Shown: positions 1-64,000 of the stretch, in pieces | How positions within the stretch are numbered: the stretch's first letter is position 1 | Layout of the letters: every line of letters starts with the position of its first letter | Assembly (NCBI RefSeq): GCF_030444335.1 | Contig: NZ_CP128595.1 | Coordinates: 62,001 to 126,000 of the forward strand | DNA length: 64,000 bases | From: Polaribacter huanghezhanensis | Lineage (GTDB): Bacteria; Bacteroidota; Bacteroidia; Flavobacteriales; Flavobacteriaceae | Direction of reading: 5' to 3' | Program-made: the position numbers and the translations under genes | Notes under the pieces: model-generated | The model's input: the letters and a program-made list of their open reading frames with translations, nothing else | Databases searched by the model: none | Told to the model about the DNA's origin: nothing

Positions 1-194
1 AAGCTGCAGAAATGACTTTTGAAAACATTGTAAAAACTTCTATTTTTATTTCTGATATGGAAAATTTTGGAGCAATTAATACAGTGTACGCAACGTATTT
101 TAACGAAGCAACTGCACCTGCAAGAGAAACTGTAGAAGTTGCCAATTTACCTAAATATGTAAATGTAGAAATTAGTGTGATTGCTGTTAAATAG
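1..194 (+). CDS. RidA-family protein, C-terminal part (5' end outside window)
   Basis: The reading frame is open from the window edge to a TAA at 192-194, so this is the last 64 residues or so of a gene that begins upstream. The visible part matches the end of Rid/YjgF/YER057c proteins: a hydrophobic strand with ISDM, a loop with YFNEATAPARETVEVANLP containing the family Arg, and a final VEISVIAVK strand. Family members are small trimers that hydrolyse reactive enamine/imine intermediates made by PLP enzymes. The in-frame ATG at 12 is internal. Its 3' end overlaps the 3' end of the convergent methylglyoxal synthase gene by 8 bases. Confidence 0.85.
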   Translation, partial: AAEMTFENIVKTSIFISDMENFGAINTVYATYFNEATAPARETVEVANLPKYVNVEISVIAVK

Positions 195-549
195 CTTTAA
201 TTAATAAATCTGCAGTTGCAGGATTTGTTGCCAAAGGTACATTGTGCACATCACAAATTCTTAACAACATTATAATGTCTGGTTCATGCGGATGTTTTGC
301 ATGTGGATCTCTAAAAAATAACACCATATTACATTTACCTTCTGCAACTCTACTTGCAATTTGTGCATCACCTCCAATTGGTCCTGATAAAAATTTAGTA
401 ACTTTAAAACCCGCCTTTTCTGCTTTATCCCCTGTATTTCCTGTAGATACAAGATTAATTCTTTTTTGTAAAAGAGCCTCTTTGTGCTCATTTAAAAACT
501 GAACCATCTCTGCTTTTTTACCATCGTGGGCAATAATTGCTATTTCCAT
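187..549 (-). CDS. mgsA: Methylglyoxal synthase
   Basis: Converts dihydroxyacetone phosphate to methylglyoxal and phosphate, a bypass of lower glycolysis. The 120-residue protein carries the family features: HDG near residues 8-10, the phosphate loop STGNTG at 35-40, GPIGGDAQ at 56-63 whose Asp61 corresponds to the catalytic base, and PHEPD at 87-91 with His88 and Asp91. It is shorter than the E. coli enzyme, as is usual when the N- and C-terminal extensions are absent. It lies just downstream of gap and pfkA on the same strand, which fits a shared role in triose-phosphate handling; co-transcription is an inference (about 85 bases separate it from gap). Confidence 0.93.
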   Translation of the reverse strand: MEIAIIAHDGKKAEMVQFLNEHKEALLQKRINLVSTGNTGDKAEKAGFKVTKFLSGPIGGDAQIASRVAEGKCNMVLFFRDPHAKHPHEPDIIMLLRICDVHNVPLATNPATADLLIKAI

Positions 550-633
550 ATAAAAATTTAATTATTGTTAAAAATAAAAAAAACCTGACAGAAAAAATAC
601 TATCAAGCTTTGTATATTTTAAATTTATTTCTT

Positions 634-1632
<999 letters not shown>

Positions 1633-1642
1633 TTATTTAGTT

Positions 1643-2626
1643 TTATGTAGACATAATATCAGAAACTCTTAAAAGTTCTTGATCTATAATATGTCCACCT
1701 TTTATTGCTTCTTTAAGTTCTGTAGTAATGACTTCGTTGTCTTTTAAACCAACCATGTAATTACTTTTATTTTCTAATAATAATTCTACTGCTTTTACTC
1801 CTAATCTACTTGCTAGTACTCGATCAAAACAACTTGGAGAACCTCCTCTTTGCATATGACCCAAAACTGAAACTCTTACTTCATATTCTAGCAAATTATC
1901 TTCTACATACTTTGCTAATTCGTACACATTTTTACCAGATTTATCACCTTCAGCAACAACAACAATACTTGATGATTTTCCTGAATTTTTACTTCTTTTA
2001 AGTGATTCTAACATCCTTTCTAATCCCAAGTTTTCTTCAGGAATTAAAATCTCTTCTGCCCCTGCTCCAACGCCAGCGTTTAAAGCGATAAAACCAGCAT
2101 CTCTCCCCATCACTTCAACAAAAAATAATCTGTTGTGCGATGAAGCCGTGTCTCTTATTTTATCAATTGCTTCTACAGCTGTATTTAATGCGGTGTCGTA
2201 ACCCAACGTATGTGAAGTTCCAAAAATATCATTGTCTATAGTACCTGGAATTCCGATTACTGGAAAATTAAACTCTTCATTAAAAATCATTGCTCCAGTA
2301 AAAGACCCATCACCACCAATTACAACAAGACCGTCAATATGGTTTTTTTTTAAATGTTCAAAAGCTGTTTTTCTGCCTTCAACGGTTCTAAAATCTTTTG
2401 ATCTGGCCGTTTTAAGAATAGTACCTCCTTTATTAATAATGTTATTAACCGTTCTCGCTTTTAGTTCGATAAAATCGCCTTCAATCATTCCTTGAAAACC
2501 GCGATAAATACCAACACATTCTTTTTTATAATATGCACAAGTTCTAACAACAGCTCTTATTGCTGCATTCATTCCTGGAGAATCTCCTCCAGAAGTCATT
2601 ACTGCTATTTTTTTTATTTCTTCCAT
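1643..2626 (-). CDS. pfkA: ATP-dependent 6-phosphofructokinase
   Basis: Phosphorylates fructose 6-phosphate to fructose 1,6-bisphosphate. The 327-residue protein shows GGDSPG at 13-18, the nucleotide motif GGDGS at 104-108 (Gly after Asp, as in ATP-dependent enzymes), PGTIDND at 127-133 with catalytic Asp131, the MGRDAG motif, and GHMQRGGSPS near the C-terminal substrate site. It precedes gap by 10 bases in the same direction. The gene start at the ATG complementing 2624-2626 follows an A+T-rich 66-base gap after the sugar-kinase gene upstream on the same strand. Confidence 0.97.
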   Translation of the reverse strand: MEEIKKIAVMTSGGDSPGMNAAIRAVVRTCAYYKKECVGIYRGFQGMIEGDFIELKARTVNNIINKGGTILKTARSKDFRTVEGRKTAFEHLKKNHIDGLVVIGGDGSFTGAMIFNEEFNFPVIGIPGTIDNDIFGTSHTLGYDTALNTAVEAIDKIRDTASSHNRLFFVEVMGRDAGFIALNAGVGAGAEEILIPEENLGLERMLESLKRSKNSGKSSSIVVVAEGDKSGKNVYELAKYVEDNLLEYEVRVSVLGHMQRGGSPSCFDRVLASRLGVKAVELLLENKSNYMVGLKDNEVITTELKEAIKGGHIIDQELLRVSDIMST

Positions 2627-2692
2627 AATCGAACTTACGAAGTTAAGAAATAAAAACTACTTTTTAATAGATTTTTAAGAGTATAAAAATCA

Positions 2693-3781
2693 CTATTGAG
2701 CTTGTATAAACTCTTTTATTTTAAAGAACTGTTGGGTGATTTTTTTTACAAAAACAAATTGATTCGTTGCCCTATCTAAATTATGCTTTTGATAGGTTGT
2801 TTTAAAGTAACTATCATTGTTTAAATAATCTGTTAAAAAACGCATTCCCATAATAAAAGGCAACACTTTTATACTTATTGGCAGTAAATTTATTTCTTGC
2901 TTTGTTGCACTTTTACAAGTTTGAAAAAAACCTTCTGTGTAACTTTTAAAAAACTCGAAATTAAATCCAATTTTAGTTGTATTTATTTCATCTTCATCTG
3001 CAGTATTACAAAGCGTTCTAATTGCATCGCCGTAATCGAAATGCAAAACGCCTTGCATTACGGTATCTGTATCAATTAAACACAGCGCTTTATTTTCTTT
3101 TGAAAATAAAATATTTGAAATTTTAGTATCATTATGTGTTACTCTTAACGGTAATTTATTTTGTTGAATTGCGATATCAATTTCTTGCATCTCTTCGATA
3201 TGCTCTTCTATAAAATGAATCAATTCTTTAGATTGATTTATTTTTTTTTCTGATGCATGTTGAAGCGCTTTTTTAAATTGATGATACCGTACAGTTACAG
3301 AATGAAAATCTTCTAAAATAGTGGTGATTTTTGCACTATCAATATCTTTGGTCAATTCTAAAAACTCGCCTGTTATTTTACCCGCTTCAAAAGCAATTTG
3401 AGTATTTTCAGCTTTTAAAAACGTTACTGATTCTTCGATAAAAATGGAGGCATTCCAAAAATTACCATTTGCATCTTCATAAAAAAAAGTACCATCTTTT
3501 GCTTTTACAAAACACAATACTTTTTGTTGAATTTCTTTTTGAGGTAAATACTTTAACTTTTGCTGTAAATGATTGCTAACAAAAATTTTATTCCCTATTA
3601 ATTTTTTCGCTTTCTTAAAAACAATATTGTTTATTTTTTGTAAAACGTACTGTGGTTTTTGTATTGTCTTAATTAAAAAAGTATCATTAATATGTCCAGA
3701 ATTTAGTTCTTGGAACGATTCAAATTCAGATTGAATTTCAAATTGATTAATGATGCTTTTCAATACGTTTTCCATTACCAA
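2693..3781 (-). CDS. Aminoglycoside-phosphotransferase-fold kinase, probable sugar 1-kinase (NahK-like)
   Basis: A 362-residue protein of the APH/choline-kinase fold. The catalytic loop is HNDTKISNIL at 216-225 with Asp218 as the base, followed by LIDTDT at 235-240 carrying the metal-binding Asp. The arrangement and the final LDRATNQF region resemble N-acetylhexosamine 1-kinases and the mucin-desulfatase-like kinases rather than antibiotic kinases. Its start overlaps by 7 bases the stop of the upstream nucleotidyltransferase gene, so the two form a translationally coupled pair: a kinase making a sugar 1-phosphate and a transferase making the nucleotide sugar. The substrate is not evident from sequence. 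M1 or M3 could be the start. Confidence 0.75.
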   Translation of the reverse strand: MVMENVLKSIINQFEIQSEFESFQELNSGHINDTFLIKTIQKPQYVLQKINNIVFKKAKKLIGNKIFVSNHLQQKLKYLPQKEIQQKVLCFVKAKDGTFFYEDANGNFWNASIFIEESVTFLKAENTQIAFEAGKITGEFLELTKDIDSAKITTILEDFHSVTVRYHQFKKALQHASEKKINQSKELIHFIEEHIEEMQEIDIAIQQNKLPLRVTHNDTKISNILFSKENKALCLIDTDTVMQGVLHFDYGDAIRTLCNTADEDEINTTKIGFNFEFFKSYTEGFFQTCKSATKQEINLLPISIKVLPFIMGMRFLTDYLNNDSYFKTTYQKHNLDRATNQFVFVKKITQQFFKIKEFIQAQ

Positions 3782-4677
3782 AGTTTTGGCGGATAAACAG
3801 CTTGGGCAATTAAGTCTTTTACTTTATTTACAACAATTTCTTTGTCTTCTTTATAAGTAACACCCATCCATTTTGCATCGGTGCTCAATACTTTCACCTG
3901 AGCTTCATTTGTTTTTATCAAGTTGTCTACCACTAAGGGCAAAAAGAATTCTGCTTTTAATTCTTGACTACTTTCTTCTAAGAACACTTCGAACTCACGA
4001 TCTAGAAAATCTAAAAAAGTGGGTGTAAACCCAAAAAAATTCATAGATACAATAGTATCTCTAGACATAATTGCTTCTTTACCTTCTTCGTTTTCAAAAA
4101 CAATTTCTTCTCCTCTTTTTGTAATTGCTGTTCGTTCTATTATTTGTTGCAAATTGTTGTTTTCATCTGCAAAAGTTTCTCCTCTAGAAACACTTCCGTT
4201 ATCTGACAACGTATTGTAAATTGGGTACCCAATCATTGCATAATCTGTGGATGTTTCGTCTGCGTTCTTTAAGAAAGAAATAATTGTTTCAAAAGCATCT
4301 AACCCATAAAAATCATCCGCATTAATGACACAGAAATTATCCTTAATTATGTCTTTTGCAACTAACAACGCATGTGCTGTCCCCCAAGGTTTCACTCGTT
4401 GATTGTTACTATACTTTTCTGGCACTTTAGAAGTTTCTTGAATGGCGTATTCAACTTCTACTTTATCTTTTAATTTTGCGCCAAAATCGGTTTTTACTTC
4501 TTCTAAAATATCTTTTCGTACAATAAACACCACCTTCGTAAATCCAGCTTTTATTGCATCAAATAGAGAAAAGTCCATGATGGTTTCTCCGTGTTCTGAA
4601 ATCCCATCGAGTTGTTTTGTTCCTCCATATCTACTTCCCATTCCTGCCGCTAAAATTACTAGTGTAAAATCTTTCAT
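3775..4677 (-). CDS. Sugar-phosphate nucleotidyltransferase
   Basis: A 300-residue NTP-transferase of the GT-A-like fold. The signature LAAGMGSRYGGTKQ at 9-22 binds the nucleotide, KPWGTAHAL at 96-104 contacts the base, and NADDFYG at 119-125 supplies the metal-binding Asp. These are the hallmarks of enzymes such as GlmU N-domain and UTP:sugar-1-phosphate uridylyltransferases, but the exact sugar cannot be read. It overlaps the downstream kinase gene, and tamB lies only two bases upstream of its start on the same strand. Together with the kinase it could form a two-step sugar salvage route feeding nucleotide sugars to envelope or glycan synthesis (inference). Confidence 0.8.
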   Translation of the reverse strand: MKDFTLVILAAGMGSRYGGTKQLDGISEHGETIMDFSLFDAIKAGFTKVVFIVRKDILEEVKTDFGAKLKDKVEVEYAIQETSKVPEKYSNNQRVKPWGTAHALLVAKDIIKDNFCVINADDFYGLDAFETIISFLKNADETSTDYAMIGYPIYNTLSDNGSVSRGETFADENNNLQQIIERTAITKRGEEIVFENEEGKEAIMSRDTIVSMNFFGFTPTFLDFLDREFEVFLEESSQELKAEFFLPLVVDNLIKTNEAQVKVLSTDAKWMGVTYKEDKEIVVNKVKDLIAQAVYPPKLW

Positions 4678-4679
4678 AT

Positions 4680-7600
4680 TTAATTTTTGCTTTTTGTTGA
4701 TTTAAACTTCGTAAAACGATTTGTTTTTGCTGTTTTTACGGAGTCTTTTTCTTTTTTAATTACTTTCTTCTTTTTCAATCCTATTTTTCTAAGTAAATCA
4801 ACTAAATTATTAAAATCTACTTGATATGTTAAACCGATTCCTTGCGTATAACCTTCCTCTTCTGTTGAATACTGTATTTCGTTTTGACGATTAAAAATAA
4901 CGCCTCTAAAATTCCCTTTTTCGTTTAAAAGGACTTCAACTTTTACTTCTCCTACAACACTAGATTGCGTTTTAGAGCCAACTGGCACTCCAACTTTACC
5001 ATTTACAACAACTCTATCAGAAATTTGTGTACCTACCGCAAAATTTACCAAATCGTCATTTATCACATTATTTACATTTGTTTTATCGGTAATTTCATAG
5101 TTTACGTTAAATTGTACTTTGCCGTCTTCGCTACTAATTAAATCTGAAACTAAATTTGATATTGCATTTGATGTTGTCCCTAAAATGGCATTTGAACTAT
5201 TAAAATTAGATTTATCTGGATTATAAAATGTGTTTAACACAAGCAAAGATAAAAATTGTTTGGTTTTTTCGTTGACATCATTATCGTTTAATTTAAACTC
5301 TAACTCAGATGCAATTGTGTTGTTTACATTCGGAATCTCAATATCAAATTCTTGATTAGAGGTAAATAACCCTCCGCTAATTCTTGTAATTAAATTTACG
5401 GGTATTTTTCTGTTAGAGTTAAAATTTTCTAACAACATTGACGGATTTGCCTTTGTTGTATAAACTGCTGTAATATTTAAATCTGCATCAGACGGACTTC
5501 CATTCCATGAAATAGTTCCTCCTTTATTTACATTAAATGTTTTATTAACTAAACCCCCATATTTAAATTCATATTTTCCTTCATCAACAATAAAATTTCC
5601 ATCCATTCTAAACTTTCCTCTGGTGTCAATTTCTATTTTTAAATTTCCATTACCTCTACCATTTAGCAAACTACCGTTAGACTTATCAATAACTATTTCT
5701 GCAAGTGCATCTTTAGTAACTTCTAAATTGATGTCTAGTGTTAATCCTTTTAATGCATTTAACTGAAACTCTTGAATTTCTTTGTTGGTATCGCTTTTTT
5801 TATTGCTTCTAAATTGAATCAACTTGTAATTATCTACCATCTTAATATCATTCAATGGAATTACAAATTTTGTATTAGGATTTGTAGTTGCGTTTACATC
5901 AATAAACAAGTTGTCTGTAAAGCCATAAATTCTTGCATTTCCATTGATAAAAGCCGTTCCATAATACAAAGACTCTTCTGTTTCTTTAGTGTCTAACACA
6001 ACTAAATTGTTGGTTAAAATATTTAAATCCATATACCAAGATTTAAAATCCTTGTGTTTTATACTTCCACTAAAGTCTCCTCTCGTATTATATTTGGTGT
6101 CTAACAATTTTAGTTCTTCAAAAATAAACTTTTGTTGTTCTAACTTAATTTTTGTAATTCCCTCAAAATCATAATCAACATTTAAATACGGAAATAACAA
6201 ACCTGCGTCTTTTAATTCTAATTCACCTTCCATGTCCGGATTTCTTAAAAATCCTGTTACCTTAAAATTCCCAGATGCTTCTCCTCTTAATTTTGATAAC
6301 ACATCTTGCCCTAAGGGACTAAATGCTTTTAATTGAAATTTATCGAGTGTTACTTTTAAATCTACAACGGGCCGTTGGTTTGTAAAATCTATAGAACCGT
6401 TTGCAAAAATACTTTTACGATTCGAATTTTTTAAGGTTAAATCTACCGCGTATTTTTCATAGGAATTATTTCCAACAATATTTAAATCTAAATCGCCTTG
6501 CGCAAAAGAATTGATCTTAAAATTAGAAACCGATAAGTTTCCTTTCGGACTGTATTGCCCGTCTTTTTGTAAAAAATCTAACTGTCCGTTTAAAACTCCG
6601 TTTAAAGTCAAGCTATCTATTTCTGGCAACAAACTAGCTAATTTTACCTTCTTAAAATCGATCTTTAAATCTTTTTGAGTAGAATCTTTTACAACTCCTT
6701 TAAAGGTTATTTCTTGCTCTTTTGACCTTAAATAAAAAGGGCTAAAATTAAATTCTTTTTTCTTTAAATCGAAAACTACTTTATTGTCTTTATTGTCTTG
6801 CGGATTAATTTTCCAAATATTATTTTCAAAATCGAAACTAGATTTTTGAATTCCTAATACAGATTTTTTCTCTTTATTAAACGTATAATAAAAATCCATA
6901 TTAAAAACTTCATCCCTGTTTTTTACTCCAGTAAATTCTGATTTTACAAAAAGGGTATCGTTTCTTGTTTTATTAATAAGATTTAAATTATTTGCATTGA
7001 TAACACTTGACGTTAGTTTTTTAACACCCAAATACGTGTTGTATAATTTATTTTTGTTGTTTACATACAGATTTACTGTATCTAAAACATTGCCGTAAAC
7101 GATAACTTTTGGCGAGTTTAAATTAAATTTAAAGATGTTTTTATCAATATCAATTTCTCCGTTTAACTTGGTGTTTTTATCGATAAATATTTTAGGAAAA
7201 AACACATCAACAATTTGATTGTAAATACTAAAATCAAATTGTATAAACTGATTTGGCGCTACTTTATATGGATTAAAATTGGTGTAAATACTTCCTAAAG
7301 CATTTTGTGTGATTGGCAGCAACTCACTAAATCTAAAATTTCCTTTTAACCAGCCTTGAGCAATATCGTTCGACTCTGAATTTTTATTAATATCTATGGT
7401 TTTAATATTGTCTTTAACAGTAGATGTTACAACAAATCTTTTAAAAGCATACACTTGTTTTGGACTCGTATATTCTACGTTATTAAAAGTTGTTACTCCA
7501 ACAATATCATCAAACGTATTCCCAACAATATCAAATTTTAGTTCTCCTTTTATTTTAGAAATGCTATCTCTTGTAAACAAATTGGTTTTTACCAAATCTG

Positions 7601-9158
7601 CATTTTCAATAATTGCAGTAAAATCGAACTTATTTACTTTTGATGAAAAATCTGCCAAACCGTTAAATCGCATTTTTAGAAACTCGTCGTTTACATTTAG
7701 ATTTCCATTAAAAAGTTTGTTTTGAAATAATCCGTTTACATCCAAATCTTGATAGGTATATCCATTAAAATTTAGTTTTTTAATAACACCGATAATTCCA
7801 GTATTTATATTGTCAATTCTAAATCCTGTTCCGTTTACATCACCATTCAATGTGATTTTTCCAAAAAGTGGTTCTTTTAAGAATTTGCCAATATTAAAAT
7901 TGATCAATTCAATATTCCCTTTATAATTTGCATCATCTATATTGGCAATATTTGTAAGTTTTAAATCTGCTTTTGTGGTTCCTATTTTAGAAAAAACAGC
8001 AACATTTATATCTAAATTATTTTTGTTGATAAATGTTTTTCCTTTTAATGTAAAATCTCCTAATCTTTTAAACTCTGTGGGTAAGGTTTTACCTAATAAA
8101 TTGGGTAATACATTTTTTAATTCTTGATAATTTGCAGTTACGTTTTGTAAATCTCCATCAAAAGAAAACCCATTTTCTGTATTAATTGCATTTACAAATC
8201 TTAAATTTCCGTTGATTATCAATCCATTATCAGAAAAAACATCTAATTCATTTACTTTAAAATCATTTAGCGTTCCAACTAAATTTCCGTCTAAATTTAA
8301 GACATCACCTACGCCAAACTCGCCGTAAAAATTACTTAAATCTTCTAAAGAAACTCTACTCCTAGAAAAAGCTGCTTTTATTTGAACTTTATCATTAAAA
8401 TATTTTAAATTTTCTCTTTTATAAGTAAAAGAAATATCTGCATTTATTTGAGAAGTTTCTGTTTCTAATACTGTTTTTTGAAACAGCATATTGGTTGTTG
8501 TATATGTAAAATCTGTTGTTAAATTGGTGACTTGCAACCCATTCTTTTCTCTAAAATACAAGCCTCTAATTTTTGCAAAAACATCTGGTCCTAGAATTTT
8601 AAAATCACTTAAACTCCCTCCAGCATTTTTAACAAAAAAAGGAATACTATCATTTTTGTTAGTATCAATCAAGTTAAAATTTAAGTTGTTTACATATATA
8701 TTAGAACTGGTTAACAAGAATGGCGCTGCTAAAGAATCACTTGGCGAATTGCTATCAAAACTATCTATAAAAATGGATAAGTTATCATTTGTTTCTCCTT
8801 TGTAGGTTTTTAAATGAAAATCGACCCCGTCTAAAGAAACACTTCCTAAATTTACTTTATTATCGATTACTTTTTTTGCATTTAATAAAGAAGTGCTTAG
8901 TTTTTTTACAAAAATTAGCGTGTCGTTATGATGATCTCTAATTTCAACTCCTTTTAATCGCACCGATCCTAAAAAAGACAAATCGACTCTTTTTATAACA
9001 ATATTTGTGTTGTACGATTTCTTTAAACTTTTGGTTAATGTTCTTGCCAACCTTGTTTGTACACTTGGAATTGAAAAGATAATACTCATCAAAAACAAGA
9101 ATAACAGCACATAGGCTAAAAATCGTACAACTATTTTAATCTTGTTTTTAATAATCAA
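4680..9158 (-). CDS. tamB: Translocation and assembly module protein TamB (DUF490), AsmA-like envelope protein
   Basis: A 1,492-residue protein with one N-terminal membrane anchor (about residues 10-29) followed by a very long repetitive beta-rich region and a C-terminal DUF490/TamB domain (roughly 1,050-1,440), ending in a Lys-rich tail. TamB-family proteins span the periplasm as a hydrophobic groove and serve outer-membrane protein assembly and lipid transport. The first 100 residues resemble AsmA-like anchors. No tamA/BamA homologue is adjacent. It is divergent from tsaD with a shared 135-base promoter region; a minus-strand -7 type sequence (TATTTTTG, 9204-9197) is present there. Confidence 0.92.
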   Translation of the reverse strand: MIIKNKIKIVVRFLAYVLLFLFLMSIIFSIPSVQTRLARTLTKSLKKSYNTNIVIKRVDLSFLGSVRLKGVEIRDHHNDTLIFVKKLSTSLLNAKKVIDNKVNLGSVSLDGVDFHLKTYKGETNDNLSIFIDSFDSNSPSDSLAAPFLLTSSNIYVNNLNFNLIDTNKNDSIPFFVKNAGGSLSDFKILGPDVFAKIRGLYFREKNGLQVTNLTTDFTYTTTNMLFQKTVLETETSQINADISFTYKRENLKYFNDKVQIKAAFSRSRVSLEDLSNFYGEFGVGDVLNLDGNLVGTLNDFKVNELDVFSDNGLIINGNLRFVNAINTENGFSFDGDLQNVTANYQELKNVLPNLLGKTLPTEFKRLGDFTLKGKTFINKNNLDINVAVFSKIGTTKADLKLTNIANIDDANYKGNIELINFNIGKFLKEPLFGKITLNGDVNGTGFRIDNINTGIIGVIKKLNFNGYTYQDLDVNGLFQNKLFNGNLNVNDEFLKMRFNGLADFSSKVNKFDFTAIIENADLVKTNLFTRDSISKIKGELKFDIVGNTFDDIVGVTTFNNVEYTSPKQVYAFKRFVVTSTVKDNIKTIDINKNSESNDIAQGWLKGNFRFSELLPITQNALGSIYTNFNPYKVAPNQFIQFDFSIYNQIVDVFFPKIFIDKNTKLNGEIDIDKNIFKFNLNSPKVIVYGNVLDTVNLYVNNKNKLYNTYLGVKKLTSSVINANNLNLINKTRNDTLFVKSEFTGVKNRDEVFNMDFYYTFNKEKKSVLGIQKSSFDFENNIWKINPQDNKDNKVVFDLKKKEFNFSPFYLRSKEQEITFKGVVKDSTQKDLKIDFKKVKLASLLPEIDSLTLNGVLNGQLDFLQKDGQYSPKGNLSVSNFKINSFAQGDLDLNIVGNNSYEKYAVDLTLKNSNRKSIFANGSIDFTNQRPVVDLKVTLDKFQLKAFSPLGQDVLSKLRGEASGNFKVTGFLRNPDMEGELELKDAGLLFPYLNVDYDFEGITKIKLEQQKFIFEELKLLDTKYNTRGDFSGSIKHKDFKSWYMDLNILTNNLVVLDTKETEESLYYGTAFINGNARIYGFTDNLFIDVNATTNPNTKFVIPLNDIKMVDNYKLIQFRSNKKSDTNKEIQEFQLNALKGLTLDINLEVTKDALAEIVIDKSNGSLLNGRGNGNLKIEIDTRGKFRMDGNFIVDEGKYEFKYGGLVNKTFNVNKGGTISWNGSPSDADLNITAVYTTKANPSMLLENFNSNRKIPVNLITRISGGLFTSNQEFDIEIPNVNNTIASELEFKLNDNDVNEKTKQFLSLLVLNTFYNPDKSNFNSSNAILGTTSNAISNLVSDLISSEDGKVQFNVNYEITDKTNVNNVINDDLVNFAVGTQISDRVVVNGKVGVPVGSKTQSSVVGEVKVEVLLNEKGNFRGVIFNRQNEIQYSTEEEGYTQGIGLTYQVDFNNLVDLLRKIGLKKKKVIKKEKDSVKTAKTNRFTKFKSTKSKN

Positions 9159-9234
9159 TTTTTTATCTAAAAGTGGAATAATCAGTGAATTCTAATCAAA
9201 AATATAGCCATTCTTTGCAAAGAAAGTTGAAATT

Positions 9235-9267
9235 TTGATAACTATTGAATTTGAATCAATATTTTTG
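9235..9267 (+). promoter_or_regulatory. Bacteroidetes-type promoter for tsaD
   Basis: TTG at 9235-9237 is followed after 22 bases by TATTTTTG at 9260-9267, an exact match to the TAnnTTTG -7 consensus. Transcription would begin near 9274, about 20 bases before the TTG start codon of tsaD, giving a very short leader. Confidence 0.6.
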
Positions 9268-9293
9268 CAATACAATTTAAACCTTTTAACCTT

Positions 9294-10322
9294 TTGAGCC
9301 AAAAATCAATTTATATTTTAGGAATAGAATCTTCTTGTGATGACACGAGCGCATCTGTAATTTGCAACGGAAAAGTATTGAGTAATGTTGTCGCAAATCA
9401 AGAAATACATGCTAAATATGGCGGTGTTGTCCCAGAATTAGCGTCGAGAGCACATCAACAAAATATTGTTCCTGTGGTGCAACAAGCTTTAGAACAAGCA
9501 AATATTACTAAAAAGCAATTGTCTGCAATTGCTTTTACGCGCGGACCAGGGCTAATGGGTTCTTTATTAGTTGGCACTTCTTTTGCAAAATCGTTGGCGC
9601 TGGGTTTAGAAATTCCTTTGATTGATGTAAATCATATGCAAGCGCATATTTTAGCCCATTTTATTGAAGACTCAACCGCTAAAATTCCGCCTTTTCCATT
9701 TATCTGTTTGACAATAAGTGGCGGACATACACAAATTGTAAAAGTGACCCATCATTTTGAAATGGAAATTTTAGGAGAAACCATTGATGATGCAGTTGGC
9801 GAAGCTTTTGATAAATCTGCTAAAATTTTAGGATTGCCATATCCGGGCGGACCGTTAATTGACAAATACGCACAAGAAGGAAATCCGAAAGCTTTCAAAT
9901 TTACAAAACCAAAAGTGGGCGATTTAGATTTTAGTTTTAGCGGATTAAAAACTGCTATTTTATATTTTGTTCAGAAACAAGTAAAAGAAAATCCGAATTT
10001 TATTGAAGAAAACTTGGTTGATATTTGTGCATCCATTCAGTATACAATTGTAGAAATCTTAATGGAGAAATTAAAAAATGCCGTAAAGCAAACTGGCATC
10101 AAACATATTGCTATTGCTGGTGGCGTTTCTGCGAATTCAGAAATTAGAAAACGATTGCAATTGGCAGAGAAGCATTTTGGTTGGACAACCTATATTCCGA
10201 AGTTTGAATACACCACAGACAATGCCGCGATGATTGCCATAACAGGATATTTAAAATACCTAAACAACACCTATTCTGAAATCGGAATTACAGCACAAGC
10301 TAGATTAAAAGTTACCGAATAA
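9294..10322 (+). CDS. tsaD: tRNA N6-adenosine threonylcarbamoyltransferase
   Basis: Transfers threonylcarbamoyl to A37 of ANN-decoding tRNAs, acting with TsaB and TsaE. The 342-residue protein starts with GIESSCDDTS (10-19), has the metal-binding pair His114 and His118 in VNHMQAHILAH, the ATP-binding ISGGH at 141-145, and the third metal ligand Asp309 in TTDNAAM. The start is a TTG at 9294; no in-frame ATG lies nearby upstream, and the family N-terminus aligns with it. The gene is divergent from tamB. Its TAA at 10320-10322 is 34 bases before a small membrane-protein gene. Confidence 0.96.
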   Translation: MSQKSIYILGIESSCDDTSASVICNGKVLSNVVANQEIHAKYGGVVPELASRAHQQNIVPVVQQALEQANITKKQLSAIAFTRGPGLMGSLLVGTSFAKSLALGLEIPLIDVNHMQAHILAHFIEDSTAKIPPFPFICLTISGGHTQIVKVTHHFEMEILGETIDDAVGEAFDKSAKILGLPYPGGPLIDKYAQEGNPKAFKFTKPKVGDLDFSFSGLKTAILYFVQKQVKENPNFIEENLVDICASIQYTIVEILMEKLKNAVKQTGIKHIAIAGGVSANSEIRKRLQLAEKHFGWTTYIPKFEYTTDNAAMIAITGYLKYLNNTYSEIGITAQARLKVTE

Positions 10323-10356
10323 TTTAAGTATCTTTAAATAACTAAAACTTAAAATT

Positions 10357-10578
10357 ATGAAAACCAAAACGATTGTTTCACTTTTTTTTGTATTGATTAT
10401 TGTTATTTTCTCCTTACAAAACTCAGAAATTACAGATGTAGATTTTCTTTTTTGGAAAATTTCTGTTTCTCGGATTCTAATCATTTTAGGAAGTTTTTCT
10501 TTTGGTGTATTGGTTGGTATTTTGGTTTCTATGGTAAAAAAGACAACCACAACAAAAGAGACAAAATCAGAAGCATAA
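10357..10578 (+). CDS. LapA-domain (DUF1049) small membrane protein
   Basis: A 73-residue protein with two predicted membrane helices (about residues 6-22 and 39-60) separated by QNSEITDVDFLFWKISVS, the characteristic loop of LapA/DUF1049 proteins, and a short cytoplasmic tail rich in Thr, Lys and Glu. In Enterobacteria LapA works with LapB in controlling LPS synthesis, whereas in Bacteroidota these short proteins usually occur alone and the role is unproven. It follows tsaD by 34 bases and is closed by a strong terminator, so it probably shares the tsaD transcript. Confidence 0.75.
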   Translation: MKTKTIVSLFFVLIIVIFSLQNSEITDVDFLFWKISVSRILIILGSFSFGVLVGILVSMVKKTTTTKETKSEA

Positions 10579-10618
10579 AAAAAAGCGAGCTAATTTTAAG
10601 TATTAACTCGCTTTTTAT
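10578..10618 (+). terminator. Bidirectional intrinsic terminator between the LapA-like gene and the S1/P1 nuclease gene
   Basis: The arms AAAAAGCGAG (ending 10589) and CTCGCTTTTT (10607-10616) pair around a 17-base loop, with A-runs and T-runs on both sides so that it can stop transcripts from either strand. Confidence 0.8.
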
Positions 10619-10634
10619 TTTTATCAATTTCTTT

Positions 10635-11435
10635 TTATCCAAAAATATCGGTTAACACTTTTGCCAATCTAATCCCACCTTTTTGCAACTGAGTTCTTAC
10701 CGTTTGAAAATGATCGTACATATAACGGTAACTTAATTTTTCTTCTGATTTTGCAGAACCGTAAATCATTTGCGCCAACCCTTTAGATTCGTTTACCCAA
10801 TCAACAATAGCACCTTTTTGCAATTCTTTTACCTGAGCTTTACTTAACACATCTGTATTTGAAGCCAATTCTGTATAGGTCATATTAAAACTATCAATCA
10901 TTTGACTGTCCCAAACTCTGTGCATATTTGTTCCTCTATTGAACCAATTTACTTGAAAATCGTTTCCTCCTCTATCAGTAACTCTACCAACATGCATTGG
11001 TTGATGTAAATCGCCAATTAAATGCACCAACATTTTTAGATAAAAAGCTTTGTCTGCTTTTGATGCATTTTCATCTAAAAGCACTTGCTTGCACTTTTCT
11101 ATCCCAGTTACTAAATCTCCTTTCGGATTTTTATGAGAAGTTTGATACGTTTCATCATCATTTAAATTGACATAATGCCACGTATAAAAATCTCTGTATT
11201 TGCTGTCTGATTTTATATCATCTGCAAAAGTAGAAACCATTGCTAAACTTTGTCCATCTAACAATTCATTAATTTTTCGTTGTACTCTTTTAGATAAATA
11301 TTTTGTAGCAATTTCTCCAACTGCTCTATGACCGGTGTTTCCCCAAACTACTTCTGTTTTGCAATCTGGTTCTGATGCAAATGAAAAATTGCTGATAAAC
11401 ACAAATGCCAATATCAATAAAATGTTTGTTTTCAT
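10635..11435 (-). CDS. Secreted S1/P1-type zinc nuclease
   Basis: A 266-residue exported protein (signal peptide about 1-20) of the S1/P1 nuclease family, trinuclear zinc enzymes that cleave single-stranded DNA and RNA. The ligand set is visible: Trp31 and His36 in WGNTGH, Asp72 or 73 in FADDI, His87 in TWHYVN, His138 and Asp142 and His148 in HLIGDLHQPMH, and His172 and Asp176 in MHRVWD. In the fungal enzymes the Trp is the mature N-terminus and its amine binds zinc; here ten residues separate it from the predicted signal cleavage, so either further trimming or a backbone ligand is implied. Likely role is extracytoplasmic nucleic-acid scavenging, in line with a marine heterotroph. Confidence 0.92.
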   Translation of the reverse strand: MKTNILLILAFVFISNFSFASEPDCKTEVVWGNTGHRAVGEIATKYLSKRVQRKINELLDGQSLAMVSTFADDIKSDSKYRDFYTWHYVNLNDDETYQTSHKNPKGDLVTGIEKCKQVLLDENASKADKAFYLKMLVHLIGDLHQPMHVGRVTDRGGNDFQVNWFNRGTNMHRVWDSQMIDSFNMTYTELASNTDVLSKAQVKELQKGAIVDWVNESKGLAQMIYGSAKSEEKLSYRYMYDHFQTVRTQLQKGGIRLAKVLTDIFG

Positions 11436-11490
11436 TTTTAAGTTTTATAAATTTCGTTTGGCTAATTTATAAAAATAATACTTGATAAAT

Positions 11491-11522
11491 TTGGAAATAT
11501 CAAAAAAATACATATATCTTTG
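11491..11522 (+). promoter_or_regulatory. Bacteroidetes-type promoter for the SPFH operon
   Basis: TTG at 11491-11493, then 21 bases, then TATCTTTG at 11515-11522, an exact TAnnTTTG match. A second TTG at 11482 is also present. It lies 38 bases before the ATG of the SPFH gene and is the only good promoter before the run of seven tightly packed genes. Confidence 0.65.
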
Positions 11523-11559
11523 TGATATCATTTTAATATCAAAATAAAACAAATAGATT

Positions 11560-12420
11560 ATGAGTAACGAAAAAAGCATAAAACCCGCAAACGGATATCT
11601 AATGTTCGCAGTAGTATTAGCACTATTTATTGGAGGAATTATAGCCGCAGTAAAATATGAAAATCCGGCTTGGATTTTAGTAACTGTAGTTGGTTTCATT
11701 TGTGCATTTGGATTTATCTTAGTCAACCCAAATTCATCAAAAGTAATTTTATTGTTCGGTAAATACATCGGAACCGTAAAAACAAATGGTTTGTATTGGG
11801 CAAACCCTTTGTACAAAAAAAGAACCATTTCTTTAAGAGCAAGTAATTTTGATAGCGAGCGTTTAAAGGTAAACGACAAATTGGGGAATCCAATTATGAT
11901 TAGCACCATTTTAGTTTGGCGAGTAACAGATACACACAAAGCTGCTTTTGATGTTGATAATTACGAAAATTTTGTAAGAGTCCAAACTGATGCAGCAGTT
12001 AGAAAATTAGCAAGTATGTATCCGTACGATAATTTTGCAGACGAAGGAACAGAAGAAGATATTACATTGCGCTCTAGTGTAAACGAAGTAAGCGAAGCGT
12101 TAGAAAAAGAAGTAGAAGAACGTTTGTCTATTGCCGGAATTGAAGTTTTAGAAGCAAGAATTGGATATTTAGCATACGCACAAGAAATTGCAAACGCCAT
12201 GTTAAAGAGACAACAAGCTACAGCAATTGTTGCCGCACGTCATAAAATTGTTGAAGGCGCAGTAAGTATGGTAGAAATGGCTTTAGAAGAATTGGGTAAA
12301 AAGAATATTGTTGATTTAGACGATGAACGTAAAGCGGCAATGGTAAGCAATTTAATGGTTATTTTATGTGGAGATAAGGATGCTTCTCCGGTTTTAAACA
12401 CCGGAACTTTAAGTCATTAA
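11560..12420 (+). CDS. SPFH (stomatin/prohibitin/flotillin) domain membrane protein
   Basis: A 286-residue protein with two adjacent membrane helices (about 13-30 and 37-54) followed by an SPFH/Band 7 domain beginning near NPNSSKVILLFGKYIGTV and a helical region (roughly 170-250) rich in Glu, Ala and Arg that should form the coiled-coil oligomer. SPFH proteins assemble large membrane cages that organise protease, lipid or transport complexes. No NfeD or HflC/K partner is adjacent; instead it heads an operon of small membrane proteins, a DUF6141 protein, a hydrolase and a ribbon-helix-helix protein, suggesting a membrane-maintenance module of another composition (inference). Confidence 0.88.
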   Translation: MSNEKSIKPANGYLMFAVVLALFIGGIIAAVKYENPAWILVTVVGFICAFGFILVNPNSSKVILLFGKYIGTVKTNGLYWANPLYKKRTISLRASNFDSERLKVNDKLGNPIMISTILVWRVTDTHKAAFDVDNYENFVRVQTDAAVRKLASMYPYDNFADEGTEEDITLRSSVNEVSEALEKEVEERLSIAGIEVLEARIGYLAYAQEIANAMLKRQQATAIVAARHKIVEGAVSMVEMALEELGKKNIVDLDDERKAAMVSNLMVILCGDKDASPVLNTGTLSH

Positions 12421-12421
12421 A

Positions 12422-12496
12422 ATGATTGTAGTTGTTTTAACATTAGCAGCAATTGTGATCTTTTTTATCTCACTACTACTAATCTATAGTATCTAA
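12422..12496 (+). CDS. 24-residue single-helix membrane peptide
   Basis: A very small ORF beginning one base after the SPFH stop codon. It encodes MIVVVLTLAA followed by another 14 hydrophobic residues, that is one transmembrane helix and little else. The tight spacing and the hydrophobic composition, repeated by the next two small ORFs, argue that it is translated, but no family is recognised and no ribosome-binding site is evident. It could be an accessory subunit of the SPFH assembly. Confidence 0.4.
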   Translation: MIVVVLTLAAIVIFFISLLLIYSI

Positions 12497-12509
12497 TTAA
12501 AAAAAATGT

Positions 12510-12611
12510 ATGTTAGGATTTCAAGTTAAAAACAAAAAAGTACTTTTTATACTATTCGTTATTTTTATAGCGCTAATTAGTATTGGAGTTTTAATTTTTG
12601 CAAATACATAA
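12510..12611 (+). CDS. 33-residue single-helix membrane peptide
   Basis: Starts at the ATG at 12510, 13 bases after the preceding micro-ORF, and ends one base before the next gene. The product has a basic N-terminus (MLGFQVKNKK) and one transmembrane helix of about 20 residues rich in Ile, Leu and Phe. A competing ATG at 12506 in another frame closes after seven codons. No family recognised. Confidence 0.45.
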   Translation: MLGFQVKNKKVLFILFVIFIALISIGVLIFANT

Positions 12612-12612
12612 A

Positions 12613-12771
12613 ATGAAAAATAAAAACGCAATCATCGGAATGATATTCGGAGCGGGAATCGGAATTATTTTTAGCAGTACTGGCTTAGGCTTACCTATGG
12701 GAGCTGGTGTAGGATTGGTTATCGGTTTAATACTCGATAAACAAAAGAAAAAAGAATGTAAAAAAGAATAA
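12613..12771 (+). CDS. Small glycine-rich membrane protein, 52 residues
   Basis: Starts one base after the stop of the previous micro-ORF and ends two bases before the next ATG. The protein has a hydrophobic, Gly-rich core with repeated GxGxG-like spacing (IGMIFGAGIG, then GLPMGAGVGLVIG) that forms one long or two short membrane helices, and a Lys-rich tail with one Cys. Gly-rich helices of this sort resemble the glycine-zipper segments of small membrane proteins. No specific family assigned. Confidence 0.6.
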   Translation: MKNKNAIIGMIFGAGIGIIFSSTGLGLPMGAGVGLVIGLILDKQKKKECKKE

Positions 12772-12773
12772 AA

Positions 12774-12932
12774 ATGAAAGAATATAAAGTAATCAATTGG
12801 AAAATGGGATTGTCTAAAAACAATGAACGCTTAGAAGACACTTTAAATGAAAATGCTAAAAGTGGCTGGAGAGTAATTCATATTGGAGAACAAAATACCC
12901 GCATCGTTTTAGAAAGAGATAAAAATAGGTAA
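12774..12932 (+). CDS. DUF4177-like small protein, 52 residues
   Basis: A soluble 52-residue protein whose pattern (MKEYKVINWK, then ERLEDTLNENAKSGWRVIHI and a closing IVLERDK strand) matches the DUF4177 fold, in which a helix ending in GW is flanked by beta strands. Function is unknown. The last base of its TAA stop is the first base of the next ATG, so it is translationally coupled to the DUF6141 gene. Confidence 0.65.
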   Translation: MKEYKVINWKMGLSKNNERLEDTLNENAKSGWRVIHIGEQNTRIVLERDKNR

Positions 12933-13444
12933 TGAGAGTTTTTAAAGAAGAACAACGATTTACACAAAGCTGGCTTATTGTTTTAATAGCAATTAGTACT
13001 CTAGTGCCAATTTTTATAATTTTTAAAGAGTTTTCTAAAGAAAATACAACAATGAGTATGAGTGAATTTCTTTATTCAATTTTATTATTGCCTTTATGTG
13101 TATTGCCAATTTTTTTCTTTAAATTAAAAACAAGAATCGACGAAAAGGGAATTCATTTTCAATTTTTCCCGTTTCATTTCTCTCCAAAAACAATTGCTTG
13201 GTCAGCATTAAAAACTGCCAACACCAGAAAATATTATGCGATAACAGAATATGGTGGCTGGGGATTAAAAACCAGCTTTCTTTCAAGAAAAAAGAAAGGG
13301 ATTGCTTATACTGTTTCTGGAGATTTAGGTTTGCAACTCGAATTAAAAAACGGAAAGAAAATTTTAATTGGAACACAACTTTTAAACGATGTAAATTCCG
13401 TTTTAAAAACCTACGAAGACAAAATAAGCACAGATGAAAACTAA
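12932..13444 (+). CDS. DUF6141-like integral membrane protein with PH-type domain
   Basis: A 170-residue protein with two N-terminal membrane helices (about 14-32 and 45-62) and a C-terminal beta-rich domain containing RIDEKGIHFQFFPF and KTIAWSALKTANTRKY, the pattern of bacterial PH-like domains fused to membrane hairpins (DUF6141 as I remember the family). Function is unknown. It overlaps by one base the DUF4177-like gene and by 11 bases the following hydrolase gene, so it belongs firmly to the SPFH-led operon. Confidence 0.7.
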   Translation: MRVFKEEQRFTQSWLIVLIAISTLVPIFIIFKEFSKENTTMSMSEFLYSILLLPLCVLPIFFFKLKTRIDEKGIHFQFFPFHFSPKTIAWSALKTANTRKYYAITEYGGWGLKTSFLSRKKKGIAYTVSGDLGLQLELKNGKKILIGTQLLNDVNSVLKTYEDKISTDEN

Positions 13445-14354
13445 ATCTCTATACCTATTCTTATTGATTTTTTCGGTTTCGCACGGTCAATCAAAAATTA
13501 CATCAGAAGAAATTCTGATACAAAACGACTCTATAGAATTACCTGGAACTTTAACGTTTACTAATACAAAAACTCCGTTGGTAATTTGGGTTCATGGTTC
13601 TGGAAATGTAGATCGAAACGGAAATCAAAGTGCCATTGTAAAAGCAAATTACATCAAACAATTTAGAGACGAAATCAACAAAAATAATATTGCTTTTTTT
13701 AGTTTTGATAAAAGAACATCGAACCCAAAAAACTTTAAATTTTTAAAAGGAATTGTATTTACAGATTTTGAAGAGGATGTAGAAAAAGTAATCACACATT
13801 TTAAAGACGATAAACGTTTTTCTGAAATTATTTTGGTTGGACACAGTCAAGGATCGTTAATTGCCATGTTGGCATCAAAAAACGCAACTAAATATATTTC
13901 TATCTCTGGACCAGGAGAATCCATAGATAAAACGATGGTAAAGCAAATTACTGCACAAAACGCTCTTTTAGGCGAATCAGCAGCAGCACATTTTAAAGAA
14001 TTGAAAGAAACAGGAAGTATTAAAAATATAAATCCATTTTTATTTTCTATTTTTTCAAAAGCGAACCTTCCTTTTTTAAAATCGTGGGCAAATTATAATC
14101 CAACAGAAGAAATTAAAAAACTAACCATTCCGGTTTTAATTATCAACGGAACCAAAGATTTACAAGTAAAAGTTGAAGATGCAACTGCGTTACACCATGC
14201 AAAACCATCATCAGAATTAGTGCTTATAAAAAATATGAATCACGTATTAAAAAACATTGAAAAAGATGCCGATAATATGAAATCATATTATACTGCAGAT
14301 TTTCCAATCTCAAAAAAATTAATTACAACGATTGTTGCATTTATAAAAAAGTAA
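13434..14354 (+). CDS. Exported alpha/beta hydrolase
   Basis: A 306-residue alpha/beta-hydrolase with a signal peptide (about 1-18, ending VSHGQ). The oxyanion motif HGSGNVDRNG lies at 54-63, the nucleophile elbow is GHSQGS at 136-141 with Ser138, and the acid and base are Asp242 (NGTKD) and His270 (NMNH). Substrate cannot be predicted; relatives are esterases or acyl hydrolases. It overlaps the DUF6141 gene by 11 bases and is followed after two bases by the ribbon-helix-helix gene. Confidence 0.85.
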   Translation: MKTKSLYLFLLIFSVSHGQSKITSEEILIQNDSIELPGTLTFTNTKTPLVIWVHGSGNVDRNGNQSAIVKANYIKQFRDEINKNNIAFFSFDKRTSNPKNFKFLKGIVFTDFEEDVEKVITHFKDDKRFSEIILVGHSQGSLIAMLASKNATKYISISGPGESIDKTMVKQITAQNALLGESAAAHFKELKETGSIKNINPFLFSIFSKANLPFLKSWANYNPTEEIKKLTIPVLIINGTKDLQVKVEDATALHHAKPSSELVLIKNMNHVLKNIEKDADNMKSYYTADFPISKKLITTIVAFIKK

Positions 14355-14356
14355 CC

Positions 14357-14524
14357 ATGGCAAAAAAGAAGGCATTCGCTTTGCGGATAAATGAAGATAT
14401 GATGAAAGCTATTGAAAAATGGGCTTCAGACGAATTTCGATCTACCAACGGTCAGATTGAATGGATGCTGATGCAAAATTTAAAAGAAGCCAAAAGAGAA
14501 CCGAAAAAGAAAAGCGAAGAATAA
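14357..14524 (+). CDS. Arc-type ribbon-helix-helix protein, 55 residues
   Basis: A short protein with the Arc/MetJ layout: a beta strand KAFALRI, helix A NEDMMKAIEKWASDEFRS and helix B after TNGQ (IEWMLMQNLKEA), then a Lys-rich tail. The strand residues would insert in the DNA major groove, so it may repress its own operon. It begins two bases after the hydrolase stop. The stop codon lies inside the left arm and loop of the operon terminator. No toxin partner is adjacent, so an antitoxin role is not supported. Confidence 0.8.
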   Translation: MAKKKAFALRINEDMMKAIEKWASDEFRSTNGQIEWMLMQNLKEAKREPKKKSEE

Positions 14525-14540
14525 TATTCTTCGCTTTTTC
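14513..14540 (+). terminator. Intrinsic terminator overlapping the end of the Arc-like gene
   Basis: Perfect 10-base arms AGCGAAGAAT (14513-14522) and ATTCTTCGCT (14526-14535) with a 3-base loop, followed by a T-run. The last three codons and stop of the upstream gene form the left arm. Confidence 0.85.
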
Positions 14541-14575
14541 TTTGTTAACATTTTTTTCTTTGTTAACATTTTTTT
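14540..14575. repeat. Two tandem 18-base repeats with GTTAAC cores
   Basis: The unit CTTTGTTAACATTTTTTT occurs twice back to back (14540-14557 and 14558-14575). Each copy holds the palindrome GTTAAC. The pair sits between the Arc-operon terminator and the gene for the BNR protein, about 60 bases before that start, where a paired operator or a second U-rich stop would be expected. Confidence 0.7.
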
Positions 14576-14635
14576 AAGAGTTAGTTCTTTTAAATAATTT
14601 GTAACTTTCAATCTTTAACAACTAATTAAAACCTC

Positions 14636-17600
14636 ATGAAAAAATTACTTTCAATTGCATTTCTTTTTATTGCTCCGCTGATATTCTCACAAGAATTTTC
14701 AATGGATTTAGTAAAAAACATGAAACCAAGAAATATTGGTCCTGGCGGAATGAGCGGACGTGTTACAGCCATTGATGTTGTACAATCTGACACCAATATT
14801 ATGTACGCCGGAACTGCTTCTGGTGGCTTATGGAAATCTACCTCAGCAGGAATTAAATGGGACCCTATTTTCGATAAAGAACTTACTGCTTCTATTGGAT
14901 CTGTTGCCATTCAACAATCAAATCCAAGTGTCATTTGGGTTGGAACTGGAGAAGGAAATCCTAGAAATAGTTTAAATGGCGGATTCGGAATTTACAAATC
15001 TTTGGATGCCGGGAAAACTTGGAAATCAATGGGATTAGAAAAAACACGTCATATTCATCGTGTGGTAATTGACCCTACAAATCCAGACATTGTGTATGCA
15101 GCTGCAATCGGTTCGCCTTGGGGAGAACATCCAGAACGTGGCGTTTACAAAACTGTTGATGGAGGAAAATCGTGGAAACAAATTTTATTTAACAATAACA
15201 GAACAGGGGCGGCAGATTTGGTAATGGATCCATCAAATCCAAATAAATTAATTGCTGCCATGTGGGAACACAAGCGCGATCCTTGGTTTTTTAAATCTGG
15301 TGGAGAAGGAAGTGGAATGTACATTACACATGACGGAGGGGAAAACTGGAAAAAAATCACCCAAAAAGAAGGGTTTCCGAAAGGAGAGCTAGGAAGAATT
15401 GGTGTTGCAATTTCTAGAAGCAATCCGAATACAATTTATGCTTTGGTAGAAGCAAAAAAGAATGCGCTTTACAAAAGTATTGACGGCGGATTTAAATGGA
15501 AAAAAATAAATGACAAAGCCGGAATTGGAAATCGTCCTTTTTATTATTCAGAAATTTATGTAGATCCGCAAAACGAAAACAGGTTGTATTCTGTTTTTAC
15601 ATACATCAATGTTTCTGATGATGGTGGTAAAAATTTTAGTCAATTAATGCCAGCTTATGGTGTAGATAATGGCGTTCATCCAGATCATCACGCTTGGTGG
15701 ATTCATCCAAAAGATGGAAATTTTATGATTGATGGAAATGATGGCGGATTAAACATCACCAAAGACAAAGGAAAAACGTGGCGTTTTATAGGAAATCTTC
15801 CTGTGGCGCAATTTTATCACATCAATGTAGATAATGACTTTCCGTATAATGTGTATGGTGGAATGCAAGACAACGGCTCTTGGGGCGGACCAGCCTATGT
15901 TTGGAAATCGCAAGGAATTCGAAACTCGTATTGGCAAGAATTGGCTTTTGGAGACGGATTTGATGTGGTACCAGACAAAGATAATTCTCGTTATGGTTAC
16001 GCAATGAGTCAACAAGGTTCTGTTGTTAGATACGACAGAAATACGGGTTATAGTTATTCCATAAAACCAACGCATCCAAATCCAAAATTAAAATTACGTT
16101 TTAATTGGAATAGTGCCATTGGTCAAGATCCTTTTGATAATTCAACAATATATTTTGGAAGTCAATTTGTACATAAAAGTACAGACAAAGGAACTACTTG
16201 GAATGTGATTTCACCAGATTTATCAACCAACAACCCTAACAAACAAAAACAATCAGAAAGTGGTGGTTTAACTTTGGATGCAACTGGAGCAGAAAACCAC
16301 ACTACCGTTTTAGTCATAGAACCTTCGCCTTTAGAAAAAAACATGCTTTGGGTTGGTACCGATGATGGAAATGTGCAAGTCACTAAAAACGGTGGCGCAA
16401 CATGGACAAATGTTTCTAAAAACATAAAAGGATTGCCTGAAGGAAGCTGGATTGCACAAATAAAAGCATCCAACAAAAACAAAGGAGAAGCTTTATTAAT
16501 TGCAAACGATTATCGTCGATTTAATTACACTCCGTATGCCTATAGAACGAAAAATTATGGAAGAACTTGGACCCGAATTGTTGATGAAAAAGATGTACAA
16601 AGTTATACCTTAAGTATTTTAGAAGATCTTGAGAATCCGAATTTGATGTTTTTAGGAACTGATGATGGATTGTACATTTCTTTAAATGCTGGAGAAAAAT
16701 GGACAAAATGGACCAACGGTTTTCCTACTGTTCCTGTAAAAGACTTGGTAATTCAACCAAGAGAAAACGATTTAGTCATTGGAACTTTTGGTAGAGCTGC
16801 TTGGGTTTTAGATGATATCAAACCTTTAAGAGAATTGGCTAAAAACAGTAAAAACTTTGCTGCAAAATTGCAATTATTTGAACCGCCAATTGCGTACCAA
16901 GCAAATTTTATACAACCAACCGGAAGTAGATTTGGGGCAGATGCATTATTTCAAGGAGAAAACAGAAGACGTGGCGCACCAATTTCGTTTTACATCAATG
17001 CACCAAAAAAAGAAAAAACAGACAAAGACGTAAAGAAAAAAGATGCCGAAAAGAATACCATTAAATGGGATTCTATCAAATTAGAAATTTTTGATGGAAA
17101 TCGTTTGATTAGAACTTTAAAACAAAAAGCTCCAAAAGAAAATGGCGTACATAAAATGTATTGGTCTTTGGATGAAAAAGGAGTTGCCAGAGCATCAAGA
17201 TCTTTACGAAAATCAACTAGAGAACCAGGCGGAATTAGAGTAAAACCAGGAACTTACAAACTTAAAATGAGTTTCGGAAATCAAGTTTCTGAACAATCAA
17301 TTAAAGTTAAATTTGATCCTCGATTAACCTATTCTAAAACAGACATTTCTACGCGTTACGAAATGAGCAAACAATTAGAAGCACAGGGTAAAACCATTGC
17401 CGAAGTTGTAAAACAATTGGTAGAAAGTAAAAATGCGGTCAAAGAAATTTCTGATAAATTAGTTAAAACTGATAAGAAAAAGTACGCTGACCAGATAAAA
17501 GCGTCTAAAGAAATTACGAAAAAAATTGAAAATTTAATTGCAATCTATTTGGGTAAAATAGACAAAAGACAAGGGATTACTAGAAATGCAGAAGTTACCG

Positions 17601-17821
17601 TAAACCAACGATACGGAGCTGCAAGAGGTCCTTTGGCTTCTCGTTTTGGAAAAATAACCAAAACAGAAACCCAACTGATAACTAATTTTAAAGACGCATT
17701 AAAAGATGCGCTAAACAAAACAAATAATTTCTTTACTACAGATTGGAAAAAATACAAAAGCGAAGTTGAATCCATTCAAATTTCGCCCTTTAAGAAAACG
17801 AAACGGTTTTCTGCAAACTAA
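14636..17821 (+). CDS. Secreted VPS10/sortilin-like BNR-repeat beta-propeller protein
   Basis: A 1,061-residue exported protein (signal peptide about 1-19). It contains many BNR/Asp-box units of the form S-x-D-x-G-x-T-W (for example KSLDAGKTW, KTVDGGKSW, THDGGENW, KSTDKGTTW) forming tandem ten-bladed or double seven-bladed propellers over residues 30-720, and a C-terminal helical region (about 900-1,030) rich in Lys and Gln. Bacterial relatives are annotated as glycosyl hydrolases, but I see no catalytic set to support that. There is no T9SS sorting domain at the end. Function is probably binding of peptides or polysaccharides in the envelope. Confidence 0.85.
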   Translation: MKKLLSIAFLFIAPLIFSQEFSMDLVKNMKPRNIGPGGMSGRVTAIDVVQSDTNIMYAGTASGGLWKSTSAGIKWDPIFDKELTASIGSVAIQQSNPSVIWVGTGEGNPRNSLNGGFGIYKSLDAGKTWKSMGLEKTRHIHRVVIDPTNPDIVYAAAIGSPWGEHPERGVYKTVDGGKSWKQILFNNNRTGAADLVMDPSNPNKLIAAMWEHKRDPWFFKSGGEGSGMYITHDGGENWKKITQKEGFPKGELGRIGVAISRSNPNTIYALVEAKKNALYKSIDGGFKWKKINDKAGIGNRPFYYSEIYVDPQNENRLYSVFTYINVSDDGGKNFSQLMPAYGVDNGVHPDHHAWWIHPKDGNFMIDGNDGGLNITKDKGKTWRFIGNLPVAQFYHINVDNDFPYNVYGGMQDNGSWGGPAYVWKSQGIRNSYWQELAFGDGFDVVPDKDNSRYGYAMSQQGSVVRYDRNTGYSYSIKPTHPNPKLKLRFNWNSAIGQDPFDNSTIYFGSQFVHKSTDKGTTWNVISPDLSTNNPNKQKQSESGGLTLDATGAENHTTVLVIEPSPLEKNMLWVGTDDGNVQVTKNGGATWTNVSKNIKGLPEGSWIAQIKASNKNKGEALLIANDYRRFNYTPYAYRTKNYGRTWTRIVDEKDVQSYTLSILEDLENPNLMFLGTDDGLYISLNAGEKWTKWTNGFPTVPVKDLVIQPRENDLVIGTFGRAAWVLDDIKPLRELAKNSKNFAAKLQLFEPPIAYQANFIQPTGSRFGADALFQGENRRRGAPISFYINAPKKEKTDKDVKKKDAEKNTIKWDSIKLEIFDGNRLIRTLKQKAPKENGVHKMYWSLDEKGVARASRSLRKSTREPGGIRVKPGTYKLKMSFGNQVSEQSIKVKFDPRLTYSKTDISTRYEMSKQLEAQGKTIAEVVKQLVESKNAVKEISDKLVKTDKKKYADQIKASKEITKKIENLIAIYLGKIDKRQGITRNAEVTVNQRYGAARGPLASRFGKITKTETQLITNFKDALKDALNKTNNFFTTDWKKYKSEVESIQISPFKKTKRFSAN

Positions 17822-17825
17822 TCTA

Positions 17826-17856
17826 AAAAACGAAGCGTAACTGCTTCGTTTTTTTT
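17826..17856 (+). terminator. Intrinsic terminator after the BNR protein gene
   Basis: Arms AAAAACGAAGC (17826-17836) and GCTTCGTTTTT (17843-17853) with a 6-base loop and a run of eight T. Confidence 0.88.
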
Positions 17857-17896
17857 GTGCCTTTAATTTTAATACTTTAGCCAAAAATATTTTATA

Positions 17897-19204
17897 ATGA
17901 CAGCACCAATTTTTACAAATGACGCAATTGTTTTCGGACTATTAATGATCTCTCTGGGTTTTGTATTTTATACAGAATCAAAAACATCTGGTTTTTGGCC
18001 TAAATTTTACAAAATAGTTCCAGGGTTGTTTATGGCGTATTTTGTACCAGCAATATTTACTACTCTTGGTGTGATCGCTCCAGAATGGAAAACAACAAAT
18101 TCTGCAGGAGAAATTGTAAAACATAGTTCTAGTTTGTATTATGTTTCTAGTCGATTTTTATTGCCTGCTGCGTTAATTTTAATGACATTAAGCATCGATT
18201 TAAAAGCCATTTTTAATTTAGGCTCTAAAGCATTGATCATGTTTTTTACAGGAACTGTGGGAATTATCATTGGTGGTCCCATTGCTATTTTATTGATATC
18301 CATTTTTTCTCCAGAAACTGTTGGTGGTGCAAATTTTGATGCTGTTTGGAGAGGACTTTCTACGTTGGCAGGAAGTTGGATTGGTGGCGGAGCAAATCAA
18401 ACAGCCATGCTAGAAATTTACCAATACAATCCAGCAAAATATGGCGGAATGGTAATTGTGGATATCGTTGTTGCTAATATTTGGATGGCAGTATTATTAA
18501 TTGGAATTGGAAAAAAAGACAAAATAGACAAGTGGTTAAAAGCGGATACTTCTGCCATAGAAGAATTGAAAGAAAAAGTAATCAACTTTACCCAAAAAGT
18601 AAAGAGGAATCCGTCGTTAACAGATTTGATGGTAATGCTAGCCATTGCTTTTGGAACTGTTGGTTTTGGGCATTTTTCTTCCAAATACTTAAGTCAATTT
18701 TTTAGTGGCTTGGTTGCAAATATAGCTTCACCAACTATTAAGAACATGTTTACTTTTTTAGACTCTCAATTCTTTTGGTTGATTAGTATTTCTACACTTA
18801 TAGCCATTGCTTTGTCTTATACAAAAGCACGGAATTACGAAGGCGCTGGCGCAAGTAAATTAGGGGGTGTTTTTATTTATATTTTAGTAGCAACAATTGG
18901 AATGAAAATGGATTTAAATCAAGCATTTGAAAATCCGGGTTTAATTGTGATTGGTATCGTTTGGATGTCTATCCACGCTGGATTGTTGATTTTAGTTGCA
19001 AAACTCATCAAAGCGCCGTATTTCTTTTTAGCTGTTGGAAGTCAGGCAAACGTTGGTGGTGCCGCCTCTGCTCCTATTGTTGCACAAGCATTTCATCCAT
19101 CATTAGCAACTGTTGGCGTTTTATTGGCTGTCTTTGGATATGCAATTGGAACTGTTGGAGCAATTCTCTGTACAATTTTACTAGAATTAGCATCAAAAGT
19201 TTAA
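17897..19204 (+). CDS. DUF819 family integral membrane transporter-like protein
   Basis: A 435-residue protein with about ten to twelve hydrophobic helices. Two similar halves carry the conserved polar motifs GSWIGGGANQTA (159-170) and GSQANVGGAASAPIVAQAF (about 380-398), the arrangement seen in DUF819 (YjcL-type) proteins and in inverted-repeat transporters. Substrate is unknown. It lies 40 bases downstream of a terminator and is followed after 43 bases by the DUF4369 lipoprotein gene, with no terminator between. Confidence 0.9.
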   Translation: MTAPIFTNDAIVFGLLMISLGFVFYTESKTSGFWPKFYKIVPGLFMAYFVPAIFTTLGVIAPEWKTTNSAGEIVKHSSSLYYVSSRFLLPAALILMTLSIDLKAIFNLGSKALIMFFTGTVGIIIGGPIAILLISIFSPETVGGANFDAVWRGLSTLAGSWIGGGANQTAMLEIYQYNPAKYGGMVIVDIVVANIWMAVLLIGIGKKDKIDKWLKADTSAIEELKEKVINFTQKVKRNPSLTDLMVMLAIAFGTVGFGHFSSKYLSQFFSGLVANIASPTIKNMFTFLDSQFFWLISISTLIAIALSYTKARNYEGAGASKLGGVFIYILVATIGMKMDLNQAFENPGLIVIGIVWMSIHAGLLILVAKLIKAPYFFLAVGSQANVGGAASAPIVAQAFHPSLATVGVLLAVFGYAIGTVGAILCTILLELASKV

Positions 19205-19247
19205 CAGAAATACGCATATTTGCAAACGCAAAAATTATACTTTATCA

Positions 19248-19955
19248 ATGAAAAATTTACTTGTTTTAGGTTTCGCTCTACTAATTGTTTCTTGTTCTTC
19301 TAAGAAAGAAGGAAACATGATTGTAAACGGTCAAATAAAAGGATTAAAAAAAGGAACGTTGTATCTACAAAAGATCGTAAACGACACTCTTTTAAAAACA
19401 ATAGATTCTGTTGCTGTTTTAGGAAGCGATCAATTTACATTAACTGCAAATGTAGATGAACCAGAAATGTATTATGTTACTTTTGATGGAAACACCACCA
19501 ATAAATACATTACCTTTTTTGCTGATAAAGGGATTATTAATATTACTGATGATGTTGCTAAATTTGGAATAAACCCAGTAATTACAGGCTCTAAAAATCA
19601 AGATATCTTAAACAATTACACAAAAATAGCTAGACGTTTTAACGATCAAAATTTAGATTTAATTCAACGTAAATTTTACGCACAAAAATCGAAAAATAAA
19701 GATTCTTTAGCAATCATTCAAAAAGAGTATGAAAACTTATTGAGAAGACGTTATATGGTTACTGTAAACTTTGCGTTAAATAACAAAGACAATACGGTTG
19801 GACCTTATTTAGCATTGACAGAATTGGCAAACGCAAATATTAAATGGCTAGATACCATTAACAAATCGTTATCACCAGAAGTTAAAAACTCATTATACGG
19901 CAGAAAGTTAGACAAGTTTGTTACCGACATTAAAAAATCAGAAGTTAAAAAATAG
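19248..19955 (+). CDS. DUF4369 domain lipoprotein
   Basis: A 235-residue lipoprotein: lipobox IVSC with Cys16, then Ser-Ser-Lys-Lys. The N-terminal 100 residues (GNMIVNGQIKGLKKGTLYL onward) form the DUF4369 beta sandwich found in front of thioredoxin-like domains in Bacteroidota. Here the thioredoxin domain is missing, and residues 115-235 are a helical, Lys-rich region instead, so this is a short member with an unknown role. It is followed directly by a terminator. Confidence 0.85.
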   Translation: MKNLLVLGFALLIVSCSSKKEGNMIVNGQIKGLKKGTLYLQKIVNDTLLKTIDSVAVLGSDQFTLTANVDEPEMYYVTFDGNTTNKYITFFADKGIINITDDVAKFGINPVITGSKNQDILNNYTKIARRFNDQNLDLIQRKFYAQKSKNKDSLAIIQKEYENLLRRRYMVTVNFALNNKDNTVGPYLALTELANANIKWLDTINKSLSPEVKNSLYGRKLDKFVTDIKKSEVKK

Positions 19956-19971
19956 TTTCTAAAACTCATTC

Positions 19972-20004
19972 AAAAAAACCGTTGAAAATTCAACGGTTTT
20001 TTTT
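19972..20004 (+). terminator. Intrinsic terminator between convergent genes
   Basis: Arms ACCGTTGAA (19978-19986) and TTCAACGGT (19989-19997), 2-base loop as drawn, flanked by an A-run and a T8 run, so it serves both the DUF4369 gene and the opposite-strand gene ending at 20019. Confidence 0.88.
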
Positions 20005-20018
20005 ATTGATCATAGACC

Positions 20019-20462
20019 CTAAAAAATACGTAATCGTACACTTGGGGTTCCTATTCTAATACTCGCTCCAGAAGATCTTCTATACCTACTTCTTTCATAT
20101 TCATAATGCCCATTGTAATAAAAGCTTGCATGGTACTCGTAATAATACCCATGATGACAATGGCTATCGCAATGCGATCTATGTTCTGCATAGGCATCTC
20201 TTTTTCCTTCCATATATGCTTCGTAAGCTACTCTATCTTTTCTTTTTAAATCTTCCTCATAATTTTTCTGCTCTTTCCAGAATTTTTTCTCTTCAGATTT
20301 CGATTTTACTTTAAATTGTTGCTCAAACTTAGCATCTTCTTTTGCTCTTTTTTGATAATATTTCTTCTTATCTTCTTTGGTAACGGTTTTTGATTCCTGC
20401 GCATGTATAAAATTTGCAGAAAGAAATAACAGCACTGTCAAAATTGTTTTCATTGTTTTCAT
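20019..20462 (-). CDS. Exported His/Tyr-rich basic protein, unknown function
   Basis: A 147-residue protein with a signal peptide (about 1-21, ending FIHAQ). Residues 25-85 are a highly charged Lys/Glu helix likely to be a coiled coil. Residues 92-130 are packed with His, Tyr, Ser and two Cys (HRSHCDSHCHHGYYYEYH), which looks capable of binding metal. The end, SIRIGTPSVRLRIF, is a beta-strand segment. I do not recognise a family. Low-complexity stretches make homology calls unreliable. Confidence 0.7.
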   Translation of the reverse strand: MKTMKTILTVLLFLSANFIHAQESKTVTKEDKKKYYQKRAKEDAKFEQQFKVKSKSEEKKFWKEQKNYEEDLKRKDRVAYEAYMEGKRDAYAEHRSHCDSHCHHGYYYEYHASFYYNGHYEYERSRYRRSSGASIRIGTPSVRLRIF

Positions 20463-20577
20463 ATCATTCGTTTTAATGTATCAGCAACTCTTTTTGTTGC
20501 TTCTACTAATAAGACAACTACAGCGCAATTTACCCTACCCTACAAATCATTTTTTTTATAAATTACACAACATCAAT

Positions 20578-20622
20578 TGTCAGTTCGAGTGTCACGCTTT
20601 TTTGAGTGATGCATCGAGAACA
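20578..20622. repeat. REP-like intergenic element, copy 1
   Basis: Contains TGTCAGTTCGAGTG (20578-20591) and ATCGAGAAC (20613-20621), the same two half-sites as the elements near 48217 and 50281. It lies in the 230-base gap between the His-rich gene and the PLP enzyme gene; TCAC and GTGA in the centre can pair. Confidence 0.65.
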
Positions 20623-20696
20623 CACAAAACGAAATCAAGAATAAGAAAATTGTCGTTCTAAATTAAACCAATTAACTTGCTCAAAAAGCACTAGTG

Positions 20697-21995
20697 ATGT
20701 CTAAAGCAACAAGACGTAGTTTTCTACAAAAAAGCATTTTAGGTGGTTTGTTTTATACGGTCGGAATTCCGTTTTTACAAGCAAACAATTCAATTGAATC
20801 TGTAAACTTAGATTCAGAATTCAAGTTAGAAACCAACAACTACAACCAAATCGATTGGAAAAAAATTAGAGCACAATTTTTGTTTCCGAAAAACAGACAG
20901 TATTTAAACACCGCTAGTTTAGGTCCGTCGCCAAGAATGGTTGTGAATACCGTTTGCAAAACCATTGAACAACTAGAAACTCAATGTAGTCACGGACATC
21001 ATTTAACAAAAAAAACGCATCAACAAATTGCACAATTTTTAAATACCTCTGTAGATGAAATTGCCGTGATCAGAAATGCGACAGAAGGCATGAATATAAT
21101 TGCCAGAACCTTGCGTTTAAAAGCTGGTGACGAAGTAATTATTTCTACTCACGAGCACGTTGGCGGTGCTGCGCCTTGGATGGCTTTGCAAAAAGATTTG
21201 GGCATTGTTGTCAAATTAATCGACTTGGATGTAGAGGGTGAAAAAAATTTACAAATCATCAAAAACGCGGTCACTTCAAAAACAAAAGCGATTGCTTTTT
21301 CTCATATTACCTGTACAAACGGGATGAAATTACCTGCCAAAGAAATTGCTGCTTTTTGCCGAAGTAAAAATATTTATTCTTGCATTGATGGCGCACAAGC
21401 ATTGGGAATGTTTTCCATCGATTTAACAGATATACAACCAGATTTTTATACAAGTAGCGGACACAAATGGTTGTTTGGTCCAAAGGGAACTGGCGTTTTT
21501 TACATGCATAAAAAATGGATCAAAAAACTAAATCCTGTTTTTGTTGGCGCGTACTCAGACAGTAAATATGATTTAAATTCCTTAACAATGGAATACCGAG
21601 ATTCTGTACAAAGAGAAGAATACGGAACACGAAACGCAGCCATTTCTTTAGGATTGGGAAGCGCAATTGAATTTATTTCAGAAATTGGAATTGAAAATGT
21701 TGCAAAACGCGGACGCGAATTGGCAAACTATTTTAGAAAAGGATTAAAAGACATTGTTGAAATAGAAATTTTAACTCCAGAAAACGAAAAATTTTCTGCT
21801 TCTATGATTACCTTTAAAATACACGGAAAAGACAATTTAAAAATCAATCAGCAACTAAATAGTGAGTACAAAATACGTTTGCGCGGAATTTATGAAAACA
21901 ATTTAAACAGCATTCGCGTTTCATTTGCTATCTTTAATACTTTTAAAGAAATAGACAATTTATTGATTGCCTTAAAAGAAATAACCAAAAATTAA
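20697..21995 (+). CDS. Class V aminotransferase-fold PLP enzyme with Tat-type signal
   Basis: A 432-residue fold-type I PLP protein of the class V/cysteine-desulfurase group. The PLP Lys is Lys257 in SSGHKWLFG, with Asp231 in CIDGAQALG binding the pyridine nitrogen and THEHVGG near 151 stacking. The N-terminus TRRSFLQKSILGG is a twin-arginine signal, so the enzyme probably acts in the periplasm after folding with cofactor, like isopenicillin-N-epimerase-type relatives. A GTG three bases upstream (20694) is the alternative start; I chose the ATG. It precedes the M28 peptidase gene by 14 bases, suggesting joint use of amino-acid or peptide substrates. Confidence 0.88.
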   Translation: MSKATRRSFLQKSILGGLFYTVGIPFLQANNSIESVNLDSEFKLETNNYNQIDWKKIRAQFLFPKNRQYLNTASLGPSPRMVVNTVCKTIEQLETQCSHGHHLTKKTHQQIAQFLNTSVDEIAVIRNATEGMNIIARTLRLKAGDEVIISTHEHVGGAAPWMALQKDLGIVVKLIDLDVEGEKNLQIIKNAVTSKTKAIAFSHITCTNGMKLPAKEIAAFCRSKNIYSCIDGAQALGMFSIDLTDIQPDFYTSSGHKWLFGPKGTGVFYMHKKWIKKLNPVFVGAYSDSKYDLNSLTMEYRDSVQREEYGTRNAAISLGLGSAIEFISEIGIENVAKRGRELANYFRKGLKDIVEIEILTPENEKFSASMITFKIHGKDNLKINQQLNSEYKIRLRGIYENNLNSIRVSFAIFNTFKEIDNLLIALKEITKN

Positions 21996-22009
21996 TAACA
22001 TCTCATTTT

Positions 22010-23623
22010 ATGAAAAATTATTTAAAATTTTTAGCAGCCGCAGTTATCGTATTTGCAAGTTGTGATAATGACAAATCAGAAACCATTGAAGTTAGCAAAA
22101 CAACCATTGGAAAACATATTGAACGCTTGGCTTCCGATGATTTTATGGGAAGAAAACCTTTTACCAAAGGAGAAGTAATTACCGTAAACTATTTAAAAGA
22201 TGAATTTGAAAAACTAGGGCTTTTACCAGGAAACGGCGATAGTTTTTATCAAGATGTACCGATGGTAGAAATTACTGGAACGCCATCAGAAAACATGGTA
22301 ATTGCTGGCAAAAAAGGAACATTCAATTTAAAAGCATTGAAAGATTTTGTGGCAACAACCAATAAAGTTGAAGAACATGTGAGTCTTAAAAACTCTGAAC
22401 TTGTTTTTGCAGGATACGGAATCGTTGCTCCAGAATATGGTTGGAATGATTATGAAGGCATTGATTGGAAAGGAAAAACGGCGGTTGTTTTAATTAATGA
22501 TCCTGGTTTTAAATCTGGAGATTCTACCTTATTTAAAGGAAACGAAATGACGTATTATGGTCGTTGGACGTACAAATACGAAGAAGCGGCAAGACAAGGC
22601 GCAGCAGGATTAATTATCATTCACGATACAGAACCAGCTTCTTATGGTTGGAATGTAATAGAGTCTGGTTGGAGCGGTGCTCGATTGATTATAGAAAGTG
22701 ATGCTCCGCAACTAAATGTGGAATCTTGGATTAGCGGAGAAAGCGCAGCTAAAATGTTTGACGCATCTACCATGAAAGGAAAAGATTACAAAAAAATGGC
22801 TAGAGAAAAAGGGTTTAAACCAGTTCCGTTAGCGTTAAATGTTTCGGTTGATATTAAAAACAAAATCAAAAAAGACGTTTCTAAAAATGTGGTTGCCATG
22901 ATTCCAGGAACCGACAGAAAAGATGAATATATTATCTATTCTGCGCATTGGGATCATTTTGGAATTGGAAAACCGATTGATGGAGATTCTATTTACAACG
23001 GCGCTGTTGATAATGCGTCTGGAACGGCAGGTTTATTAGCCATTGCTGAAGCATTTAAAAAAGGAAAAGCACCTAAACGCTCTATCGTATTTATGGCAGT
23101 AACCGGAGAAGAACAAGGATTGTTAGGTTCTGCGTATTATGCAGCGTATCCAATTTTTAATCCGAAGAAAACGGTGGCAAATATTAATATTGATGCGCTA
23201 GACAGTCCAGGAAAAATGAAAGACTTAACGATTACTGGTTTTGGACAATCTGAAATGGACGAATATGCCGAAGAAGCTGCGTTGCAACAAAACAGATACA
23301 TCATTCCAGATCCTGTGGCAGAGAAAGGCTATTTCTTTAGATCAGATCATTTTAATTTTGCGAAAATCGGAATTCCGGCCTTGTACGCAAGTGGTTCTTA
23401 TGAAGGATTTGACAAAAGTATTGAAGAAATAAAAGCCTACAATGCTTTTTACGAACACAATAAATACCACCAACCTTCTGATGAATACGATGCAGCAACC
23501 ACAGAATTAAGTGGTGTACAATTAGATTTACAACTCTTTTTTAATGTGGGTAGTAAATTAGCAAACGAAGATTATTTCCCGAAATGGTATGATGGTAGCG
23601 AGTTTAAAGCGGCTAGAGAATAA
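22010..23623 (+). CDS. M28 family zinc peptidase lipoprotein with PA domain
   Basis: A 537-residue lipoprotein (lipobox ending Cys18). A PA domain spans about 110-270 and is inserted before the catalytic M28 domain. All metal ligands are visible: His313 in SAHWDHFG, Asp334 in VDNASG, Glu367/368 in TGEEQG, Asp395 in NIDALD, and His447 in SDHFNF. The family cleaves N-terminal amino acids from peptides. Cell-surface or periplasmic location follows from the lipobox. It is preceded by the Tat-type PLP enzyme in the same direction. Confidence 0.93.
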   Translation: MKNYLKFLAAAVIVFASCDNDKSETIEVSKTTIGKHIERLASDDFMGRKPFTKGEVITVNYLKDEFEKLGLLPGNGDSFYQDVPMVEITGTPSENMVIAGKKGTFNLKALKDFVATTNKVEEHVSLKNSELVFAGYGIVAPEYGWNDYEGIDWKGKTAVVLINDPGFKSGDSTLFKGNEMTYYGRWTYKYEEAARQGAAGLIIIHDTEPASYGWNVIESGWSGARLIIESDAPQLNVESWISGESAAKMFDASTMKGKDYKKMAREKGFKPVPLALNVSVDIKNKIKKDVSKNVVAMIPGTDRKDEYIIYSAHWDHFGIGKPIDGDSIYNGAVDNASGTAGLLAIAEAFKKGKAPKRSIVFMAVTGEEQGLLGSAYYAAYPIFNPKKTVANINIDALDSPGKMKDLTITGFGQSEMDEYAEEAALQQNRYIIPDPVAEKGYFFRSDHFNFAKIGIPALYASGSYEGFDKSIEEIKAYNAFYEHNKYHQPSDEYDAATTELSGVQLDLQLFFNVGSKLANEDYFPKWYDGSEFKAARE

Positions 23624-23685
23624 CAAATAAATAGGTTTACAATTTTTAGTATCTTTATTAAAAATTGTAAGAAATATTAAGAAAA

Positions 23686-24186
23686 ATGCTAACTAACCAA
23701 GAAGCAAGTTATTTATTAGGTTTAGAAAAGGTTTTAACTAACCCGAAACAAATAATTGATTTATCTAAAAAGAAAAATAGATTGGAATTGATTTCACATC
23801 AAGATTCTGATTATGAATTTTGGGTTGAAATAACAACCAATCAAAAAATCATACTTAAAACTTCTATTCATCATTTAGAAAGTAATTCATTTATTGGTTT
23901 ATTGAGAATTGATTTTAAAGGAGGTCATCATAATCCAGCAAATTTACTTCCTACTTTACCTGATTTTCTAATCCCATACGCTAACAAGTGGTTTGACCCA
24001 ACTGAATCTCATATTCACATCTATGTTGAAGGCTATAAGCCTTTAGCTTGGGCAATACCATTAATTGATAGTGATTTTCCTGTTAAAGAAATTACTCAAG
24101 CATCAGACATATCGGATTTAATATTTAACTTTGCTCGGAGAATAAATCTAAAATCATTAATTTACATTCAGCAAGCAATACTTTGA
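23686..24186 (+). CDS. DUF6978-like protein (first gene of a two-gene accessory cassette)
   Basis: A 166-residue soluble protein that begins LTNQEASYLLGLEKVL. From memory it resembles the DUF6978 family; no enzymatic motif is visible apart from a cluster of aromatic and His residues in DFKGGHHNPANLLP and ESHIHIYVEG (residues about 84-125), which might be a binding or catalytic site. Its TGA overlaps the TTG start of the next gene by three bases, so the two are translationally coupled. The pair stands alone between unrelated housekeeping genes, typical of an accessory module such as a toxin-antitoxin or anti-phage unit. Function is not established. Confidence 0.6.
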   Translation: MLTNQEASYLLGLEKVLTNPKQIIDLSKKKNRLELISHQDSDYEFWVEITTNQKIILKTSIHHLESNSFIGLLRIDFKGGHHNPANLLPTLPDFLIPYANKWFDPTESHIHIYVEGYKPLAWAIPLIDSDFPVKEITQASDISDLIFNFARRINLKSLIYIQQAIL

Positions 24187-24965
24187 ATTGGGCAAATACA
24201 TATGTGGACGATTATTATAACTGGTTAAGGGAGAAAACCTTTATTCAAAAGGATTCTAACACTGATTGGTTTCTAATAAACACCCCTTTTGTTGGAGCAT
24301 TTAATGATACAATTGAAATTTATGCTCAAAAACACGGAAATCACTTAAAATTGAGTGACAACGGAGAAACTATGTCAAATTTAGAACTTCAGGGACTACA
24401 TATTCAAGGTTCAAAAAGACGTAGAACAATTCTAGATACAATACTCTTAAATTATGGGGTTAAATATGAAAGTGACGAATTAACATTAGAGGCAAACATT
24501 GAAAATTTTCCGCAATCAAAGCACAACTTTCTATCGGCAATAATTGAGATTAATGATTTATATGTATTATCAAAACATAATGTTGCTTCAATTTTCAAGG
24601 AAGATGTTAGGAATTATTTAGATTCTCAAAATATAATTTACACTCCTGATTTTATATCAAAAGGTGCTACAGGCTTAGAATTTAATTTTGATTTTCAAAT
24701 TGCAAAAAAGAATAAAGAGATAGTAATTAAATCATTCAACACAGTAAACAAATCAAATTTATCTACTTTTCTTTTTTCTTGGGACGATATAAAACCTGTT
24801 CGTGAAAAAATCACAAAAAAGAATGTAAATGCAATTGCGATTATAAATAATATTGATAAGGAAGTTCGAACTGAATTTTTAGATGCGCTTAAAACAAAAA
24901 GTGCTGATTTTATTCTTTGGTCTGAACGTGAATCTGAAAGAAGCAAGGAGCTTTTATCCGCATAA
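24183..24965 (+). CDS. DUF1828/DUF1829 domain protein (second gene of the cassette)
   Basis: A 260-residue protein. Residues about 25-120 fit DUF1828, with NTPF at 33-36 and the family motif LSDNGET at 57-63; residues about 150-250 fit DUF1829. The start is a TTG at 24183 overlapping the stop of the upstream gene; there is no ATG that keeps the NTPF region. A stretch FNFDFQIAKKNKEIVIKSF (167-185) has a D...K spacing distantly like a nuclease core but lacks a clear Glu, so nuclease activity is a guess only. Proteins of this pair are patchily distributed, and a role in defence or toxin-antitoxin is plausible. Confidence 0.7.
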   Translation: MNWANTYVDDYYNWLREKTFIQKDSNTDWFLINTPFVGAFNDTIEIYAQKHGNHLKLSDNGETMSNLELQGLHIQGSKRRRTILDTILLNYGVKYESDELTLEANIENFPQSKHNFLSAIIEINDLYVLSKHNVASIFKEDVRNYLDSQNIIYTPDFISKGATGLEFNFDFQIAKKNKEIVIKSFNTVNKSNLSTFLFSWDDIKPVREKITKKNVNAIAIINNIDKEVRTEFLDALKTKSADFILWSERESERSKELLSA

Positions 24966-25086
24966 ATCAATACTTAAAAGAATTGGTAAACAGCTTTTTA
25001 ATTCATGTTCGTTTTAAAAAATGCTAACGAGTTTCTTAACATTTTTATTTGCTATATTAGTTACTAAATAACATCACTAAAATATC

Positions 25087-25443
25087 ATGCTCACATCCAT
25101 CAACCCAAAATTACCGATGCGTAACAAAAAAGTGACCAGAGATTTTTACATCCAACAATTGGGTTTTAAAGAATTTGGCACAACAGATTATGAGTATTAT
25201 TTAATGCTAGAAAAAGACCAGATTCAATTGCACTTTTTTGAGTTTAAGGAGCTAAATTCAAAAGAAAATTATGGTCAAGTTTATATTAGAACAGACAATA
25301 TTGAGAATTTTTATCAAACCTTATTAGATCATAAAACGAGGATTCACCCAAACGGTTTGTTAGAAACAAAACCTTGGGGACAAAAAGAATTTTCGATGCT
25401 CGATCCTGATAAAAACCTGTTAACTTTTGGAGAAGCTATTTAG
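25087..25443 (+). CDS. VOC-family (bleomycin-resistance-like) protein
   Basis: A 118-residue single vicinal-oxygen-chelate protein: SINPKLPMRNKKVTRDFYIQQLGF at the start, IQLHFFEF (about 44-51) in the first module, and a closing EFSMLDPDKNLLTFGEA strand. This profile matches dimeric bleomycin-binding proteins, which sequester the drug without a metal, rather than glyoxalase I. Whether it confers resistance cannot be told. It stands alone in a 120-base gap on each side. Confidence 0.85.
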   Translation: MLTSINPKLPMRNKKVTRDFYIQQLGFKEFGTTDYEYYLMLEKDQIQLHFFEFKELNSKENYGQVYIRTDNIENFYQTLLDHKTRIHPNGLLETKPWGQKEFSMLDPDKNLLTFGEAI

Positions 25444-25494
25444 AAATAAAAGACCAACCAACAAATTCCTAAAGTAAAAAATCACGCTTTCAAC

Positions 25495-26682
25495 ATGAAA
25501 AAAACCATTTCTATTATTGGCGGAGGACCTTCCGCTTTTTTACTGGCGGCTTTTTTAGATACTTCAAAATTTGATGTGACTATTTATGAAAAAAATAAAA
25601 CAACTGGACGAAAATTTTTAGTTGCAGGAAAAGGCGGTTTTAACATCACGCATTCAGAACCGATGGAACAATTACTGAAACGTTATACACCTTCTGATTT
25701 TTTAGAAGAAGCATTACTAAATTTTACAAATACTGATTTTAGAAATTGGTTGAACCAAATTGGCATTCCGACTTATGTTGGAAGCAGCAAGAGAGTTTAT
25801 CCGGAAGAAGGTATTAAACCGATTGAAGTACTAAATGCCATTCTTGCTTCTTTAAAAGAAAAAGGAATTGCCATTAAAGATGAACATATTTTTTCTGATT
25901 GGGACATTGATAACAATCCGATAATTAACAACAAATCCATTCAAACAGATTATACCGTTTTTTCTTTAGGAGGTGGAAGTTGGAAAATTACTGGTTCTGA
26001 TGGAAATTGGCTAAACACCTTTGCTAAAAAAGGAATCAATACAACGCCTTTTGTGGCTTCAAATTGTGCATATCAAATCCATTGGAAATCAGATTTTATC
26101 AATAAAAACGAAGGAAGTCCGTTAAAAAACATCGCAATTTCTTGTGGTGGTACAACACAAAAAGGAGAAGCTGTGATTACCAAATTTGGCTTAGAAGGAA
26201 ATGCTATTTACGGATTGAGTCCGAAAATTAGAGAAGAATTAAATTCAAATTCTAAAGCAACCCTTTTTATCGATTTTAAACCTTCGTTAACTTTAGAAAA
26301 TGTGCTGTCTAAAATCAATTTATCAACACAAAAAAACACAACGGCAACGTTAAAGAAAGCACTCAAACTAAGCTCGGCGCAAATCGACCTTTTAAAAACT
26401 ACGCTTTCTAAAGAGCTGTATTTAAATTCAGATTCGTTAGCTAAATTCATCAAAAAATTTCCACTAGAAATTATAAATACAGCTGAAATCGATGAAGCCA
26501 TTTCTACTGTTGGCGGAATTGAATTAAATGCCATCACCAAAAATTTTAAACTAAAAAACTTACCAAATCAATTCTGTATTGGCGAAATGATCAATTGGGA
26601 TGCGCCCACTGGCGGTTATTTACTACAAGCCTGTGCAAGTATTGGCGTATTTGTTGCAAAGCATTTGAATAAAATAAATTAA
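25495..26682 (+). CDS. TIGR03862-type NAD(P)/FAD-dependent oxidoreductase (BaiN/RdsA-like flavoprotein)
   Basis: A 395-residue HI0933/BaiN-like flavoprotein. The dinucleotide motif IIGGGPSAFLLAAFLD is at 7-22, the second GR-rich signature TTGRKFLVAGKGGFNITH at about 36-53, and the C-terminal FAD contact CIGEMINWDAPTGGYLLQ near 363-380. Length and order match the TIGR03862 flavoprotein subfamily. The physiological substrate is unknown. It has no obvious partner gene; the next gene is pdxH. Confidence 0.9.
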   Translation: MKKTISIIGGGPSAFLLAAFLDTSKFDVTIYEKNKTTGRKFLVAGKGGFNITHSEPMEQLLKRYTPSDFLEEALLNFTNTDFRNWLNQIGIPTYVGSSKRVYPEEGIKPIEVLNAILASLKEKGIAIKDEHIFSDWDIDNNPIINNKSIQTDYTVFSLGGGSWKITGSDGNWLNTFAKKGINTTPFVASNCAYQIHWKSDFINKNEGSPLKNIAISCGGTTQKGEAVITKFGLEGNAIYGLSPKIREELNSNSKATLFIDFKPSLTLENVLSKINLSTQKNTTATLKKALKLSSAQIDLLKTTLSKELYLNSDSLAKFIKKFPLEIINTAEIDEAISTVGGIELNAITKNFKLKNLPNQFCIGEMINWDAPTGGYLLQACASIGVFVAKHLNKIN

Positions 26683-26808
26683 AAAAACTTCTAAAAAAAT
26701 GCAATAATTTTAATTTGATTCGTCTTTATAGATGAAGATTTGTAAAAAAGAAAACTAATTCTTTATCAGATAAAAAACATTTGTATTTTTACTGGGTAAA
26801 ACAAATTT

Positions 26809-27456
26809 ATGGCTAAAGATTTAAGTACTTATCGTAAAAGTTACGAAAAACAAGAACTGCTAGAAAGCAATTGCCCAGAAAACCCGCTTGAATTGTTTCA
26901 ACAATGGTTTTTAAATGCCGATGCTTCTGAAATGGTTGATGAAGCAAATGCCATGACCATCTCTACGATTGGTTTAGATGGATTTCCGAAAAACAGAGTT
27001 GTTTTATTAAAAAAATATACGTGGGAAGGTTTTATTTTTTATACCAATTACAATTCTGAAAAAGGAAAAGCAATTTTAGCAAACAACCATATTTGTTTGT
27101 CTTTCTTTTGGGCTGGATTAGAACAGCAAATCATCATTAAAGGGAAAGCAGAAAAACTATCAGAAAATTTATCTGACGGTTATTTTGAATCGCGCCCAGA
27201 CGGAAGCAAATTAGGCGCTTGGGCATCAAACCAAAGTGAAGTTGTATCGTCTAGAGAAGAACTGGACGCACAATTAAAAAGCTACGAAGAAAAATACAAT
27301 CAACAAGAAATTCCACGACCTAAACATTGGGGCGGATTTTTAATACAACCTATTTCTATCGAATTTTGGCAAGGAAGACCTAACAGAATGCACGACAGAA
27401 TTCGCTATACTTTACAAGAAGATTTTTCTTGGAAAAAAGAACGATTAGCTTCATAA
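26809..27456 (+). CDS. pdxH: Pyridoxamine 5'-phosphate oxidase
   Basis: Oxidises pyridoxine or pyridoxamine 5'-phosphate to PLP using FMN. The 215-residue protein keeps the family landmarks: an N-terminal region ending ENPLELFQQWF, RVVLLKKYTWEGFIFYTNYNSEKGK with the FMN-phosphate contacts, QQIIIKGKAEKLS, and the C-terminal signature HWGGFLIQP...EFWQGRPNRMHDR containing the substrate Arg and His. Length is normal. A possible upstream -7 (TATTTTTA, 26784-26791) differs by one base from consensus. Confidence 0.96.
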   Translation: MAKDLSTYRKSYEKQELLESNCPENPLELFQQWFLNADASEMVDEANAMTISTIGLDGFPKNRVVLLKKYTWEGFIFYTNYNSEKGKAILANNHICLSFFWAGLEQQIIIKGKAEKLSENLSDGYFESRPDGSKLGAWASNQSEVVSSREELDAQLKSYEEKYNQQEIPRPKHWGGFLIQPISIEFWQGRPNRMHDRIRYTLQEDFSWKKERLAS

Positions 27457-27486
27457 TTTTCTATATTTACTTTATCAAACTTTAGA

Positions 27487-27975
27487 ATGAAAACACTCTA
27501 TATTGTTCGTCACGCAAAATCGTCTTGGGAATATGAAGGTATTGCAGATATCGATAGACCATTAAAAGAACGCGGCATTAAGGACGCACACTTAATCTCT
27601 AACTACTTAGCAGAAACAATTAACAAACCAGATGTTTTTGTAACCAGTAGCGCAAACAGAGCCTTGCATACAGCAATTATTTTTTGCGACAACTTTGGCT
27701 ATCCATTATCTAACTTATACATTAAAAAACATTTGTATAATTTTAGTGATGGTTATTTGGTAAAAACCATAAAAGCATTAGATGACAGCTTTAATTCTGC
27801 TATTATTTTTAGTCACGATCACGGAATTAATACATTTGTAAATAAATATGGAGGCAAACCAATTGCACACGTACCAACTTGTGGCGTTATCGGAATTGAG
27901 TTTGATAATGAACATTGGAAAAGCATTAAAAAAGGAAAAACAACATTAATTGAATTTCCTAAAAATCATAAATAA
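27487..27975 (+). CDS. SixA-like histidine phosphatase
   Basis: A 162-residue phosphoglycerate-mutase-fold phosphatase. The phosphohistidine motif is VRHAKSSW with His9, the second catalytic region is TSSANRALHTA at about 53-63, and the second His lies in FSHDHGI near 99-105. Its small size and lack of lid match SixA, which dephosphorylates phosphohistidine residues. It is 11 bases before the Ppx/GppA gene, so the two phosphatases are probably co-transcribed. Confidence 0.88.
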   Translation: MKTLYIVRHAKSSWEYEGIADIDRPLKERGIKDAHLISNYLAETINKPDVFVTSSANRALHTAIIFCDNFGYPLSNLYIKKHLYNFSDGYLVKTIKALDDSFNSAIIFSHDHGINTFVNKYGGKPIAHVPTCGVIGIEFDNEHWKSIKKGKTTLIEFPKNHK

Positions 27976-27986
27976 AAAAAAGACGT

Positions 27987-28883
27987 TTGTTAGAAATTAA
28001 AAAATATGCTGCTATAGATATTGGCTCAAATGCCATACGTTTATTGATTGCAAATGTTATTGTAGAAAAAGATAAAGAACCTCAATTTAGAAAATCTTCA
28101 TTGGTTCGTGTTCCAATTCGTTTAGGTGCAGATACCTTTGTTTCTGGAGAAATTACTCCTGAAAACACACAAAGAATGATTGAAGCGATGGAAGCTTTTA
28201 AATTGATAATGAAAATTAATAATGTAGAAAAGTACAAAGCTTGTGCAACTTCTGCCGTACGAGAAGCAGAAAACGGAAAAGAAATTGTCAAAGTTATTTT
28301 TGAAAAAACGGGCGTAGAAATAGAAATTATTGGTGGTAAAAAAGAAGCTGCAATTATTTCTTCTACAGATTTAAACGAATTGATTCAAAGTGATTCGTCT
28401 TATTTATATGTAGATGTTGGTGGTGGTAGCACAGAATTTACCATATTCTCTAGAGGAAAAATCATCAACAGCAAGTCTTTTAAAATGGGAACTGTTCGTT
28501 TGATAAACAACAGCAAAGCAGAAAATAAAATTATCTTTAAAGAGGTGCAAAAATGGGTTGAAGCCAACACAAAAGATCTAAAAAAATTATCTTTAATTGG
28601 TTCTGGTGGAAACATCAACAAACTGTTTAAAATGTCTGGAAGAACACTTGGCAAACCGATTTCTTATATTTACTTAAATGCACAATATCAATTCTTAAAA
28701 AACATGAGTTTTGATGATCGTATTTCTGAATTAAGTTTAAATCCAGATAGAGCCGATGTAATTATTCCTGCAACAAAAATCTATTTATCTGCCATGAAAT
28801 GGAGCGGAGCTAGAAAAATTTATGTTCCTAAAATTGGATTGGCAGACGGAATTATAAAAAGTTTATATCGCAATAAATTATAA
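27987..28883 (+). CDS. Ppx/GppA-family exopolyphosphatase or ppGpp phosphatase
   Basis: A 298-residue ASKHA-fold phosphatase with the phosphate-1 motif AAIDIGSNAIRLL (8-20), CATSAVREAENG in the acceptor pocket, and the phosphate-2 motif VDVGGGSTEF (about 142-151). It lacks the long C-terminal HD domain of E. coli Ppx, as is normal for the short form. The only start consistent with the family N-terminus is the TTG at 27987. Its 3' end overlaps lpxK on the other strand by 6 bases. Polyphosphate versus pppGpp activity cannot be separated by sequence. Confidence 0.9.
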   Translation: MLEIKKYAAIDIGSNAIRLLIANVIVEKDKEPQFRKSSLVRVPIRLGADTFVSGEITPENTQRMIEAMEAFKLIMKINNVEKYKACATSAVREAENGKEIVKVIFEKTGVEIEIIGGKKEAAIISSTDLNELIQSDSSYLYVDVGGGSTEFTIFSRGKIINSKSFKMGTVRLINNSKAENKIIFKEVQKWVEANTKDLKKLSLIGSGGNINKLFKMSGRTLGKPISYIYLNAQYQFLKNMSFDDRISELSLNPDRADVIIPATKIYLSAMKWSGARKIYVPKIGLADGIIKSLYRNKL

Positions 28884-29900
28884 ACTTTCTTCAACATAAT
28901 TTGTAATTAGAGAATCAAACTTTTCTTGATCGTCTAAAAAACTGGTTTGTATTGGCAAATAATACAAATTTTCTAGTTGATTAGACAAGCGCACAAAATC
29001 TTTTTCGGTAGTTAGAATCATTTTATTTTCAGATTTTAACGCAGTAAATTTTTCTTTTAAATCAGTGATTTCCTTTTCCGTAAATTGATGATGATCTGAG
29101 AAATTTACGTGTTTAAATCTACAATTCAATGCTGATAGATGTTCTTCTAATGGTTTCGGGTTTGCAATTCCTGTCACCAATAAAACCTCGTATAAATTCA
29201 AGTCTGAAGTTTTAATTTCAGTATTATTATTTGACAACAAAACATCAGCATATTGTATTGATGAAAAGAAAATTGGGCCCTTAAAATATCTACGTATTAA
29301 CTGTTGTAGTTCTTGTTTTTCTAGAGCATCAATTGTAGTTGGACATTTTGTAACAACAACCACATCAGCGCGTTTTGCACCAATTCTTCGTTCTCTTAAA
29401 TTTCCTGTTGGCAACACAAAATCATTCGAAAACAATTCATTGTACTTTGTTAGCAGCACATAAAATCCTGCTTTTACTTTTCTATGCTGAAAAGCATCGT
29501 CTAATAAAAGAACATCCGTATTTTTTAATTGCTCTATTCCATGCACTCTGTTTTCATCAACAGCAACCGTAATATCTTTAAATTTTTTAGAAAACTGCAA
29601 AGGTTCATCTCCAACTTCTAAAGCGTTTTTGGCTTCATCAACCAGAATAAAACCGTTGGTTTTTCTACCATAACCTCTGCTTAAAACGCCCATTTTGTAA
29701 TTCGATTTTAACAACTGAATTAAATATTCTATTTGAGGCGTTTTTCCGGTTCCGCCAACAGATAAGTTTCCAACAGCAATAATTGGTTTTTCAAATCTTG
29801 TTGATTTAAAAACACCAACATCAAAAAAGTAATTGCGAATAGTGGTAACTATGCTATAAATAATGGCAAACGGAAATAATAAAAATCGAATAAATTTCAT
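28878..29900 (-). CDS. lpxK: Tetraacyldisaccharide 4'-kinase
   Basis: Phosphorylates the 4' position of the lipid A disaccharide precursor at the inner membrane. The 340-residue protein has an N-terminal membrane-associated helix (about 5-22), the Walker A NLSVGGTGKTP (45-55), and the conserved stretches GVLSRGYGR and DEPLQF used by LpxK for binding lipid and ATP. It is convergent with the Ppx-like gene and divergent from the Nif3-like gene. Presence of lpxK shows that the organism makes lipid A. Confidence 0.95.
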   Translation of the reverse strand: MKFIRFLLFPFAIIYSIVTTIRNYFFDVGVFKSTRFEKPIIAVGNLSVGGTGKTPQIEYLIQLLKSNYKMGVLSRGYGRKTNGFILVDEAKNALEVGDEPLQFSKKFKDITVAVDENRVHGIEQLKNTDVLLLDDAFQHRKVKAGFYVLLTKYNELFSNDFVLPTGNLRERRIGAKRADVVVVTKCPTTIDALEKQELQQLIRRYFKGPIFFSSIQYADVLLSNNNTEIKTSDLNLYEVLLVTGIANPKPLEEHLSALNCRFKHVNFSDHHQFTEKEITDLKEKFTALKSENKMILTTEKDFVRLSNQLENLYYLPIQTSFLDDQEKFDSLITNYVEESL

Positions 29901-29983
29901 TAGTACTAAAGTAATTAAAAATCTTAACTTTGGTTCTCGTTACAATTTTCTTTTTAAAAGAAAATTACACAAATTTATAGAGA

Positions 29984-30775
29984 ATGAAAATACAAAACGT
30001 AACCAATTATTTAGAAGAATTAGCGCCACTTTCTTACGCTGAAAGTTTTGACAATGTTGGTTTATTAGTTGGTAATTACAACACAAAAGTTACTGGAGTT
30101 TTGGTGACTTTAGATAGTTTAGAAGCAACGGTTGACGAAGCAATTGCCAAAAACTGCAATTTAATTGTGAGTTTTCATCCTATTATTTTTGGCGGATTAA
30201 AAAAATTAAACGGCAACACATACGTAGAACGTGTTGTATTAAAAGCCATAAAAAATGACATTGCAATTTACGCAATGCACACCGCTTTAGATAACATAAA
30301 AGACGGTGTTAGCGGAAAAATTTGTACCGTTTTAGGTTTAAAAAATACAGAAATTTTAATTCCGAAATCGAATCTAAAAACCCAAGAAACTATTGGAATG
30401 GGGATGATTGGCGAATTAGAAACCGAAATGAATGAAGCCGCTTTTTTACAATTTGTAAAAACCACCATGAAAACAGCATGTATTCGCCATTCAGAATTAT
30501 TAGGGAAATCAATAAAAAAAGTAGCTGTTTTGGGCGGTTCTGGAAGCTTTGCTATAGAAAATGCAATCGCCTTAAATGCAGACGCATACATTAGTTCCGA
30601 TTTTAAATATCACGATTTTTTTAAGGCAGAAAAACAAATTTTGTTGACAGATATTGGACATTATGAAAGTGAACAATTCACAAAAAATCTTTTAGTTGAG
30701 TATCTTACAAAAAAATTCACTAATTTTGCAGTCATTTTATCAGAAAAAAGTACAAACCCAATTTATTACAGTTAA
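29984..30775 (+). CDS. Nif3-like dinuclear metal-centre hexameric protein
   Basis: A 263-residue member of the Nif3/YbgI/DUF34 family. Metal ligand stretches are visible: VSFHPIIFGG (about 63-72), AMHTALDN at 97-104 and TDIGHYESEQF near 222-232. The protein keeps the compact two-domain form without the PII-like insertion found in longer members (about 360 residues). Family members form a toroidal hexamer and a role in cofactor repair or cyclohydrolase chemistry has been discussed but is not settled. It is 3 bases before the following coiled-coil gene, a pairing often seen in Bacteroidota. Confidence 0.92.
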   Translation: MKIQNVTNYLEELAPLSYAESFDNVGLLVGNYNTKVTGVLVTLDSLEATVDEAIAKNCNLIVSFHPIIFGGLKKLNGNTYVERVVLKAIKNDIAIYAMHTALDNIKDGVSGKICTVLGLKNTEILIPKSNLKTQETIGMGMIGELETEMNEAAFLQFVKTTMKTACIRHSELLGKSIKKVAVLGGSGSFAIENAIALNADAYISSDFKYHDFFKAEKQILLTDIGHYESEQFTKNLLVEYLTKKFTNFAVILSEKSTNPIYYS

Positions 30776-30778
30776 AAC

Positions 30779-31552
30779 ATGGCAAAGAAGAAAGAGGTTA
30801 CGGTAGAAGAAAAATTAAGAGCATTATACGACTTACAATTAATCGATTCTAGAATTGATGAAATTAATAGCGTTAGTGGAGAATTACCTTTAGAAGTCGA
30901 AGATTTAGAAGATGAAATTGCAGGCTTAAACACTAGACTTTCAAATTATGCAGAAGACGTAGCAAACTTAGATACAGATATTAATAATAAAAAATTATTG
31001 ATTGAAGAATCTAAAGGGTTGATGAAAAAATACGAAGAGCAACAAAAGAAAGTTAGAAATAACAGAGAGTTTGATTCTATCACAAAAGAAATTGAATATC
31101 AAGAATTAGAAATTCAATTAGCTGAAAAAAGAATTGGAGAATACACTGTTAGAATTGAGCAAAAAAATGAAATCATAAATGCTACTAAAGAAAAATTAGC
31201 AAAGCAAAATGAGCATTTAAAACATAAAAAAGCTGAATTAGACGGAATCTTAAAAGAGACTGAAAAAGAGCAAAAAATGTTGGTTGCAAAATCTACTGAA
31301 TTTTCTGCAGCAATTGATGAACATTTATTAAGTGCTTATAAAAGAATTCGTACTAAAGTTAAAAACGGATTGGCAGTTGTATCTATTGAAAGAGGAGCTT
31401 CAGGTGGTTCTTTCTTTACAATTCCACCACAAGTTCAAGTAGAAATTGCTACACGTAAAAAAATTACGATTGATGAATATAGCGGTAGAATTTTAGTTGA
31501 TGCTGATTTAGCAAAAGAAGAAAAAGAAAAAATTGACGCTTTAATTTCTTAA
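30779..31552 (+). CDS. Coiled-coil zinc-ribbon family protein lacking the zinc cysteines
   Basis: A 257-residue protein with a long coiled coil (about 10-185) rich in Glu, Lys and Leu, ending in the segment normally forming a C4 zinc ribbon (the CT398/DUF164-type family). The C-terminal pattern VVSIERGASGGSFFTIPPQ and EYSGRILVD retains the usual Pro-Pro-Gln and GRIL landmarks, but Ser, Gly or other residues sit where the two CxxC pairs should be: the whole protein has no cysteine. It therefore cannot bind zinc in the standard way. It follows the Nif3-like gene by 3 bases and ends at a terminator. Confidence 0.85.
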   Translation: MAKKKEVTVEEKLRALYDLQLIDSRIDEINSVSGELPLEVEDLEDEIAGLNTRLSNYAEDVANLDTDINNKKLLIEESKGLMKKYEEQQKKVRNNREFDSITKEIEYQELEIQLAEKRIGEYTVRIEQKNEIINATKEKLAKQNEHLKHKKAELDGILKETEKEQKMLVAKSTEFSAAIDEHLLSAYKRIRTKVKNGLAVVSIERGASGGSFFTIPPQVQVEIATRKKITIDEYSGRILVDADLAKEEKEKIDALIS

Positions 31553-31574
31553 AGAAAATCAATCTTTAAAACAT

Positions 31575-31608
31575 AAAAAAAACTCGGAGAAATTTCTCCG
31601 AGTTTTTT
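31575..31608 (+). terminator. Intrinsic terminator, probably bidirectional
   Basis: Arms AACTCGGAG (31581-31589) and CTCCGAGTT (31596-31604) around AAATTT, flanked by A6 and T6. It serves the zinc-ribbon gene and, from the other strand, the DUF349 gene ending at 31629. Confidence 0.88.
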
Positions 31609-31628
31609 ATTTTTATCTATGTTACTTC

Positions 31629-33557
31629 TTAATAATCCAATCTTTTTATATATTCTAATTTTTGTTCCCAAACGTTAATTTCATCTTTATAAGAATCGAT
31701 ATTATTTCTTACGTTTAACAATAACGGATTATCGTCTTTAGCATTAGAGAAAAAGCTTAAATTATTTTCTAATTGTTGTATTTCTTTATTAATTTCATCC
31801 ATCTTTTTTCTAACAAATAATTGCTCAGAATTTAATTTATACCCATCTCCCTGAGCCATAAATCCATCGATTAAATTTTTATATTTAAGCATGGCTATTT
31901 CGTCTTTACTCAAAGACAATCCTTCTAACAATTTATCTATTTGCTTATAAAATTTAGATTCTATATGTCTTACACTTCTTGGCGTAGTTCCTAGCTCTCT
32001 CCATTTCTGAATAAACTCGTTGATTTCTTCAATGGTCGCTTTTTCTACTTTCTTAATTTCATCGAGGTAAGCTTTTTTCTCTTCGATAAAAACTTGTTGT
32101 TCTTTATTTAAATCGTCTTGCCTGTTATGAAATCTATCAAAATAATGGTTACAAGCAGCTTTAAAACGTTTCCAAATATCATCAGAAAATTTTCTAGGAA
32201 CATGACCCACTTTTTTCCAATCTGCTTGAATTTTTTTCATTGCATTAGTAGTATTTTCCCAATCTTCACTTTCTTTATACGATTCGGCTAGTTCTATAAG
32301 TGCATTTTTTTTATCTAAATTATCTTGCTGAATGCTTTTCTCTTTTTTGTAAAAAACATTTTTTGCGGCATTAAACTTTTTAGTTGCTGCTTTAAATTTT
32401 AACCAAACTTCTTCGCTTTTGCTATAAGGTAATTTACCTGCATCAAAATATTTTTTTCTTAACGCTTCAATATCGTTAATGCTTTTTTGCCAATCGCTGT
32501 GTTTTTTATTTTTAGAAGTATCGTAATTTTCTATCGATGCTACAATCTCTAATTTTTTCTCAATAATTCCTTCATATTGAGATTTTAAAGACCTAAAATA
32601 ATCGTGTCTTTTATCGTGTATTTTTTTACTTGCAGCACTAAATTTTTGCCAAACAGCTTCTCTATGTTCTTGAGAAACCGGACCAATATCTTCTTTCCAT
32701 GCCTTATGATATTGCTGTAATTCTTTAAAAGCATCATTTACATTTTCTAATTCTGCCAACGCTTCAACTTTCTCAATCAATCTTAGTTTTTCTTCTAAGT
32801 TATTTTTGAAATCTAAATCTCTAAAGTCGTTGCTTAAATGCAATAAATCGTAAAATCGCTCTACGTGATGATGGTAATTTCGCCAAGTATCATTGTATTT
32901 ATTTCTTGGTACTGCACCAATTTCTCTCCAACTTGCTTGTATCACTTTAAAGTTTTTATACATTGTTTGAGGATCTGCATTTTCAATTAACTCTTTAAGT
33001 TCATTGATTACAATATGGCGTTTTTCTAAATTATTTTTTAATTGTGTTTCTAAATTTGAGTAATATGCGTCTCTTTTCTTTTTATAATCAGACAATAAAG
33101 AATTGTATATCGCTTTAACTGGACTTGAATATTGAAAGTCGATAGAATTACCGCCTTCTTCTAAAAATGCTGCTTTCTTTTCTGCTAAAACTGCACCAAA
33201 TTTGGCGTTAAAAGCATTTTTAATTGCATCTATATTTTTCTTTAGTTGTTGTACCGGAAAATCTTTTAGTAGCTTTTCTAACTCATTCGTCAAGTCTTCT
33301 AACTCCATGTTTTCATATGCTAACATTGGTATAGAGTTTCTTTCTTCATCTTTCTCAGCATCTTCCGCCACTTTCTCCTCAATCTCTTCAACAGCTTTAT
33401 CTGTTGATGCCTTCTCCTCTACCGCTTCTTCTTCCTCTATTTTTTCTTCTGCTTCTTTTACTTCTTCAGCTTTTGGAGTTTCAGTAGGTATTACTTCATT
33501 TTCTTCTGGAGTTTGATTGATTTGATCTTCTGTATTCTCTTGATTTGTATCTAACAT
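31629..33557 (-). CDS. DUF349-repeat protein
   Basis: A 642-residue soluble protein. Residues 1-75 are an acidic low-complexity region (Glu/Ala/Lys); the rest is a series of roughly 70-residue helical DUF349 units, recognisable by repeated W-K-x-I/V-G-x-V/I-P-R-x-x-x-x-x-I/W-x-R/K-F cores such as ADWKKVGHVPRKFSDDIWKRF. The start is placed at the Met beginning MLDTNQENTE, because the upstream in-frame extension (to 33641) is A+T-rich intergenic-like sequence. Function is unknown; family proteins are abundant and cytoplasmic. It follows aroE by about 90 bases. Confidence 0.85.
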   Translation of the reverse strand: MLDTNQENTEDQINQTPEENEVIPTETPKAEEVKEAEEKIEEEEAVEEKASTDKAVEEIEEKVAEDAEKDEERNSIPMLAYENMELEDLTNELEKLLKDFPVQQLKKNIDAIKNAFNAKFGAVLAEKKAAFLEEGGNSIDFQYSSPVKAIYNSLLSDYKKKRDAYYSNLETQLKNNLEKRHIVINELKELIENADPQTMYKNFKVIQASWREIGAVPRNKYNDTWRNYHHHVERFYDLLHLSNDFRDLDFKNNLEEKLRLIEKVEALAELENVNDAFKELQQYHKAWKEDIGPVSQEHREAVWQKFSAASKKIHDKRHDYFRSLKSQYEGIIEKKLEIVASIENYDTSKNKKHSDWQKSINDIEALRKKYFDAGKLPYSKSEEVWLKFKAATKKFNAAKNVFYKKEKSIQQDNLDKKNALIELAESYKESEDWENTTNAMKKIQADWKKVGHVPRKFSDDIWKRFKAACNHYFDRFHNRQDDLNKEQQVFIEEKKAYLDEIKKVEKATIEEINEFIQKWRELGTTPRSVRHIESKFYKQIDKLLEGLSLSKDEIAMLKYKNLIDGFMAQGDGYKLNSEQLFVRKKMDEINKEIQQLENNLSFFSNAKDDNPLLLNVRNNIDSYKDEINVWEQKLEYIKRLDY

Positions 33558-33647
33558 CTTATAATGTTTAAGGTTCCTTTTATTAATCCTTAAATATAGG
33601 GATGTATTACAAAATGACAAAAAAACTTCGCTTTTTATCACAAAATT

Positions 33648-34412
33648 TTAGCGATTCCAAATTTGCCAAGATTTTTCGGCTTGGAGTTGTAACATTTCGA
33701 GTCCGTTTTTAATTAATGCGCCTTTATTTTTACCATTTTGTAAAAATGTTGTTATTGCCGGATTGTAAATTACATCGTATAATAAATGTTGAGAAGTAAT
33801 AAATTGATATGGAATCTCTGGACATAAATCTGTTTCGGGAAAAGTACCCAAAGGCGTAGAGTTAATGATTACCGTATGATTTGAAATTATTTCTTGAGAT
33901 AAATTTGAATATAAGATTTCATTTTCTTTTTGTGGATTTCTAGAAGCAAAAATAAAATCGATGTCTAGTTTTTTTAATGCAAATGCAATCGCTTTTGATG
34001 CGCCACCAGTTCCTAAAATGAGTGCTTTTGTATGATGATTTTCTAACAAGGGTTTTAAAGAATTTAAAAACCCAAATACATCAGTATTAAAACCTTTAAT
34101 AGATCCGTTTTTTAAAAACTTGAGGGTATTTACGGCACCAATTTCTTTGGCTTCTGCATCAATTTCTGTTAAATAGGATATAATTTCTTCTTTATACGGA
34201 ATGGTAACATTCATTCCACATAAATCTTTCTGCTGCCTTAAAAGCGCCGGAAATTCTTTGATAGATTGCAAATCAAAATTATGATATTGATGATTTTCTA
34301 ATTCTAATTCTTCAAATTTTTCTTTAAAAAATCCGCTAGAAAATGAATAGGAAATATTTCTTCCTAACAACCCAAATAAATGTTGGTTATTTTGCTTTTT
34401 TTCTTCTATCAT
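33648..34412 (-). CDS. aroE: Shikimate dehydrogenase
   Basis: NADPH-dependent reduction of 3-dehydroshikimate in aromatic amino-acid synthesis. The 254-residue protein keeps the catalytic pair Lys74 (NVTIPYK) and Asp111 (GFNTD), the AVNT motif at 93-96, and the NADP loop LGTGGASKA at 133-141. The substrate loop reads GRNISYSFSSGFF instead of the common GxPxxHSxSP, a variant I associate with Flavobacteriia. It overlaps the upstream DUF368 gene by 26 bases, so the two are coupled. Confidence 0.94.
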   Translation of the reverse strand: MIEEKKQNNQHLFGLLGRNISYSFSSGFFKEKFEELELENHQYHNFDLQSIKEFPALLRQQKDLCGMNVTIPYKEEIISYLTEIDAEAKEIGAVNTLKFLKNGSIKGFNTDVFGFLNSLKPLLENHHTKALILGTGGASKAIAFALKKLDIDFIFASRNPQKENEILYSNLSQEIISNHTVIINSTPLGTFPETDLCPEIPYQFITSQHLLYDVIYNPAITTFLQNGKNKGALIKNGLEMLQLQAEKSWQIWNR

Positions 34413-35400
34413 AATAATCTATTCCTAAAATAATTGCAATACCAATTACAATATAAAAAATGGCAAACCAGGTTTCTGAATGAGAGAAATCTGGCAAATA
34501 TCGTTCGTAATTCTGAACTATTTTATTTCCTTTTCCGTCTACTAAAAATTCACTGTTTTGAACTGCAAAAATTTTGTGTTTCCACGGCCAAACAATTCCT
34601 AAAGACCCCGCAATAAAACCAATGATAACTGCCGTAACAATTTGATGCCAACGTTTTAAAACATATCCTAAAACATGAGAGATTGAGACCAACCCAAAAG
34701 CTGATCCAGCAGTAAAAACAGAAATTATTTTTAAATATTTTATGTTTTGTGGAACATTTAAAACTTCAAAATTCCCAGACAAAATTCCAGTAACAACGGT
34801 AAACAATCCGTTTACAGAATCTACCAACAACAGCACATAATTGCCTAATAAAATTAAGATAAACGAACCGGACAGACCTGGAAACGTCATCCCAGAAACA
34901 CCTATAATTCCGCATAAAAATACAAACCATAAATTGTCATTTTCTTGCGCTGGAGTCATAAAACTAATTCCAACTCCAACAGAGATTCCGATCACAAAAG
35001 AGAGTGTATTTTTAAAATTCCAATCGCCAAAATCTTTGTAAATATAAAATAAAGAGCCAATAATCATCCCAAAAAACCAACTCCAAACATACAATTCGTA
35101 ATGTTTTAAAAAATAATCTAAAACTAAAGAAATGCTAAAATAACTAAACATACTTCCACCCATAATTAAGAGTAAAAATTGTCCGTTTACATATTGATAA
35201 AAACTTTTAAACCGTCCGTTTATGAGAAGTTTAAGTGCTTTTAAATTTATTTTTTGAAAAGAATAAATAAGTTCTTCGTAAAAACTCAACACAAAAGAAA
35301 CCGTACCACCAGAAACTCCAGGAACTTTATTTGCAGCACCCATTGCCAATCCTTTAAAAAAGAGAGCGGTTTTCTGCAAAAAGGTACGTTCTAATTTCAT
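34387..35400 (-). CDS. DUF368 membrane protein (PopT-type undecaprenyl-phosphate translocase), copy B
   Basis: A 337-residue polytopic membrane protein of the DUF368 family, recently reported as transporters that flip undecaprenyl phosphate back to the cytoplasmic face. It has the twin signature motifs KGLAMGAANKVPGVSGGT (about 14-31) and FPGLSGSFILILLGNY (about 167-182). A possible C-terminal tail DYYDRRKKAK is cytosolic. It lies immediately downstream (1 base) of a second DUF368 gene in the same direction, with only moderate similarity, so the two are diverged paralogues and not a recent duplication. It overlaps aroE by 26 bases. Confidence 0.88.
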   Translation of the reverse strand: MKLERTFLQKTALFFKGLAMGAANKVPGVSGGTVSFVLSFYEELIYSFQKINLKALKLLINGRFKSFYQYVNGQFLLLIMGGSMFSYFSISLVLDYFLKHYELYVWSWFFGMIIGSLFYIYKDFGDWNFKNTLSFVIGISVGVGISFMTPAQENDNLWFVFLCGIIGVSGMTFPGLSGSFILILLGNYVLLLVDSVNGLFTVVTGILSGNFEVLNVPQNIKYLKIISVFTAGSAFGLVSISHVLGYVLKRWHQIVTAVIIGFIAGSLGIVWPWKHKIFAVQNSEFLVDGKGNKIVQNYERYLPDFSHSETWFAIFYIVIGIAIILGIDYYDRRKKAK

Positions 35401-35401
35401 T

Positions 35402-36322
35402 TTAATCTTTTTGAACGGCTATTTTTTCTAGTAGTAAAATCAACCCAAACCCAACCAATGCCAATAGAATTGCAAATACTAATTGGTTGTCTTCAAAATG
35501 AAAAGGAGAAACACTTTGTTGCTTTAAAGGAACTTCAATCCCATGAGAATTTGTTCTCCAAGTCAAGGTTTCTTTCCATGGCCAAATTTTATTTAAAGAA
35601 CCTATAATAAAACCTGTCAACACTGCTAATGTGTAATTTTTAAAATCAGTAAACAACCACTTTAAAATTTTAGAAAACGTCAATAATCCAGTAATGGCAC
35701 CTGCTGCTACAATTGCAATTATTGTAAAATCTCTATTATTTACAGCTGCCAAAATGGGTTTATACGCGCCTAATAATACTAAAATAAATGCTCCAGAAAT
35801 TCCAGGTAAAATCATCGCACAAATTGCCAAAGCTCCAGCCAAAAACAAAAACAATGAGGATGAATTCTCTGTAACTAACGGATTTAACGTAGTAATATAA
35901 TACGCCAAACCTGCACCAAGAATCAACAAAACAAAAGTAAAAACATTCCATTTTGTAAGTTGTTTTGCAATGTAAATAATACTTGCCAACACCAATCCAA
36001 AGAAAAAAGACCACAACAAAATTGGTTCGTTTTCTAACATCCATTTTATGGCTTTTGCCAAAGAAACAATACTGATGAAAATTCCAATCAATAAAGACAA
36101 CAAAAACGATCCGTTTACTTGTATCCAAGCCGCTTTTACTCCCTTAGATTTCAAGGTTTTTAGCAAACTAAAATTTACGTTGCTAATAGAAGTTAGCAAT
36201 TCTTCATAAATTCCAGAAATAAACGCAATCGTTCCGCCAGAAACTCCAGGCACAACATCTGCTGCCCCCATTGCCATTCCTTTTAAACCGATTATTAGAT
36301 AGTCTTTTACTGTTCTACTCAT
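35402..36322 (-). CDS. DUF368 membrane protein (PopT-type undecaprenyl-phosphate translocase), copy A
   Basis: A 306-residue member of the same family, with the signatures GMAMGAADVVPGVSGGTIAF and LPGISGAFILVLLGAY. The start is placed at the Met of MSRTVKDYL (36322) because the longer in-frame extension to 36406 is A+T-rich intergenic-type sequence. Recycled undecaprenyl phosphate would feed peptidoglycan, O-antigen and other glycan assembly. It is first in a block with copy B, aroE and the DUF349 gene on the minus strand, so two translocases are probably co-expressed. Confidence 0.88.
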   Translation of the reverse strand: MSRTVKDYLIIGLKGMAMGAADVVPGVSGGTIAFISGIYEELLTSISNVNFSLLKTLKSKGVKAAWIQVNGSFLLSLLIGIFISIVSLAKAIKWMLENEPILLWSFFFGLVLASIIYIAKQLTKWNVFTFVLLILGAGLAYYITTLNPLVTENSSSLFLFLAGALAICAMILPGISGAFILVLLGAYKPILAAVNNRDFTIIAIVAAGAITGLLTFSKILKWLFTDFKNYTLAVLTGFIIGSLNKIWPWKETLTWRTNSHGIEVPLKQQSVSPFHFEDNQLVFAILLALVGFGLILLLEKIAVQKD

Positions 36323-36450
36323 TGGGTTGATTTTAATAAAGAAACGAAGATACAGGAATTTGTGAAAATAGTGATATTCTATTTTTTTTAGTTTGCCATT
36401 AAACATTTAAAACTTTAACTTAGCCTACAATTCTAATTAAATTAGAAATT

Positions 36451-37992
36451 ATGTTTAGAAAAATAGCTCTTTTTTCGTTTTTTACAACGTTATTAATTGG
36501 TTGTAACAATCAAAAAGCAACCCCCATAAATGTATCTGAACTTACTATTTCAAAAATACATGATTCTTATCAAAAAGGAAATTATACAAGTGAAGAATTG
36601 GTAAATGAGTATATTAAAAGAATTCAAGAACACGATTCTGAAATCAACTCAATATCCATAATTAATCCTGAAGCAATTTCTATAGCAAAAGAATTAGATA
36701 AGGAGTTTAAAAGAACTAAAAAACTAAGACCTCTTCACGGCATTCCAATCATTATAAAAGACAATATCAATACTAAAAATCTTCCAACAACTGGAGGCGC
36801 CTTAGCTTTAAAAGATTTTATCCCTAAAGAAAATGCCTTTATTATTAACAAACTAATAGATGCTGGAGCAATAATTCTTGCAAAATCTAATATGGCAGAG
36901 TGGGCCTTTTCTGCAATGCATACAGAAAGTTCAACCAAAGGAACTACTCGAAATCCTTATAATTTAGAATACGTTCCAGCAGGATCAAGCGGGGGAACAG
37001 CTGCTTCTGTTGCTGCAAATTTTGGAACTATCGGGTTAGGAACAGATACTGGAAATTCTATTCGAGGTCCTTCGTCGCATAATGCACTTGTAGGATTTAG
37101 AACTACAATGGGTTTGATTAGTAGAGAAGGAATTATACCATTATTTTTAAGAAATGATGTAGTTGGCCCAATGGGAAGAACTGTAGAAGATGCAACTCGG
37201 GTAATGCAAGTAATGGCAGGAATTGACCCAAATGATGAAATAACATCCTATTCTAAAGGAAAAACTTTTAAAAATTACACGCAGTTTTTAAATAAAAATG
37301 GATTAAACGGTGCTAGAATTGGGGTTTTAAGAGAGTTAAGTGAAGATAATATTGACCCAGAAGTAAAAGTTTTATTTGAAAAAGCTATTGTAGATTTAGA
37401 CTCTTTAGGTGCAGAAATCATAGACCCAATTATTATTCCAAATTTCTCGAAATTACGTCAAAATCAATGGTGTTCAGAATTTAAAAAAGATGTAGAAGCT
37501 TATTTGGCTACTTATGTTAAAAGAGATACTATGAAAACTATTGAAGATATTATTAGAGTTGGAAGCAAATCTAAATATGCTCGTGATAATTTAGCATCGG
37601 CAAGTAAAAAATTTACACGTTGGGGAGATGTAAAAGAAAAGTGTTCTAACGCCTATAAAGATCCTAGAAGAATTGCATTTAGAGAGGCAATAGAAAAAGT
37701 AATGGATTCATTAAATATAGATGCAATAATTTATCCTACTTGGAATAATAAACCTGCAAGAATTGCTTTTTTTGAAAAAGAATATCTGGGTGATAATAAT
37801 CAAATAATTGCACCACATACGGGGCAACCAGCTTTTACTGTTCCAATGGGATTTACAAAAGGAAATTTACCCGCAGGAATTCAGTTTTTGGGAAGAATGT
37901 ATGCAGAGCCAACGTTGATAAAACTTGCCTACTCTTACGAACAAGGAACACTACACAGAAAAGAACCAAAATTAAAATCAGCAAATAATTAA
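36451..37992 (+). CDS. Amidase-signature lipoprotein
   Basis: A 513-residue member of the amidase signature family, exported as a lipoprotein (lipobox LLIGC, Cys18). The catalytic Ser-cisSer-Lys triad is present: Lys103 in IIKDN, Ser179 in GSSGG, and the nucleophile Ser203 in TDTGNSIRGP. The rest follows the GatA/fatty-acid amide hydrolase layout. Because it has a lipobox and no gatB/gatC neighbours it is not the tRNA amidotransferase; it more likely hydrolyses amides or peptide amides outside the cytoplasm. The next gene, an MBL lipoprotein, begins 10 bases after its stop. Confidence 0.92.
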   Translation: MFRKIALFSFFTTLLIGCNNQKATPINVSELTISKIHDSYQKGNYTSEELVNEYIKRIQEHDSEINSISIINPEAISIAKELDKEFKRTKKLRPLHGIPIIIKDNINTKNLPTTGGALALKDFIPKENAFIINKLIDAGAIILAKSNMAEWAFSAMHTESSTKGTTRNPYNLEYVPAGSSGGTAASVAANFGTIGLGTDTGNSIRGPSSHNALVGFRTTMGLISREGIIPLFLRNDVVGPMGRTVEDATRVMQVMAGIDPNDEITSYSKGKTFKNYTQFLNKNGLNGARIGVLRELSEDNIDPEVKVLFEKAIVDLDSLGAEIIDPIIIPNFSKLRQNQWCSEFKKDVEAYLATYVKRDTMKTIEDIIRVGSKSKYARDNLASASKKFTRWGDVKEKCSNAYKDPRRIAFREAIEKVMDSLNIDAIIYPTWNNKPARIAFFEKEYLGDNNQIIAPHTGQPAFTVPMGFTKGNLPAGIQFLGRMYAEPTLIKLAYSYEQGTLHRKEPKLKSANN

Positions 37993-38002
37993 AGCAACTC
38001 AC

Positions 38003-38767
38003 ATGAAAAAAAATATCTTTTTATTACTGTTGATTACGATCGTTTCAATCAGTTGTAAATCAAAAGAAAAAAAAGCAGCTCCTGCGCAAAAGAAGGAAGC
38101 TCAATTAATTATTACGCCGATTGAACATGCAACAGCGGTTCTTACTTATAAAGATGTAACGATTTTTATTGATCCAACAGGAAACGCCGCTGCATTTGCA
38201 AACTTTTCTGCGCCAAATTATGTGTTTATTACTGATATTCACGGAGATCATTTGAATGTAAAAACATTGGAATCTTTAGACTTATCCAAAACGACAATTG
38301 TTGCTCCAAAAGCGGTTACAGATAAACTACCAGAAGGAATTGCAAAAGAAATTATCATCATCAACAACGGAGAAGAAAAAACATTTGGCGTTTTAAAAGC
38401 TGAGGCAATTCCGATGTACAATCTTAGAAAAGAAGCGTTGAAATTTCATACAAAAGGAAGAGGAAATGGCTATGTTTTTACAATCGACAATCAGCGAATT
38501 TATTTTTCGGGCGATACAGAAGACATTCCAGAAATGCGCGCCTTAAAAAATATTGATAAAGCTTTTGTTTGCATGAATTTACCGTACACAATGACAGTTG
38601 AAAGTGCTGCTGATGCGGTGTTGGAATTCAAACCCAAAGAAGTGTTTCCGTATCATTATAGAGGAACTGGAGGTTTGAGTGATGTTGCAAAATTCAAAAG
38701 TTTGGTCAACCTAGGAAACCCGAATATTAAAGTTGTTCAGTTGAATTGGTATCCTAATCAGAAATAA
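38003..38767 (+). CDS. Metallo-beta-lactamase-fold lipoprotein
   Basis: A 254-residue lipoprotein (Cys18 after VSIS) with an MBL fold of the UlaG-like small type. The metal motif is TDIHGDHLN at about 75-83, i.e. the first His of HxHxDH is replaced by Asp, leaving DxHxDH as in UlaG-type relatives; later ligands are in FSGDTEDI and FPYHYRG. The substrate is unknown. It follows the amidase lipoprotein by 10 bases, so both may act on the same exported compound. Confidence 0.85.
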   Translation: MKKNIFLLLLITIVSISCKSKEKKAAPAQKKEAQLIITPIEHATAVLTYKDVTIFIDPTGNAAAFANFSAPNYVFITDIHGDHLNVKTLESLDLSKTTIVAPKAVTDKLPEGIAKEIIIINNGEEKTFGVLKAEAIPMYNLRKEALKFHTKGRGNGYVFTIDNQRIYFSGDTEDIPEMRALKNIDKAFVCMNLPYTMTVESAADAVLEFKPKEVFPYHYRGTGGLSDVAKFKSLVNLGNPNIKVVQLNWYPNQK

Positions 38768-38792
38768 AGATTAATTATTTTAATTTTTAAAA

Positions 38793-39248
38793 ATGAGAAA
38801 AAAAATAGCATTTCTTTTAATCTTAATTATTACTTCATGTGGTTACAAGGGAACAGATATTGAGAAGTTTCCAAATAAGATTTTAGAATTTAATGATTTA
38901 CCTGATGAAATCAAAAACATTTATTTGAATCAATGGAAACCAAATGCTTGGGATACTTTTGAGAAAAATGGTTACGTTATCAATCTAGACAGTATAAACT
39001 ATGATTTCAAATATAATAATACAGCAATAACTGGAGTAAGGCCTGGAGCAAAAATTTTTACTGTAAATAATAAGAGTTTTTTTCTAAAAAGAAATAGCAA
39101 TAAAGAACAACCTCCTTTTATTTTAAAAAATAAAAATATTTATTTTCAATTATCTAGGAATTCTAATGAAATGAATTTATTAAACTTAACTGATTTAAAA
39201 AAATGTGTTTTTAAAAAATACGATATTTCTAAAGCGATAAAAAAATAA
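38793..39248 (+). CDS. Small lipoprotein of unknown function
   Basis: A 151-residue protein with a lipobox (IITSC, Cys16). The mature part contains YKGTDIEKFPNKILEFNDLPDEIKN and strands around VINLDSINYDFKY, an alpha/beta mix. I recognise no family. Base composition resembles its neighbours. It follows the MBL gene by 25 bases and could be the last gene of that unit. Confidence 0.7.
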   Translation: MRKKIAFLLILIITSCGYKGTDIEKFPNKILEFNDLPDEIKNIYLNQWKPNAWDTFEKNGYVINLDSINYDFKYNNTAITGVRPGAKIFTVNNKSFFLKRNSNKEQPPFILKNKNIYFQLSRNSNEMNLLNLTDLKKCVFKKYDISKAIKK

Positions 39249-39268
39249 GTCAACAACATCATTAGTAA

Positions 39269-40639
39269 CTACTCCGTAGCTTTTAAATAATTGGTAATTA
39301 CTTTTTGCACTTTGGCATTGTCAAAAACTGTTGGATACAATTCTTCAATAATTTTTCTGTAATCTGCGTCAATTGCAAGTCCATTCTTTAAATGAATCAA
39401 AGCGTATTTCTCTTTAAAAGTCAATAGAAACAAACCACACAAACGATATTCAATTTCTGCAAATTGTCTGTAGGTATTTTTTGCTTTAATCATTGTTTTT
39501 AAAGCTTCTTCAAACTCGCCTAAAAACAACAACACATCTGCCAAACCAACATAAATTTCTAACGAAAGATCGTCTAAATTCAAACACTTTTTAAAAGCTT
39601 TTACCGCTTCCTCATAAAAATTTAATTTTAAATTTATCTCTGCATATTTTCTCCAATACATCGGATTTGAATCATCAATATGCAAGGCTTTTTTAATATA
39701 ATATAAGGCTTTCTGGTATTGCTTTTCTTCTTGAAACAAATTGGTTAACAGCAACCAAGCCTTGTCTAATAACGGATCTTCATGCACCGCTTTCTTAAAG
39801 TATTTTGCTGCAGCATCTAAATCATTTAATTTCTGATAACATTCTCCGATTCTAACAAATACAAATGCCGTTGGATCGTCTAATTCTAACGTAATTAAGT
39901 AATTCTGAATCGCTTCTTCGTAACGTTCTAATTCTTCTAATGTTTTTGCTTTTTCTAAATATCCGCCGATAAAAGATTCATCAATAAGTACCGCATAATC
40001 AAAAGCTCTTAACGCTTCTTTAAATCTATTTAGCACAAAATATTGTCTTCCTAACTGATGCCAAGCAACTTCGCAATACGGATTTGAATCTATATAATTG
40101 GTTAAATACACAATTGCTTCTTCGTGGTTGTTTTCCATATCAAAACAATAGACAACATTATATAAAGATGAATAATCTTCATAATCTACATCAATACAAT
40201 TGGCAAAATTTAATCGTGCATTTTCGAAATCGTCTAAATACAAATATTCCATACCAACCATAGACCAAATATCTGCAGGATCGTCAGTAACTGCTAAAAT
40301 TTGATTCAACGTTGAAATCGCTTCAACATGTTTATCATTTTTAGATAAAATAATTGCTTTCTGAATTAACAATTCTTCATTGTTTGGTGCAATTGCTTCT
40401 ATTTCGTTAATTAAAGTTGTTGCATTTTGTAGTTTGTCTTCAAAAATTAACAGCTCTACTTTCAATAATTTTAATACAACAGAAGTTGGATGTTGCTCCA
40501 AGCCTAACTTCACCGCTTTGTTTGCCAGAGAATGTTTTCCATTGTCTAAATAATGCTGAATAATTTCTTCAAACTCAACAGAGTCAAAGAAATACACATT
40601 ATTTGTTTTTAACATGGACTCGAATTTTGATAGTGACAT
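39269..40639 (-). CDS. Tetratricopeptide-repeat protein
   Basis: A 456-residue all-helical protein with about ten consecutive 34-residue TPR units over residues 18-440, for example AWHQLGRQYFVLNRFKEALR and AWLLLTNLFQEEKQYQKAL. There is no signal peptide, so it is cytoplasmic; such proteins act as protein-binding scaffolds. The start is at the Met of MSLSKFESML. It is divergent from pyrR across a 290-base region that carries the pyrR promoter. Confidence 0.88.
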   Translation of the reverse strand: MSLSKFESMLKTNNVYFFDSVEFEEIIQHYLDNGKHSLANKAVKLGLEQHPTSVVLKLLKVELLIFEDKLQNATTLINEIEAIAPNNEELLIQKAIILSKNDKHVEAISTLNQILAVTDDPADIWSMVGMEYLYLDDFENARLNFANCIDVDYEDYSSLYNVVYCFDMENNHEEAIVYLTNYIDSNPYCEVAWHQLGRQYFVLNRFKEALRAFDYAVLIDESFIGGYLEKAKTLEELERYEEAIQNYLITLELDDPTAFVFVRIGECYQKLNDLDAAAKYFKKAVHEDPLLDKAWLLLTNLFQEEKQYQKALYYIKKALHIDDSNPMYWRKYAEINLKLNFYEEAVKAFKKCLNLDDLSLEIYVGLADVLLFLGEFEEALKTMIKAKNTYRQFAEIEYRLCGLFLLTFKEKYALIHLKNGLAIDADYRKIIEELYPTVFDNAKVQKVITNYLKATE

Positions 40640-40841
40640 AGGCTTCTAATTTTATCATCAAAAGGAAAAAATAAAAATGAGTATTCCCTTTTTATTCGAT
40701 TAAACAAATTGTAATAATTTAGTTGTATTACAGAATTAAAAGTACTACAAGTCTTGGCGCACTTTTATAAAAAGTGGTTTACTTTTCAACAAATTAATTA
40801 ACAAAAATTACACCCTTTTTAAAATGCTATTCAGTAAAATT

Positions 40842-40871
40842 TTGCGAATCCTTTTATTTACACTAATTTTG
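40842..40871 (+). promoter_or_regulatory. Bacteroidetes-type promoter for pyrR-pyrB
   Basis: TTG at 40842-40844, 19 bases, then TAATTTTG at 40864-40871, an exact TAnnTTTG match. Transcription would start near 40878 and leave a leader of only about 53 bases before the pyrR ATG at 40931. Confidence 0.7.
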
Positions 40872-40884
40872 CGTAGTATTAATT

Positions 40885-40930
40885 ATCAGTTTTACTGATT
40901 TATTCCAGATTAAATCTGGGCATTTTTCTT
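40885..40930 (+). promoter_or_regulatory. Structured pyrR leader, possible attenuator
   Basis: Two hairpins fill the leader: ATCAGT (40885-40890) with ACTGAT (40894-40899), and CCAGAT (40905-40910) with ATCTGG (40914-40919). The second is followed by GCATTTTTCTT directly before the ATG, giving a weak terminator-like shape. It may be an RNA control point for PyrR or another uridylate sensor. Confidence 0.45.
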
Positions 40931-41473
40931 ATGAGCTCGAAGGTATTATTAAACTCGAAAGAAATTGAAATTATCTTACATCGACTAGCGTGTCAGCTTA
41001 TCGAAAACCACAACGATTTTTCTAACACTGTTTTAATTGGCTTACAACCAAGGGGCATTTATTTGGCCAATAGAATTGCAGCTATTTTAGTCAATGATTA
41101 CCAGATTAAAGATTTAAAATTAGGCTTTCTAGACATTACTTTTTATAGAGACGATTTTAGAAGAAGAGATTCTCCTATCGATGCGAGCAGTACAAAAATT
41201 GATTTTTTAATTGAAGATAAAAACGTGGTTTTAATTGATGATGTTTTATTTTCTGGACGAAGCATTAGAGCTGGTTTGTCTGCAATCAACGATTTTGGAA
41301 GACCAAGTTTGGTAGAATTATTAGTGCTAATTGACAGACGATTTAGCAGACATTTACCAATTCAGCCTAATTATAGAGGAAGACAAGTTGATGCCATCAA
41401 CCAAGAAAAAGTAAAAGTTTGCTGGAAAGAAACACACAAAAAAGACGTAGTTTATATAGAACAGAATTCATAA
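40931..41473 (+). CDS. pyrR: PyrR-type phosphoribosyltransferase (bifunctional pyr operon regulator/uracil phosphoribosyltransferase)
   Basis: A 180-residue type I phosphoribosyltransferase with the PRPP loop VVLIDDVLFSGRS at 99-111 and QPRG at 39-42, the residue pattern of PyrR. PyrR proteins both make UMP from uracil and, in Firmicutes, bind pyr mRNA to promote attenuation. It is followed after one base by pyrB, so the gene order supports a pyrimidine role. RNA binding by Bacteroidota members is not established; the structured leader here is suggestive. Confidence 0.93.
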   Translation: MSSKVLLNSKEIEIILHRLACQLIENHNDFSNTVLIGLQPRGIYLANRIAAILVNDYQIKDLKLGFLDITFYRDDFRRRDSPIDASSTKIDFLIEDKNVVLIDDVLFSGRSIRAGLSAINDFGRPSLVELLVLIDRRFSRHLPIQPNYRGRQVDAINQEKVKVCWKETHKKDVVYIEQNS

Positions 41474-41474
41474 A

Positions 41475-42404
41475 ATGAAACAACTAAGCGTAGACCATTT
41501 ATTAGGCATAAAATATCTGAACAAGAACGATATTGATCTTATTTTTGAAACTGCCGATCATTTTAAAGAAGTTATCAATAGACCGATTAAAAAAGTTCCT
41601 TCGCTTAGAGACATTACCATTGCCAATTTATTTTTTGAAAACAGCACAAGAACAAAACTTTCTTTTGAATTGGCTGAGAAACGACTTTCTGCAGATATTA
41701 TCAACTTTTCTGCAAGTCAATCTTCCGTAAAAAAAGGAGAAACATTAATCGACACGGTAAACAATATTTTATCAATGAAAGTTGATATTGTGGTAATGCG
41801 TCATCCAAATGTTGGCGCCGGAGTTTTTTTATCAAAACACGTAAATGCAAAAATTATAAATGCTGGTGACGGCACACACGAACATCCAACACAAGCCCTG
41901 TTAGATTCGTATTCTATCAGAGAAAAATTAGGAAGTGTAAAAGGAAAAAAGATTGTAATTGTTGGCGATATTTTACACTCTAGAGTTGCATTATCAAACA
42001 TCTTTGCATTGCAATTACAAGGCGCAGAAGTGAAGGTTTGCGGACCTACAACCTTAATACCAAAATATATTACCAGTTTGGGAGTTACTGTAGAAACCAA
42101 CTTAAAAAAAGCATTGAATTGGTGTGATGTTGCCAACGTTTTACGCGTGCAACACGAGCGAATGGATGTTAATTATTTTCCTTCAACCAGAGAATACACA
42201 CAACTTTTCGGAATCAACCAACAAGTATTGGATAGCTTAGACAAAAAGATTGTGATTATGCATCCAGGACCAATAAATCGCGGTGTAGAAATTACAAGTG
42301 ATGTTGCAGATTCTAACGAATCAATCATTTTAAATCAGGTTGAAAACGGCGTTGCAGTTAGAATGGCGGTTATTTATTTATTGGCGCAACAGATCAAAAG
42401 ATAA
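41475..42404 (+). CDS. pyrB: Aspartate carbamoyltransferase catalytic subunit
   Basis: Condenses aspartate and carbamoyl phosphate, the committed step of pyrimidine synthesis. The 309-residue protein contains the carbamoyl-phosphate motif STRTK at 57-61, SSVKKGE (83-89), HPTQALLD at 137-144, and GPINRGVE near 262-269, plus HERM for aspartate binding. Length is normal for the catalytic chain. No pyrI follows, so regulation through a separate regulatory chain is not indicated here. The gene begins one base after pyrR. Confidence 0.96.
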   Translation: MKQLSVDHLLGIKYLNKNDIDLIFETADHFKEVINRPIKKVPSLRDITIANLFFENSTRTKLSFELAEKRLSADIINFSASQSSVKKGETLIDTVNNILSMKVDIVVMRHPNVGAGVFLSKHVNAKIINAGDGTHEHPTQALLDSYSIREKLGSVKGKKIVIVGDILHSRVALSNIFALQLQGAEVKVCGPTTLIPKYITSLGVTVETNLKKALNWCDVANVLRVQHERMDVNYFPSTREYTQLFGINQQVLDSLDKKIVIMHPGPINRGVEITSDVADSNESIILNQVENGVAVRMAVIYLLAQQIKR

Positions 42405-42428
42405 TTTGTTTTCTTAACCACTATTCTT

Positions 42429-42761
42429 ATGAAAATTTCTCAAAAAGACAACTACATTCTTATTTCATCTACCGAAAATTCATTTGCTGAATTTATAAAA
42501 GCATTTAAAGCAGAAAAATTAAATGTTGCAAAAAATCACACAATTCTTGAACTTTCTGAAAATCTTAACACAACCCTAAACGATTTGTCTTTATTTTTGG
42601 ATATCGCTACAAATTACAGCGCAAATGGCATGTCTTTTGTAGTAGTTTGTAACGAAATTGATATTGACGAAATTCCTGATGAAATTAATGTTGTACCAAC
42701 ATTACAAGAAGCAGAAGATGTTTTAGAAATGGAAGTAATAGAAAGAGATTTAGGTTTTTAA
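42429..42761 (+). CDS. STAS-like small protein of unknown function
   Basis: A 110-residue soluble protein with alternating strands and helices: YILISSTENSFAEFIKAFKAE, HTILELSEN, MSFVVVCNEIDIDEIPDE and a final QEAEDVLEMEVIERDLGF. The layout resembles a divergent STAS/anti-anti-sigma-factor fold, and genomes often annotate it with the adjacent RNase Z by position only. There is no Ser at a clear phosphorylation site. It is 24 bases after pyrB and may be co-transcribed; the function is open. Confidence 0.65.
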   Translation: MKISQKDNYILISSTENSFAEFIKAFKAEKLNVAKNHTILELSENLNTTLNDLSLFLDIATNYSANGMSFVVVCNEIDIDEIPDEINVVPTLQEAEDVLEMEVIERDLGF

Positions 42762-42798
42762 AACCCTTTTATTTTTCAAAAAAAACAACAACTAACAA

Positions 42799-43116
42799 AT
42801 GGTAAAAAAACTACTTTTTATTTTATTTTTATGCTTTTCAACTGCTGTTTTTTCTCAAAAAACCTTGCAGAAATTAGCTGCTGCTCCAAATCCGTTTATT
42901 AGCTCAACAAACATACAATTTAACGCTACAAAAAATCAAAATGTGCTTTTAGTCATTAAAAATGTGCTAGGAAAAACTGTTTTTTCTAAAACATATACTG
43001 CTAAAATTGGCAGTAATAAAATCACTTTTAACAGAAACAACTTACAATCTGGAATGTACATTTATGCCATTAGAAGCAGCAATGAAATGATTTCGAAACG
43101 CTTTGTTATCAAATGA
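42799..43116 (+). CDS. Miniature exported protein consisting of a T9SS sorting domain
   Basis: A 105-residue protein: signal peptide (about 1-19, ending FSQ), then a complete type A sorting domain of the type IX secretion system, with PNPF near residues 32-35, VLLVIKNVLGKTVFSKT, and a closing MYIYAIRSSNEMISKRFVIK strand. There is no passenger domain. The sorting domain normally directs cargo to the surface and is cleaved, so this stand-alone copy is odd. It overlaps rnz by 4 bases. Confidence 0.8.
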   Translation: MVKKLLFILFLCFSTAVFSQKTLQKLAAAPNPFISSTNIQFNATKNQNVLLVIKNVLGKTVFSKTYTAKIGSNKITFNRNNLQSGMYIYAIRSSNEMISKRFVIK

Positions 43117-44027
43117 GTTTACAGTTAACTATTTTAGGTTGTCATTCTGCAACACCACGAGTAAACGCACATCCAACAGCGCAATATTTAGAAATAAATA
43201 ACAGTCATTTTTTAATTGATTGTGGCGAAGGAACTCAACGTCAAATGCGGAAATACAAAGTTGGTTTTGCAAAAATCAATCATATTTTTATTTCTCATTT
43301 ACACGGCGATCATTTCTTTGGATTAATTGGTTTAATTTCTACATTCGGAATTTTAAATCGAGAAAAAGAACTCCATATTTACGGTCCAAAAGGCATCAAA
43401 GAAGTTACTAATTTGCAATTAAAAGTTTCGAAAACTTATTCGAAATTTGATGTTATTTTTCATGAATTAACATCTAAAAATAGCGAACTAATTTTTGAAG
43501 ATGATAAAGTTTCTGTAAGTACAATTCCGTTAAACCACAGAGTCTATACCAACGGATTTCTATTTAGAGAAAAAGCTGCTGCCAGAAAGTTACACATCGA
43601 AAATGTACAGCAATATCCAGAAATACAAACCTGCGATTATCACCATATAAAAGCAGGAAAAGATGTAGTTTTAGAAAGTGGAGAAATCATTAAAAACGAA
43701 GAACTCACCTTGCCTCCAGCAAAAACAAAAAGCTATGCTTTTTGTAGCGATACTTTGTACAAAGAAGATATTGTTCCTATTATAAAAGGTGTAGATTTAT
43801 TATATCATGAAGCTACTTTTTTATCAGACAGAGAAGATTTGGCAAAAAAAACAAAACATTCTACAGCAAAACAAGCCGCACAAATTGCATCGCAAGCAGA
43901 TGTAAATCAGCTGGTTATTGGTCATTACTCTAGCCGATACAAAAATATTGAATTGTTTAAAGAAGAAGCTGAAAAAATTTTCCCGAAAGTTACTTTAGCG
44001 GAAGCTGGAAAAAAGATATTCCTATAA
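43113..44027 (+). CDS. rnz: Ribonuclease Z
   Basis: Endonuclease that matures tRNA 3' ends. The 304-residue MBL protein has the core HLHGDH in SHLHGDHFFG (61-70), the start LGCHSATPR typical of RNase Z, the C-terminal ligand stretch CSDTLY near 210-215, HEATFLSD near 231, and GHYSSRY near 270. Length matches the short bacterial form. The start overlaps the T9SS-sorted protein by four bases, coupling the two. Confidence 0.95.
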   Translation: MSLQLTILGCHSATPRVNAHPTAQYLEINNSHFLIDCGEGTQRQMRKYKVGFAKINHIFISHLHGDHFFGLIGLISTFGILNREKELHIYGPKGIKEVTNLQLKVSKTYSKFDVIFHELTSKNSELIFEDDKVSVSTIPLNHRVYTNGFLFREKAAARKLHIENVQQYPEIQTCDYHHIKAGKDVVLESGEIIKNEELTLPPAKTKSYAFCSDTLYKEDIVPIIKGVDLLYHEATFLSDREDLAKKTKHSTAKQAAQIASQADVNQLVIGHYSSRYKNIELFKEEAEKIFPKVTLAEAGKKIFL

Positions 44028-44058
44028 ATTATCAGTACTTCTAATCAATTTATTTTTT

Positions 44059-44421
44059 TTAATATTGATGGATGCTTAACAACACCAACGTACACGCAAC
44101 TTCGGTTTCAATATTATTTTCTTTCAGTAATTCTAAAAATTCAGCATTTTCTGTCCCAGGGTTAAAAATTACGCGTCTTGGTTGTAAGCCAATTACATAT
44201 TTATAATACTCTTTTTGCCTCGTTGGATTTAAATATAAAGTTACAGTATCAACATCTTTAAAAGGTACTTTTTCTACCTCGATTTTAACATCTAAAACAG
44301 TTCCTTTTTTTGCTCCTACGGCAAAAACATCAATATTATTTGCTCTTAATTTTTGAATCGCTTTATTCGAGTAACGTTCTGTGTTTACTGATGCTCCAAG
44401 TACTAAGGTAGTTTTTTTCAT
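44059..44421 (-). CDS. CoA-binding domain protein
   Basis: A 120-residue Rossmann-fold CoA-binding (YccU-like) protein with TLVLGASVNTERYSNKAI at the start and FNPGTENAEF near the end, both typical of the single-domain CoA-binding group. The catalytic function is unknown. It is convergent with rnz and divergent from the receptor gene at 44519. Confidence 0.88.
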   Translation of the reverse strand: MKKTTLVLGASVNTERYSNKAIQKLRANNIDVFAVGAKKGTVLDVKIEVEKVPFKDVDTVTLYLNPTRQKEYYKYVIGLQPRRVIFNPGTENAEFLELLKENNIETEVACTLVLLSIHQY

Positions 44422-44518
44422 TTGTTAATATTATGTTAAAGAGTATTAATGCAAGTAACAAAGATAAGAAATATAGCGTCTATCAAGCATCAAATCAAAA
44501 CAACTTAAAATACATTTT

Positions 44519-46900
44519 ATGAAAAAATTAATACTTCTTTTTGTTTTAACATTTAGCGTTAGTTTGCACGCACAATTAGACAAAAGTAAAATTGCGAAAC
44601 CAGGAATAATTTTCGGTAAAGTAATAGACAAAACAACAAAAGAAACTTTACCCTATGTAAATATTGTAATTAGAGATATAGCCAAAAAAATTATAACAGG
44701 AGGAATTACCGATTTAAACGGGAATTTTAAAGTAAAAGATATTCCGGAAGGAGTTAGCTTAGTAGAAATTCAATTTATTGGATACAAAACATTCACAAAA
44801 AAAATACTTATTAAAAGCGGAAATTACAGAATGAATCTTGGTACAATTCCATTATCAGAAGATGCAACAACTTTAGATGAAGTTGAAATAAGAGCAGAAC
44901 TTTCTACTGTCACACAAAAAATTGATAGAAAAGTAATTAATGTTGGAAAAGACTTAACTGCTGCTGGTGCAACAGCTTCTGAGTTATTAAACAATGTACA
45001 ATCTGTAAGTGTAGATAGTCAAACTGGCGCTTTGAGTTTGCGTGGAAATAACAATGTTAGAGTGTTGGTTGACGGGAAACCAACCAATATTAGCACGGCG
45101 CAATTACTACAACAAATTCCGTCTACTTCTATAAAAAGTATTGAATTAATTACAAATCCATCTGCAAAATACAATCCAGAAGGGATGAGTGGAATTATCA
45201 ATATCATCTTAAATAAAAGTGCAAATATTGGTTTTAATGGTTCGGTTAACACTGGTGTTACTCAAGGAGAAAACACGCGTTTTAATGGCTCTTTAGATCT
45301 GAATTACAAAACCGGAATTGTAAATTTTTACACCAATTATGGCTTTAATAAAGGAGATCAACACAATTTTGGAAGTGTTACAAGAACTGGCACAAATGCA
45401 TCATTACAAGAGTTTGATTTCTTAAACAGTAATGAGTCTCACTTAATAAAATTTGGAGCAGATTTTTATATCAATGACAAAAAAACATTCTCTGTATATA
45501 CTACTCAAAATTTTACAGATGCATTAGGAAATGCTTCAACAAAAGTTTCTCAAAATGGCAATTTGCTTATCAATGCTCCTTTTACTTCTGACATGAGCGG
45601 AATTAAATCTAGCGTGTACAACATGAATTACAAAGTGAATTTTGAAAAGAAAGGACATAGTTTAGAATTAGAAGGAACCTTTTCTAACTCAAAGCAACCA
45701 GAAATTGCAACATACAGTCAATTGATAAATCCAAGTTCTTTTTCAAATGTTATAAAAAATGACCGAGATAACACATTATTTAACATCGATTACACAAATC
45801 CTGTTACAGAAAATGCAAAAGTAGAATTAGGAGCTGAAGTTCGTATCAATAAAACTTTAAACATGAATACAACCACTCAACCAGGTTTTAACAATTCTTC
45901 TTTTACATATGATAGAAAAATATATTCTACTTACTTTAACTACGGATATAAGATGAATAAAATAACCATGCAATTAGGTGCTCGTGCAGAACTATATATT
46001 GTAGAAGGAATGTTTAATGAAGACACTAAAGCTTCTGCAAGCTATAAAAGCGATATCTTAAGTTTATATCCATCTGCTTTTGTAACCTACAGCGCATCAG
46101 ATAAAAATCAATGGCAATTTAGTTATAGCAGAAGAGTTGATAGACCCTCAATAAAACAAGTAAATCCGATTAGAGAATGGAGTACGCCTTTAGTAACTTC
46201 TTTAGGAAATCCAAACTTATTACCACAATTTACCAACTCTTTTGAAGTAAATTACACAAGACAAATAAAAGGTGGCTCGGTAACTGTTGGAACATTCTTT
46301 AGAAGAGTAAATGATGAAATTTCTACTATTTTATATAAAGATCCAAACGACGCAACAGACACAAAACAGATAAAATCTGATGCCAATTTTGACGGAAATA
46401 ACAGGTATGGTTTTGAAATGTCTACCAATTATAAAATTGCAAATTGGTGGAGAGCAAATGCAAGTTTAGATTTCTATTCTCAAACATTAAAAGGTTTGGT
46501 TGCTAACGTACAAAGTGAAGTTACAAACTCCGCTTTTAATATAAGAGTTAGCAATAGTTTTACGGCAACAAAGAATTTACGTTTTCAATTATTTGCAATG
46601 TATAGAGGCGAAAATAAGAATTTACAATTTGATGTTTCTCCAATGTGGATGGTAAATTCTGGAGCAAGTTACAGCGTTTTAGACGGAAAAGGAAACTTTA
46701 CTTTTAGAGTAAATGATATTTTTAACTCCATGAAATTTAAATTCAACTCTACAACTCCATTTACACAAAGCGGACAGTTTCAAGGCGAAAATCAATCGGC
46801 TTATATTGGCTTTAATTACAGGTTTGGTGGTGGTAAAAACCGCGCTAAAGGTAGAAGAAATAGAGATAAAAACGAGAAACAAGGTGGTGGTTTCCTATAG
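44519..46900 (+). CDS. Outer-membrane beta-barrel receptor-like protein with carboxypeptidase-regulatory domain
   Basis: A 793-residue exported outer-membrane protein: signal peptide about 1-19, carboxypeptidase-regulatory-like (CarboxypepD_reg) beta sandwich about 30-115, a TonB plug-like region (about 130-230, with NNVRVLVDGKPT), and a barrel of the OMP_b-brl_3 type to the end, finishing with a Gly/Lys-rich tail. This is the usual form of many Bacteroidota receptors that are not SusC. No TonB box or partner SusD gene is adjacent, so the substrate is unknown. A terminator follows. Confidence 0.88.
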   Translation: MKKLILLFVLTFSVSLHAQLDKSKIAKPGIIFGKVIDKTTKETLPYVNIVIRDIAKKIITGGITDLNGNFKVKDIPEGVSLVEIQFIGYKTFTKKILIKSGNYRMNLGTIPLSEDATTLDEVEIRAELSTVTQKIDRKVINVGKDLTAAGATASELLNNVQSVSVDSQTGALSLRGNNNVRVLVDGKPTNISTAQLLQQIPSTSIKSIELITNPSAKYNPEGMSGIINIILNKSANIGFNGSVNTGVTQGENTRFNGSLDLNYKTGIVNFYTNYGFNKGDQHNFGSVTRTGTNASLQEFDFLNSNESHLIKFGADFYINDKKTFSVYTTQNFTDALGNASTKVSQNGNLLINAPFTSDMSGIKSSVYNMNYKVNFEKKGHSLELEGTFSNSKQPEIATYSQLINPSSFSNVIKNDRDNTLFNIDYTNPVTENAKVELGAEVRINKTLNMNTTTQPGFNNSSFTYDRKIYSTYFNYGYKMNKITMQLGARAELYIVEGMFNEDTKASASYKSDILSLYPSAFVTYSASDKNQWQFSYSRRVDRPSIKQVNPIREWSTPLVTSLGNPNLLPQFTNSFEVNYTRQIKGGSVTVGTFFRRVNDEISTILYKDPNDATDTKQIKSDANFDGNNRYGFEMSTNYKIANWWRANASLDFYSQTLKGLVANVQSEVTNSAFNIRVSNSFTATKNLRFQLFAMYRGENKNLQFDVSPMWMVNSGASYSVLDGKGNFTFRVNDIFNSMKFKFNSTTPFTQSGQFQGENQSAYIGFNYRFGGGKNRAKGRRNRDKNEKQGGGFL

Positions 46901-46931
46901 CCAACAAAAAACCAAGTATAGTATTTGAATT

Positions 46932-46962
46932 AAAAAACCGAAGCAAAATGCTTCGGTTTTTT
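46932..46962 (+). terminator. Bidirectional intrinsic terminator between receptor gene and fabH
   Basis: Arms AAAAAACCGAAGC (46932-46944) and GCTTCGGTTTTTT (46950-46962) with a 5-base loop, usable for the convergent transcripts. Confidence 0.9.
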
Positions 46963-46991
46963 ATCTTTTATCTTTCGTAATCATTTTATAA

Positions 46992-48002
46992 CTACCACCG
47001 TATAATTACAGAACCCCAAGTAAATCCGCTTCCAAAAGCAGCCAACACAACCAAGTCGTTGTCTTTTATTTTACCCAATTCCCACGCTTCTGTTAATGCA
47101 ATAATTACAGATGCTGCTGTGGTGTTTCCGTATTTCATAATATTGTTATACACTTTATCATCTTCGAGTCTAAACTTGCGTTGAATGAATTGTGCGATTC
47201 TTAAATTTGCTTGATGCGGAATTAACATATCAATATCTTCTTTATCTAAACCGTTTGCTTCTAACCCTTCTACAATTGCTTCAGAAAAACGAGTAATTGC
47301 GTGTTTAAATACAAATTGTCCGTTCATATACGGATAATACGAAACGTCATCAGGATTGTTTTCTGCCATAATTTCTGGAACCCAACGATGTGTAGATGGA
47401 CCTTCTAAAACCAATTCTTTTGCGTGTTTTCCTTCAGAATGTAAATGAGACGACAAAATTCCTTTTCCTTTTTCTTCTGATCTCGATAAAATCGCCGCTC
47501 CCGCTCCATCGCCAAAAATTACAGACACATTTCTTCCTCTTGTAGAGCGCTCTAATCCGCCAGAATGATTTTCTGCACCAATCACTAAAATGTTTTTATA
47601 CATTCCGGTTTTGATAAATTGATCTGCAACAGACATCGCATAAATAAATCCAGAACATTGGTTACGAACATCTAATGCGCCAATTGTTGGCATTTCTAGT
47701 AAATCTTGAATTTGAACTCCGCCACCAGGAAAATACATGTCTGGACTCAACGTTGCAAATACAATAAAATCGATATCATCTTTTGTCAATCCAGCACGTT
47801 CAATAGCAATTTTAGAAGCTTTTGCTCCCATCACAGCAGTTGTGTCGCCCGTTTTTGGATCAATCCATCTGCGTTCTTTTATTCCGGTTCTTTCTTGAAT
47901 CCATTCATCACTCGTTTCCATCCATTGCTTTAAGTCATTGTTCGTTACAACATTATCCGGAACGTAATACCCTAAGCCTATTATTTTTGAATTATACATC
48001 AT
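46992..48002 (-). CDS. fabH: Beta-ketoacyl-ACP synthase III
   Basis: Starts fatty-acid chains by condensing acyl-CoA with malonyl-ACP. The 336-residue protein has the Cys-His-Asn triad: Cys116 in NQCSGFIYA, His263 in IPHQAN and Asn293 in YGNTTA, with SVIFGDGAGAA at 160-170. Two adjacent in-frame ATGs (48002 and 47999) are possible starts. It is convergent with the upstream receptor gene across a terminator, and divergent from htpG across a 347-base intergenic region. A fabH paralogue elsewhere cannot be excluded. Confidence 0.92.
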   Translation of the reverse strand: MMYNSKIIGLGYYVPDNVVTNNDLKQWMETSDEWIQERTGIKERRWIDPKTGDTTAVMGAKASKIAIERAGLTKDDIDFIVFATLSPDMYFPGGGVQIQDLLEMPTIGALDVRNQCSGFIYAMSVADQFIKTGMYKNILVIGAENHSGGLERSTRGRNVSVIFGDGAGAAILSRSEEKGKGILSSHLHSEGKHAKELVLEGPSTHRWVPEIMAENNPDDVSYYPYMNGQFVFKHAITRFSEAIVEGLEANGLDKEDIDMLIPHQANLRIAQFIQRKFRLEDDKVYNNIMKYGNTTAASVIIALTEAWELGKIKDNDLVVLAAFGSGFTWGSVIIRW

Positions 48003-48038
48003 TTTCTACCTCTTTTATTGCATTAAAATTTAGTCTAT

Positions 48039-48072
48039 CAAACTTACTAAATTTATTTTTATATATTTACAA
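48039..48072 (-). promoter_or_regulatory. Putative minus-strand promoter for fabH
   Basis: On the minus strand TAAGTTTG (48046-48039) matches the -7 consensus, and TTG at 48072-48070 lies 23 bases upstream, the wide end of the allowed spacing. The leader to the ATG would be about 30 bases. Confidence 0.4.
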
Positions 48073-48120
48073 AGTTAATGATTAACAAAAAGCACAAACA
48101 ACTATAACCAAACTAAATGG

Positions 48121-48151
48121 AACGTCAATATTTTTTATTGGCGTTTTTTTA
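48121..48151 (+). terminator. Orphan plus-strand terminator hairpin upstream of htpG
   Basis: AACGTCAAT (48121-48129) pairs with ATTGGCGTT (48137-48145, one wobble), followed by a T-run. No plus-strand gene ends before it (fabH is on the other strand), so it may end a small RNA or read-through. Confidence 0.55.
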
Positions 48152-48216
48152 TGTCAGTTTGTCACAAATCTTCTTTTGGTATTTTATTTGACTATTAGTA
48201 ATTGAAATAAACGAAT

Positions 48217-48315
48217 TGTCAGTTCGAGTGAATTTTAAAGAACGATAAAATTAGTATCGAGAACAAAAGACTTCTCGATACCATTTTCAAAAAAGAAAAT
48301 CACTCGAAGTGATAG
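48217..48315. repeat. REP-like composite palindromic element, copy 2
   Basis: Outer half-sites TGTCAGTTCGAGTG (48217-48230) and CACTCGAAGTGATA (48301-48314) are imperfect inverted repeats; inside lies the perfect 10-base hairpin GTATCGAGAA (48254-48263) / TTCTCGATAC (48272-48281). It shares motifs with 20578 and 50281. Confidence 0.75.
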
Positions 48316-48349
48316 TAATAAATTAAAAATCTAAAATAAATATAAAATT

Positions 48350-50257
48350 ATGAGTAAAGGAAACATTAATGTATCGGTAGAAAATATTTTTCCGTTAATT
48401 AAAAAATTCTTGTATTCTGATCACGAAATATTTTTACGTGAGTTAATTTCTAACGGAACAGACGCAACTACAAAATTAAAGCACTTAATTGCTATCGGCG
48501 AAGCCAAAGTAGAATTAGGTGATGCTAAAATTGAAATTAGCATCGATAAAGACAAAAAAACGCTTACCATTAAAGATAACGGAATTGGAATGACGGCTGA
48601 TGAAGTTGAAAAATACATCAACCAAATTGCCTTTTCTGGTGCTGAAGAATTTTTAGAAAAATACAAAGACGACAACAACGATACAGGTGTAATTGGTCAT
48701 TTCGGATTAGGTTTCTATTCTGCATTTATGGTTGCAGAAAAAGTAGAAATTATTACCAAATCTTTTAAAGACGAGCCAGCTGCTCATTGGACCTGTGATG
48801 GTTCTCCAGAATACACCATTGAAGCACACGACAAAACGGAAAGAGGAACAGAAATTGTTTTACACATTGCAGAAGATTCTTTAGACTTTTTAGAAGATTC
48901 TAAAATTGGTGGATTGTTAAACAAATACAATCGTTTTAATCAAATTCCAATTAAATTTGGAACAAAAAAAGAAAACGATCCAACCTTTACTCCAAAAACA
49001 ACAAAAGACAAAGACGGTAAAGAAACTACAGAGCCGCACAAACAAATTGACGTTGATAACATCATCAACAATACAACACCAGCGTGGACAAAAAAACCTG
49101 CTGATTTAGAAGATGAAGATTATAAAAATTTCTACAGAGAATTGTATCCAATGCAATTTGAAGAATCGTTATTTCACATTCATTTAAATGTTGATTATCC
49201 GTTTAACTTAACAGGAATTCTATATTTCCCAAAGTTGAGTCCGAATATGGACATGCAAAAAGACAAGATTCAATTGTATCAGAATCAAGTTTTTGTAACG
49301 GATAATGTTGAAGGAATTGTTCCTGATTTCTTACAAATGTTAAAAGGTGTTATTGATTCTCCAGACATTCCGTTAAACGTTTCTCGTTCTGGTTTACAAG
49401 CAGACGGAGCGGTGAAGAAAATCTCTGGGTATATCACCAAAAAAGTGGCTGATAAATTAAACTCGTTGTACAAAAACAATCGTGAAGATTTTGAGCAAAA
49501 ATGGAACGATATCAAAGTAATTATCGAATACGGAATGTTATCTGACGATAAGTTTTTTGACAAAGCACAAAACTTTGCATTGTATCCAACGGTAGATAAT
49601 ACATTCTTTAATTTAGAAGAATTAAAAGAGAAAACAAAAGACGCGCAAACGGATAAAGATGGAAATCAAATCATTTTGTACGCTGCAAATAAAGACGCAC
49701 AACACAGTTATATTCAAGATGCAAAAGCAAAGGGATATGAAGTGTTATTGTTAGATTCTCCAATTGTTGGACATTTAATTCAAAAAATTGAAGGTAGCAA
49801 CGAAAAGTTGAAATTTACGCGTGTAGATTCTGATCATATTGACAATTTAATTAAGAAAGACGACACCGTTATTTCTAAATTATCTGACGAAGAAAAAGAC
49901 AAATTAAAGCCAATTATTGAAGCTGCTGTTCCTAAAGAAACCTATACAGTTCAGTTAGAAGCGATGGATTCTTCAGCTTCACCGTTTTTAATTACGGTTC
50001 CAGAATTTATGCGTAGAATGAAAGAAATGAGCGCATCTGGTGGTGGAATGATGGGAATGGGAAATATGCCAGACATGTACAATCTGGTAGTAAACACAAA
50101 CCACGAATTGGTTGGTGAAATTTTAAATACCAAAACCGCTAAAAAACAAGAACGCTTAATTAAACAATCTTTTGATTTGGCTAAGTTATCTCAAAACTTG
50201 TTACACGGTGAAGAGTTGACCAACTTTATCAAACGTTCTTATGAATTGATTAAGTAG
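48350..50257 (+). CDS. htpG: Hsp90-family chaperone HtpG
   Basis: ATP-dependent cytosolic chaperone of client proteins. The 635-residue protein begins with the GHKL ATP site (FLRELISNGTDAT at 28-40, DNGIGM near 79-84, GHFGLGFYSAFMV near 123-135), followed by middle and C-terminal dimerisation domains. A Gly-rich loop near residues 562-570 with GGGMMGMGNMP resembles Bacteroidota homologues. Length is normal. The gene is closed after about 80 bases by a terminator. Confidence 0.97.
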   Translation: MSKGNINVSVENIFPLIKKFLYSDHEIFLRELISNGTDATTKLKHLIAIGEAKVELGDAKIEISIDKDKKTLTIKDNGIGMTADEVEKYINQIAFSGAEEFLEKYKDDNNDTGVIGHFGLGFYSAFMVAEKVEIITKSFKDEPAAHWTCDGSPEYTIEAHDKTERGTEIVLHIAEDSLDFLEDSKIGGLLNKYNRFNQIPIKFGTKKENDPTFTPKTTKDKDGKETTEPHKQIDVDNIINNTTPAWTKKPADLEDEDYKNFYRELYPMQFEESLFHIHLNVDYPFNLTGILYFPKLSPNMDMQKDKIQLYQNQVFVTDNVEGIVPDFLQMLKGVIDSPDIPLNVSRSGLQADGAVKKISGYITKKVADKLNSLYKNNREDFEQKWNDIKVIIEYGMLSDDKFFDKAQNFALYPTVDNTFFNLEELKEKTKDAQTDKDGNQIILYAANKDAQHSYIQDAKAKGYEVLLLDSPIVGHLIQKIEGSNEKLKFTRVDSDHIDNLIKKDDTVISKLSDEEKDKLKPIIEAAVPKETYTVQLEAMDSSASPFLITVPEFMRRMKEMSASGGGMMGMGNMPDMYNLVVNTNHELVGEILNTKTAKKQERLIKQSFDLAKLSQNLLHGEELTNFIKRSYELIK

Positions 50258-50322
50258 ACACGAAGTGTCATTACGAGGAATGTCAGTTCGAGCAAAGTCG
50301 AGAACAAATGACGTGGCAATCT
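50257..50322. repeat. REP-like composite element, copy 3
   Basis: Begins with GACACGAAGTGTC (50257-50269, perfect 5-base arms) overlapping the htpG stop, then GTCATTACGAGGAA, TGTCAGTTCGAG (50281-50292) and CGAGAAC (50299-50305), and ends with AATGACGTGGCAATCT. The GTCATTACGAGGAA...GCAATCT half-sites are of the kind seen repeatedly in Bacteroidota intergenic regions. Confidence 0.7.
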
Positions 50323-50334
50323 CATAAATAAACC

Positions 50335-50366
50335 AAAACCTCTTTGTGAAAACAGAGAGGTTTTTT
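50335..50366 (+). terminator. Intrinsic terminator after htpG
   Basis: Arms AAAACCTCTTTG (50335-50346) and CAGAGAGGTTTT (50353-50364) with one wobble pair, 6-base loop, then T-run. Confidence 0.8.
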
Positions 50367-50477
50367 ATTTGACTTTCTGACAAAAATCAGCTAACTTCGT
50401 TTAATTCCTGATAGAATGAATTAAAACTCACGGTATCATAATAGTTCCCAGCAATTAAAAAAGACAAAACAGAATTA

Positions 50478-51041
50478 ATGAAAGAGTTACTAGAATATCT
50501 AAATAGTATTCAACGATTGACTGATAAATCCCAAAAAGCACTTTCATTAATTTGCACAGAATTAACTGTTAAAAAAAACTCAAACCTTCATCCAATTGGA
50601 CATACTTGTAGGAACATTTATTTTATTAAAAATGGATTGTTATGCATCTATTATTTTAAAGAGGACATTGAAATAATAGAAAGTTTTGAATTTGAAAATT
50701 CAATTGTTGCTAGAGCAGATAGTTTATTCAAAACCGAACCTTCACGTAAAGGAATTAAAGCCATTGAGAGTTCAGAGTTAATTGCCATTAATTCCTCCAA
50801 ACTATTCGATTTATATGATAAACATCCTGATATTGACCGATTGTTTAGGAAGATATATGAAAATGCTTATGTAGAATTAGTTAACAGAGTTGAAAGTATT
50901 CAATTTCATACAGCAGAAGAACGTTATCATAACTTATTAAATCAATCCAGACAAACTATCCTAAGAGTACCTTTAAAGCTTATTGCTTCTTATTTAGGAA
51001 TCACACAAGTCAGTCTGAGTAGAATCAGAGCAAAAAAGTAA
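50478..51041 (+). CDS. Crp/Fnr-type transcriptional regulator
   Basis: A 187-residue cyclic-nucleotide-binding-fold regulator. The N-terminal domain carries the beta barrel (NLHPIGHTCRNIYFIKNGLL), and the C-terminus ends in a winged-helix recognition segment LKLIASYLGITQVSLSRIRAKK. There are no Cys residues for an iron-sulfur cluster or heme pattern. Family members in Bacteroidota regulate an adjacent gene; here the likely target is the MFS gene 64 bases downstream. The gene is short at the N-terminus and may have been acquired together with the transporter. Confidence 0.9.
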   Translation: MKELLEYLNSIQRLTDKSQKALSLICTELTVKKNSNLHPIGHTCRNIYFIKNGLLCIYYFKEDIEIIESFEFENSIVARADSLFKTEPSRKGIKAIESSELIAINSSKLFDLYDKHPDIDRLFRKIYENAYVELVNRVESIQFHTAEERYHNLLNQSRQTILRVPLKLIASYLGITQVSLSRIRAKK

Positions 51042-51105
51042 TTATTTAACATTTGTAAAGTATTTTCTTTTTATTCTTCCTGACTTTTGTAATAAATCAA
51101 AGAAT

Positions 51106-52606
51106 ATGGATAATATAAAGTTAGGATTGAAAGAAAATTGGAAACAATTTACATTACTGGTTGTTGTAAATGCTTTTGTTGGGGGTATGGTTGGTTTAGA
51201 ACGTTCCATTCTTCCTGAAATAGCCGAGAAAGAATTTGGATTAGTTGTAAAAACAGCAATATTATCATTCATTATTGTTTTTGGTATTACCAAAGCATTG
51301 ACCAATTATTTTGCAGGCACATTAGCAAATAAATATGGCAGAAAAAAACTATTAATACTAGGTTGGATAATTGGAACACCAATTCCTTTTATATTAATGC
51401 TTGCCCCTAATTGGAACTGGATAATAATTGCCAATATTCTATTAGGAGTTAATCAGGGTTTAGCTTGGAGTAGTACAGTTGTGATGAAAATTGATTTAGT
51501 TGGAGATAAGCAACGTGGTTTTGCAATGGGACTAAATGAATTTGCGGGTTACTTGTCGGTCGCAATTGTAGCCTTTTTAACAGGTTGGATTGCTAGTGTA
51601 CACGGTTTAAGACCCTACCCTTTCTATATTGGAATTATTCTAGTCATATTAGGTTTAATCTTTAGTATCTTTTTTATTAAAGACACTAAACATCACGTAG
51701 CTAAAGAATCAAAATCGAGTACCGTTCCTTTCTTAAAAAATATTTTTCTGGATACAACTTGGAAAAACAAAAACTTAGGCTCTGTTTCACAAGCAGGACT
51801 AGTTAACAACCTAAATGATGGAATGGTTTGGGGTGTTTTTCCATTATTATTAGCAAGTAAAAACTTCACTATAGAGCAAATAGGAATAATTACAGCAATA
51901 TATCCTGCCGTATGGGGAATAGGACAATTATTTACAGGAAAAATGGCTGATAAATATCCTAAAAAAGAAATGTTATTTTGGGGGATGCTCCTACAAGCCA
52001 TTACGCTTTTACTATTTGTTTTTGCTAATAGTATGTCTCAGTATATCATTCTATCTTCAATTTTAGGTTGGGGAACAGCAATGGTTTACCCTACTTTTTT
52101 AGCGTCTATTGCTGAAAACACCAATCCAATAGATAGAGCAAAAAGTATTGGAATTTTTAGATTATGGAGAGATTTAGGTTATGCAATTGGCGCAATATTA
52201 ACAGGTTTAATAGCAGATGCCTATAACATAAATAGTTCAATTGTATTTATTGGAGTACTTACCTTAATATCTGCAATTATCATCAAAGCAAGAATGAAAA
52301 CTAATACAAGTTGTATTTCAAAGCAAGATATTCAAAAAAAGAAAAATTATACAATCATTGATGTAAGAACTAAAGAAGAACGAGAAACTGGGTATATCGT
52401 CAATTCTATTCATATTCCAGTCAGTGAACTTGAAAGCAGAATTAAAGAACTTCCCACAGACAAACTTTATGTTACTGCTTGCGGAAAAGGGGGGTGGAAG
52501 GTCAATTAAAGCATCTGAAATATTGCAATTAAACAAGTATAATGCAATTTGGCTTTGTGGTGGAACACTAGGTTGGATAGAAAAAAAAGCTGGTAACAGT
52601 GTATAA
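51106..52606 (+). pseudogene. MFS transporter fused to a C-terminal rhodanese domain, frameshifted within a G6 run
   Basis: The intact first frame runs 51106-52509 and gives 467 residues: about 12 membrane helices (residues 15-395) of a major facilitator transporter, then a rhodanese domain that begins near 403 (DVRTKEERETGY). The active-site Cys459 of TACGKGG is reached, but the frame then shifts in GGGGGG at 52489-52494. Removing one G restores C-G-K-G-G-G-R-S and 40 further residues to a TAA at 52604-52606, giving 499 residues. Either the strain has a real or phase-variable frameshift or the sequence has a homopolymer error. The transporter portion itself is intact and may remain functional. 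Substrate is unknown; rhodanese fusion hints at thiosulfate or sulfur chemistry. Confidence 0.85.
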
Positions 52607-52721
52607 AAATAATAGCGGTTTAAGTACTAAATTCAAAGTGAGTATCTTTGCACAAAGTTTAGTAATAAATTGAGAGTTAGACCCTTAAAATCCGCTACTA
52701 TTCTTATACTAACCGTTAAAC
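52594..52721. repeat. attC-like hairpin element (imperfect inverted-repeat cassette end)
   Basis: Outer TAAC (52594-52597) and GTTAAAC (52715-52721) flank near-matching arms GTATAAAAATAATAGCGG (52601-52618) and CCGCTACTATTCTTATAC (52692-52709). Inner segments TACTAAA (52625-52631) and TTTAGTA (52658-52664) can also pair, as can CAAAG and CTTTG, so the whole 125 bases can fold into one long imperfect hairpin with unpaired bases. Left arm overlaps the stop codon of the rhodanese frame. A TATCTTTG -7 motif is present at 52643-52650. Confidence 0.6.
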
Positions 52722-52733
52722 GAAACATCCAAA

Positions 52734-53249
52734 TTGCACAACATTACCAAAGCCAAACTAACAGACGCAAAAATCTTAGCTCAACTTGCTAAAGAAACTT
52801 TTTTACCAGCGCACGGACATTCTGCTTCTAAAGAAGATGTAGATATGTATGTTTCAGAAAATTTTAATGAAACCACATTTATTAAAGAATTGTCCAATCC
52901 TGAGAATCATTATTATTTGATGTATCATAACAATACATTGGCGGGATATTCTAAAATTACACTCAATACACCCAACAAAAATATATCTTCAAATACTGTA
53001 ACTTGCTTAAGCAGGTTGTATGTTCTTAAAGAATTTTATGGTTTGCAATTAGGAAAAAAATTATTTGATTTTAATATCGAATTTACTAAACAACACCAAC
53101 AACAAGGAATTTGGTTACATGTTTGGATAGAAAACCAACGCGCCATTAATTTTTACACAAAAATGGGGTTTACTATTGTGGGAACTTACGATTTTAAAAT
53201 TTCTGCCACACATACCAATCCGAATTATGTAATGTATTTGCATTTTTAA
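52734..53249 (+). CDS. GNAT family N-acetyltransferase
   Basis: A 171-residue GNAT acetyltransferase. Motif A is VTCLSRLYVLKEFYGLQLGKKLF with the acetyl-CoA pyrophosphate loop YGLQLGKKL, followed by motif B WLHVWIENQRAINFYTKMGF. The acceptor is not predictable. The only start keeping the family N-terminus (HNITKAKLTDAKILAQLAKETF) is TTG at 52734, 12 bases beyond the attC-like element, so the element may have replaced the native 5' leader. Confidence 0.9.
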   Translation: MHNITKAKLTDAKILAQLAKETFLPAHGHSASKEDVDMYVSENFNETTFIKELSNPENHYYLMYHNNTLAGYSKITLNTPNKNISSNTVTCLSRLYVLKEFYGLQLGKKLFDFNIEFTKQHQQQGIWLHVWIENQRAINFYTKMGFTIVGTYDFKISATHTNPNYVMYLHF

Positions 53250-53250
53250 A

Positions 53251-53278
53251 TTGCACATCGTTCTTTTCACTATCTTTG
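53251..53278 (+). promoter_or_regulatory. Bacteroidetes-type promoter for the MscS-family gene
   Basis: TTG at 53251-53253, 17 bases, then TATCTTTG at 53271-53278, an exact TAnnTTTG match; the ATG follows 17 bases later at 53296. Confidence 0.7.
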
Positions 53279-53295
53279 AATAAAAGAAATTTAAG

Positions 53296-54168
53296 ATGAA
53301 TAGAAAATGGAAATTTGTTTTATATCCAATACTATTAATTGGTATTATCTACTTAAAGTTTTTTAACGAAATAGCTTCTCGTTTTATAGACAAATACAAC
53401 GAGTTACAATCTTTTATCGCTTTTTTAATCTTTTATCTTTCCGTTGTTTTTGTGGCAAATCTGGCAAAATACATTTACTCTAAAAAAAATAAAATTTCTG
53501 CTGGCAAAAAAAATAATGTCCATTTTGGAATCGAAAATATTGCTAATTTTACCGTTGGCATTGCTGTTATTATAATGCTTATCAGCTTTTTTAGCGGTGT
53601 AAATCCAAAAGATTTAATCACATCATTAACCATTGTTGCTGCAGCAATTGCTATTTTAACAAAAGAATATATTGTTGATTTTATCAGCGGAATTTACTTA
53701 AGTTTTTCCAACACTTTTGAAATTGGCGATTATGTTAAGATTGATCACTTAAAAGGAAAAATAGTAGAAATTAGCATGTTAAAAGTAAAAGTTTTGAATG
53801 ATGATGACGATATCGTAATCATTCCAAACTCTAAAGTACACTACAACGAAATTATCAACTATACCAAAAGAGATGCTCGGTTTATGACGGTCGATTTTCA
53901 AATTGCTTTAAAATATATTGATACTCTTGAGCAGCTTGAAAAAGAAATTATTTCATCACTAAGAAGTTTTAGTCAATATATTGAACCAAGAACTTACAAC
54001 CTTAAAGTAGTAGAAATGAAAGTTGATTATTTAGATCTTAAATTTCAGTACACATTAAAACTCGTTGATATGGATATGCAACGAAAAATAAGAAAGAAAA
54101 CAATTAGAGAAGTTTTTAATTTTATTTCTAGTAAAAAAGAACTTCCCATCGCAAATCCATCATTATAA
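53296..54168 (+). CDS. MscS-type mechanosensitive channel
   Basis: A 290-residue small-conductance channel. Three hydrophobic segments (about 5-22, 36-56 and 73-100) precede the pore-lining helix (AAAIAILTKEYIVDFISGIYL) and the cytoplasmic beta domain with FEIGDYVKI and IIPNSKVHYNEIINYTKRD. Length is normal for the MscS core. It releases solutes on hypoosmotic shock. It has its own promoter. Confidence 0.92.
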   Translation: MNRKWKFVLYPILLIGIIYLKFFNEIASRFIDKYNELQSFIAFLIFYLSVVFVANLAKYIYSKKNKISAGKKNNVHFGIENIANFTVGIAVIIMLISFFSGVNPKDLITSLTIVAAAIAILTKEYIVDFISGIYLSFSNTFEIGDYVKIDHLKGKIVEISMLKVKVLNDDDDIVIIPNSKVHYNEIINYTKRDARFMTVDFQIALKYIDTLEQLEKEIISSLRSFSQYIEPRTYNLKVVEMKVDYLDLKFQYTLKLVDMDMQRKIRKKTIREVFNFISSKKELPIANPSL

Positions 54169-54258
54169 AACACAGCACTTGTACTTTAAATAAGTAAAAT
54201 GATTACTTATTATATTATTAAAAACTTCTTTATAAAACAGTAAGGTTTTTCTTTTTAG

Positions 54259-54266
54259 TATCTTTG
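54259..54266 (+). promoter_or_regulatory. -7 promoter element before the propeller-protein gene
   Basis: TATCTTTG, an exact TAnnTTTG match, lies 17 bases before the ATG at 54284. No clear TTG is found at the right distance upstream. Confidence 0.45.
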
Positions 54267-54283
54267 AAAAAATCAATTTTCAG

Positions 54284-55135
54284 ATGAAAAAATTCCTTTT
54301 CTTTTTATTTGCAACTTCTATTGCTGTTGCACAAACCAACACAGAAGTATATCTTTTTGAATTAAACAATAGCAAAGGAAATTGGACTGTTGGTAACGGA
54401 AAAAACATTTCTAACAACCCGGGGTACGATAGTCAACCTTATTTTTATTCAAAAAATGCTGTTATTTTTTCATCAACCAGAAACAAGCAAACTGATATTG
54501 CAGAATACAATCTAAAAACTGGGAGCATTAAGTTTATCAATAGCACCCCAAATGGCGGAGAATATTCGCCACAGAGAATTCCAAAATCTAAAGATATTTC
54601 TGCGGTTAGATTAGATACTGATGGATTGCAACGTTTTTATAAATACAATTACAAAACAGGAAAGAGCACAGAAATTATTGCAGATTTAAAAGTGGCGTAC
54701 CCAATGTGGTATGATAAAAATACTGCTATAAATGTTGTAATTGTTGGCGATGATTTAGATTTAATTGTAAGTGAATTAAAGCTGAAAAGAAATACAACTA
54801 TTCAGAAAAAAGTTGGCAGATCTTTACACAAAGTTCCAAATACAACTTTTATAAGTTATATCAATAAAGAAAAAGAGCAATGGGAAGTTACTATGTTTAA
54901 TCCTAAGAGTGGAGAACGAAGAAAAATTATTGAAACAGTTGGACAAAAAGAGGATGTTTGTTGGTTGCCAGACGGAACCTTATTGATTGCCGTTGGAAAT
55001 ACAATCATGAAATTTAATCCTGTAATTGATAAAAACTGGAGCGTTTTTCACACGTTTCCTAAAACTAAATTTAAAAATATTTCGAGAATTTTAGTAAACT
55101 CAAAAGGAACTCAATTGGCTTTAGTCTCTGATTAA
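54284..55135 (+). CDS. Exported TolB/WD40-like beta-propeller protein
   Basis: A 283-residue protein with a signal peptide (about 1-16, ending VAQT). It contains PD40-like strands such as FYSKNAVIFSSTRNKQTDIAEYN, PQRIPKSKDISAVRLDTDG and CWLPDGTLLIAVGNTIMKF, the pattern of WD40-like/TolB beta propellers. Binding partner and role are unknown. It is followed by a terminator after about 75 bases. Confidence 0.82.
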   Translation: MKKFLFFLFATSIAVAQTNTEVYLFELNNSKGNWTVGNGKNISNNPGYDSQPYFYSKNAVIFSSTRNKQTDIAEYNLKTGSIKFINSTPNGGEYSPQRIPKSKDISAVRLDTDGLQRFYKYNYKTGKSTEIIADLKVAYPMWYDKNTAINVVIVGDDLDLIVSELKLKRNTTIQKKVGRSLHKVPNTTFISYINKEKEQWEVTMFNPKSGERRKIIETVGQKEDVCWLPDGTLLIAVGNTIMKFNPVIDKNWSVFHTFPKTKFKNISRILVNSKGTQLALVSD

Positions 55136-55209
55136 TGCACTCTTTTTTCGAAATACCCTTTTAAATAAATTAATTGAATTGCCATAAAAATTCCGAAAAT
55201 CACTTAATA

Positions 55210-55238
55210 AAAGCCACTTCTAATTAGAAGTGGTTTTT
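55210..55238 (+). terminator. Intrinsic terminator
   Basis: Arms CCACTTCT (55214-55221) and AGAAGTGG (55226-55233), AATT loop, flanked by A and T runs. Confidence 0.85.
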
Positions 55239-55271
55239 ATTTTTTATACATTCGTGTTTTAAATTTAAATC

Positions 55272-56609
55272 ATGAGAAAAATAATTACCAGTATCGCTAT
55301 CTGTTTTACCATTACTTTATCGGCACAAACAGATCAAAAAATCTACGACATTATAAATAATGTTTCTGCAGATAGAATTAAAAAAGATGTTAAAACACTT
55401 ACAGAATTTGGAACAAGAAATACATTTTCTGACACCATTTCTAATACACGTGGAATTGGAGCAGCGCGTCGTTGGGTAAAATCAACCTTCGAAACAATTT
55501 CGAAAGATTGTAATAATTGCATCAACGTTTTTTATCAAAAAGATTTAGTTACCACTAAAATGAGTAAAAGAGTACCGCATGATGCTTGGATTGTCAATGT
55601 TGTAGCAGTACAAAAAGGAACAAAATACCCAAACAGATATATTATTATGAGTGGCGATATTGATTCTCGTGCAAGTAATGGATCTGATTTTACAACCGAT
55701 GCTCCTGGCGCAAATGACAACGCTTCTGGATTGGCAGGAACCATAGAGGCTGCAAGAGTTTTATCGAAATATAAATTCGAAAATAGCATCATTTATCTTG
55801 GATTGTCTGGTGAAGAGCAAGGATTGTTTGGCGGCGCAGGTTTGGCAAAGTATGCAAAAGAAAAAGGGTGGGATATTATTGGTATTTTAAACAATGATAT
55901 GATTGGTAATATTACTGGAGTAGATGGCGTAATTGATAATAGATCGTTTAGAATTTTCTCTGAACCAGTACCTGCAAACGAAACCGAAAGACAACGTAAA
56001 GCAAGACGTTTTTATGGTGGAGAAGTTGATGGAAATTCTCGTCAATTAGCTCGTTACATTCATAAAATGACAAAAACATACATGCCAGAAATGAATCCGA
56101 TGATGATTTATCGTTTAGATCGATTTGGTCGTGGCGGACATCACAGACCTTTTAATGATTTAGGTTTTGCAGGAATCAGAATTATGGAGGCGCACGAAAA
56201 CTACACACAACAACATCAAAATATTAGAGTAGAAAATGGCATTAAATATGGTGATACTTTTGAGCATGTAAATTTTGACTATGCAAAAAAATTAACCGCT
56301 GTAAATGCTATTACAATGGCAGGCATCGCTTCTGCTCCACCAGCACCAAAAGATGTTGGAATTGGAGGTGCAGTTCAAGCAGCTGTGAAATTAGAATGGG
56401 ACAAAGTTGATGGCGCAAAAGGATATAAAATTTATTGGAGAGACACCACCTCTCCAACTTGGGATAAAAGCCGTTACGTAGGTGATGTTTCTCGTTTTTT
56501 ACTAGAAGGAATTGTTGTTGATAATTTCTTTTTTGGCGTTGCAGCTGTTGGAAAAGACGGACATGAAAGTGTCGTTGTTTTTCCTTCTAAGATTATTAGA
56601 AAATGGTAG
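55272..56609 (+). CDS. Exported M28-family peptidase with His-to-Asp change and C-terminal beta domain
   Basis: A 445-residue protein with a signal peptide (about 1-19). The M28 core is present from about 100 to 350: Asp131 in SGDIDSR, Asp149 in GANDNASG, Glu181/182 in SGEEQG, Asp209 in NNDM and His290/291 in GRGGHHRPF. The first ligand position, normally His in GHxDS, is Asp129 here. A fibronectin-III-like domain (about 357-445) follows (ATTVKLEWDKVDGAKGY in general form). Probably a periplasmic or surface aminopeptidase. The next gene overlaps its end by 7 bases. Confidence 0.88.
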   Translation: MRKIITSIAICFTITLSAQTDQKIYDIINNVSADRIKKDVKTLTEFGTRNTFSDTISNTRGIGAARRWVKSTFETISKDCNNCINVFYQKDLVTTKMSKRVPHDAWIVNVVAVQKGTKYPNRYIIMSGDIDSRASNGSDFTTDAPGANDNASGLAGTIEAARVLSKYKFENSIIYLGLSGEEQGLFGGAGLAKYAKEKGWDIIGILNNDMIGNITGVDGVIDNRSFRIFSEPVPANETERQRKARRFYGGEVDGNSRQLARYIHKMTKTYMPEMNPMMIYRLDRFGRGGHHRPFNDLGFAGIRIMEAHENYTQQHQNIRVENGIKYGDTFEHVNFDYAKKLTAVNAITMAGIASAPPAPKDVGIGGAVQAAVKLEWDKVDGAKGYKIYWRDTTSPTWDKSRYVGDVSRFLLEGIVVDNFFFGVAAVGKDGHESVVVFPSKIIRKW

Positions 56610-57178
56610 AAAAACCTCTTTTATACTTTAAACATCAAACAGAATGGCGTTTATGGTTAGAAGAAAACCACACAAATTATAAAGGTGTTTTTTTGATCTT
56701 TTATAAAGTAGAAAACAAAGAAGCATCAATGCGTTGGGAAGAGGCCGTTAAAGTTGCCTTGTGTTTTGGCTGGATAGATTCTACCGTAAAAAGTTTAGGA
56801 AACGGAAAAAGAAAACAAGCATTTGGCCCACGGAATGAAAAAAGTGTTTGGAGTGCATTAAACAAAAAATACATTAAAGAATTATTAAAAGATAATTTGA
56901 TGCATCCATCTGGTTTGGATAAAATTAAAACGGGTAAACAAAATGGTTCTTGGACTGCTTTAGATGCTGTAGAAAAAGGAATTATTCCAGAAGATTTACA
57001 ACAAATATTTAATGTAAATTTTATCGCTTTTAAAAATTATCAAAACTTTGCTCCATCTTACAGAAAAAGTTATTTGTATTGGTTACATCAAGCTAAAAGA
57101 GAAGCCACAAGAGAAAAAAGAATAACAGAAATTATTTTACTTTGTGAAAGAAATATAAAATCTAGAGGAGAATGGTAA
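56603..57178 (+). CDS. YdeI/OmpD-associated family protein
   Basis: A 191-residue cytoplasmic protein of the YdeI-type (bacteriocin-protection-like) family: an N-terminal module with HQTEWRLWLEENHTNYKGVFLIFYK, the ECWIDSTVKSLGNGKRKQAFGPR-like segment near 50-70 (here GWIDSTVKSLGNGKRKQAF), and a C-terminal helical repeat YRKSYLYWLHQAKREATREKRI. Activity is unknown. It overlaps the M28 gene by 7 bases and precedes the ECF sigma gene by 38 bases. Confidence 0.85.
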   Translation: MVEKPLLYFKHQTEWRLWLEENHTNYKGVFLIFYKVENKEASMRWEEAVKVALCFGWIDSTVKSLGNGKRKQAFGPRNEKSVWSALNKKYIKELLKDNLMHPSGLDKIKTGKQNGSWTALDAVEKGIIPEDLQQIFNVNFIAFKNYQNFAPSYRKSYLYWLHQAKREATREKRITEIILLCERNIKSRGEW

Positions 57179-57216
57179 TTGTTTTTAGTATTTTAGAACT
57201 TCTTAAAAACTAGTAG

Positions 57217-57744
57217 ATGCAATTAGAAGAACTTGTAGTTCAATTTAAAAATAAAGATGTAAAAGCTTTTGAAACTTTATATGAAATGTATCATAAAAGT
57301 GTACAAGGTGTTGTCTTTAATATTGTTAGAGATAAAGAATCTGCAGAAGAAATTGCGCAAGATGTTTTTATCAAAGCATGGAATAATGCAGATTCTTATG
57401 CTGCAAAAAAAGGGCGTTTTTTTACTTGGATTATCAATATTGCAAGAAATGCAGCCATAGATGAAACGCGTTCTAAAAATTTTAAGAACAATTCTAAAAA
57501 CCTTGATGCCCAAATTTTCGTAGATATATTAGAGACACACGATAGCTTAGATTCAAAAACAGATGCTATCGGAATTAGAAACTTTGTAAACAAATTAAAA
57601 GATAAATGTATTAAGGTAATTGAACTTTTATACTTTAAAGGTTTTACTCAAAAAGAAGTTTCTGAAAGTTTAGAGATTCCGTTAGGAACTATAAAAACAA
57701 GAAATAGAAATTGTATCAATGAGCTAAGACTCATGCTAAAATAA
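57217..57744 (+). CDS. ECF-type RNA polymerase sigma factor
   Basis: A 175-residue ECF sigma factor. Region 2 has the core-binding and -10 segments FNIVRDKESAEEIAQDVFIKAWNNADSY and DETRSKNFKN; region 4 has the -35 recognition helix GFTQKEVSESLEIPLGTIKTRNRNC. The TAA stop shares one base with the ATG of the anti-sigma gene, so the two are coupled. Which promoters it serves is unknown; the convergent TonB/DUF4331 locus is a candidate. Confidence 0.93.
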   Translation: MQLEELVVQFKNKDVKAFETLYEMYHKSVQGVVFNIVRDKESAEEIAQDVFIKAWNNADSYAAKKGRFFTWIINIARNAAIDETRSKNFKNNSKNLDAQIFVDILETHDSLDSKTDAIGIRNFVNKLKDKCIKVIELLYFKGFTQKEVSESLEIPLGTIKTRNRNCINELRLMLK

Positions 57745-58547
57745 TGACAAAAAACGAACACATAGAATCTGGAATTTTAGAGCTATATATTGCTGGCGCG
57801 CTTTCTGAAAAAGAAAACGAACAAGTATATCGTTTGTTACAAGAACATCCAGAAATATTAGAAGAAATTAAAGAAATAGAAAAAACCATTTCTACCTTAA
57901 CTTCTAGTGTTGCGCCAAAAGAAAGTGAAAATTCTTTCAAAAATATTTTAATAAAAATGATTCAGGATAAAGAAAATACTTCTAAAGTAGTTTCTATATC
58001 AAAACCAAGAAATAACTGGGCAAAATATTCTGGTTGGGCAGCAGCAATTATTGTTGGTTCTACACTTACATATTCTGTTTACAATACTTCAAATTTAAAC
58101 AACAAATTAGAAGCAATAAATACAGAAAAACAGCAGTTTGAATTACAATTAGAAAAAGCATCAACAGATTTAGCCCAAAACAAAAAATTACTAGGAGTTA
58201 TTAGAGATAAAAATATTATTTCAATTCCTCTACAAGGACAAAAAGTTTTTCCAGAAGCGTATGCAAAAGTATATTGGGATCAAAAAACGCAAAATATTTA
58301 TTTAGATGCGCAGGGTTTACCAGATCCGCCTAAAGGAAAAGTATACCAAGTCTGGTCTTTAAAACTAAATCCATTATCACCAACAAGTTTAGGAACCATT
58401 GATAATTTTACTGCGGATGCAAACAAGATTTTCTCAATAGAAAACCCAAATCAATCTCAAGCTTTCGGAATTACTTTAGAACCTGAAGGAGGAAGCAAAT
58501 CTCCAACACTAGATCAATTGTATACTTTAGGAGCAGTAAGTCCTTAA
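57744..58547 (+). CDS. RskA-type anti-sigma factor
   Basis: A 267-residue membrane anti-sigma factor: N-terminal helical sigma-binding domain (HIESGILELYIAGALSEKENEQV; no zinc motif), one membrane helix (about 94-112), a coiled coil at about 115-150, and a periplasmic RskA-type beta domain with VYQVWSLKLNPLSP and QAFGITLEPEGGSKSPT. It would sequester the upstream ECF factor until a periplasmic signal is sensed. The start overlaps the sigma stop by one base. A terminator follows. Confidence 0.92.
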   Translation: MTKNEHIESGILELYIAGALSEKENEQVYRLLQEHPEILEEIKEIEKTISTLTSSVAPKESENSFKNILIKMIQDKENTSKVVSISKPRNNWAKYSGWAAAIIVGSTLTYSVYNTSNLNNKLEAINTEKQQFELQLEKASTDLAQNKKLLGVIRDKNIISIPLQGQKVFPEAYAKVYWDQKTQNIYLDAQGLPDPPKGKVYQVWSLKLNPLSPTSLGTIDNFTADANKIFSIENPNQSQAFGITLEPEGGSKSPTLDQLYTLGAVSP

Positions 58548-58568
58548 AATCAAAAACTTATATATTAA

Positions 58569-58596
58569 AATAGCCGCTTTAAAAGCGGCTATTTTT
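58569..58596 (+). terminator. Intrinsic terminator after sigma/anti-sigma pair
   Basis: Arms AATAGCCGCTT (58569-58579) and AAGCGGCTATT (58583-58593), 3-base loop, T-run. Confidence 0.9.
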
Positions 58597-58672
58597 GTTA
58601 TCATTTGAATCCTTCAAAACATCACAATAACAATTGTTGATTAAAATTCCCTAATAATAATTCCACTTTCTT

Positions 58673-60901
58673 TTAAAAGGTGTAAGTAACTGATAGCTTT
58701 GCAGAAAATGGAGTTCCTGGTGTAAAATGAATTTCTTCTACAGGATTTGCTTCATTTTTTAATCTAGATGCTGTTGCAAACTGGGTTTCGTTCCAATCAA
58801 CATTAAAAAGGTTTTGTAAAGAAACACCCAATGTTATCTTGTTTATTTTATAATTTAAATTTGCATCAGCTACAAAATATCCTTTTGCTACAATAGAATT
58901 GTCTTCGTTTGCAGCTCTATCACCTATATATTTATAGTTGATTGATCCAGAAAAATTATTGTAATTATTTACCGATAATCCGCCAGTTAAAGTAACTTTT
59001 GGCGCTAACGGAATATAATCTTGACCCGCAGCAGCTTCTAAACTTCTTGCCTTTGTAAATGTTGCATCGGTATTAAAATACACCCAATTTGTAAACTGAT
59101 AACGGATTCCTAAATCCAAACCATAACGTTCAGATTTTCCTGATGGTTCTACGATTCCAGCATCACCAACATACACAAATTCTTCTTCAGATAACAAGTA
59201 CCAGAATGTGGTATTTAAAAGAAATTTTGATACTGGTTTCCAACTATTTCCAACATCTAAACCATAAGCTCTTGGCAATGTTTTATTGGTTTGCTTTACA
59301 ACTACACGCGCATCATTTGAATGAAAACCAATTCCCGATTTTAAAAACCATTGTATATTTTTATTTGGTGTGTAGGTAAAGTTTAACTTCGGGTTTACAA
59401 TTGCTTTAGATGTAGATGCTGTATTATAGGTTGGTTGCAAAGCATCGTTGTATTGAAAAGTTAAATAATCTAAACGCAAAGCTGGTGCAATTGTAAAGTT
59501 TCCAAATTCAAATTCGGCGTTTAAAAATGCATAATAATTGGTTTGATTAAGATCACCCAACTGAATAGTATTCAGCGTAGTTTTTCTATCTAATGTATGC
59601 GATAATTCAACATTTTTTACATTATCATTTCTTAAGCCTGTTCCTGTAGTTACTGTTACATCAATATCAGAAATACGTGTATTCTTTTTAAACTGTGTGT
59701 TAAATCCAAAAATATCTCTATCTTCTTGTTGTTTAATTTGATCTCCGTTTATTGGATCATTTAAAAAGAACGTAAAGTTTGAAAATAGTTTAAAAGCATA
59801 TTTTGTATAAAAAACATTGGTTTGTACTTCCACATCACTTTCTAAGGTTTTACTGTATTGAAAATTTAAATTTGTTCTAGACGTTTCTCCCCCTTCAGTA
59901 TCATCAATTGCACCAAAACGAGTGATGTTTTTATGATCAACTTCTCTTTGTGGAATTTGCCCAGAAGCATCCCATTTACTTGTAAAATGAGAAGCGGTTA
60001 ATGTAAACTTACTATTGTCTTTTAAGTATGTATTGTATTTGGTAAACAAATTAATTCTGCTAAAATTTTGAGGCGATTCTACAAAACCGTCAGTTGCTAA
60101 ATATTCTAGGGCAACGTAGGCACTTTCATTGCTTTTGTTGCCTAATAAATTAAACATTCCTAAGGTTCTAAAAGTATTAAACTGACCAATACCAATATTA
60201 ATTTGACTTTTTTGTATTGCTGTTTTTGTTTTAAAATCTACATATCCTGCAGTATTAAAATCTCCATGATTTGCATAATAAGGTCCTTTACCAAAATTTA
60301 TTTTTTGAATGGTTTCTGGAATCAAAAAATGCAAATCGCTATACCCTTGTCCGTGTGCATGCGAAACCATATTTACGGGCATTCCGTCTACAGACAAACT
60401 TAAATCTGTTCCATGATCTATATCAAAACCACGTAAAAATATTTGTTCTGCTTTACCTCCACCAGCATGTTGACCAATAAATAAACCTGGTACTTTTTGT
60501 AAAATTTCTTGCGAAGAGTTTACAGGGTTTTTTGCCAAATCTATTTTTACAACAGTTTGAATGGGATCTATTTTTTTAGTTAAAATCAATTCATCTAACA
60601 AAAATACTTTGTCTTCTAAAATTAGCGTTACTTTGTTTTTAAGTTCAGATTCTTTCAAGGAAAATTGCTGCTTTTTATATCCTAAAAGTCCTATTTCAAT
60701 AACATCGCCAACGGTAGAATTCTCGAGGATAAAACCTCCGTTTACTTTTGTATGTGTATGACTGTTTGATGTTGTATTATATACATATACATTTTCTAAA
60801 GGCTCTTTACTTGCATTTATGATACGTCCAGAAAATAATTGTGCAAAACTTTGCAAACTAAAGAGTATTGTTAATACAGTTAATAACGTTTTTGTTTTCA
60901 A
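58673..60901 (-). CDS. TonB-dependent receptor
   Basis: A 742-residue outer-membrane transporter: signal peptide about 1-20, a carboxypeptidase-regulatory-like domain (about 22-103), a plug domain with VPGLFIGQHAGGGKAEQIFLRGFDIDHGTDLSLSVDG-type signature (about 120-230), and a 22-strand barrel ending in the terminal strand SAKLSVTYTF. The His/Gly-rich plug region HAHGQGYSDLHFL is notable for possible metal contact. It is the last gene of a minus-strand series with a TPR lipoprotein and two DUF4331 proteins. The ligand is unknown. Confidence 0.92.
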   Translation of the reverse strand: MKTKTLLTVLTILFSLQSFAQLFSGRIINASKEPLENVYVYNTTSNSHTHTKVNGGFILENSTVGDVIEIGLLGYKKQQFSLKESELKNKVTLILEDKVFLLDELILTKKIDPIQTVVKIDLAKNPVNSSQEILQKVPGLFIGQHAGGGKAEQIFLRGFDIDHGTDLSLSVDGMPVNMVSHAHGQGYSDLHFLIPETIQKINFGKGPYYANHGDFNTAGYVDFKTKTAIQKSQINIGIGQFNTFRTLGMFNLLGNKSNESAYVALEYLATDGFVESPQNFSRINLFTKYNTYLKDNSKFTLTASHFTSKWDASGQIPQREVDHKNITRFGAIDDTEGGETSRTNLNFQYSKTLESDVEVQTNVFYTKYAFKLFSNFTFFLNDPINGDQIKQQEDRDIFGFNTQFKKNTRISDIDVTVTTGTGLRNDNVKNVELSHTLDRKTTLNTIQLGDLNQTNYYAFLNAEFEFGNFTIAPALRLDYLTFQYNDALQPTYNTASTSKAIVNPKLNFTYTPNKNIQWFLKSGIGFHSNDARVVVKQTNKTLPRAYGLDVGNSWKPVSKFLLNTTFWYLLSEEEFVYVGDAGIVEPSGKSERYGLDLGIRYQFTNWVYFNTDATFTKARSLEAAAGQDYIPLAPKVTLTGGLSVNNYNNFSGSINYKYIGDRAANEDNSIVAKGYFVADANLNYKINKITLGVSLQNLFNVDWNETQFATASRLKNEANPVEEIHFTPGTPFSAKLSVTYTF

Positions 60902-60911
60902 AACAGTTTTT

Positions 60912-62207
60912 TTAAATATTATTGATTCTCCTCTCCATTAATGGCCCTAACTCAAAAGTACTTTCTAACAACTCTTTTTTAATTTTTAAAGCCTTATTTG
61001 TAAAACCGTTTACTTTATAAATTTCTGCTAAATGATATTTTGCTATTGGCGCAAAGGTTTTATTTACCACATAAGAATTCATTAACTCTAACGCTTTTTG
61101 ATAGTCTTTTTTCTGAAAATAATACCATGCTAACAAATCATAGGTTTGTGGTGTAGGTCTGTTCTGAATTTCTTTTTTAATAATTACTAAAGCTTCTTCT
61201 TTTTTATCAAATTCCTCTAAAAATAATTTGATATTGTATTGATTATACATATTGCCATAAAGCTTATTTTTTACTGCAGAAAAATAGAATTCTAGGTTTT
61301 TATTTTTATTGGTTAAATTATTATCAAACTCAGCAATTTCTGCTTTTAACAAATAATAAATTGGGGATAAATTTTCTTTAGAAATCGTGTTTAAAATTCG
61401 CAAAGCTTCTTCTGGGTTTTTCTCATAAGAATACACAATCCAAGCAATTCCTTTTTTTGCATAGGTATTATTAGCATCTAACTTTAACGTTTTTAAATAA
61501 AAAGTATATGCTTTTTTAATTTTATTATTATGACCATAATAATCTGCCAAATTTGTATACGCCCAAATTTTTAAACCGGTATTATTCGAAGATTCTGCAA
61601 TTTTAGTCGCTTTTTCCATAAAATGAATTGCCGAATCTAAATCGCCCATATGATCGTTCCATTTAGAATCTCTAATCAAATAATCAAAATCTGAAAAACT
61701 TTTAATTTTTGTTAAATAACTTTCAGCTTCTTTATAATTTCCTAGTTCTAAATGTATGTCAAAAAGCATTTTTTGAGTTGCTTTTAAATTATCACCTAAA
61801 ATTTCTGCTTTTTTTACTAATTCTAAAGCTTCCTTAAATTTATGCTGAGAAATATAATTTCTAGCTAAAGCTCTTAAACTACCTGATTTTTTATATTCCG
61901 TTTTACTATTTAATTTTTGTAATTTTTGTTCTGCATTCACTAAATACTCAATGTTTCCTTCTGATGAAAAAAGCATCGTATTTGCACTTGCAATTTTCCC
62001 TAAATACGGATATTGACTTGGTTGTTTTTGAAGTTTATTTTCCCAAAAATCAAGTTCTTTTTGAGCTACTATTTTTGAAGTGTTTACCGATAAGTTTAAA
62101 TAGGTATCGTAGTCTTTTTTATTGGTAATTTTAGAATCATTTTTAGTTGAACAACTAAATGAAACAACTGCAAATATTACTAAAATAAAATTTTGTTTTG
62201 TTTTCAT
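60912..62207 (-). CDS. TPR lipoprotein
   Basis: A 431-residue lipoprotein (lipobox ending SFSC, Cys19) consisting of tandem tetratricopeptide repeats from about residue 75 to 420, for example ALARNYISQHKFKEALELVKKAE and KAYTFYLKTLKLDANNTYAKKGIAWI. It lies 10 bases upstream of the TonB receptor start in the same direction, which points to one operon and a periplasmic or inner-leaflet scaffold for the transporter (inference). A strong hairpin precedes it. Confidence 0.88.
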   Translation of the reverse strand: MKTKQNFILVIFAVVSFSCSTKNDSKITNKKDYDTYLNLSVNTSKIVAQKELDFWENKLQKQPSQYPYLGKIASANTMLFSSEGNIEYLVNAEQKLQKLNSKTEYKKSGSLRALARNYISQHKFKEALELVKKAEILGDNLKATQKMLFDIHLELGNYKEAESYLTKIKSFSDFDYLIRDSKWNDHMGDLDSAIHFMEKATKIAESSNNTGLKIWAYTNLADYYGHNNKIKKAYTFYLKTLKLDANNTYAKKGIAWIVYSYEKNPEEALRILNTISKENLSPIYYLLKAEIAEFDNNLTNKNKNLEFYFSAVKNKLYGNMYNQYNIKLFLEEFDKKEEALVIIKKEIQNRPTPQTYDLLAWYYFQKKDYQKALELMNSYVVNKTFAPIAKYHLAEIYKVNGFTNKALKIKKELLESTFELGPLMERRINNI

Positions 62208-62240
62208 TATTTCGAAGGATTTAAAGTGAAAATTATTGTA

Positions 62241-62275
62241 AAAATTGACTGTATTTTACAACAGTCAATTTTTAT
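62241..62275 (-). terminator. Terminator or attenuator between DUF4331 and TPR genes
   Basis: Perfect 12-base arms AAAATTGACTGT (62241-62252) and ACAGTCAATTTT (62261-62272), loop of 8. On the minus strand the stem is followed by a short T-run, so downstream TPR-TonB expression may be lower than DUF4331 expression. Confidence 0.7.
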
Positions 62276-62279
62276 TTTT

Positions 62280-62309
62280 AAGGGGGATTTTATTAAGGGG
62301 GATTTTATT
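62280..62309. repeat. Tandem exact 15-base repeat next to the DUF4331 stop codon
   Basis: AAGGGGGATTTTATT is present twice without spacer (62280-62294 and 62295-62309), directly adjoining the stop codon of the minus-strand DUF4331 gene. The G5 run may be prone to slippage. No other copies seen. Confidence 0.8.
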
Positions 62310-62867
62310 TTACCAAGGTGACGCCAAGTAAGGGAACGACGTAGAAAAAGTTTTGTCGTTTGCATCTACATGATCATCAGATAATGTTGGGTTTTCAGTA
62401 AAATCTTCTCCACCAAAAATCAACAATAATTCTACCGTAATAACATCATCATTCAACGCTCTTCCTGTCAACACATTTGTGCCATCATAAAAAGTTGTTT
62501 TTCCGTCTAATGATACTGTTAATACATCTGTTGCCAAAACACTTGTAAAAGTTGCAGCGTCCAACATTAATGCATTTTTATCTCCTGCATTTGCGTACGC
62601 CGGACTTAAGGCTTTTAAATTTATTTCAAACATTGATTGAAATGCTGCTCCTTGTTGAGTAGGAATTGTAACATTAAAAGCATCTTTCATATTTGAGTTT
62701 ACAAATACAGTATTAATCGCTGGTCTTCCCATTTGATCTTTCTGCGCATATGTACCAGAAAAATCAATCATAACCTCTGTTTCTAAACTCGATTTTTTAC
62801 TACAACTTGTCAATGACATAATTGACAAAATTAATACGGTTACTATTTTTATATTGTTAAGTTTCAT
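62310..62867 (-). CDS. DUF4331-type lipoprotein, C-terminal-half form
   Basis: A 185-residue lipoprotein (lipobox SLTSC, Cys22). The segment MGRPAINTVFVNSNMKDAFNVTIP (about 46-69) is the characteristic core of the second half of DUF4331 proteins, and the C-terminus ends NDDVITVELLLIFGG and FPYLASPW. It lacks the N-terminal HxDxP strand found in the neighbouring gene. The two genes therefore divide one DUF4331 domain. Function of DUF4331 is unknown. Confidence 0.85.
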   Translation of the reverse strand: MKLNNIKIVTVLILSIMSLTSCSKKSSLETEVMIDFSGTYAQKDQMGRPAINTVFVNSNMKDAFNVTIPTQQGAAFQSMFEINLKALSPAYANAGDKNALMLDAATFTSVLATDVLTVSLDGKTTFYDGTNVLTGRALNDDVITVELLLIFGGEDFTENPTLSDDHVDANDKTFSTSFPYLASPW

Positions 62868-62895
62868 TTTTAAAAGTTTTAAAATTGTTAATTAA

Positions 62896-63546
62896 TTATT
62901 GTTTTACTTTAGATTCTACCCAAGTATTAATTGTTCCGCTTCCACCAATCATAGATTTTGGAACTTCAACTACAATAGATAATACATTAGTTCCTGCAAA
63001 AGTATCTGCACCTGGATTGTTAAAGCTTGTTGCTCTACCTCCAATAATTTCTCCGTATTGTGCAAAATCCATAAAGAAAGGATCATCTCTTGGACCAGCA
63101 AAGAATTTCATTTCTCCTTTTGTTCCTATGATTGCATTTGAACCATAAGGTGTAATTGCTACTCCATACGCAGAATTATCAGTAGGAATTGTACTATTTA
63201 AACCTGTAGAACCTGGTGCAAAAGGACCAAAGAAATACATTTTCCCGTTTCTTGGAATTGCTTGTATTACCCAATCTTCAATTTTATCATCGTTGGTATC
63301 AATATTAAATTCTACCAAAACGTTTTCATCAAATTTTGCTGTTTGTGACGCCATCGGACTTAATAGTCCTTGTACGTTGGCAACAAAAACTAAATTGTTG
63401 GTGTTTTCGCCTTGAAAGGCATAAAAATCGGTGATATCACTTGAACCACCTGCTACTGTTGGAGCATCAATATGATCTGCTGCATATAGGATTAAACCTA
63501 ATACTGCAAATGCGCATGTTCCAATAATTAATTTCATTTTTTTCAT
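62896..63546 (-). CDS. DUF4331-type exported protein, N-terminal-half form
   Basis: A 216-residue exported protein with a hydrophobic signal (about 5-22). It starts the DUF4331 domain with AADHIDAPTVAGGSSDITDFYAFQ and continues with LVFVANVQGLLSP and FNIDTNDDKIEDW, the calcium-like Asp-rich stretch. The C-terminal part (FAGTNVLSIVVEVPKSM) ends before the second half domain, which is the next gene, 28 bases downstream. The pair starts the DUF4331-TPR-TonB series on the minus strand. Confidence 0.85.
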   Translation of the reverse strand: MKKMKLIIGTCAFAVLGLILYAADHIDAPTVAGGSSDITDFYAFQGENTNNLVFVANVQGLLSPMASQTAKFDENVLVEFNIDTNDDKIEDWVIQAIPRNGKMYFFGPFAPGSTGLNSTIPTDNSAYGVAITPYGSNAIIGTKGEMKFFAGPRDDPFFMDFAQYGEIIGGRATSFNNPGADTFAGTNVLSIVVEVPKSMIGGSGTINTWVESKVKQ

Positions 63547-63725
63547 GATTGTAAATTTTAGTTAATTACTTATTCTCCTCTACTTACGAGAAAAAGAAAG
63601 GCACGGTTTTATTTTTTTTAAAAAAAATTAATTTTATTTTAAAAAAATACCTTAAACAACTAATCATAAGTATTTTAACTTATTAAAAAATATTTATTTT
63701 TTCTGATAAGAATCCTTATTTTTGA

Positions 63726-64000
63726 ATGATGACTACAATTTTAATTACAGGAGGAACAGGTTTGGTAGGAAAATTACTTGCCGAAAAATTGATTGTTAAG
63801 AATTATACTGTTCGTGTTTTAACAAGAACTCCAAAAAAAGAAAATGAATTCTCCTGGGATATTGCCAATAATTTTATTGATGAAAAAGCATTTGACAATT
63901 TAGATTATATCATTCATTTAGCTGGCGCAGGAATTGCCGATAAAAGGTGGACATCAAAAAGAAAAAAAGAAATAATAGATAGTAGAACACAATCTACACA
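63726..64000 (+). CDS. TIGR01777-type NAD-dependent epimerase/nucleoside-sugar epimerase, N-terminal part (3' end outside window)
   Basis: The frame opens at ATG 63726 (a second ATG follows at 63729) and runs out of the window, 91 codons visible. The dinucleotide motif TTILITGGTGLVGKLLAEKL is at the start, and FDNLDYIIHLAGAGIADKRWTSKRKKEIIDSR matches the TIGR01777 (SulA/YfcH-like) epimerase signature with GxxGAxIADKRW. Substrate is unknown. It is divergent from the DUF4331 gene. Confidence 0.85.
   Translation, partial: MMTTILITGGTGLVGKLLAEKLIVKNYTVRVLTRTPKKENEFSWDIANNFIDEKAFDNLDYIIHLAGAGIADKRWTSKRKKEIIDSRTQST

Follow-up and report, generated by a model that had tools for sequence, protein, structure and literature searches.

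The locus examined here raises the question of what two small coupled genes do, and how they came to lie beside genes for an M28 peptidase, a glyoxalase and an FAD oxidoreductase. The window, that is, the whole stretch of DNA analysed, covers 64,000 nucleotides of the Polaribacter huanghezhanensis genome. The pair consists of the following features.

23686..24186, + strand: gene A, DUF6978 / PDC-M24A, 166 aa, putative effector (toxin), ATG start and TGA stop
24183..24965, + strand: gene B, DUF1828+DUF1829 / PDC-M24B, 260 aa, putative antitoxin or partner, with a C-terminal PD-(D/E)xK fold
24183..24186, + strand: TTGA, the start of B and the stop of A, a 4-base overlap giving translational coupling

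Both ORFs were intact and were found where the first-pass annotation had described a coupled pair, with the TTG of B (24183-24185) lying over the TGA of A (24184-24186). The 4-base overlap was retained across nearly all Flavobacteriia copies. The pair is present as a single copy in the closed 2.59-Mb Flavobacteriaceae genome.

Pfam assigned A to DUF6978 (2.8e-25) and B to DUF1828 (1.6e-25, residues 34-123) plus DUF1829 (2.1e-22, residues 161-249). The LSDNGET stretch of B, read earlier as a DUF1828 motif, falls in the most conserved part of that domain (D59 in 54/54 and G61 in 51/54 diverse homologues). No NCBIfam model matched A or B. In PADLOC, A was identified as PDC-M24A (PDLC04537, E 9.3e-78, 257.8 bits, residues 1-166 of 166) and B as PDC-M24B (PDLC04539, E 4.7e-103, 342.2 bits, full length). 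The earlier statement that such pairs are known only as domains of unknown function was thus wrong: PDC-M24 is a candidate phage-defence system of PADLOC-DB with the same two-gene composition, and both window proteins match it over their full length. The PADLOC entry gives no mechanism, and our literature search found no paper mentioning PDC-M24; the cassette carriage and the structural reading described below are added by the present analysis.

The explanation we favour, with confidence little above even, is that A and B form a coupled, mobile toxin-antitoxin-like abortive-infection module in which A is the putative toxin and B its partner. As in type II toxin-antitoxin systems, the two genes are small, co-directional, coupled and nearly always together. 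The putative toxin comes first, which is the less common order in type II systems and counts against this explanation.

When genomes, viral contigs, phages and plasmids were searched with B and with A as seeds, about 100 non-redundant loci were recovered. In almost all of them, and for nearly every B whose flanks were intact, A was located directly upstream of B, in constant order and usually with a short overlap or gap, and the A-seeded searches recovered the same pair as the B-seeded ones. Where this arrangement was missing, the cause was mostly a decayed A gene or, in some viral contigs, a B piece comprising the N-terminal part only. Values of dN/dS at adequate divergence were mostly 0.04-0.12, for A and B alike. 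The pair is therefore more than a chance association, recurring in about 100 loci and being under purifying selection where measured. Among 400 Flavobacteriaceae genomes seven matched, one of them weakly (about 6/400, ~1.5%), and the pair was absent from the two congeners in this search. The closest matches in the family were 80-83% identical across genera, which together with the patchy distribution speaks for transfer. Further afield the pair ranges from Bacteroidota to Gram-positive prophages, often adjoining an integrase (Lj965, phage 37, MissF, satellite phage Javan357 and plasmid-borne prophages). On plasmids, on a satellite phage and in temperate phages of Staphylococcus, Streptococcus and Lactobacillus, its position is near an integrase or in the interval from the lysogeny repressor to the integrase; a site beside the integrase is where lysogenic-conversion and defence genes usually reside.

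The ordinary neighbours in the window would suit a metabolic or housekeeping pair, but this is hardly credible, as it is contradicted by a distribution of ~1.5% of family genomes, two congeners without the pair, and carriage on phages and plasmids. Neither a housekeeping fold matching A or B nor conserved synteny of the pair with core genes was found, the two observations that the first-pass annotation had named as speaking against its proposal of a defence or toxin-antitoxin module. That proposal gains from the PDC-M24 match, the near-invariable pairing, the phage and plasmid carriage, the patchiness and the cassette arrays, but not from defence-island enrichment: the Flavobacteriia neighbours of the pair are mostly not defence genes, and of 132 genes adjacent to the pair at related loci only ~6 gave a PADLOC hit.

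In 53 diverse homologues of A, the residues K15, R74, H81, N83, H109 and H111 were near-invariant (H81 in 53/53, H109 and H111 in 52/53 each). A GGHH...HIHI pattern had been pointed out earlier as a possible catalytic site; its H81, H109 and H111 hold, whereas the glycines and H82 are not conserved, and K15, R74 and N83, as conserved as the histidines, had gone unmentioned. Together the near-invariant residues appear to resemble an active site. AlphaFold2 modelled A with a pLDDT of 95.4 (alignment of 53 own and related proteins). No fold relative of A was found in the PDB or BFVD, no profile relative in the PDB, and no known toxin was alike by profile or fold. In the proposed mechanism A would be a small alpha+beta enzyme, most likely a toxin, which probably acts on RNA or nucleotides via K15, R74, H81, N83 and H109-x-H111. 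A divergent A subgroup with the motif RYNG..H.H.N...HIH.AT..Y was found upstream of DUF1828 genes at five loci (L070, L076, L034, L174 and L184); it is profile-related to DUF6978 (hhalign E 5e-12), often below or near the Pfam cut-off.

The translation-blocking TumE-TumA toxin-antitoxin superfamily would make A a remote TumE (DUF6516). It shares with our pair a two-gene operon and a small alpha+beta protein without PDB relative, in which an R-x-D...H...HxH motif ends a beta-meander (PMC10584680). However, profile-profile comparison of A was not significant (hhalign E 0.21, probability 0.3%), the A variant group failed too (E 0.08), and B, a 260-aa two-domain protein, differs from the small TumA-like antitoxins in size and predicted fold, so that we regard this relationship as very unlikely. 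Membership of A in TumE (PF20126) was rejected on the profile comparison despite the likeness of the motifs; PF20126 was not among the 25 families listed for the hmmscan of 53 A members.

The model of B reached a pLDDT of 93.6 (alignment of 54 own and related proteins). Residues 131-245 form a PD-(D/E)xK core in the predicted structure, alpha-beta-beta-beta-alpha-beta, and the C-terminal half gave fold matches to VC1899, Can2/Card1, AF1548, the small subunit of R.BspD6I and cap-snatching endonucleases. With the nucleases of this fold B shares the strand and helix order and the GxxG...D motif. These matches, together with the conservation of G161 (52/54), D170 (43/54, E in 7) and E179 (41/54) and the nearly invariant D42, D59, D125 and D202, are what would be expected if B were the effector, a divergent PD-(D/E)xK nuclease that cuts nucleic acid of the phage or the host, A serving as its sensor or inhibitor. 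This is the chief rival of the module with A as toxin, and we consider it possible but unlikely. B differs from the nucleases in its extra N-terminal DUF1828 domain and in lacking a conserved (D/E)xK half: position 181, where the acid is expected, holds L, V, I or F, and K183 is K in just 29/54. With this catalytic half lost, a role for B in binding, or as an antitoxin, is more probable than nuclease activity. Intact B also persists in copies with a broken A, which disagrees with B as effector. In four viral contigs (L130, L132, L133 and L141) B consists of DUF1828 without DUF1829 and no A is present; such N-terminal-only proteins are possibly phage-borne decoys or inhibitors of the module.

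A broken A beside an intact B was found at L023, L053 and L067, and the reverse, an intact A with a broken B, at L068. We kept the broken-A count as weak, partly biased evidence, because many or most loci were found through B. With A as the toxin, B would most likely bind and restrain it, serving as both restraint and sensor, and would release A upon infection. The toxicity of A, its neutralisation by B, the phage trigger and the nucleic-acid target are all inferred. Against A as the toxin stand its unlikeness to known toxins, the small number of broken-A loci, the reverse case at L068 and the non-defence neighbours.

How the pair travels was indicated by its ends in relatives. There the sequence immediately preceding A (GTTGTAAGTAATATT or GTTGCCAATAATAC) matches, fully or almost fully, the reverse complement of that immediately following B, and the right end leads into an imperfect palindrome of ~130 bases. 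Complementary ends and attC-like elements occur at the pair in L012, L016, L017, L020 and L022, with the element 10-15 bases past the B stop in L012, L016, L017 and L022. The pair's own ends are complementary in L009, L012, L016 and L017; this lapses in L020-L022. L022 (Croceivirga) carries four elements on one strand (122, 1590, 2268 and 3705), and its pair occupies 2418-3694. In L020 (Haloflavibacter) the element preceding A shares 93% identity with elements of an array, L239, in the genome that holds L012 and L030. This array consists of a gene for a 379-aa tyrosine recombinase and then same-strand ORFs, most with an element after them.

The elements were modelled with a covariance model of our own, R1, distinct from the attC model of IntegronFinder and with L012, L016 and L017 in its alignment. 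R1 has 14 base pairs, 10 of them with compensatory change, and 96% are paired (0/500 shuffles). Since single-sequence DNA folding of some elements (L009, L016, L022 left) was no better than shuffles, the structural claim rests on covariation rather than folding energies. The element has no counterpart among the Rfam families. R1 found 16 elements in the window's own genome, 88 in the congener G790 and 36 in G147, and at least one in 103/121 Flavobacteriaceae genera. Most of the 88 lie in G790:C1:2161452-2305853 (L254, L255), in long same-strand arrays near a recombinase, a superintegron-like arrangement. After GTT come seven free letters; across 23 array cassettes these agreed with the cassette's own right end at 6.5/7 positions, vs 2.6/7 between cassettes (permutation p 5e-5, n=23). 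Such own-end complementarity is the mark left by circular cassettes with a G|TT cut. In L238 and L240 (Flavobacterium) a related recombinase accompanies repeats that score only 18-36 bits with R1; these are a diverged version of the element family.

Around the window copy the corresponding features are as follows.

23664..23678, + strand: eroded left cassette end ATTGTAAGAAATATT, intact in L009 and L022 as GTTGTAAGTAATATT
24966..24980, + strand: eroded right cassette end ATCAATACTTAAAAG, intact in L009 as AATAATACTTACAAC
23637..23670, no strand: 12-base inverted repeat without mismatches, TTACAATTTTTA/TAAAAATTGTAA, with a TATCTTTA stretch between its arms, shortly upstream of A
52593..52719, + strand: solitary attC-like element (R1 57 bits, E 1e-8), flanked by an MFS/rhodanese gene and a GNAT acetyltransferase gene

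No hairpin was detected downstream of B in the window (z 0.57) and no R1 match at the pair; because of this and the eroded ends, the window copy is best read as a fixed, old cassette. An empty insertion site was sought in congeners and none was demonstrable, since they have no shared synteny around the window copy. The inverted repeat before A could be an autoregulatory operator or a promoter; a conserved operator was rejected, the repeat being absent from other copies. The 118-aa glyoxalase-like gene after the pair (25087-25443) also occurs in L014, L015, L018 and L019 (Flavobacterium) at 63-64% identity, where the other neighbours differ, and may have been transferred jointly with the pair.

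The window's own genome encodes a recombinase of 389 aa (C1:738384-739550), with a cassette, an element and then a type I restriction system behind it. The same stretch as a whole (G000:C1:738384-741198; L237 10385-13199) shows the recombinase, a two-ORF cassette with the ends GTTGTGCAAC/GTTGCACAAC, the attC-like element and the restriction system. The recombinase scored 220.8 bits with the XerA-like model NF040815 (cut-off 220) and has an extra N-terminal domain of ~95 aa, weakly HARP-like. With the IntI model TIGR02249 it stayed below the cut-off (207.6 bits against 265), and model positions 177-239 were skipped. Recombinases of the same kind lie near array heads in G790, G783 and G147, that of G790 being 67% identical to the one in the window's genome.

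The arrays share with integrons (IntI, attC and CALIN clusters) short same-strand ORFs with a covarying hairpin behind them, complementary cassette ends as a G|TT cut would leave, a recombinase at or near the head, and restriction-modification cargo (in the sample of array genes, type I restriction systems and methyltransferases). They differ in that the recombinase is XerA-like, scores below the IntI cut-off, lacks the IntI-specific segment and has the extra N-terminal domain, and in that the complementary end spans 10-14 bases, its central letters being free, whereas integrons have a 7-base RYYYAAC/GTTRRRY core. The array system appears to work like an integron but is not filed as one. For Bacteroidetes proper IntegronFinder 2.0 reported just one complete integron, that of Salinibacter (PMC9024848), and other papers name Bacteroidota as integron carriers without detail. 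An IntI1 assay that included two attC sites from a Polaribacter phage saw recombination at one or both of them (PMC9892861), so individual flavobacterial-phage sites have been seen before. Among the openly accessible journal papers searched, none was found that describes the array system.

Carriage beside integrases, on plasmids, on a satellite phage and in cassette arrays would also suit an addiction pair that stabilises a plasmid, prophage or cassette to the advantage of the mobile element itself and not directly against phages. Toxin-antitoxin pairs are common in sedentary integrons, which adds to this view. It is nevertheless improbable: isolated, selected chromosomal copies without an element or intact ends recur, and several copies have A broken and B intact. 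The abortive-infection module with A as toxin is preferred because of the PDC-M24 match, pairing, mobility, patchiness, dN/dS and the enzyme-like polar residues of A, and also because of the broken-A/intact-B loci, the PD-(D/E)xK fold of B, the cassette geometry and the type of integron cargo. Toxin-antitoxin and phage-resistance genes are typical cargo of integron cassettes (PMC8618304). In the proposed mechanism, the pair would spread in Flavobacteriaceae as a cassette of integron-like arrays, by means of attC-like hairpins and the XerA-like recombinase.

The pair is thus a compact, well-conserved candidate toxin-antitoxin or abortive-infection module, and its putative effector, with a fold that has no solved relative, could represent a new toxin family. 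Missing from the first-pass annotation were the facts that PADLOC already holds the family and that relatives carry the unit as an integron-type cassette. The carrier system matters more than the pair itself. Flavobacteriaceae probably possess a family-wide, integron-like gene-capture system, in which a XerA-like recombinase and its own attC-like hairpins shuffle cassettes, anti-phage modules among them, and standard searches, which list hardly any integrons in this group, seem to have missed this widespread system of marine and soil relatives. If the arrays are working integron-like platforms, this abundant sea and soil family would have a large cassette reservoir, one that tools built around IntI and classical attC sites overlook.

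Follow-up and report, generated by a model that had tools for sequence, protein, structure and literature searches.

The DNA analysed here (hereafter the window) is a stretch of 64,000 nucleotides from Polaribacter huanghezhanensis. It holds an ECF sigma/anti-sigma pair on the + strand, convergent with a DUF4331-TPR-TonB operon on the − strand. The genes of this region are real and placed as the initial annotation had them. Its features are the following:

57217..57744, + strand: ECF sigma factor, SigK-like (Pfam Sigma70_r2/r4, NCBIfam, PDB)
57497..57522, + strand: intragenic ECF-type motif AAAACC-N16-CGTA, predicted anti-sigma promoter (conservation, codon bias)
57744..58547, + strand: membrane anti-sigma with RskA_C domain and no zinc motif (PF10099, 63.6 bits, cut-off 29.4)
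58567..58595, no strand assigned: terminator-like stem-loop between the convergent units (stem-loop search)
58673..60901, − strand: TonB-dependent receptor with CarbopepD_reg_2 domain and His-rich plug, no STN domain (Pfam, alignment)
60912..62207, − strand: TPR lipoprotein (Pfam; Cys19)
62239..62274, − strand: stem-loop between dufC and the TPR gene (gap comparison)
62310..62867, − strand: dufC, C-terminal half of DUF4331, lipoprotein (PF14224 positions 235-421)
62896..63546, − strand: dufN, N-terminal half of DUF4331, exported, with ADHIDAP motif (PF14224 positions 2-76 and 149-236)
63585..63610, − strand: candidate ECF-type promoter AAAACC-N16-CGTA of the DUF4331-TPR-TonB operon (upstream-region comparison)

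The sigma factor has SigK as its best match both in NCBIfam (E 2e-37; 128.8 bits, below the curated cut-off of 226) and in the PDB (M. tuberculosis SigK, 4nqw, E 2.7e-17). The anti-sigma gene lies directly downstream, its start overlapping the sigma stop codon. The anti-sigma itself has no match in the PDB, and the zinc motif HxxxCxxC occurs in none of 59 anti-sigmas (58 loci and the window), in agreement with the zinc-free protein first described. Reportedly, 94% of ECF18 and 56% of ECF19 members keep the redox cysteines of SigK (133 and 183) (available text of PMC7509140). Here, no cysteine is aligned with Cys133, which is faced by F123 in the 4nqw alignment (numbering by an inferred tag offset), and the second one falls outside the aligned part; C131 and C166 are conserved in this sigma factor. 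Since the cysteines are kept in just 56% of ECF19, the missing cysteine is compatible with membership of that group, and a SigK/RskA-like pair is the best reading of these sequences.

The initial annotation described two exported DUF4331 proteins. Two genes are indeed present, but they encode one domain in two pieces, which score 84.1 and 56.9 bits against PF14224 (cut-off 27) and together cover most of the profile. dufN has a signal peptide and a conserved DHxD; by sequence reading, dufC and the TPR protein each carry a lipobox-like cysteine (Cys22, invariant in 48 sequences, and Cys19, present in 79/79), the latter as expected for the lipoprotein proposed. An internal duplication of DUF4331 was not supported, as hhalign of the two halves gave a probability of 26% over the first 56-57 residues with the signal peptides included and 1% without the first 22 residues. 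The AlphaFold model of dufN (pLDDT 70) is mostly beta; Foldseek found nothing in the PDB at E up to 0.001, and the best VIA-align hits (Z 6.5) were immunoglobulin-like chains, a likeness that may reflect a common beta arrangement only. The dufC model (pLDDT 54) was too poor for a structure search. Pfam assigns DUF4331 no role, and the literature searched contained neither DUF4331 nor PF14224 by name, nor DUF4331 together with a sigma factor.

The receptor plug carries SHAHGQGY.D.HF, histidines included, in 59/59 receptors (58 loci and the window), so that the His-rich plug first noticed is a constant trait; a stricter first pattern, H.HGQGY.DLHFL, was found in only 14 of the 59. The shorter H.HGQG is present in 8/10 distant receptor ORFs and was not found around five other TonB matches of the P. 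huanghezhanensis genome, which are incomplete genes. No STN domain was detected on the receptor or in the whole genome (0, with 4/14 controls detected), which fits the receptor without a sigma-regulating signalling domain that had been proposed. Between dufC and the TPR gene, a stem of at least 9 is found in 64/76 gaps vs 7/76 shuffled ones (one shuffle each), and this stem-loop is a probable intra-operon attenuator. Terminator-like matches in the region are not enriched (2 vs a mean of 3.1 in shuffles), and Rfam gave nothing at the gathering threshold in window positions 56000-64000.

Recurrence of the locus in relatives

The same gene set recurs across Flavobacteriaceae. Among the best 80 of 238 related loci, dufN and dufC ORFs are found in 80/80 and the TPR ORF in 78/80, while the TonB gene is missing in 20/80 and one or both genes of the sigma pair in 25/80, in both cases partly on account of short contigs. 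The sigma and anti-sigma genes converge on the operon, as they do here, in 54 of the 55 loci holding both. The gene arrangement around the DUF4331 operon is thus not due to chance. Conserved extra genes between the operon and the anti-sigma gene were also looked for and rejected: of the 75 ORFs that lie in this gap in 35 loci, 47 are singletons, and the largest family has five members.

Within the genus, and leaving aside P. huanghezhanensis itself, a sigma orthologue is found in 13/13 genomes with DUF4331 and in 2/13 examined genomes without it (Fisher 2e-5, the relatives compared not being independent of each other); it is also present in 10/10 other DUF4331 genomes of the family. Hence, in this genus the operon is not found without the sigma factor, while the sigma factor can exist without the operon; this bears on the independent occurrence of gene sets in relatives that was named at the outset as evidence against their association. 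In one of the two exceptions (G304), a dufN-like promoter persists although no operon follows it. It could be argued that the sigma pair has nothing to do with the operon and is its neighbour by accident, all the more so as in 5/13 genus genomes the sigma gene is on a different contig or at a distance of more than 200 kb. However, those five genomes keep both the sigma gene and the strict motif before dufN (see below), and the linkage recurs although the gap genes differ, so that we regard a fortuitous neighbourhood as very improbable.

A shared promoter motif and the predicted regulon

AAAACC-N16-CGTA precedes dufN in 80/80 upstream regions (79 loci and the window), always with a spacer of 16, and its strict form occurs in 0/16000 shuffled sequences. 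When the TonB gene lies outside the operon, it has its own copy of the motif (4/4 loci vs 0/56 with TonB inside; Fisher 2e-6). Because of this constancy before dufN and of its reappearance before displaced TonB genes, this sigma factor very probably controls the operon. A shared motif had also been suggested before the sigma gene; there it is absent (0/54 upstream regions), lying inside the sigma ORF instead, and positive autoregulation of the sigma factor from upstream was ruled out on these grounds. The house-keeping promoter consensus is TAnnTTTG; it precedes the sigma gene in only 2/54 cases vs 3.3 in shuffled sequences, and TA..TT[TA]G in 23/54 vs 6.1.

In the P. huanghezhanensis genome as a whole, AAAACC-N16-CGTA has 7 matches vs 24 for a reversed control pattern, and AAACC-N15..17-CGTARGTA has 2, exclusively the dufN and fasciclin promoters, vs 4 control matches. 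Counts below the control mean that single sites are not significant, and the case depends on conservation. In the genus (26 genomes), the strict motif gives 20 matches in the 13 genomes that have DUF4331 and 3 in the 13 that lack it, vs 8 and 7 for the control pattern. Twelve of these 20 are dufN promoters and three precede fasciclin genes; two precede a propeller-like (repeat-rich) lipoprotein gene and three lie before unrelated-looking genes. The strict site is lacking in one of the genomes with DUF4331 (G329). Upstream of distant DUF4331 genes, no N16 motif was seen, and N17 forms turned up in two loci only (L123 and L125).

The second site in the P. huanghezhanensis genome precedes a fasciclin gene whose candidate promoter (C1:1878785) is 1.76 Mb from the sigma gene (C1:119217). 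In relatives, the motif is present before 12/13 fasciclin loci at >=61% identity, taken as close orthologues, and before 0/17 of those examined at <=59% (Fisher 1.5e-7, with an identity split chosen after the fact). Thus, the sigma regulon is predicted to include the fasciclin. No mpt83-like fasciclin gene adjoins the sigma/anti-sigma genes, the fasciclin gene lying far off on the contig.

An overprinted motif in the sigma gene and the proposed circuit

The intragenic motif sits 222 bases upstream of the anti-sigma gene, inside the sigma reading frame. It is present in 51/56 sigma ORFs, the exact site missing in the other 5, and in 23/26 orthologue loci vs 0/4 second-copy sigma loci. Moreover, its four codons take ranks 1 to 4 of 97 positions for synonymous bias (3e-7 by rank alone): N95 is AAC (17.0 expected), F101 is TTC (9.1 expected) and V102 is GTA (22.6 expected), each in 56/56 sequences, while L96 is CTN in 52/53.

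This bias could be a real sequence constraint of another kind, i.e., unproductive binding of sigma-RNA polymerase, pausing, or an RNA function, since sigma sites within genes of E. coli and other bacteria are described as giving, for the most part, no transcription (available text of PMC10771440). We consider this unlikely, as the site shares its strand and its 16-base spacing with the operon promoter, lies just before the anti-sigma gene, and is missing from the four second-copy sigma loci examined. Concerning precedents, an intragenic promoter inside cabp, in front of the sigma gene, is reported for Caulobacter sigV; the accessible parts of the literature on intragenic promoters with ECF/anti-sigma genes describe no sigma gene that carries within it the promoter of its own anti-sigma.

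Taken as promoters, these sites probably define a small SigK/RskA-like envelope regulon, in which the sigma factor reads AAAACC-N16-CGTA for the operon, the fasciclin gene and its own anti-sigma gene. At rest, the membrane-anchored anti-sigma would hold the sigma factor, as expected from the RskA family. An envelope signal would free it, probably through anti-sigma cleavage, as for RskA of M. tuberculosis (available text of PMC7509140). The freed sigma factor would then transcribe dufN-dufC-TPR-TonB, with the stem-loop after dufC favouring the two DUF4331 halves over the TPR protein and the receptor; these halves probably pair into a single complex, at the surface or in the periplasm, that cooperates with the TPR protein and the receptor. 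It would also transcribe the gene of the secreted fasciclin protein elsewhere in the genome and, from within the sigma reading frame, the anti-sigma gene. Since the sigma gene has no motif upstream, activation would give more brake and not more sigma factor, i.e., a negative feedback.

More tentatively, a sigma gene overprinted with a self-read promoter for the anti-sigma only may constitute a hard-wired pulse generator or homeostat. It would act within a Bacteroidota SigK-like regulon that joins a fasciclin to a hitherto unassigned surface machine of split DUF4331, TPR and TonB proteins, and this machine would correspond, at the outer membrane, to the DUF4331-TPR-HupE/NicO metal systems of other phyla. 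If the overprinted promoter is real, it couples sigma activity to its own shut-off in a compact way, and ECF targets can hide within coding sequences, where codon bias finds them.

Possible functions and likeness to known systems

For DUF4331, these results provide a candidate regulator together with a promoter sequence and partner genes, and they raise the question of metal or stress. In an envelope or photo-oxidative stress response, remodelling of the surface would rely on adhesive fasciclin and DUF4331 proteins, and the receptor would have a secondary part. RSP_1409, a fasciclin of R. sphaeroides, is a member of the RpoE-ChrR regulon, an ECF system that resembles the present one by this link. 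The motif also precedes the repeat-rich lipoprotein gene in two relatives. SigK targets in the M. tuberculosis complex include fasciclins (PMC10540498), the fasciclins mpk83 and mpk70 are light-induced in M. kansasii (PMC9861118), and RSP_1409 stands in a table of photo-oxidative stress data (PMC7074977), according to the available text of these papers. On the other hand, no known photo-stress gene (photolyase, carotenoid, peroxidase) was found among the motif targets examined, the HupE/TonB association is left unexplained, the mycobacterial signal is not known according to the available text of PMC7509140, and a literature search on light and flavobacterial fasciclins gave nothing useful. Such a response is possible, although we would stop short of calling it probable.

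Alternatively, the operon could serve the acquisition of a metal or metal complex: a ligand resembling nickel or cobalt would enter through the receptor, be captured and handed over by the DUF4331 halves and the TPR protein and, in other bacteria, end its route at a HupE/UreJ or NicO permease. HupE_UreJ_2 is present in 6/20 distant Bacteroidota loci (L120, L122, L123, L124, L133, L135), in five of them on the same strand and adjoining or one gene from the TPR gene. A HupE/NicO permease also occurs in 4/7 plasmid loci examined (of 22 plasmid matches): in Nostoc and Streptomyces, NicO follows DUF4331-TPR; in Croceicoccus, HupE follows DUF4331 and a TPR-like gene; and in Rhizobium, HupE comes directly after DUF4331. 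These neighbours hint at metal handling, and the conserved histidines of the near and distant plugs and the DHxD of dufN fit it as well. However, 14/20 distant and 3/7 plasmid loci have no such permease, 20/80 loci have no nearby TonB gene, the HupE gene of P. huanghezhanensis is unlinked to the operon, and a fasciclin is ill-suited to an uptake system. With no HupE/NicO ORF in 80 flavobacterial loci, HupE was ruled out as part of the flavobacterial operon. Metal acquisition is likewise possible, but less than probable.

The layout was initially considered as matching neither SusCD nor FecIR. Indeed, STN, FecR and SusD are all absent; the system is nevertheless less unmatched than proposed, because the pair resembles SigK/RskA and a fasciclin belongs to its predicted regulon, as it does in mycobacteria. 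It shares an ECF sigma factor, a membrane anti-sigma and a TonB receptor with FecI-FecR-FecA, but has only RskA_C in place of FecR, and its receptor, by sequence alone, would be an output and not a sensor. Unlike in SusCD, no SusD-like lipoprotein stands beside the receptor, only TPR and DUF4331 proteins. ChrR requires zinc (available text of PMC7406223), in contrast with the anti-sigmas found here.

The SigK-RskA regulon of M. tuberculosis (mpt83-dipZ-mpt70, ECF18/19) likewise has a SigK-like sigma factor followed by a zinc-free RskA_C membrane anti-sigma, and a very small regulon with a fasciclin among its targets (here a predicted one). The fasciclin link points to a class of targets common to SigK-like regulons from mycobacteria to flavobacteria. 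The M. tuberculosis regulon differs in that here the fasciclin gene is remote from the sigma genes, the Cys133 equivalent is lacking, DUF4331-TPR-TonB is added, and an intragenic brake promoter is predicted, which the parts of the SigK-RskA literature consulted do not mention. Finally, in the DUF4331-TPR-HupE/NicO sets of other phyla, DUF4331 adjoins TPR as it does here, with an inner-membrane permease instead of, or besides, the TonB receptor, and the Croceicoccus set also has a split DUF4331, a sigma factor and an RskA_C anti-sigma.

The six-gene set and its recurrence in relatives

At the end of the window, genes for a SigK-like ECF sigma factor and for an RskA_C membrane anti-sigma factor converge on the operon dufN-dufC-TPR-TonB, forming a set of six genes. 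The products of dufN and dufC are one DUF4331 domain in two halves, the first matching positions 2-76 and 149-236 of PF14224 and the second positions 235-421; no likeness was found between the mature halves (probability 1%). DUF4331 occurs in 37 of 296 sampled Bacteroidota genomes, by our reading as a single chain in 18 and as two pieces in 19. A signal peptide is present on dufN, and the dufC and TPR proteins look like lipoproteins (Cys22 of dufC is invariant in 48 sequences, and Cys19 of TPR is found in 79/79). The histidines of the receptor plug are invariant, and no zinc motif was found in any of 59 anti-sigma sequences. In the sigma factor, C131 and C166 are conserved in at least 90% of 56 homologues, at positions that differ in our alignment from those of the SigK redox pair.

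Species genomes were scanned with dufN, and the best 80 loci of 238 relatives were kept, i.e., a single sample chosen by dufN similarity, consisting entirely of Flavobacteriaceae as judged from titles. Among these best 80 loci, dufN and dufC were found in all, TPR in 78 and TonB in 60 (directly behind TPR in 56, displaced in 4; outside the stretch in the other 20), while sigma and anti-sigma genes occur together in 55 and converge on the operon in 54; some of the absences are due to short contigs. The gap between operon and sigma pair varies in gene content (75 ORFs in 35 loci, 47 of them singletons, the largest family having 5). In three loci (L022, L031, L068), dufN-dufC is duplicated in tandem ahead of TPR. 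A gene of 390 aa lies upstream of dufN on the opposite strand in 40/80 loci, adjoining it in 35; one example, with a LETM1_RBD match, is at 6461-7633 of locus L018, and many Flavobacteriaceae loci have this gene.

The gap between dufC and TPR holds a further element:

62239-62274, minus strand, stem-loop between dufC and TPR

A stem of at least 9 pairs is possible in 64/76 such gaps, against 7/76 shuffled gaps (one shuffle each). The stem-loop is probably an attenuator, which would keep TPR and TonB at a lower level than the two DUF4331 halves. It recurs in related loci with varying sequence and preserved structure. Right behind the dufC gene, AGGGGGATTTTATT stands twice in tandem (62281-62309).

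A motif before the operon and within the sigma gene

The bipartite motif AAAACC-N16-CGTA precedes dufN in 80/80 regions (the window and the 79 loci having 220 upstream bases), with a spacer of 16 in all 80. The stricter AAAACC-N16-CGTA.GTA was found in 72/80, and in 0/16000 mononucleotide-shuffled sequences. Upstream of the sigma gene the motif was found in 0/54 regions. It stands upstream of TonB in 4/60, which are exactly the loci (L022, L029, L030, L037) where TonB lies outside the operon, past the sigma gene; such a distribution would follow if TonB has to stay under the control of this one sigma factor. We predict, from these sequences, sigma control of the dufN operon and of TonB. For most distant DUF4331 genes, a search upstream gave no motif; N17 forms stand ahead of dufN in L123 and L125 only, while L117 has one ahead of TonB and L125 another ahead of TPR.

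The motif also lies within the sigma gene (57497-57522), 222 bases ahead of the anti-sigma start, and 51/56 sigma ORFs (55 loci and the window) have it. Coding constraint does not account for it. With the remaining genes of each locus as the reference for codon usage, F101 is TTC in 56/56 (9.1 expected), N95 is AAC in 56/56 (17.0 expected), V102 is GTA in 56/56 (22.6 expected) and L96 is CTN in 52/53, these four ranking 1 to 4 for bias among 97 tested positions. Relatedness does not favour these codons, because all positions share one phylogeny. In some relatives the residues around the site differ, but the motif is kept. In whole-genome loci, which may overlap with the 56 ORFs, the site is present in 23/26 best sigma matches, and in 0/4 lower-identity second copies from the same genomes. 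The simplest reading is that the site would act as a sigma-dependent promoter for the anti-sigma gene alone, i.e., a brake promoter; pausing or silent binding is less likely.

Fasciclins and the genus comparison

In the genome itself, AAACC-N15..17-CGTARGTA has two matches: one is the dufN promoter, the other lies 40 bases upstream of a gene for a secreted fasciclin (PF02469, E 2.4e-34); the reversed pattern has 4, and these counts alone carry no meaning. The fasciclin link is based rather on conservation in relatives. A query of 36 relatives with this fasciclin gave 30 examined loci: at 61% identity or more, AAAACC-N16-CGTA stands directly upstream in 12/13 (the 13th has one mismatch), against 0/17 at 59% or less, one of which has a site about 1.4 kb off (Fisher 1.5e-7, with the identity split set after the fact and 3 of the 13 already known from the motif search).

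We also compared 26 genomes of the genus, all 13 others with DUF4331 and 13 of the 22 without it, chosen for completeness. Strict matches number 20 in the first group (12/13 genomes) and 3 in the second (2/13), against 8 and 7 for the reversed control; 12 of the 20 are dufN promoters, and the count mostly restates the 80/80 result. The other eight precede fasciclins (3), a propeller-like lipoprotein (2) and genes without evident tie to the set (3). A sigma orthologue is present in 13/13 genomes with DUF4331, in five of them (G299, G301, G310, G320, G330) on a separate contig or over 200 kb away from dufN, and in 2/13 without DUF4331. Both of the latter (G304, G328) have motif-bearing fasciclins. 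G304 keeps sigma and fasciclin, and has an orphan dufN-like promoter (L171) with no DUF4331 gene behind it, to all appearances a trace of operon loss. In G315 (L175) and G296 (L176), the strict motif lies 26-27 bases ahead of a repeat-rich lipoprotein gene (338-340 aa, mutually 73% identical).

Resemblance to SigK-RskA and the possible cargo

RskA lacks zinc (PMC7406223), as does the anti-sigma factor here. The mycobacterial fasciclins MPB70 and MPB83 are described as under SigK-RskA control (PMC10540498; PMC7509140), which makes a fasciclin target nothing new for a SigK-like pair; even Gram-negatives are reported to have an mpt83-sigK-rskA cassette that carries a SigK site (PMC7509140). According to one survey (PMC7406223), a class I anti-sigma factor neighbours only 6% of Bacteroidetes ECFs. 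New to us are the DUF4331 operon and the predicted brake promoter.

A stress or surface role of the operon is a tentative possibility, suggested by the fasciclin among the predicted targets. Uptake of a metal or metal complex is a slightly less likely, equally tentative possibility: the invariant plug histidines point to it, as do a HupE_UreJ_2 permease accompanying DUF4331-TPR in 6/20 distant Bacteroidota loci and NicO or HupE adjoining DUF4331 in 4/7 plasmid loci opened, HupE/UreJ proteins being described as nickel permeases (PMC5557971), but HupE occurs in 0 of the 80 flavobacterial loci.

On an alphaproteobacterial Croceicoccus plasmid (L114, 7926-13274), both DUF4331 halves, a TPR-like gene, HupE/UreJ, sigma and an RskA_C anti-sigma form one run. 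In two distant relatives (L133, L135), a DUF6702 gene sits between TPR and HupE. On an Adhaeribacter plasmid (L117, 5136-7405), a TonB receptor whose annotation splits it into two coding pieces adjoins DUF4331-TPR, and in L125 (9923-14503) DUF4331 is fused with a Por secretion tail and with CHRD domains in four stretches.
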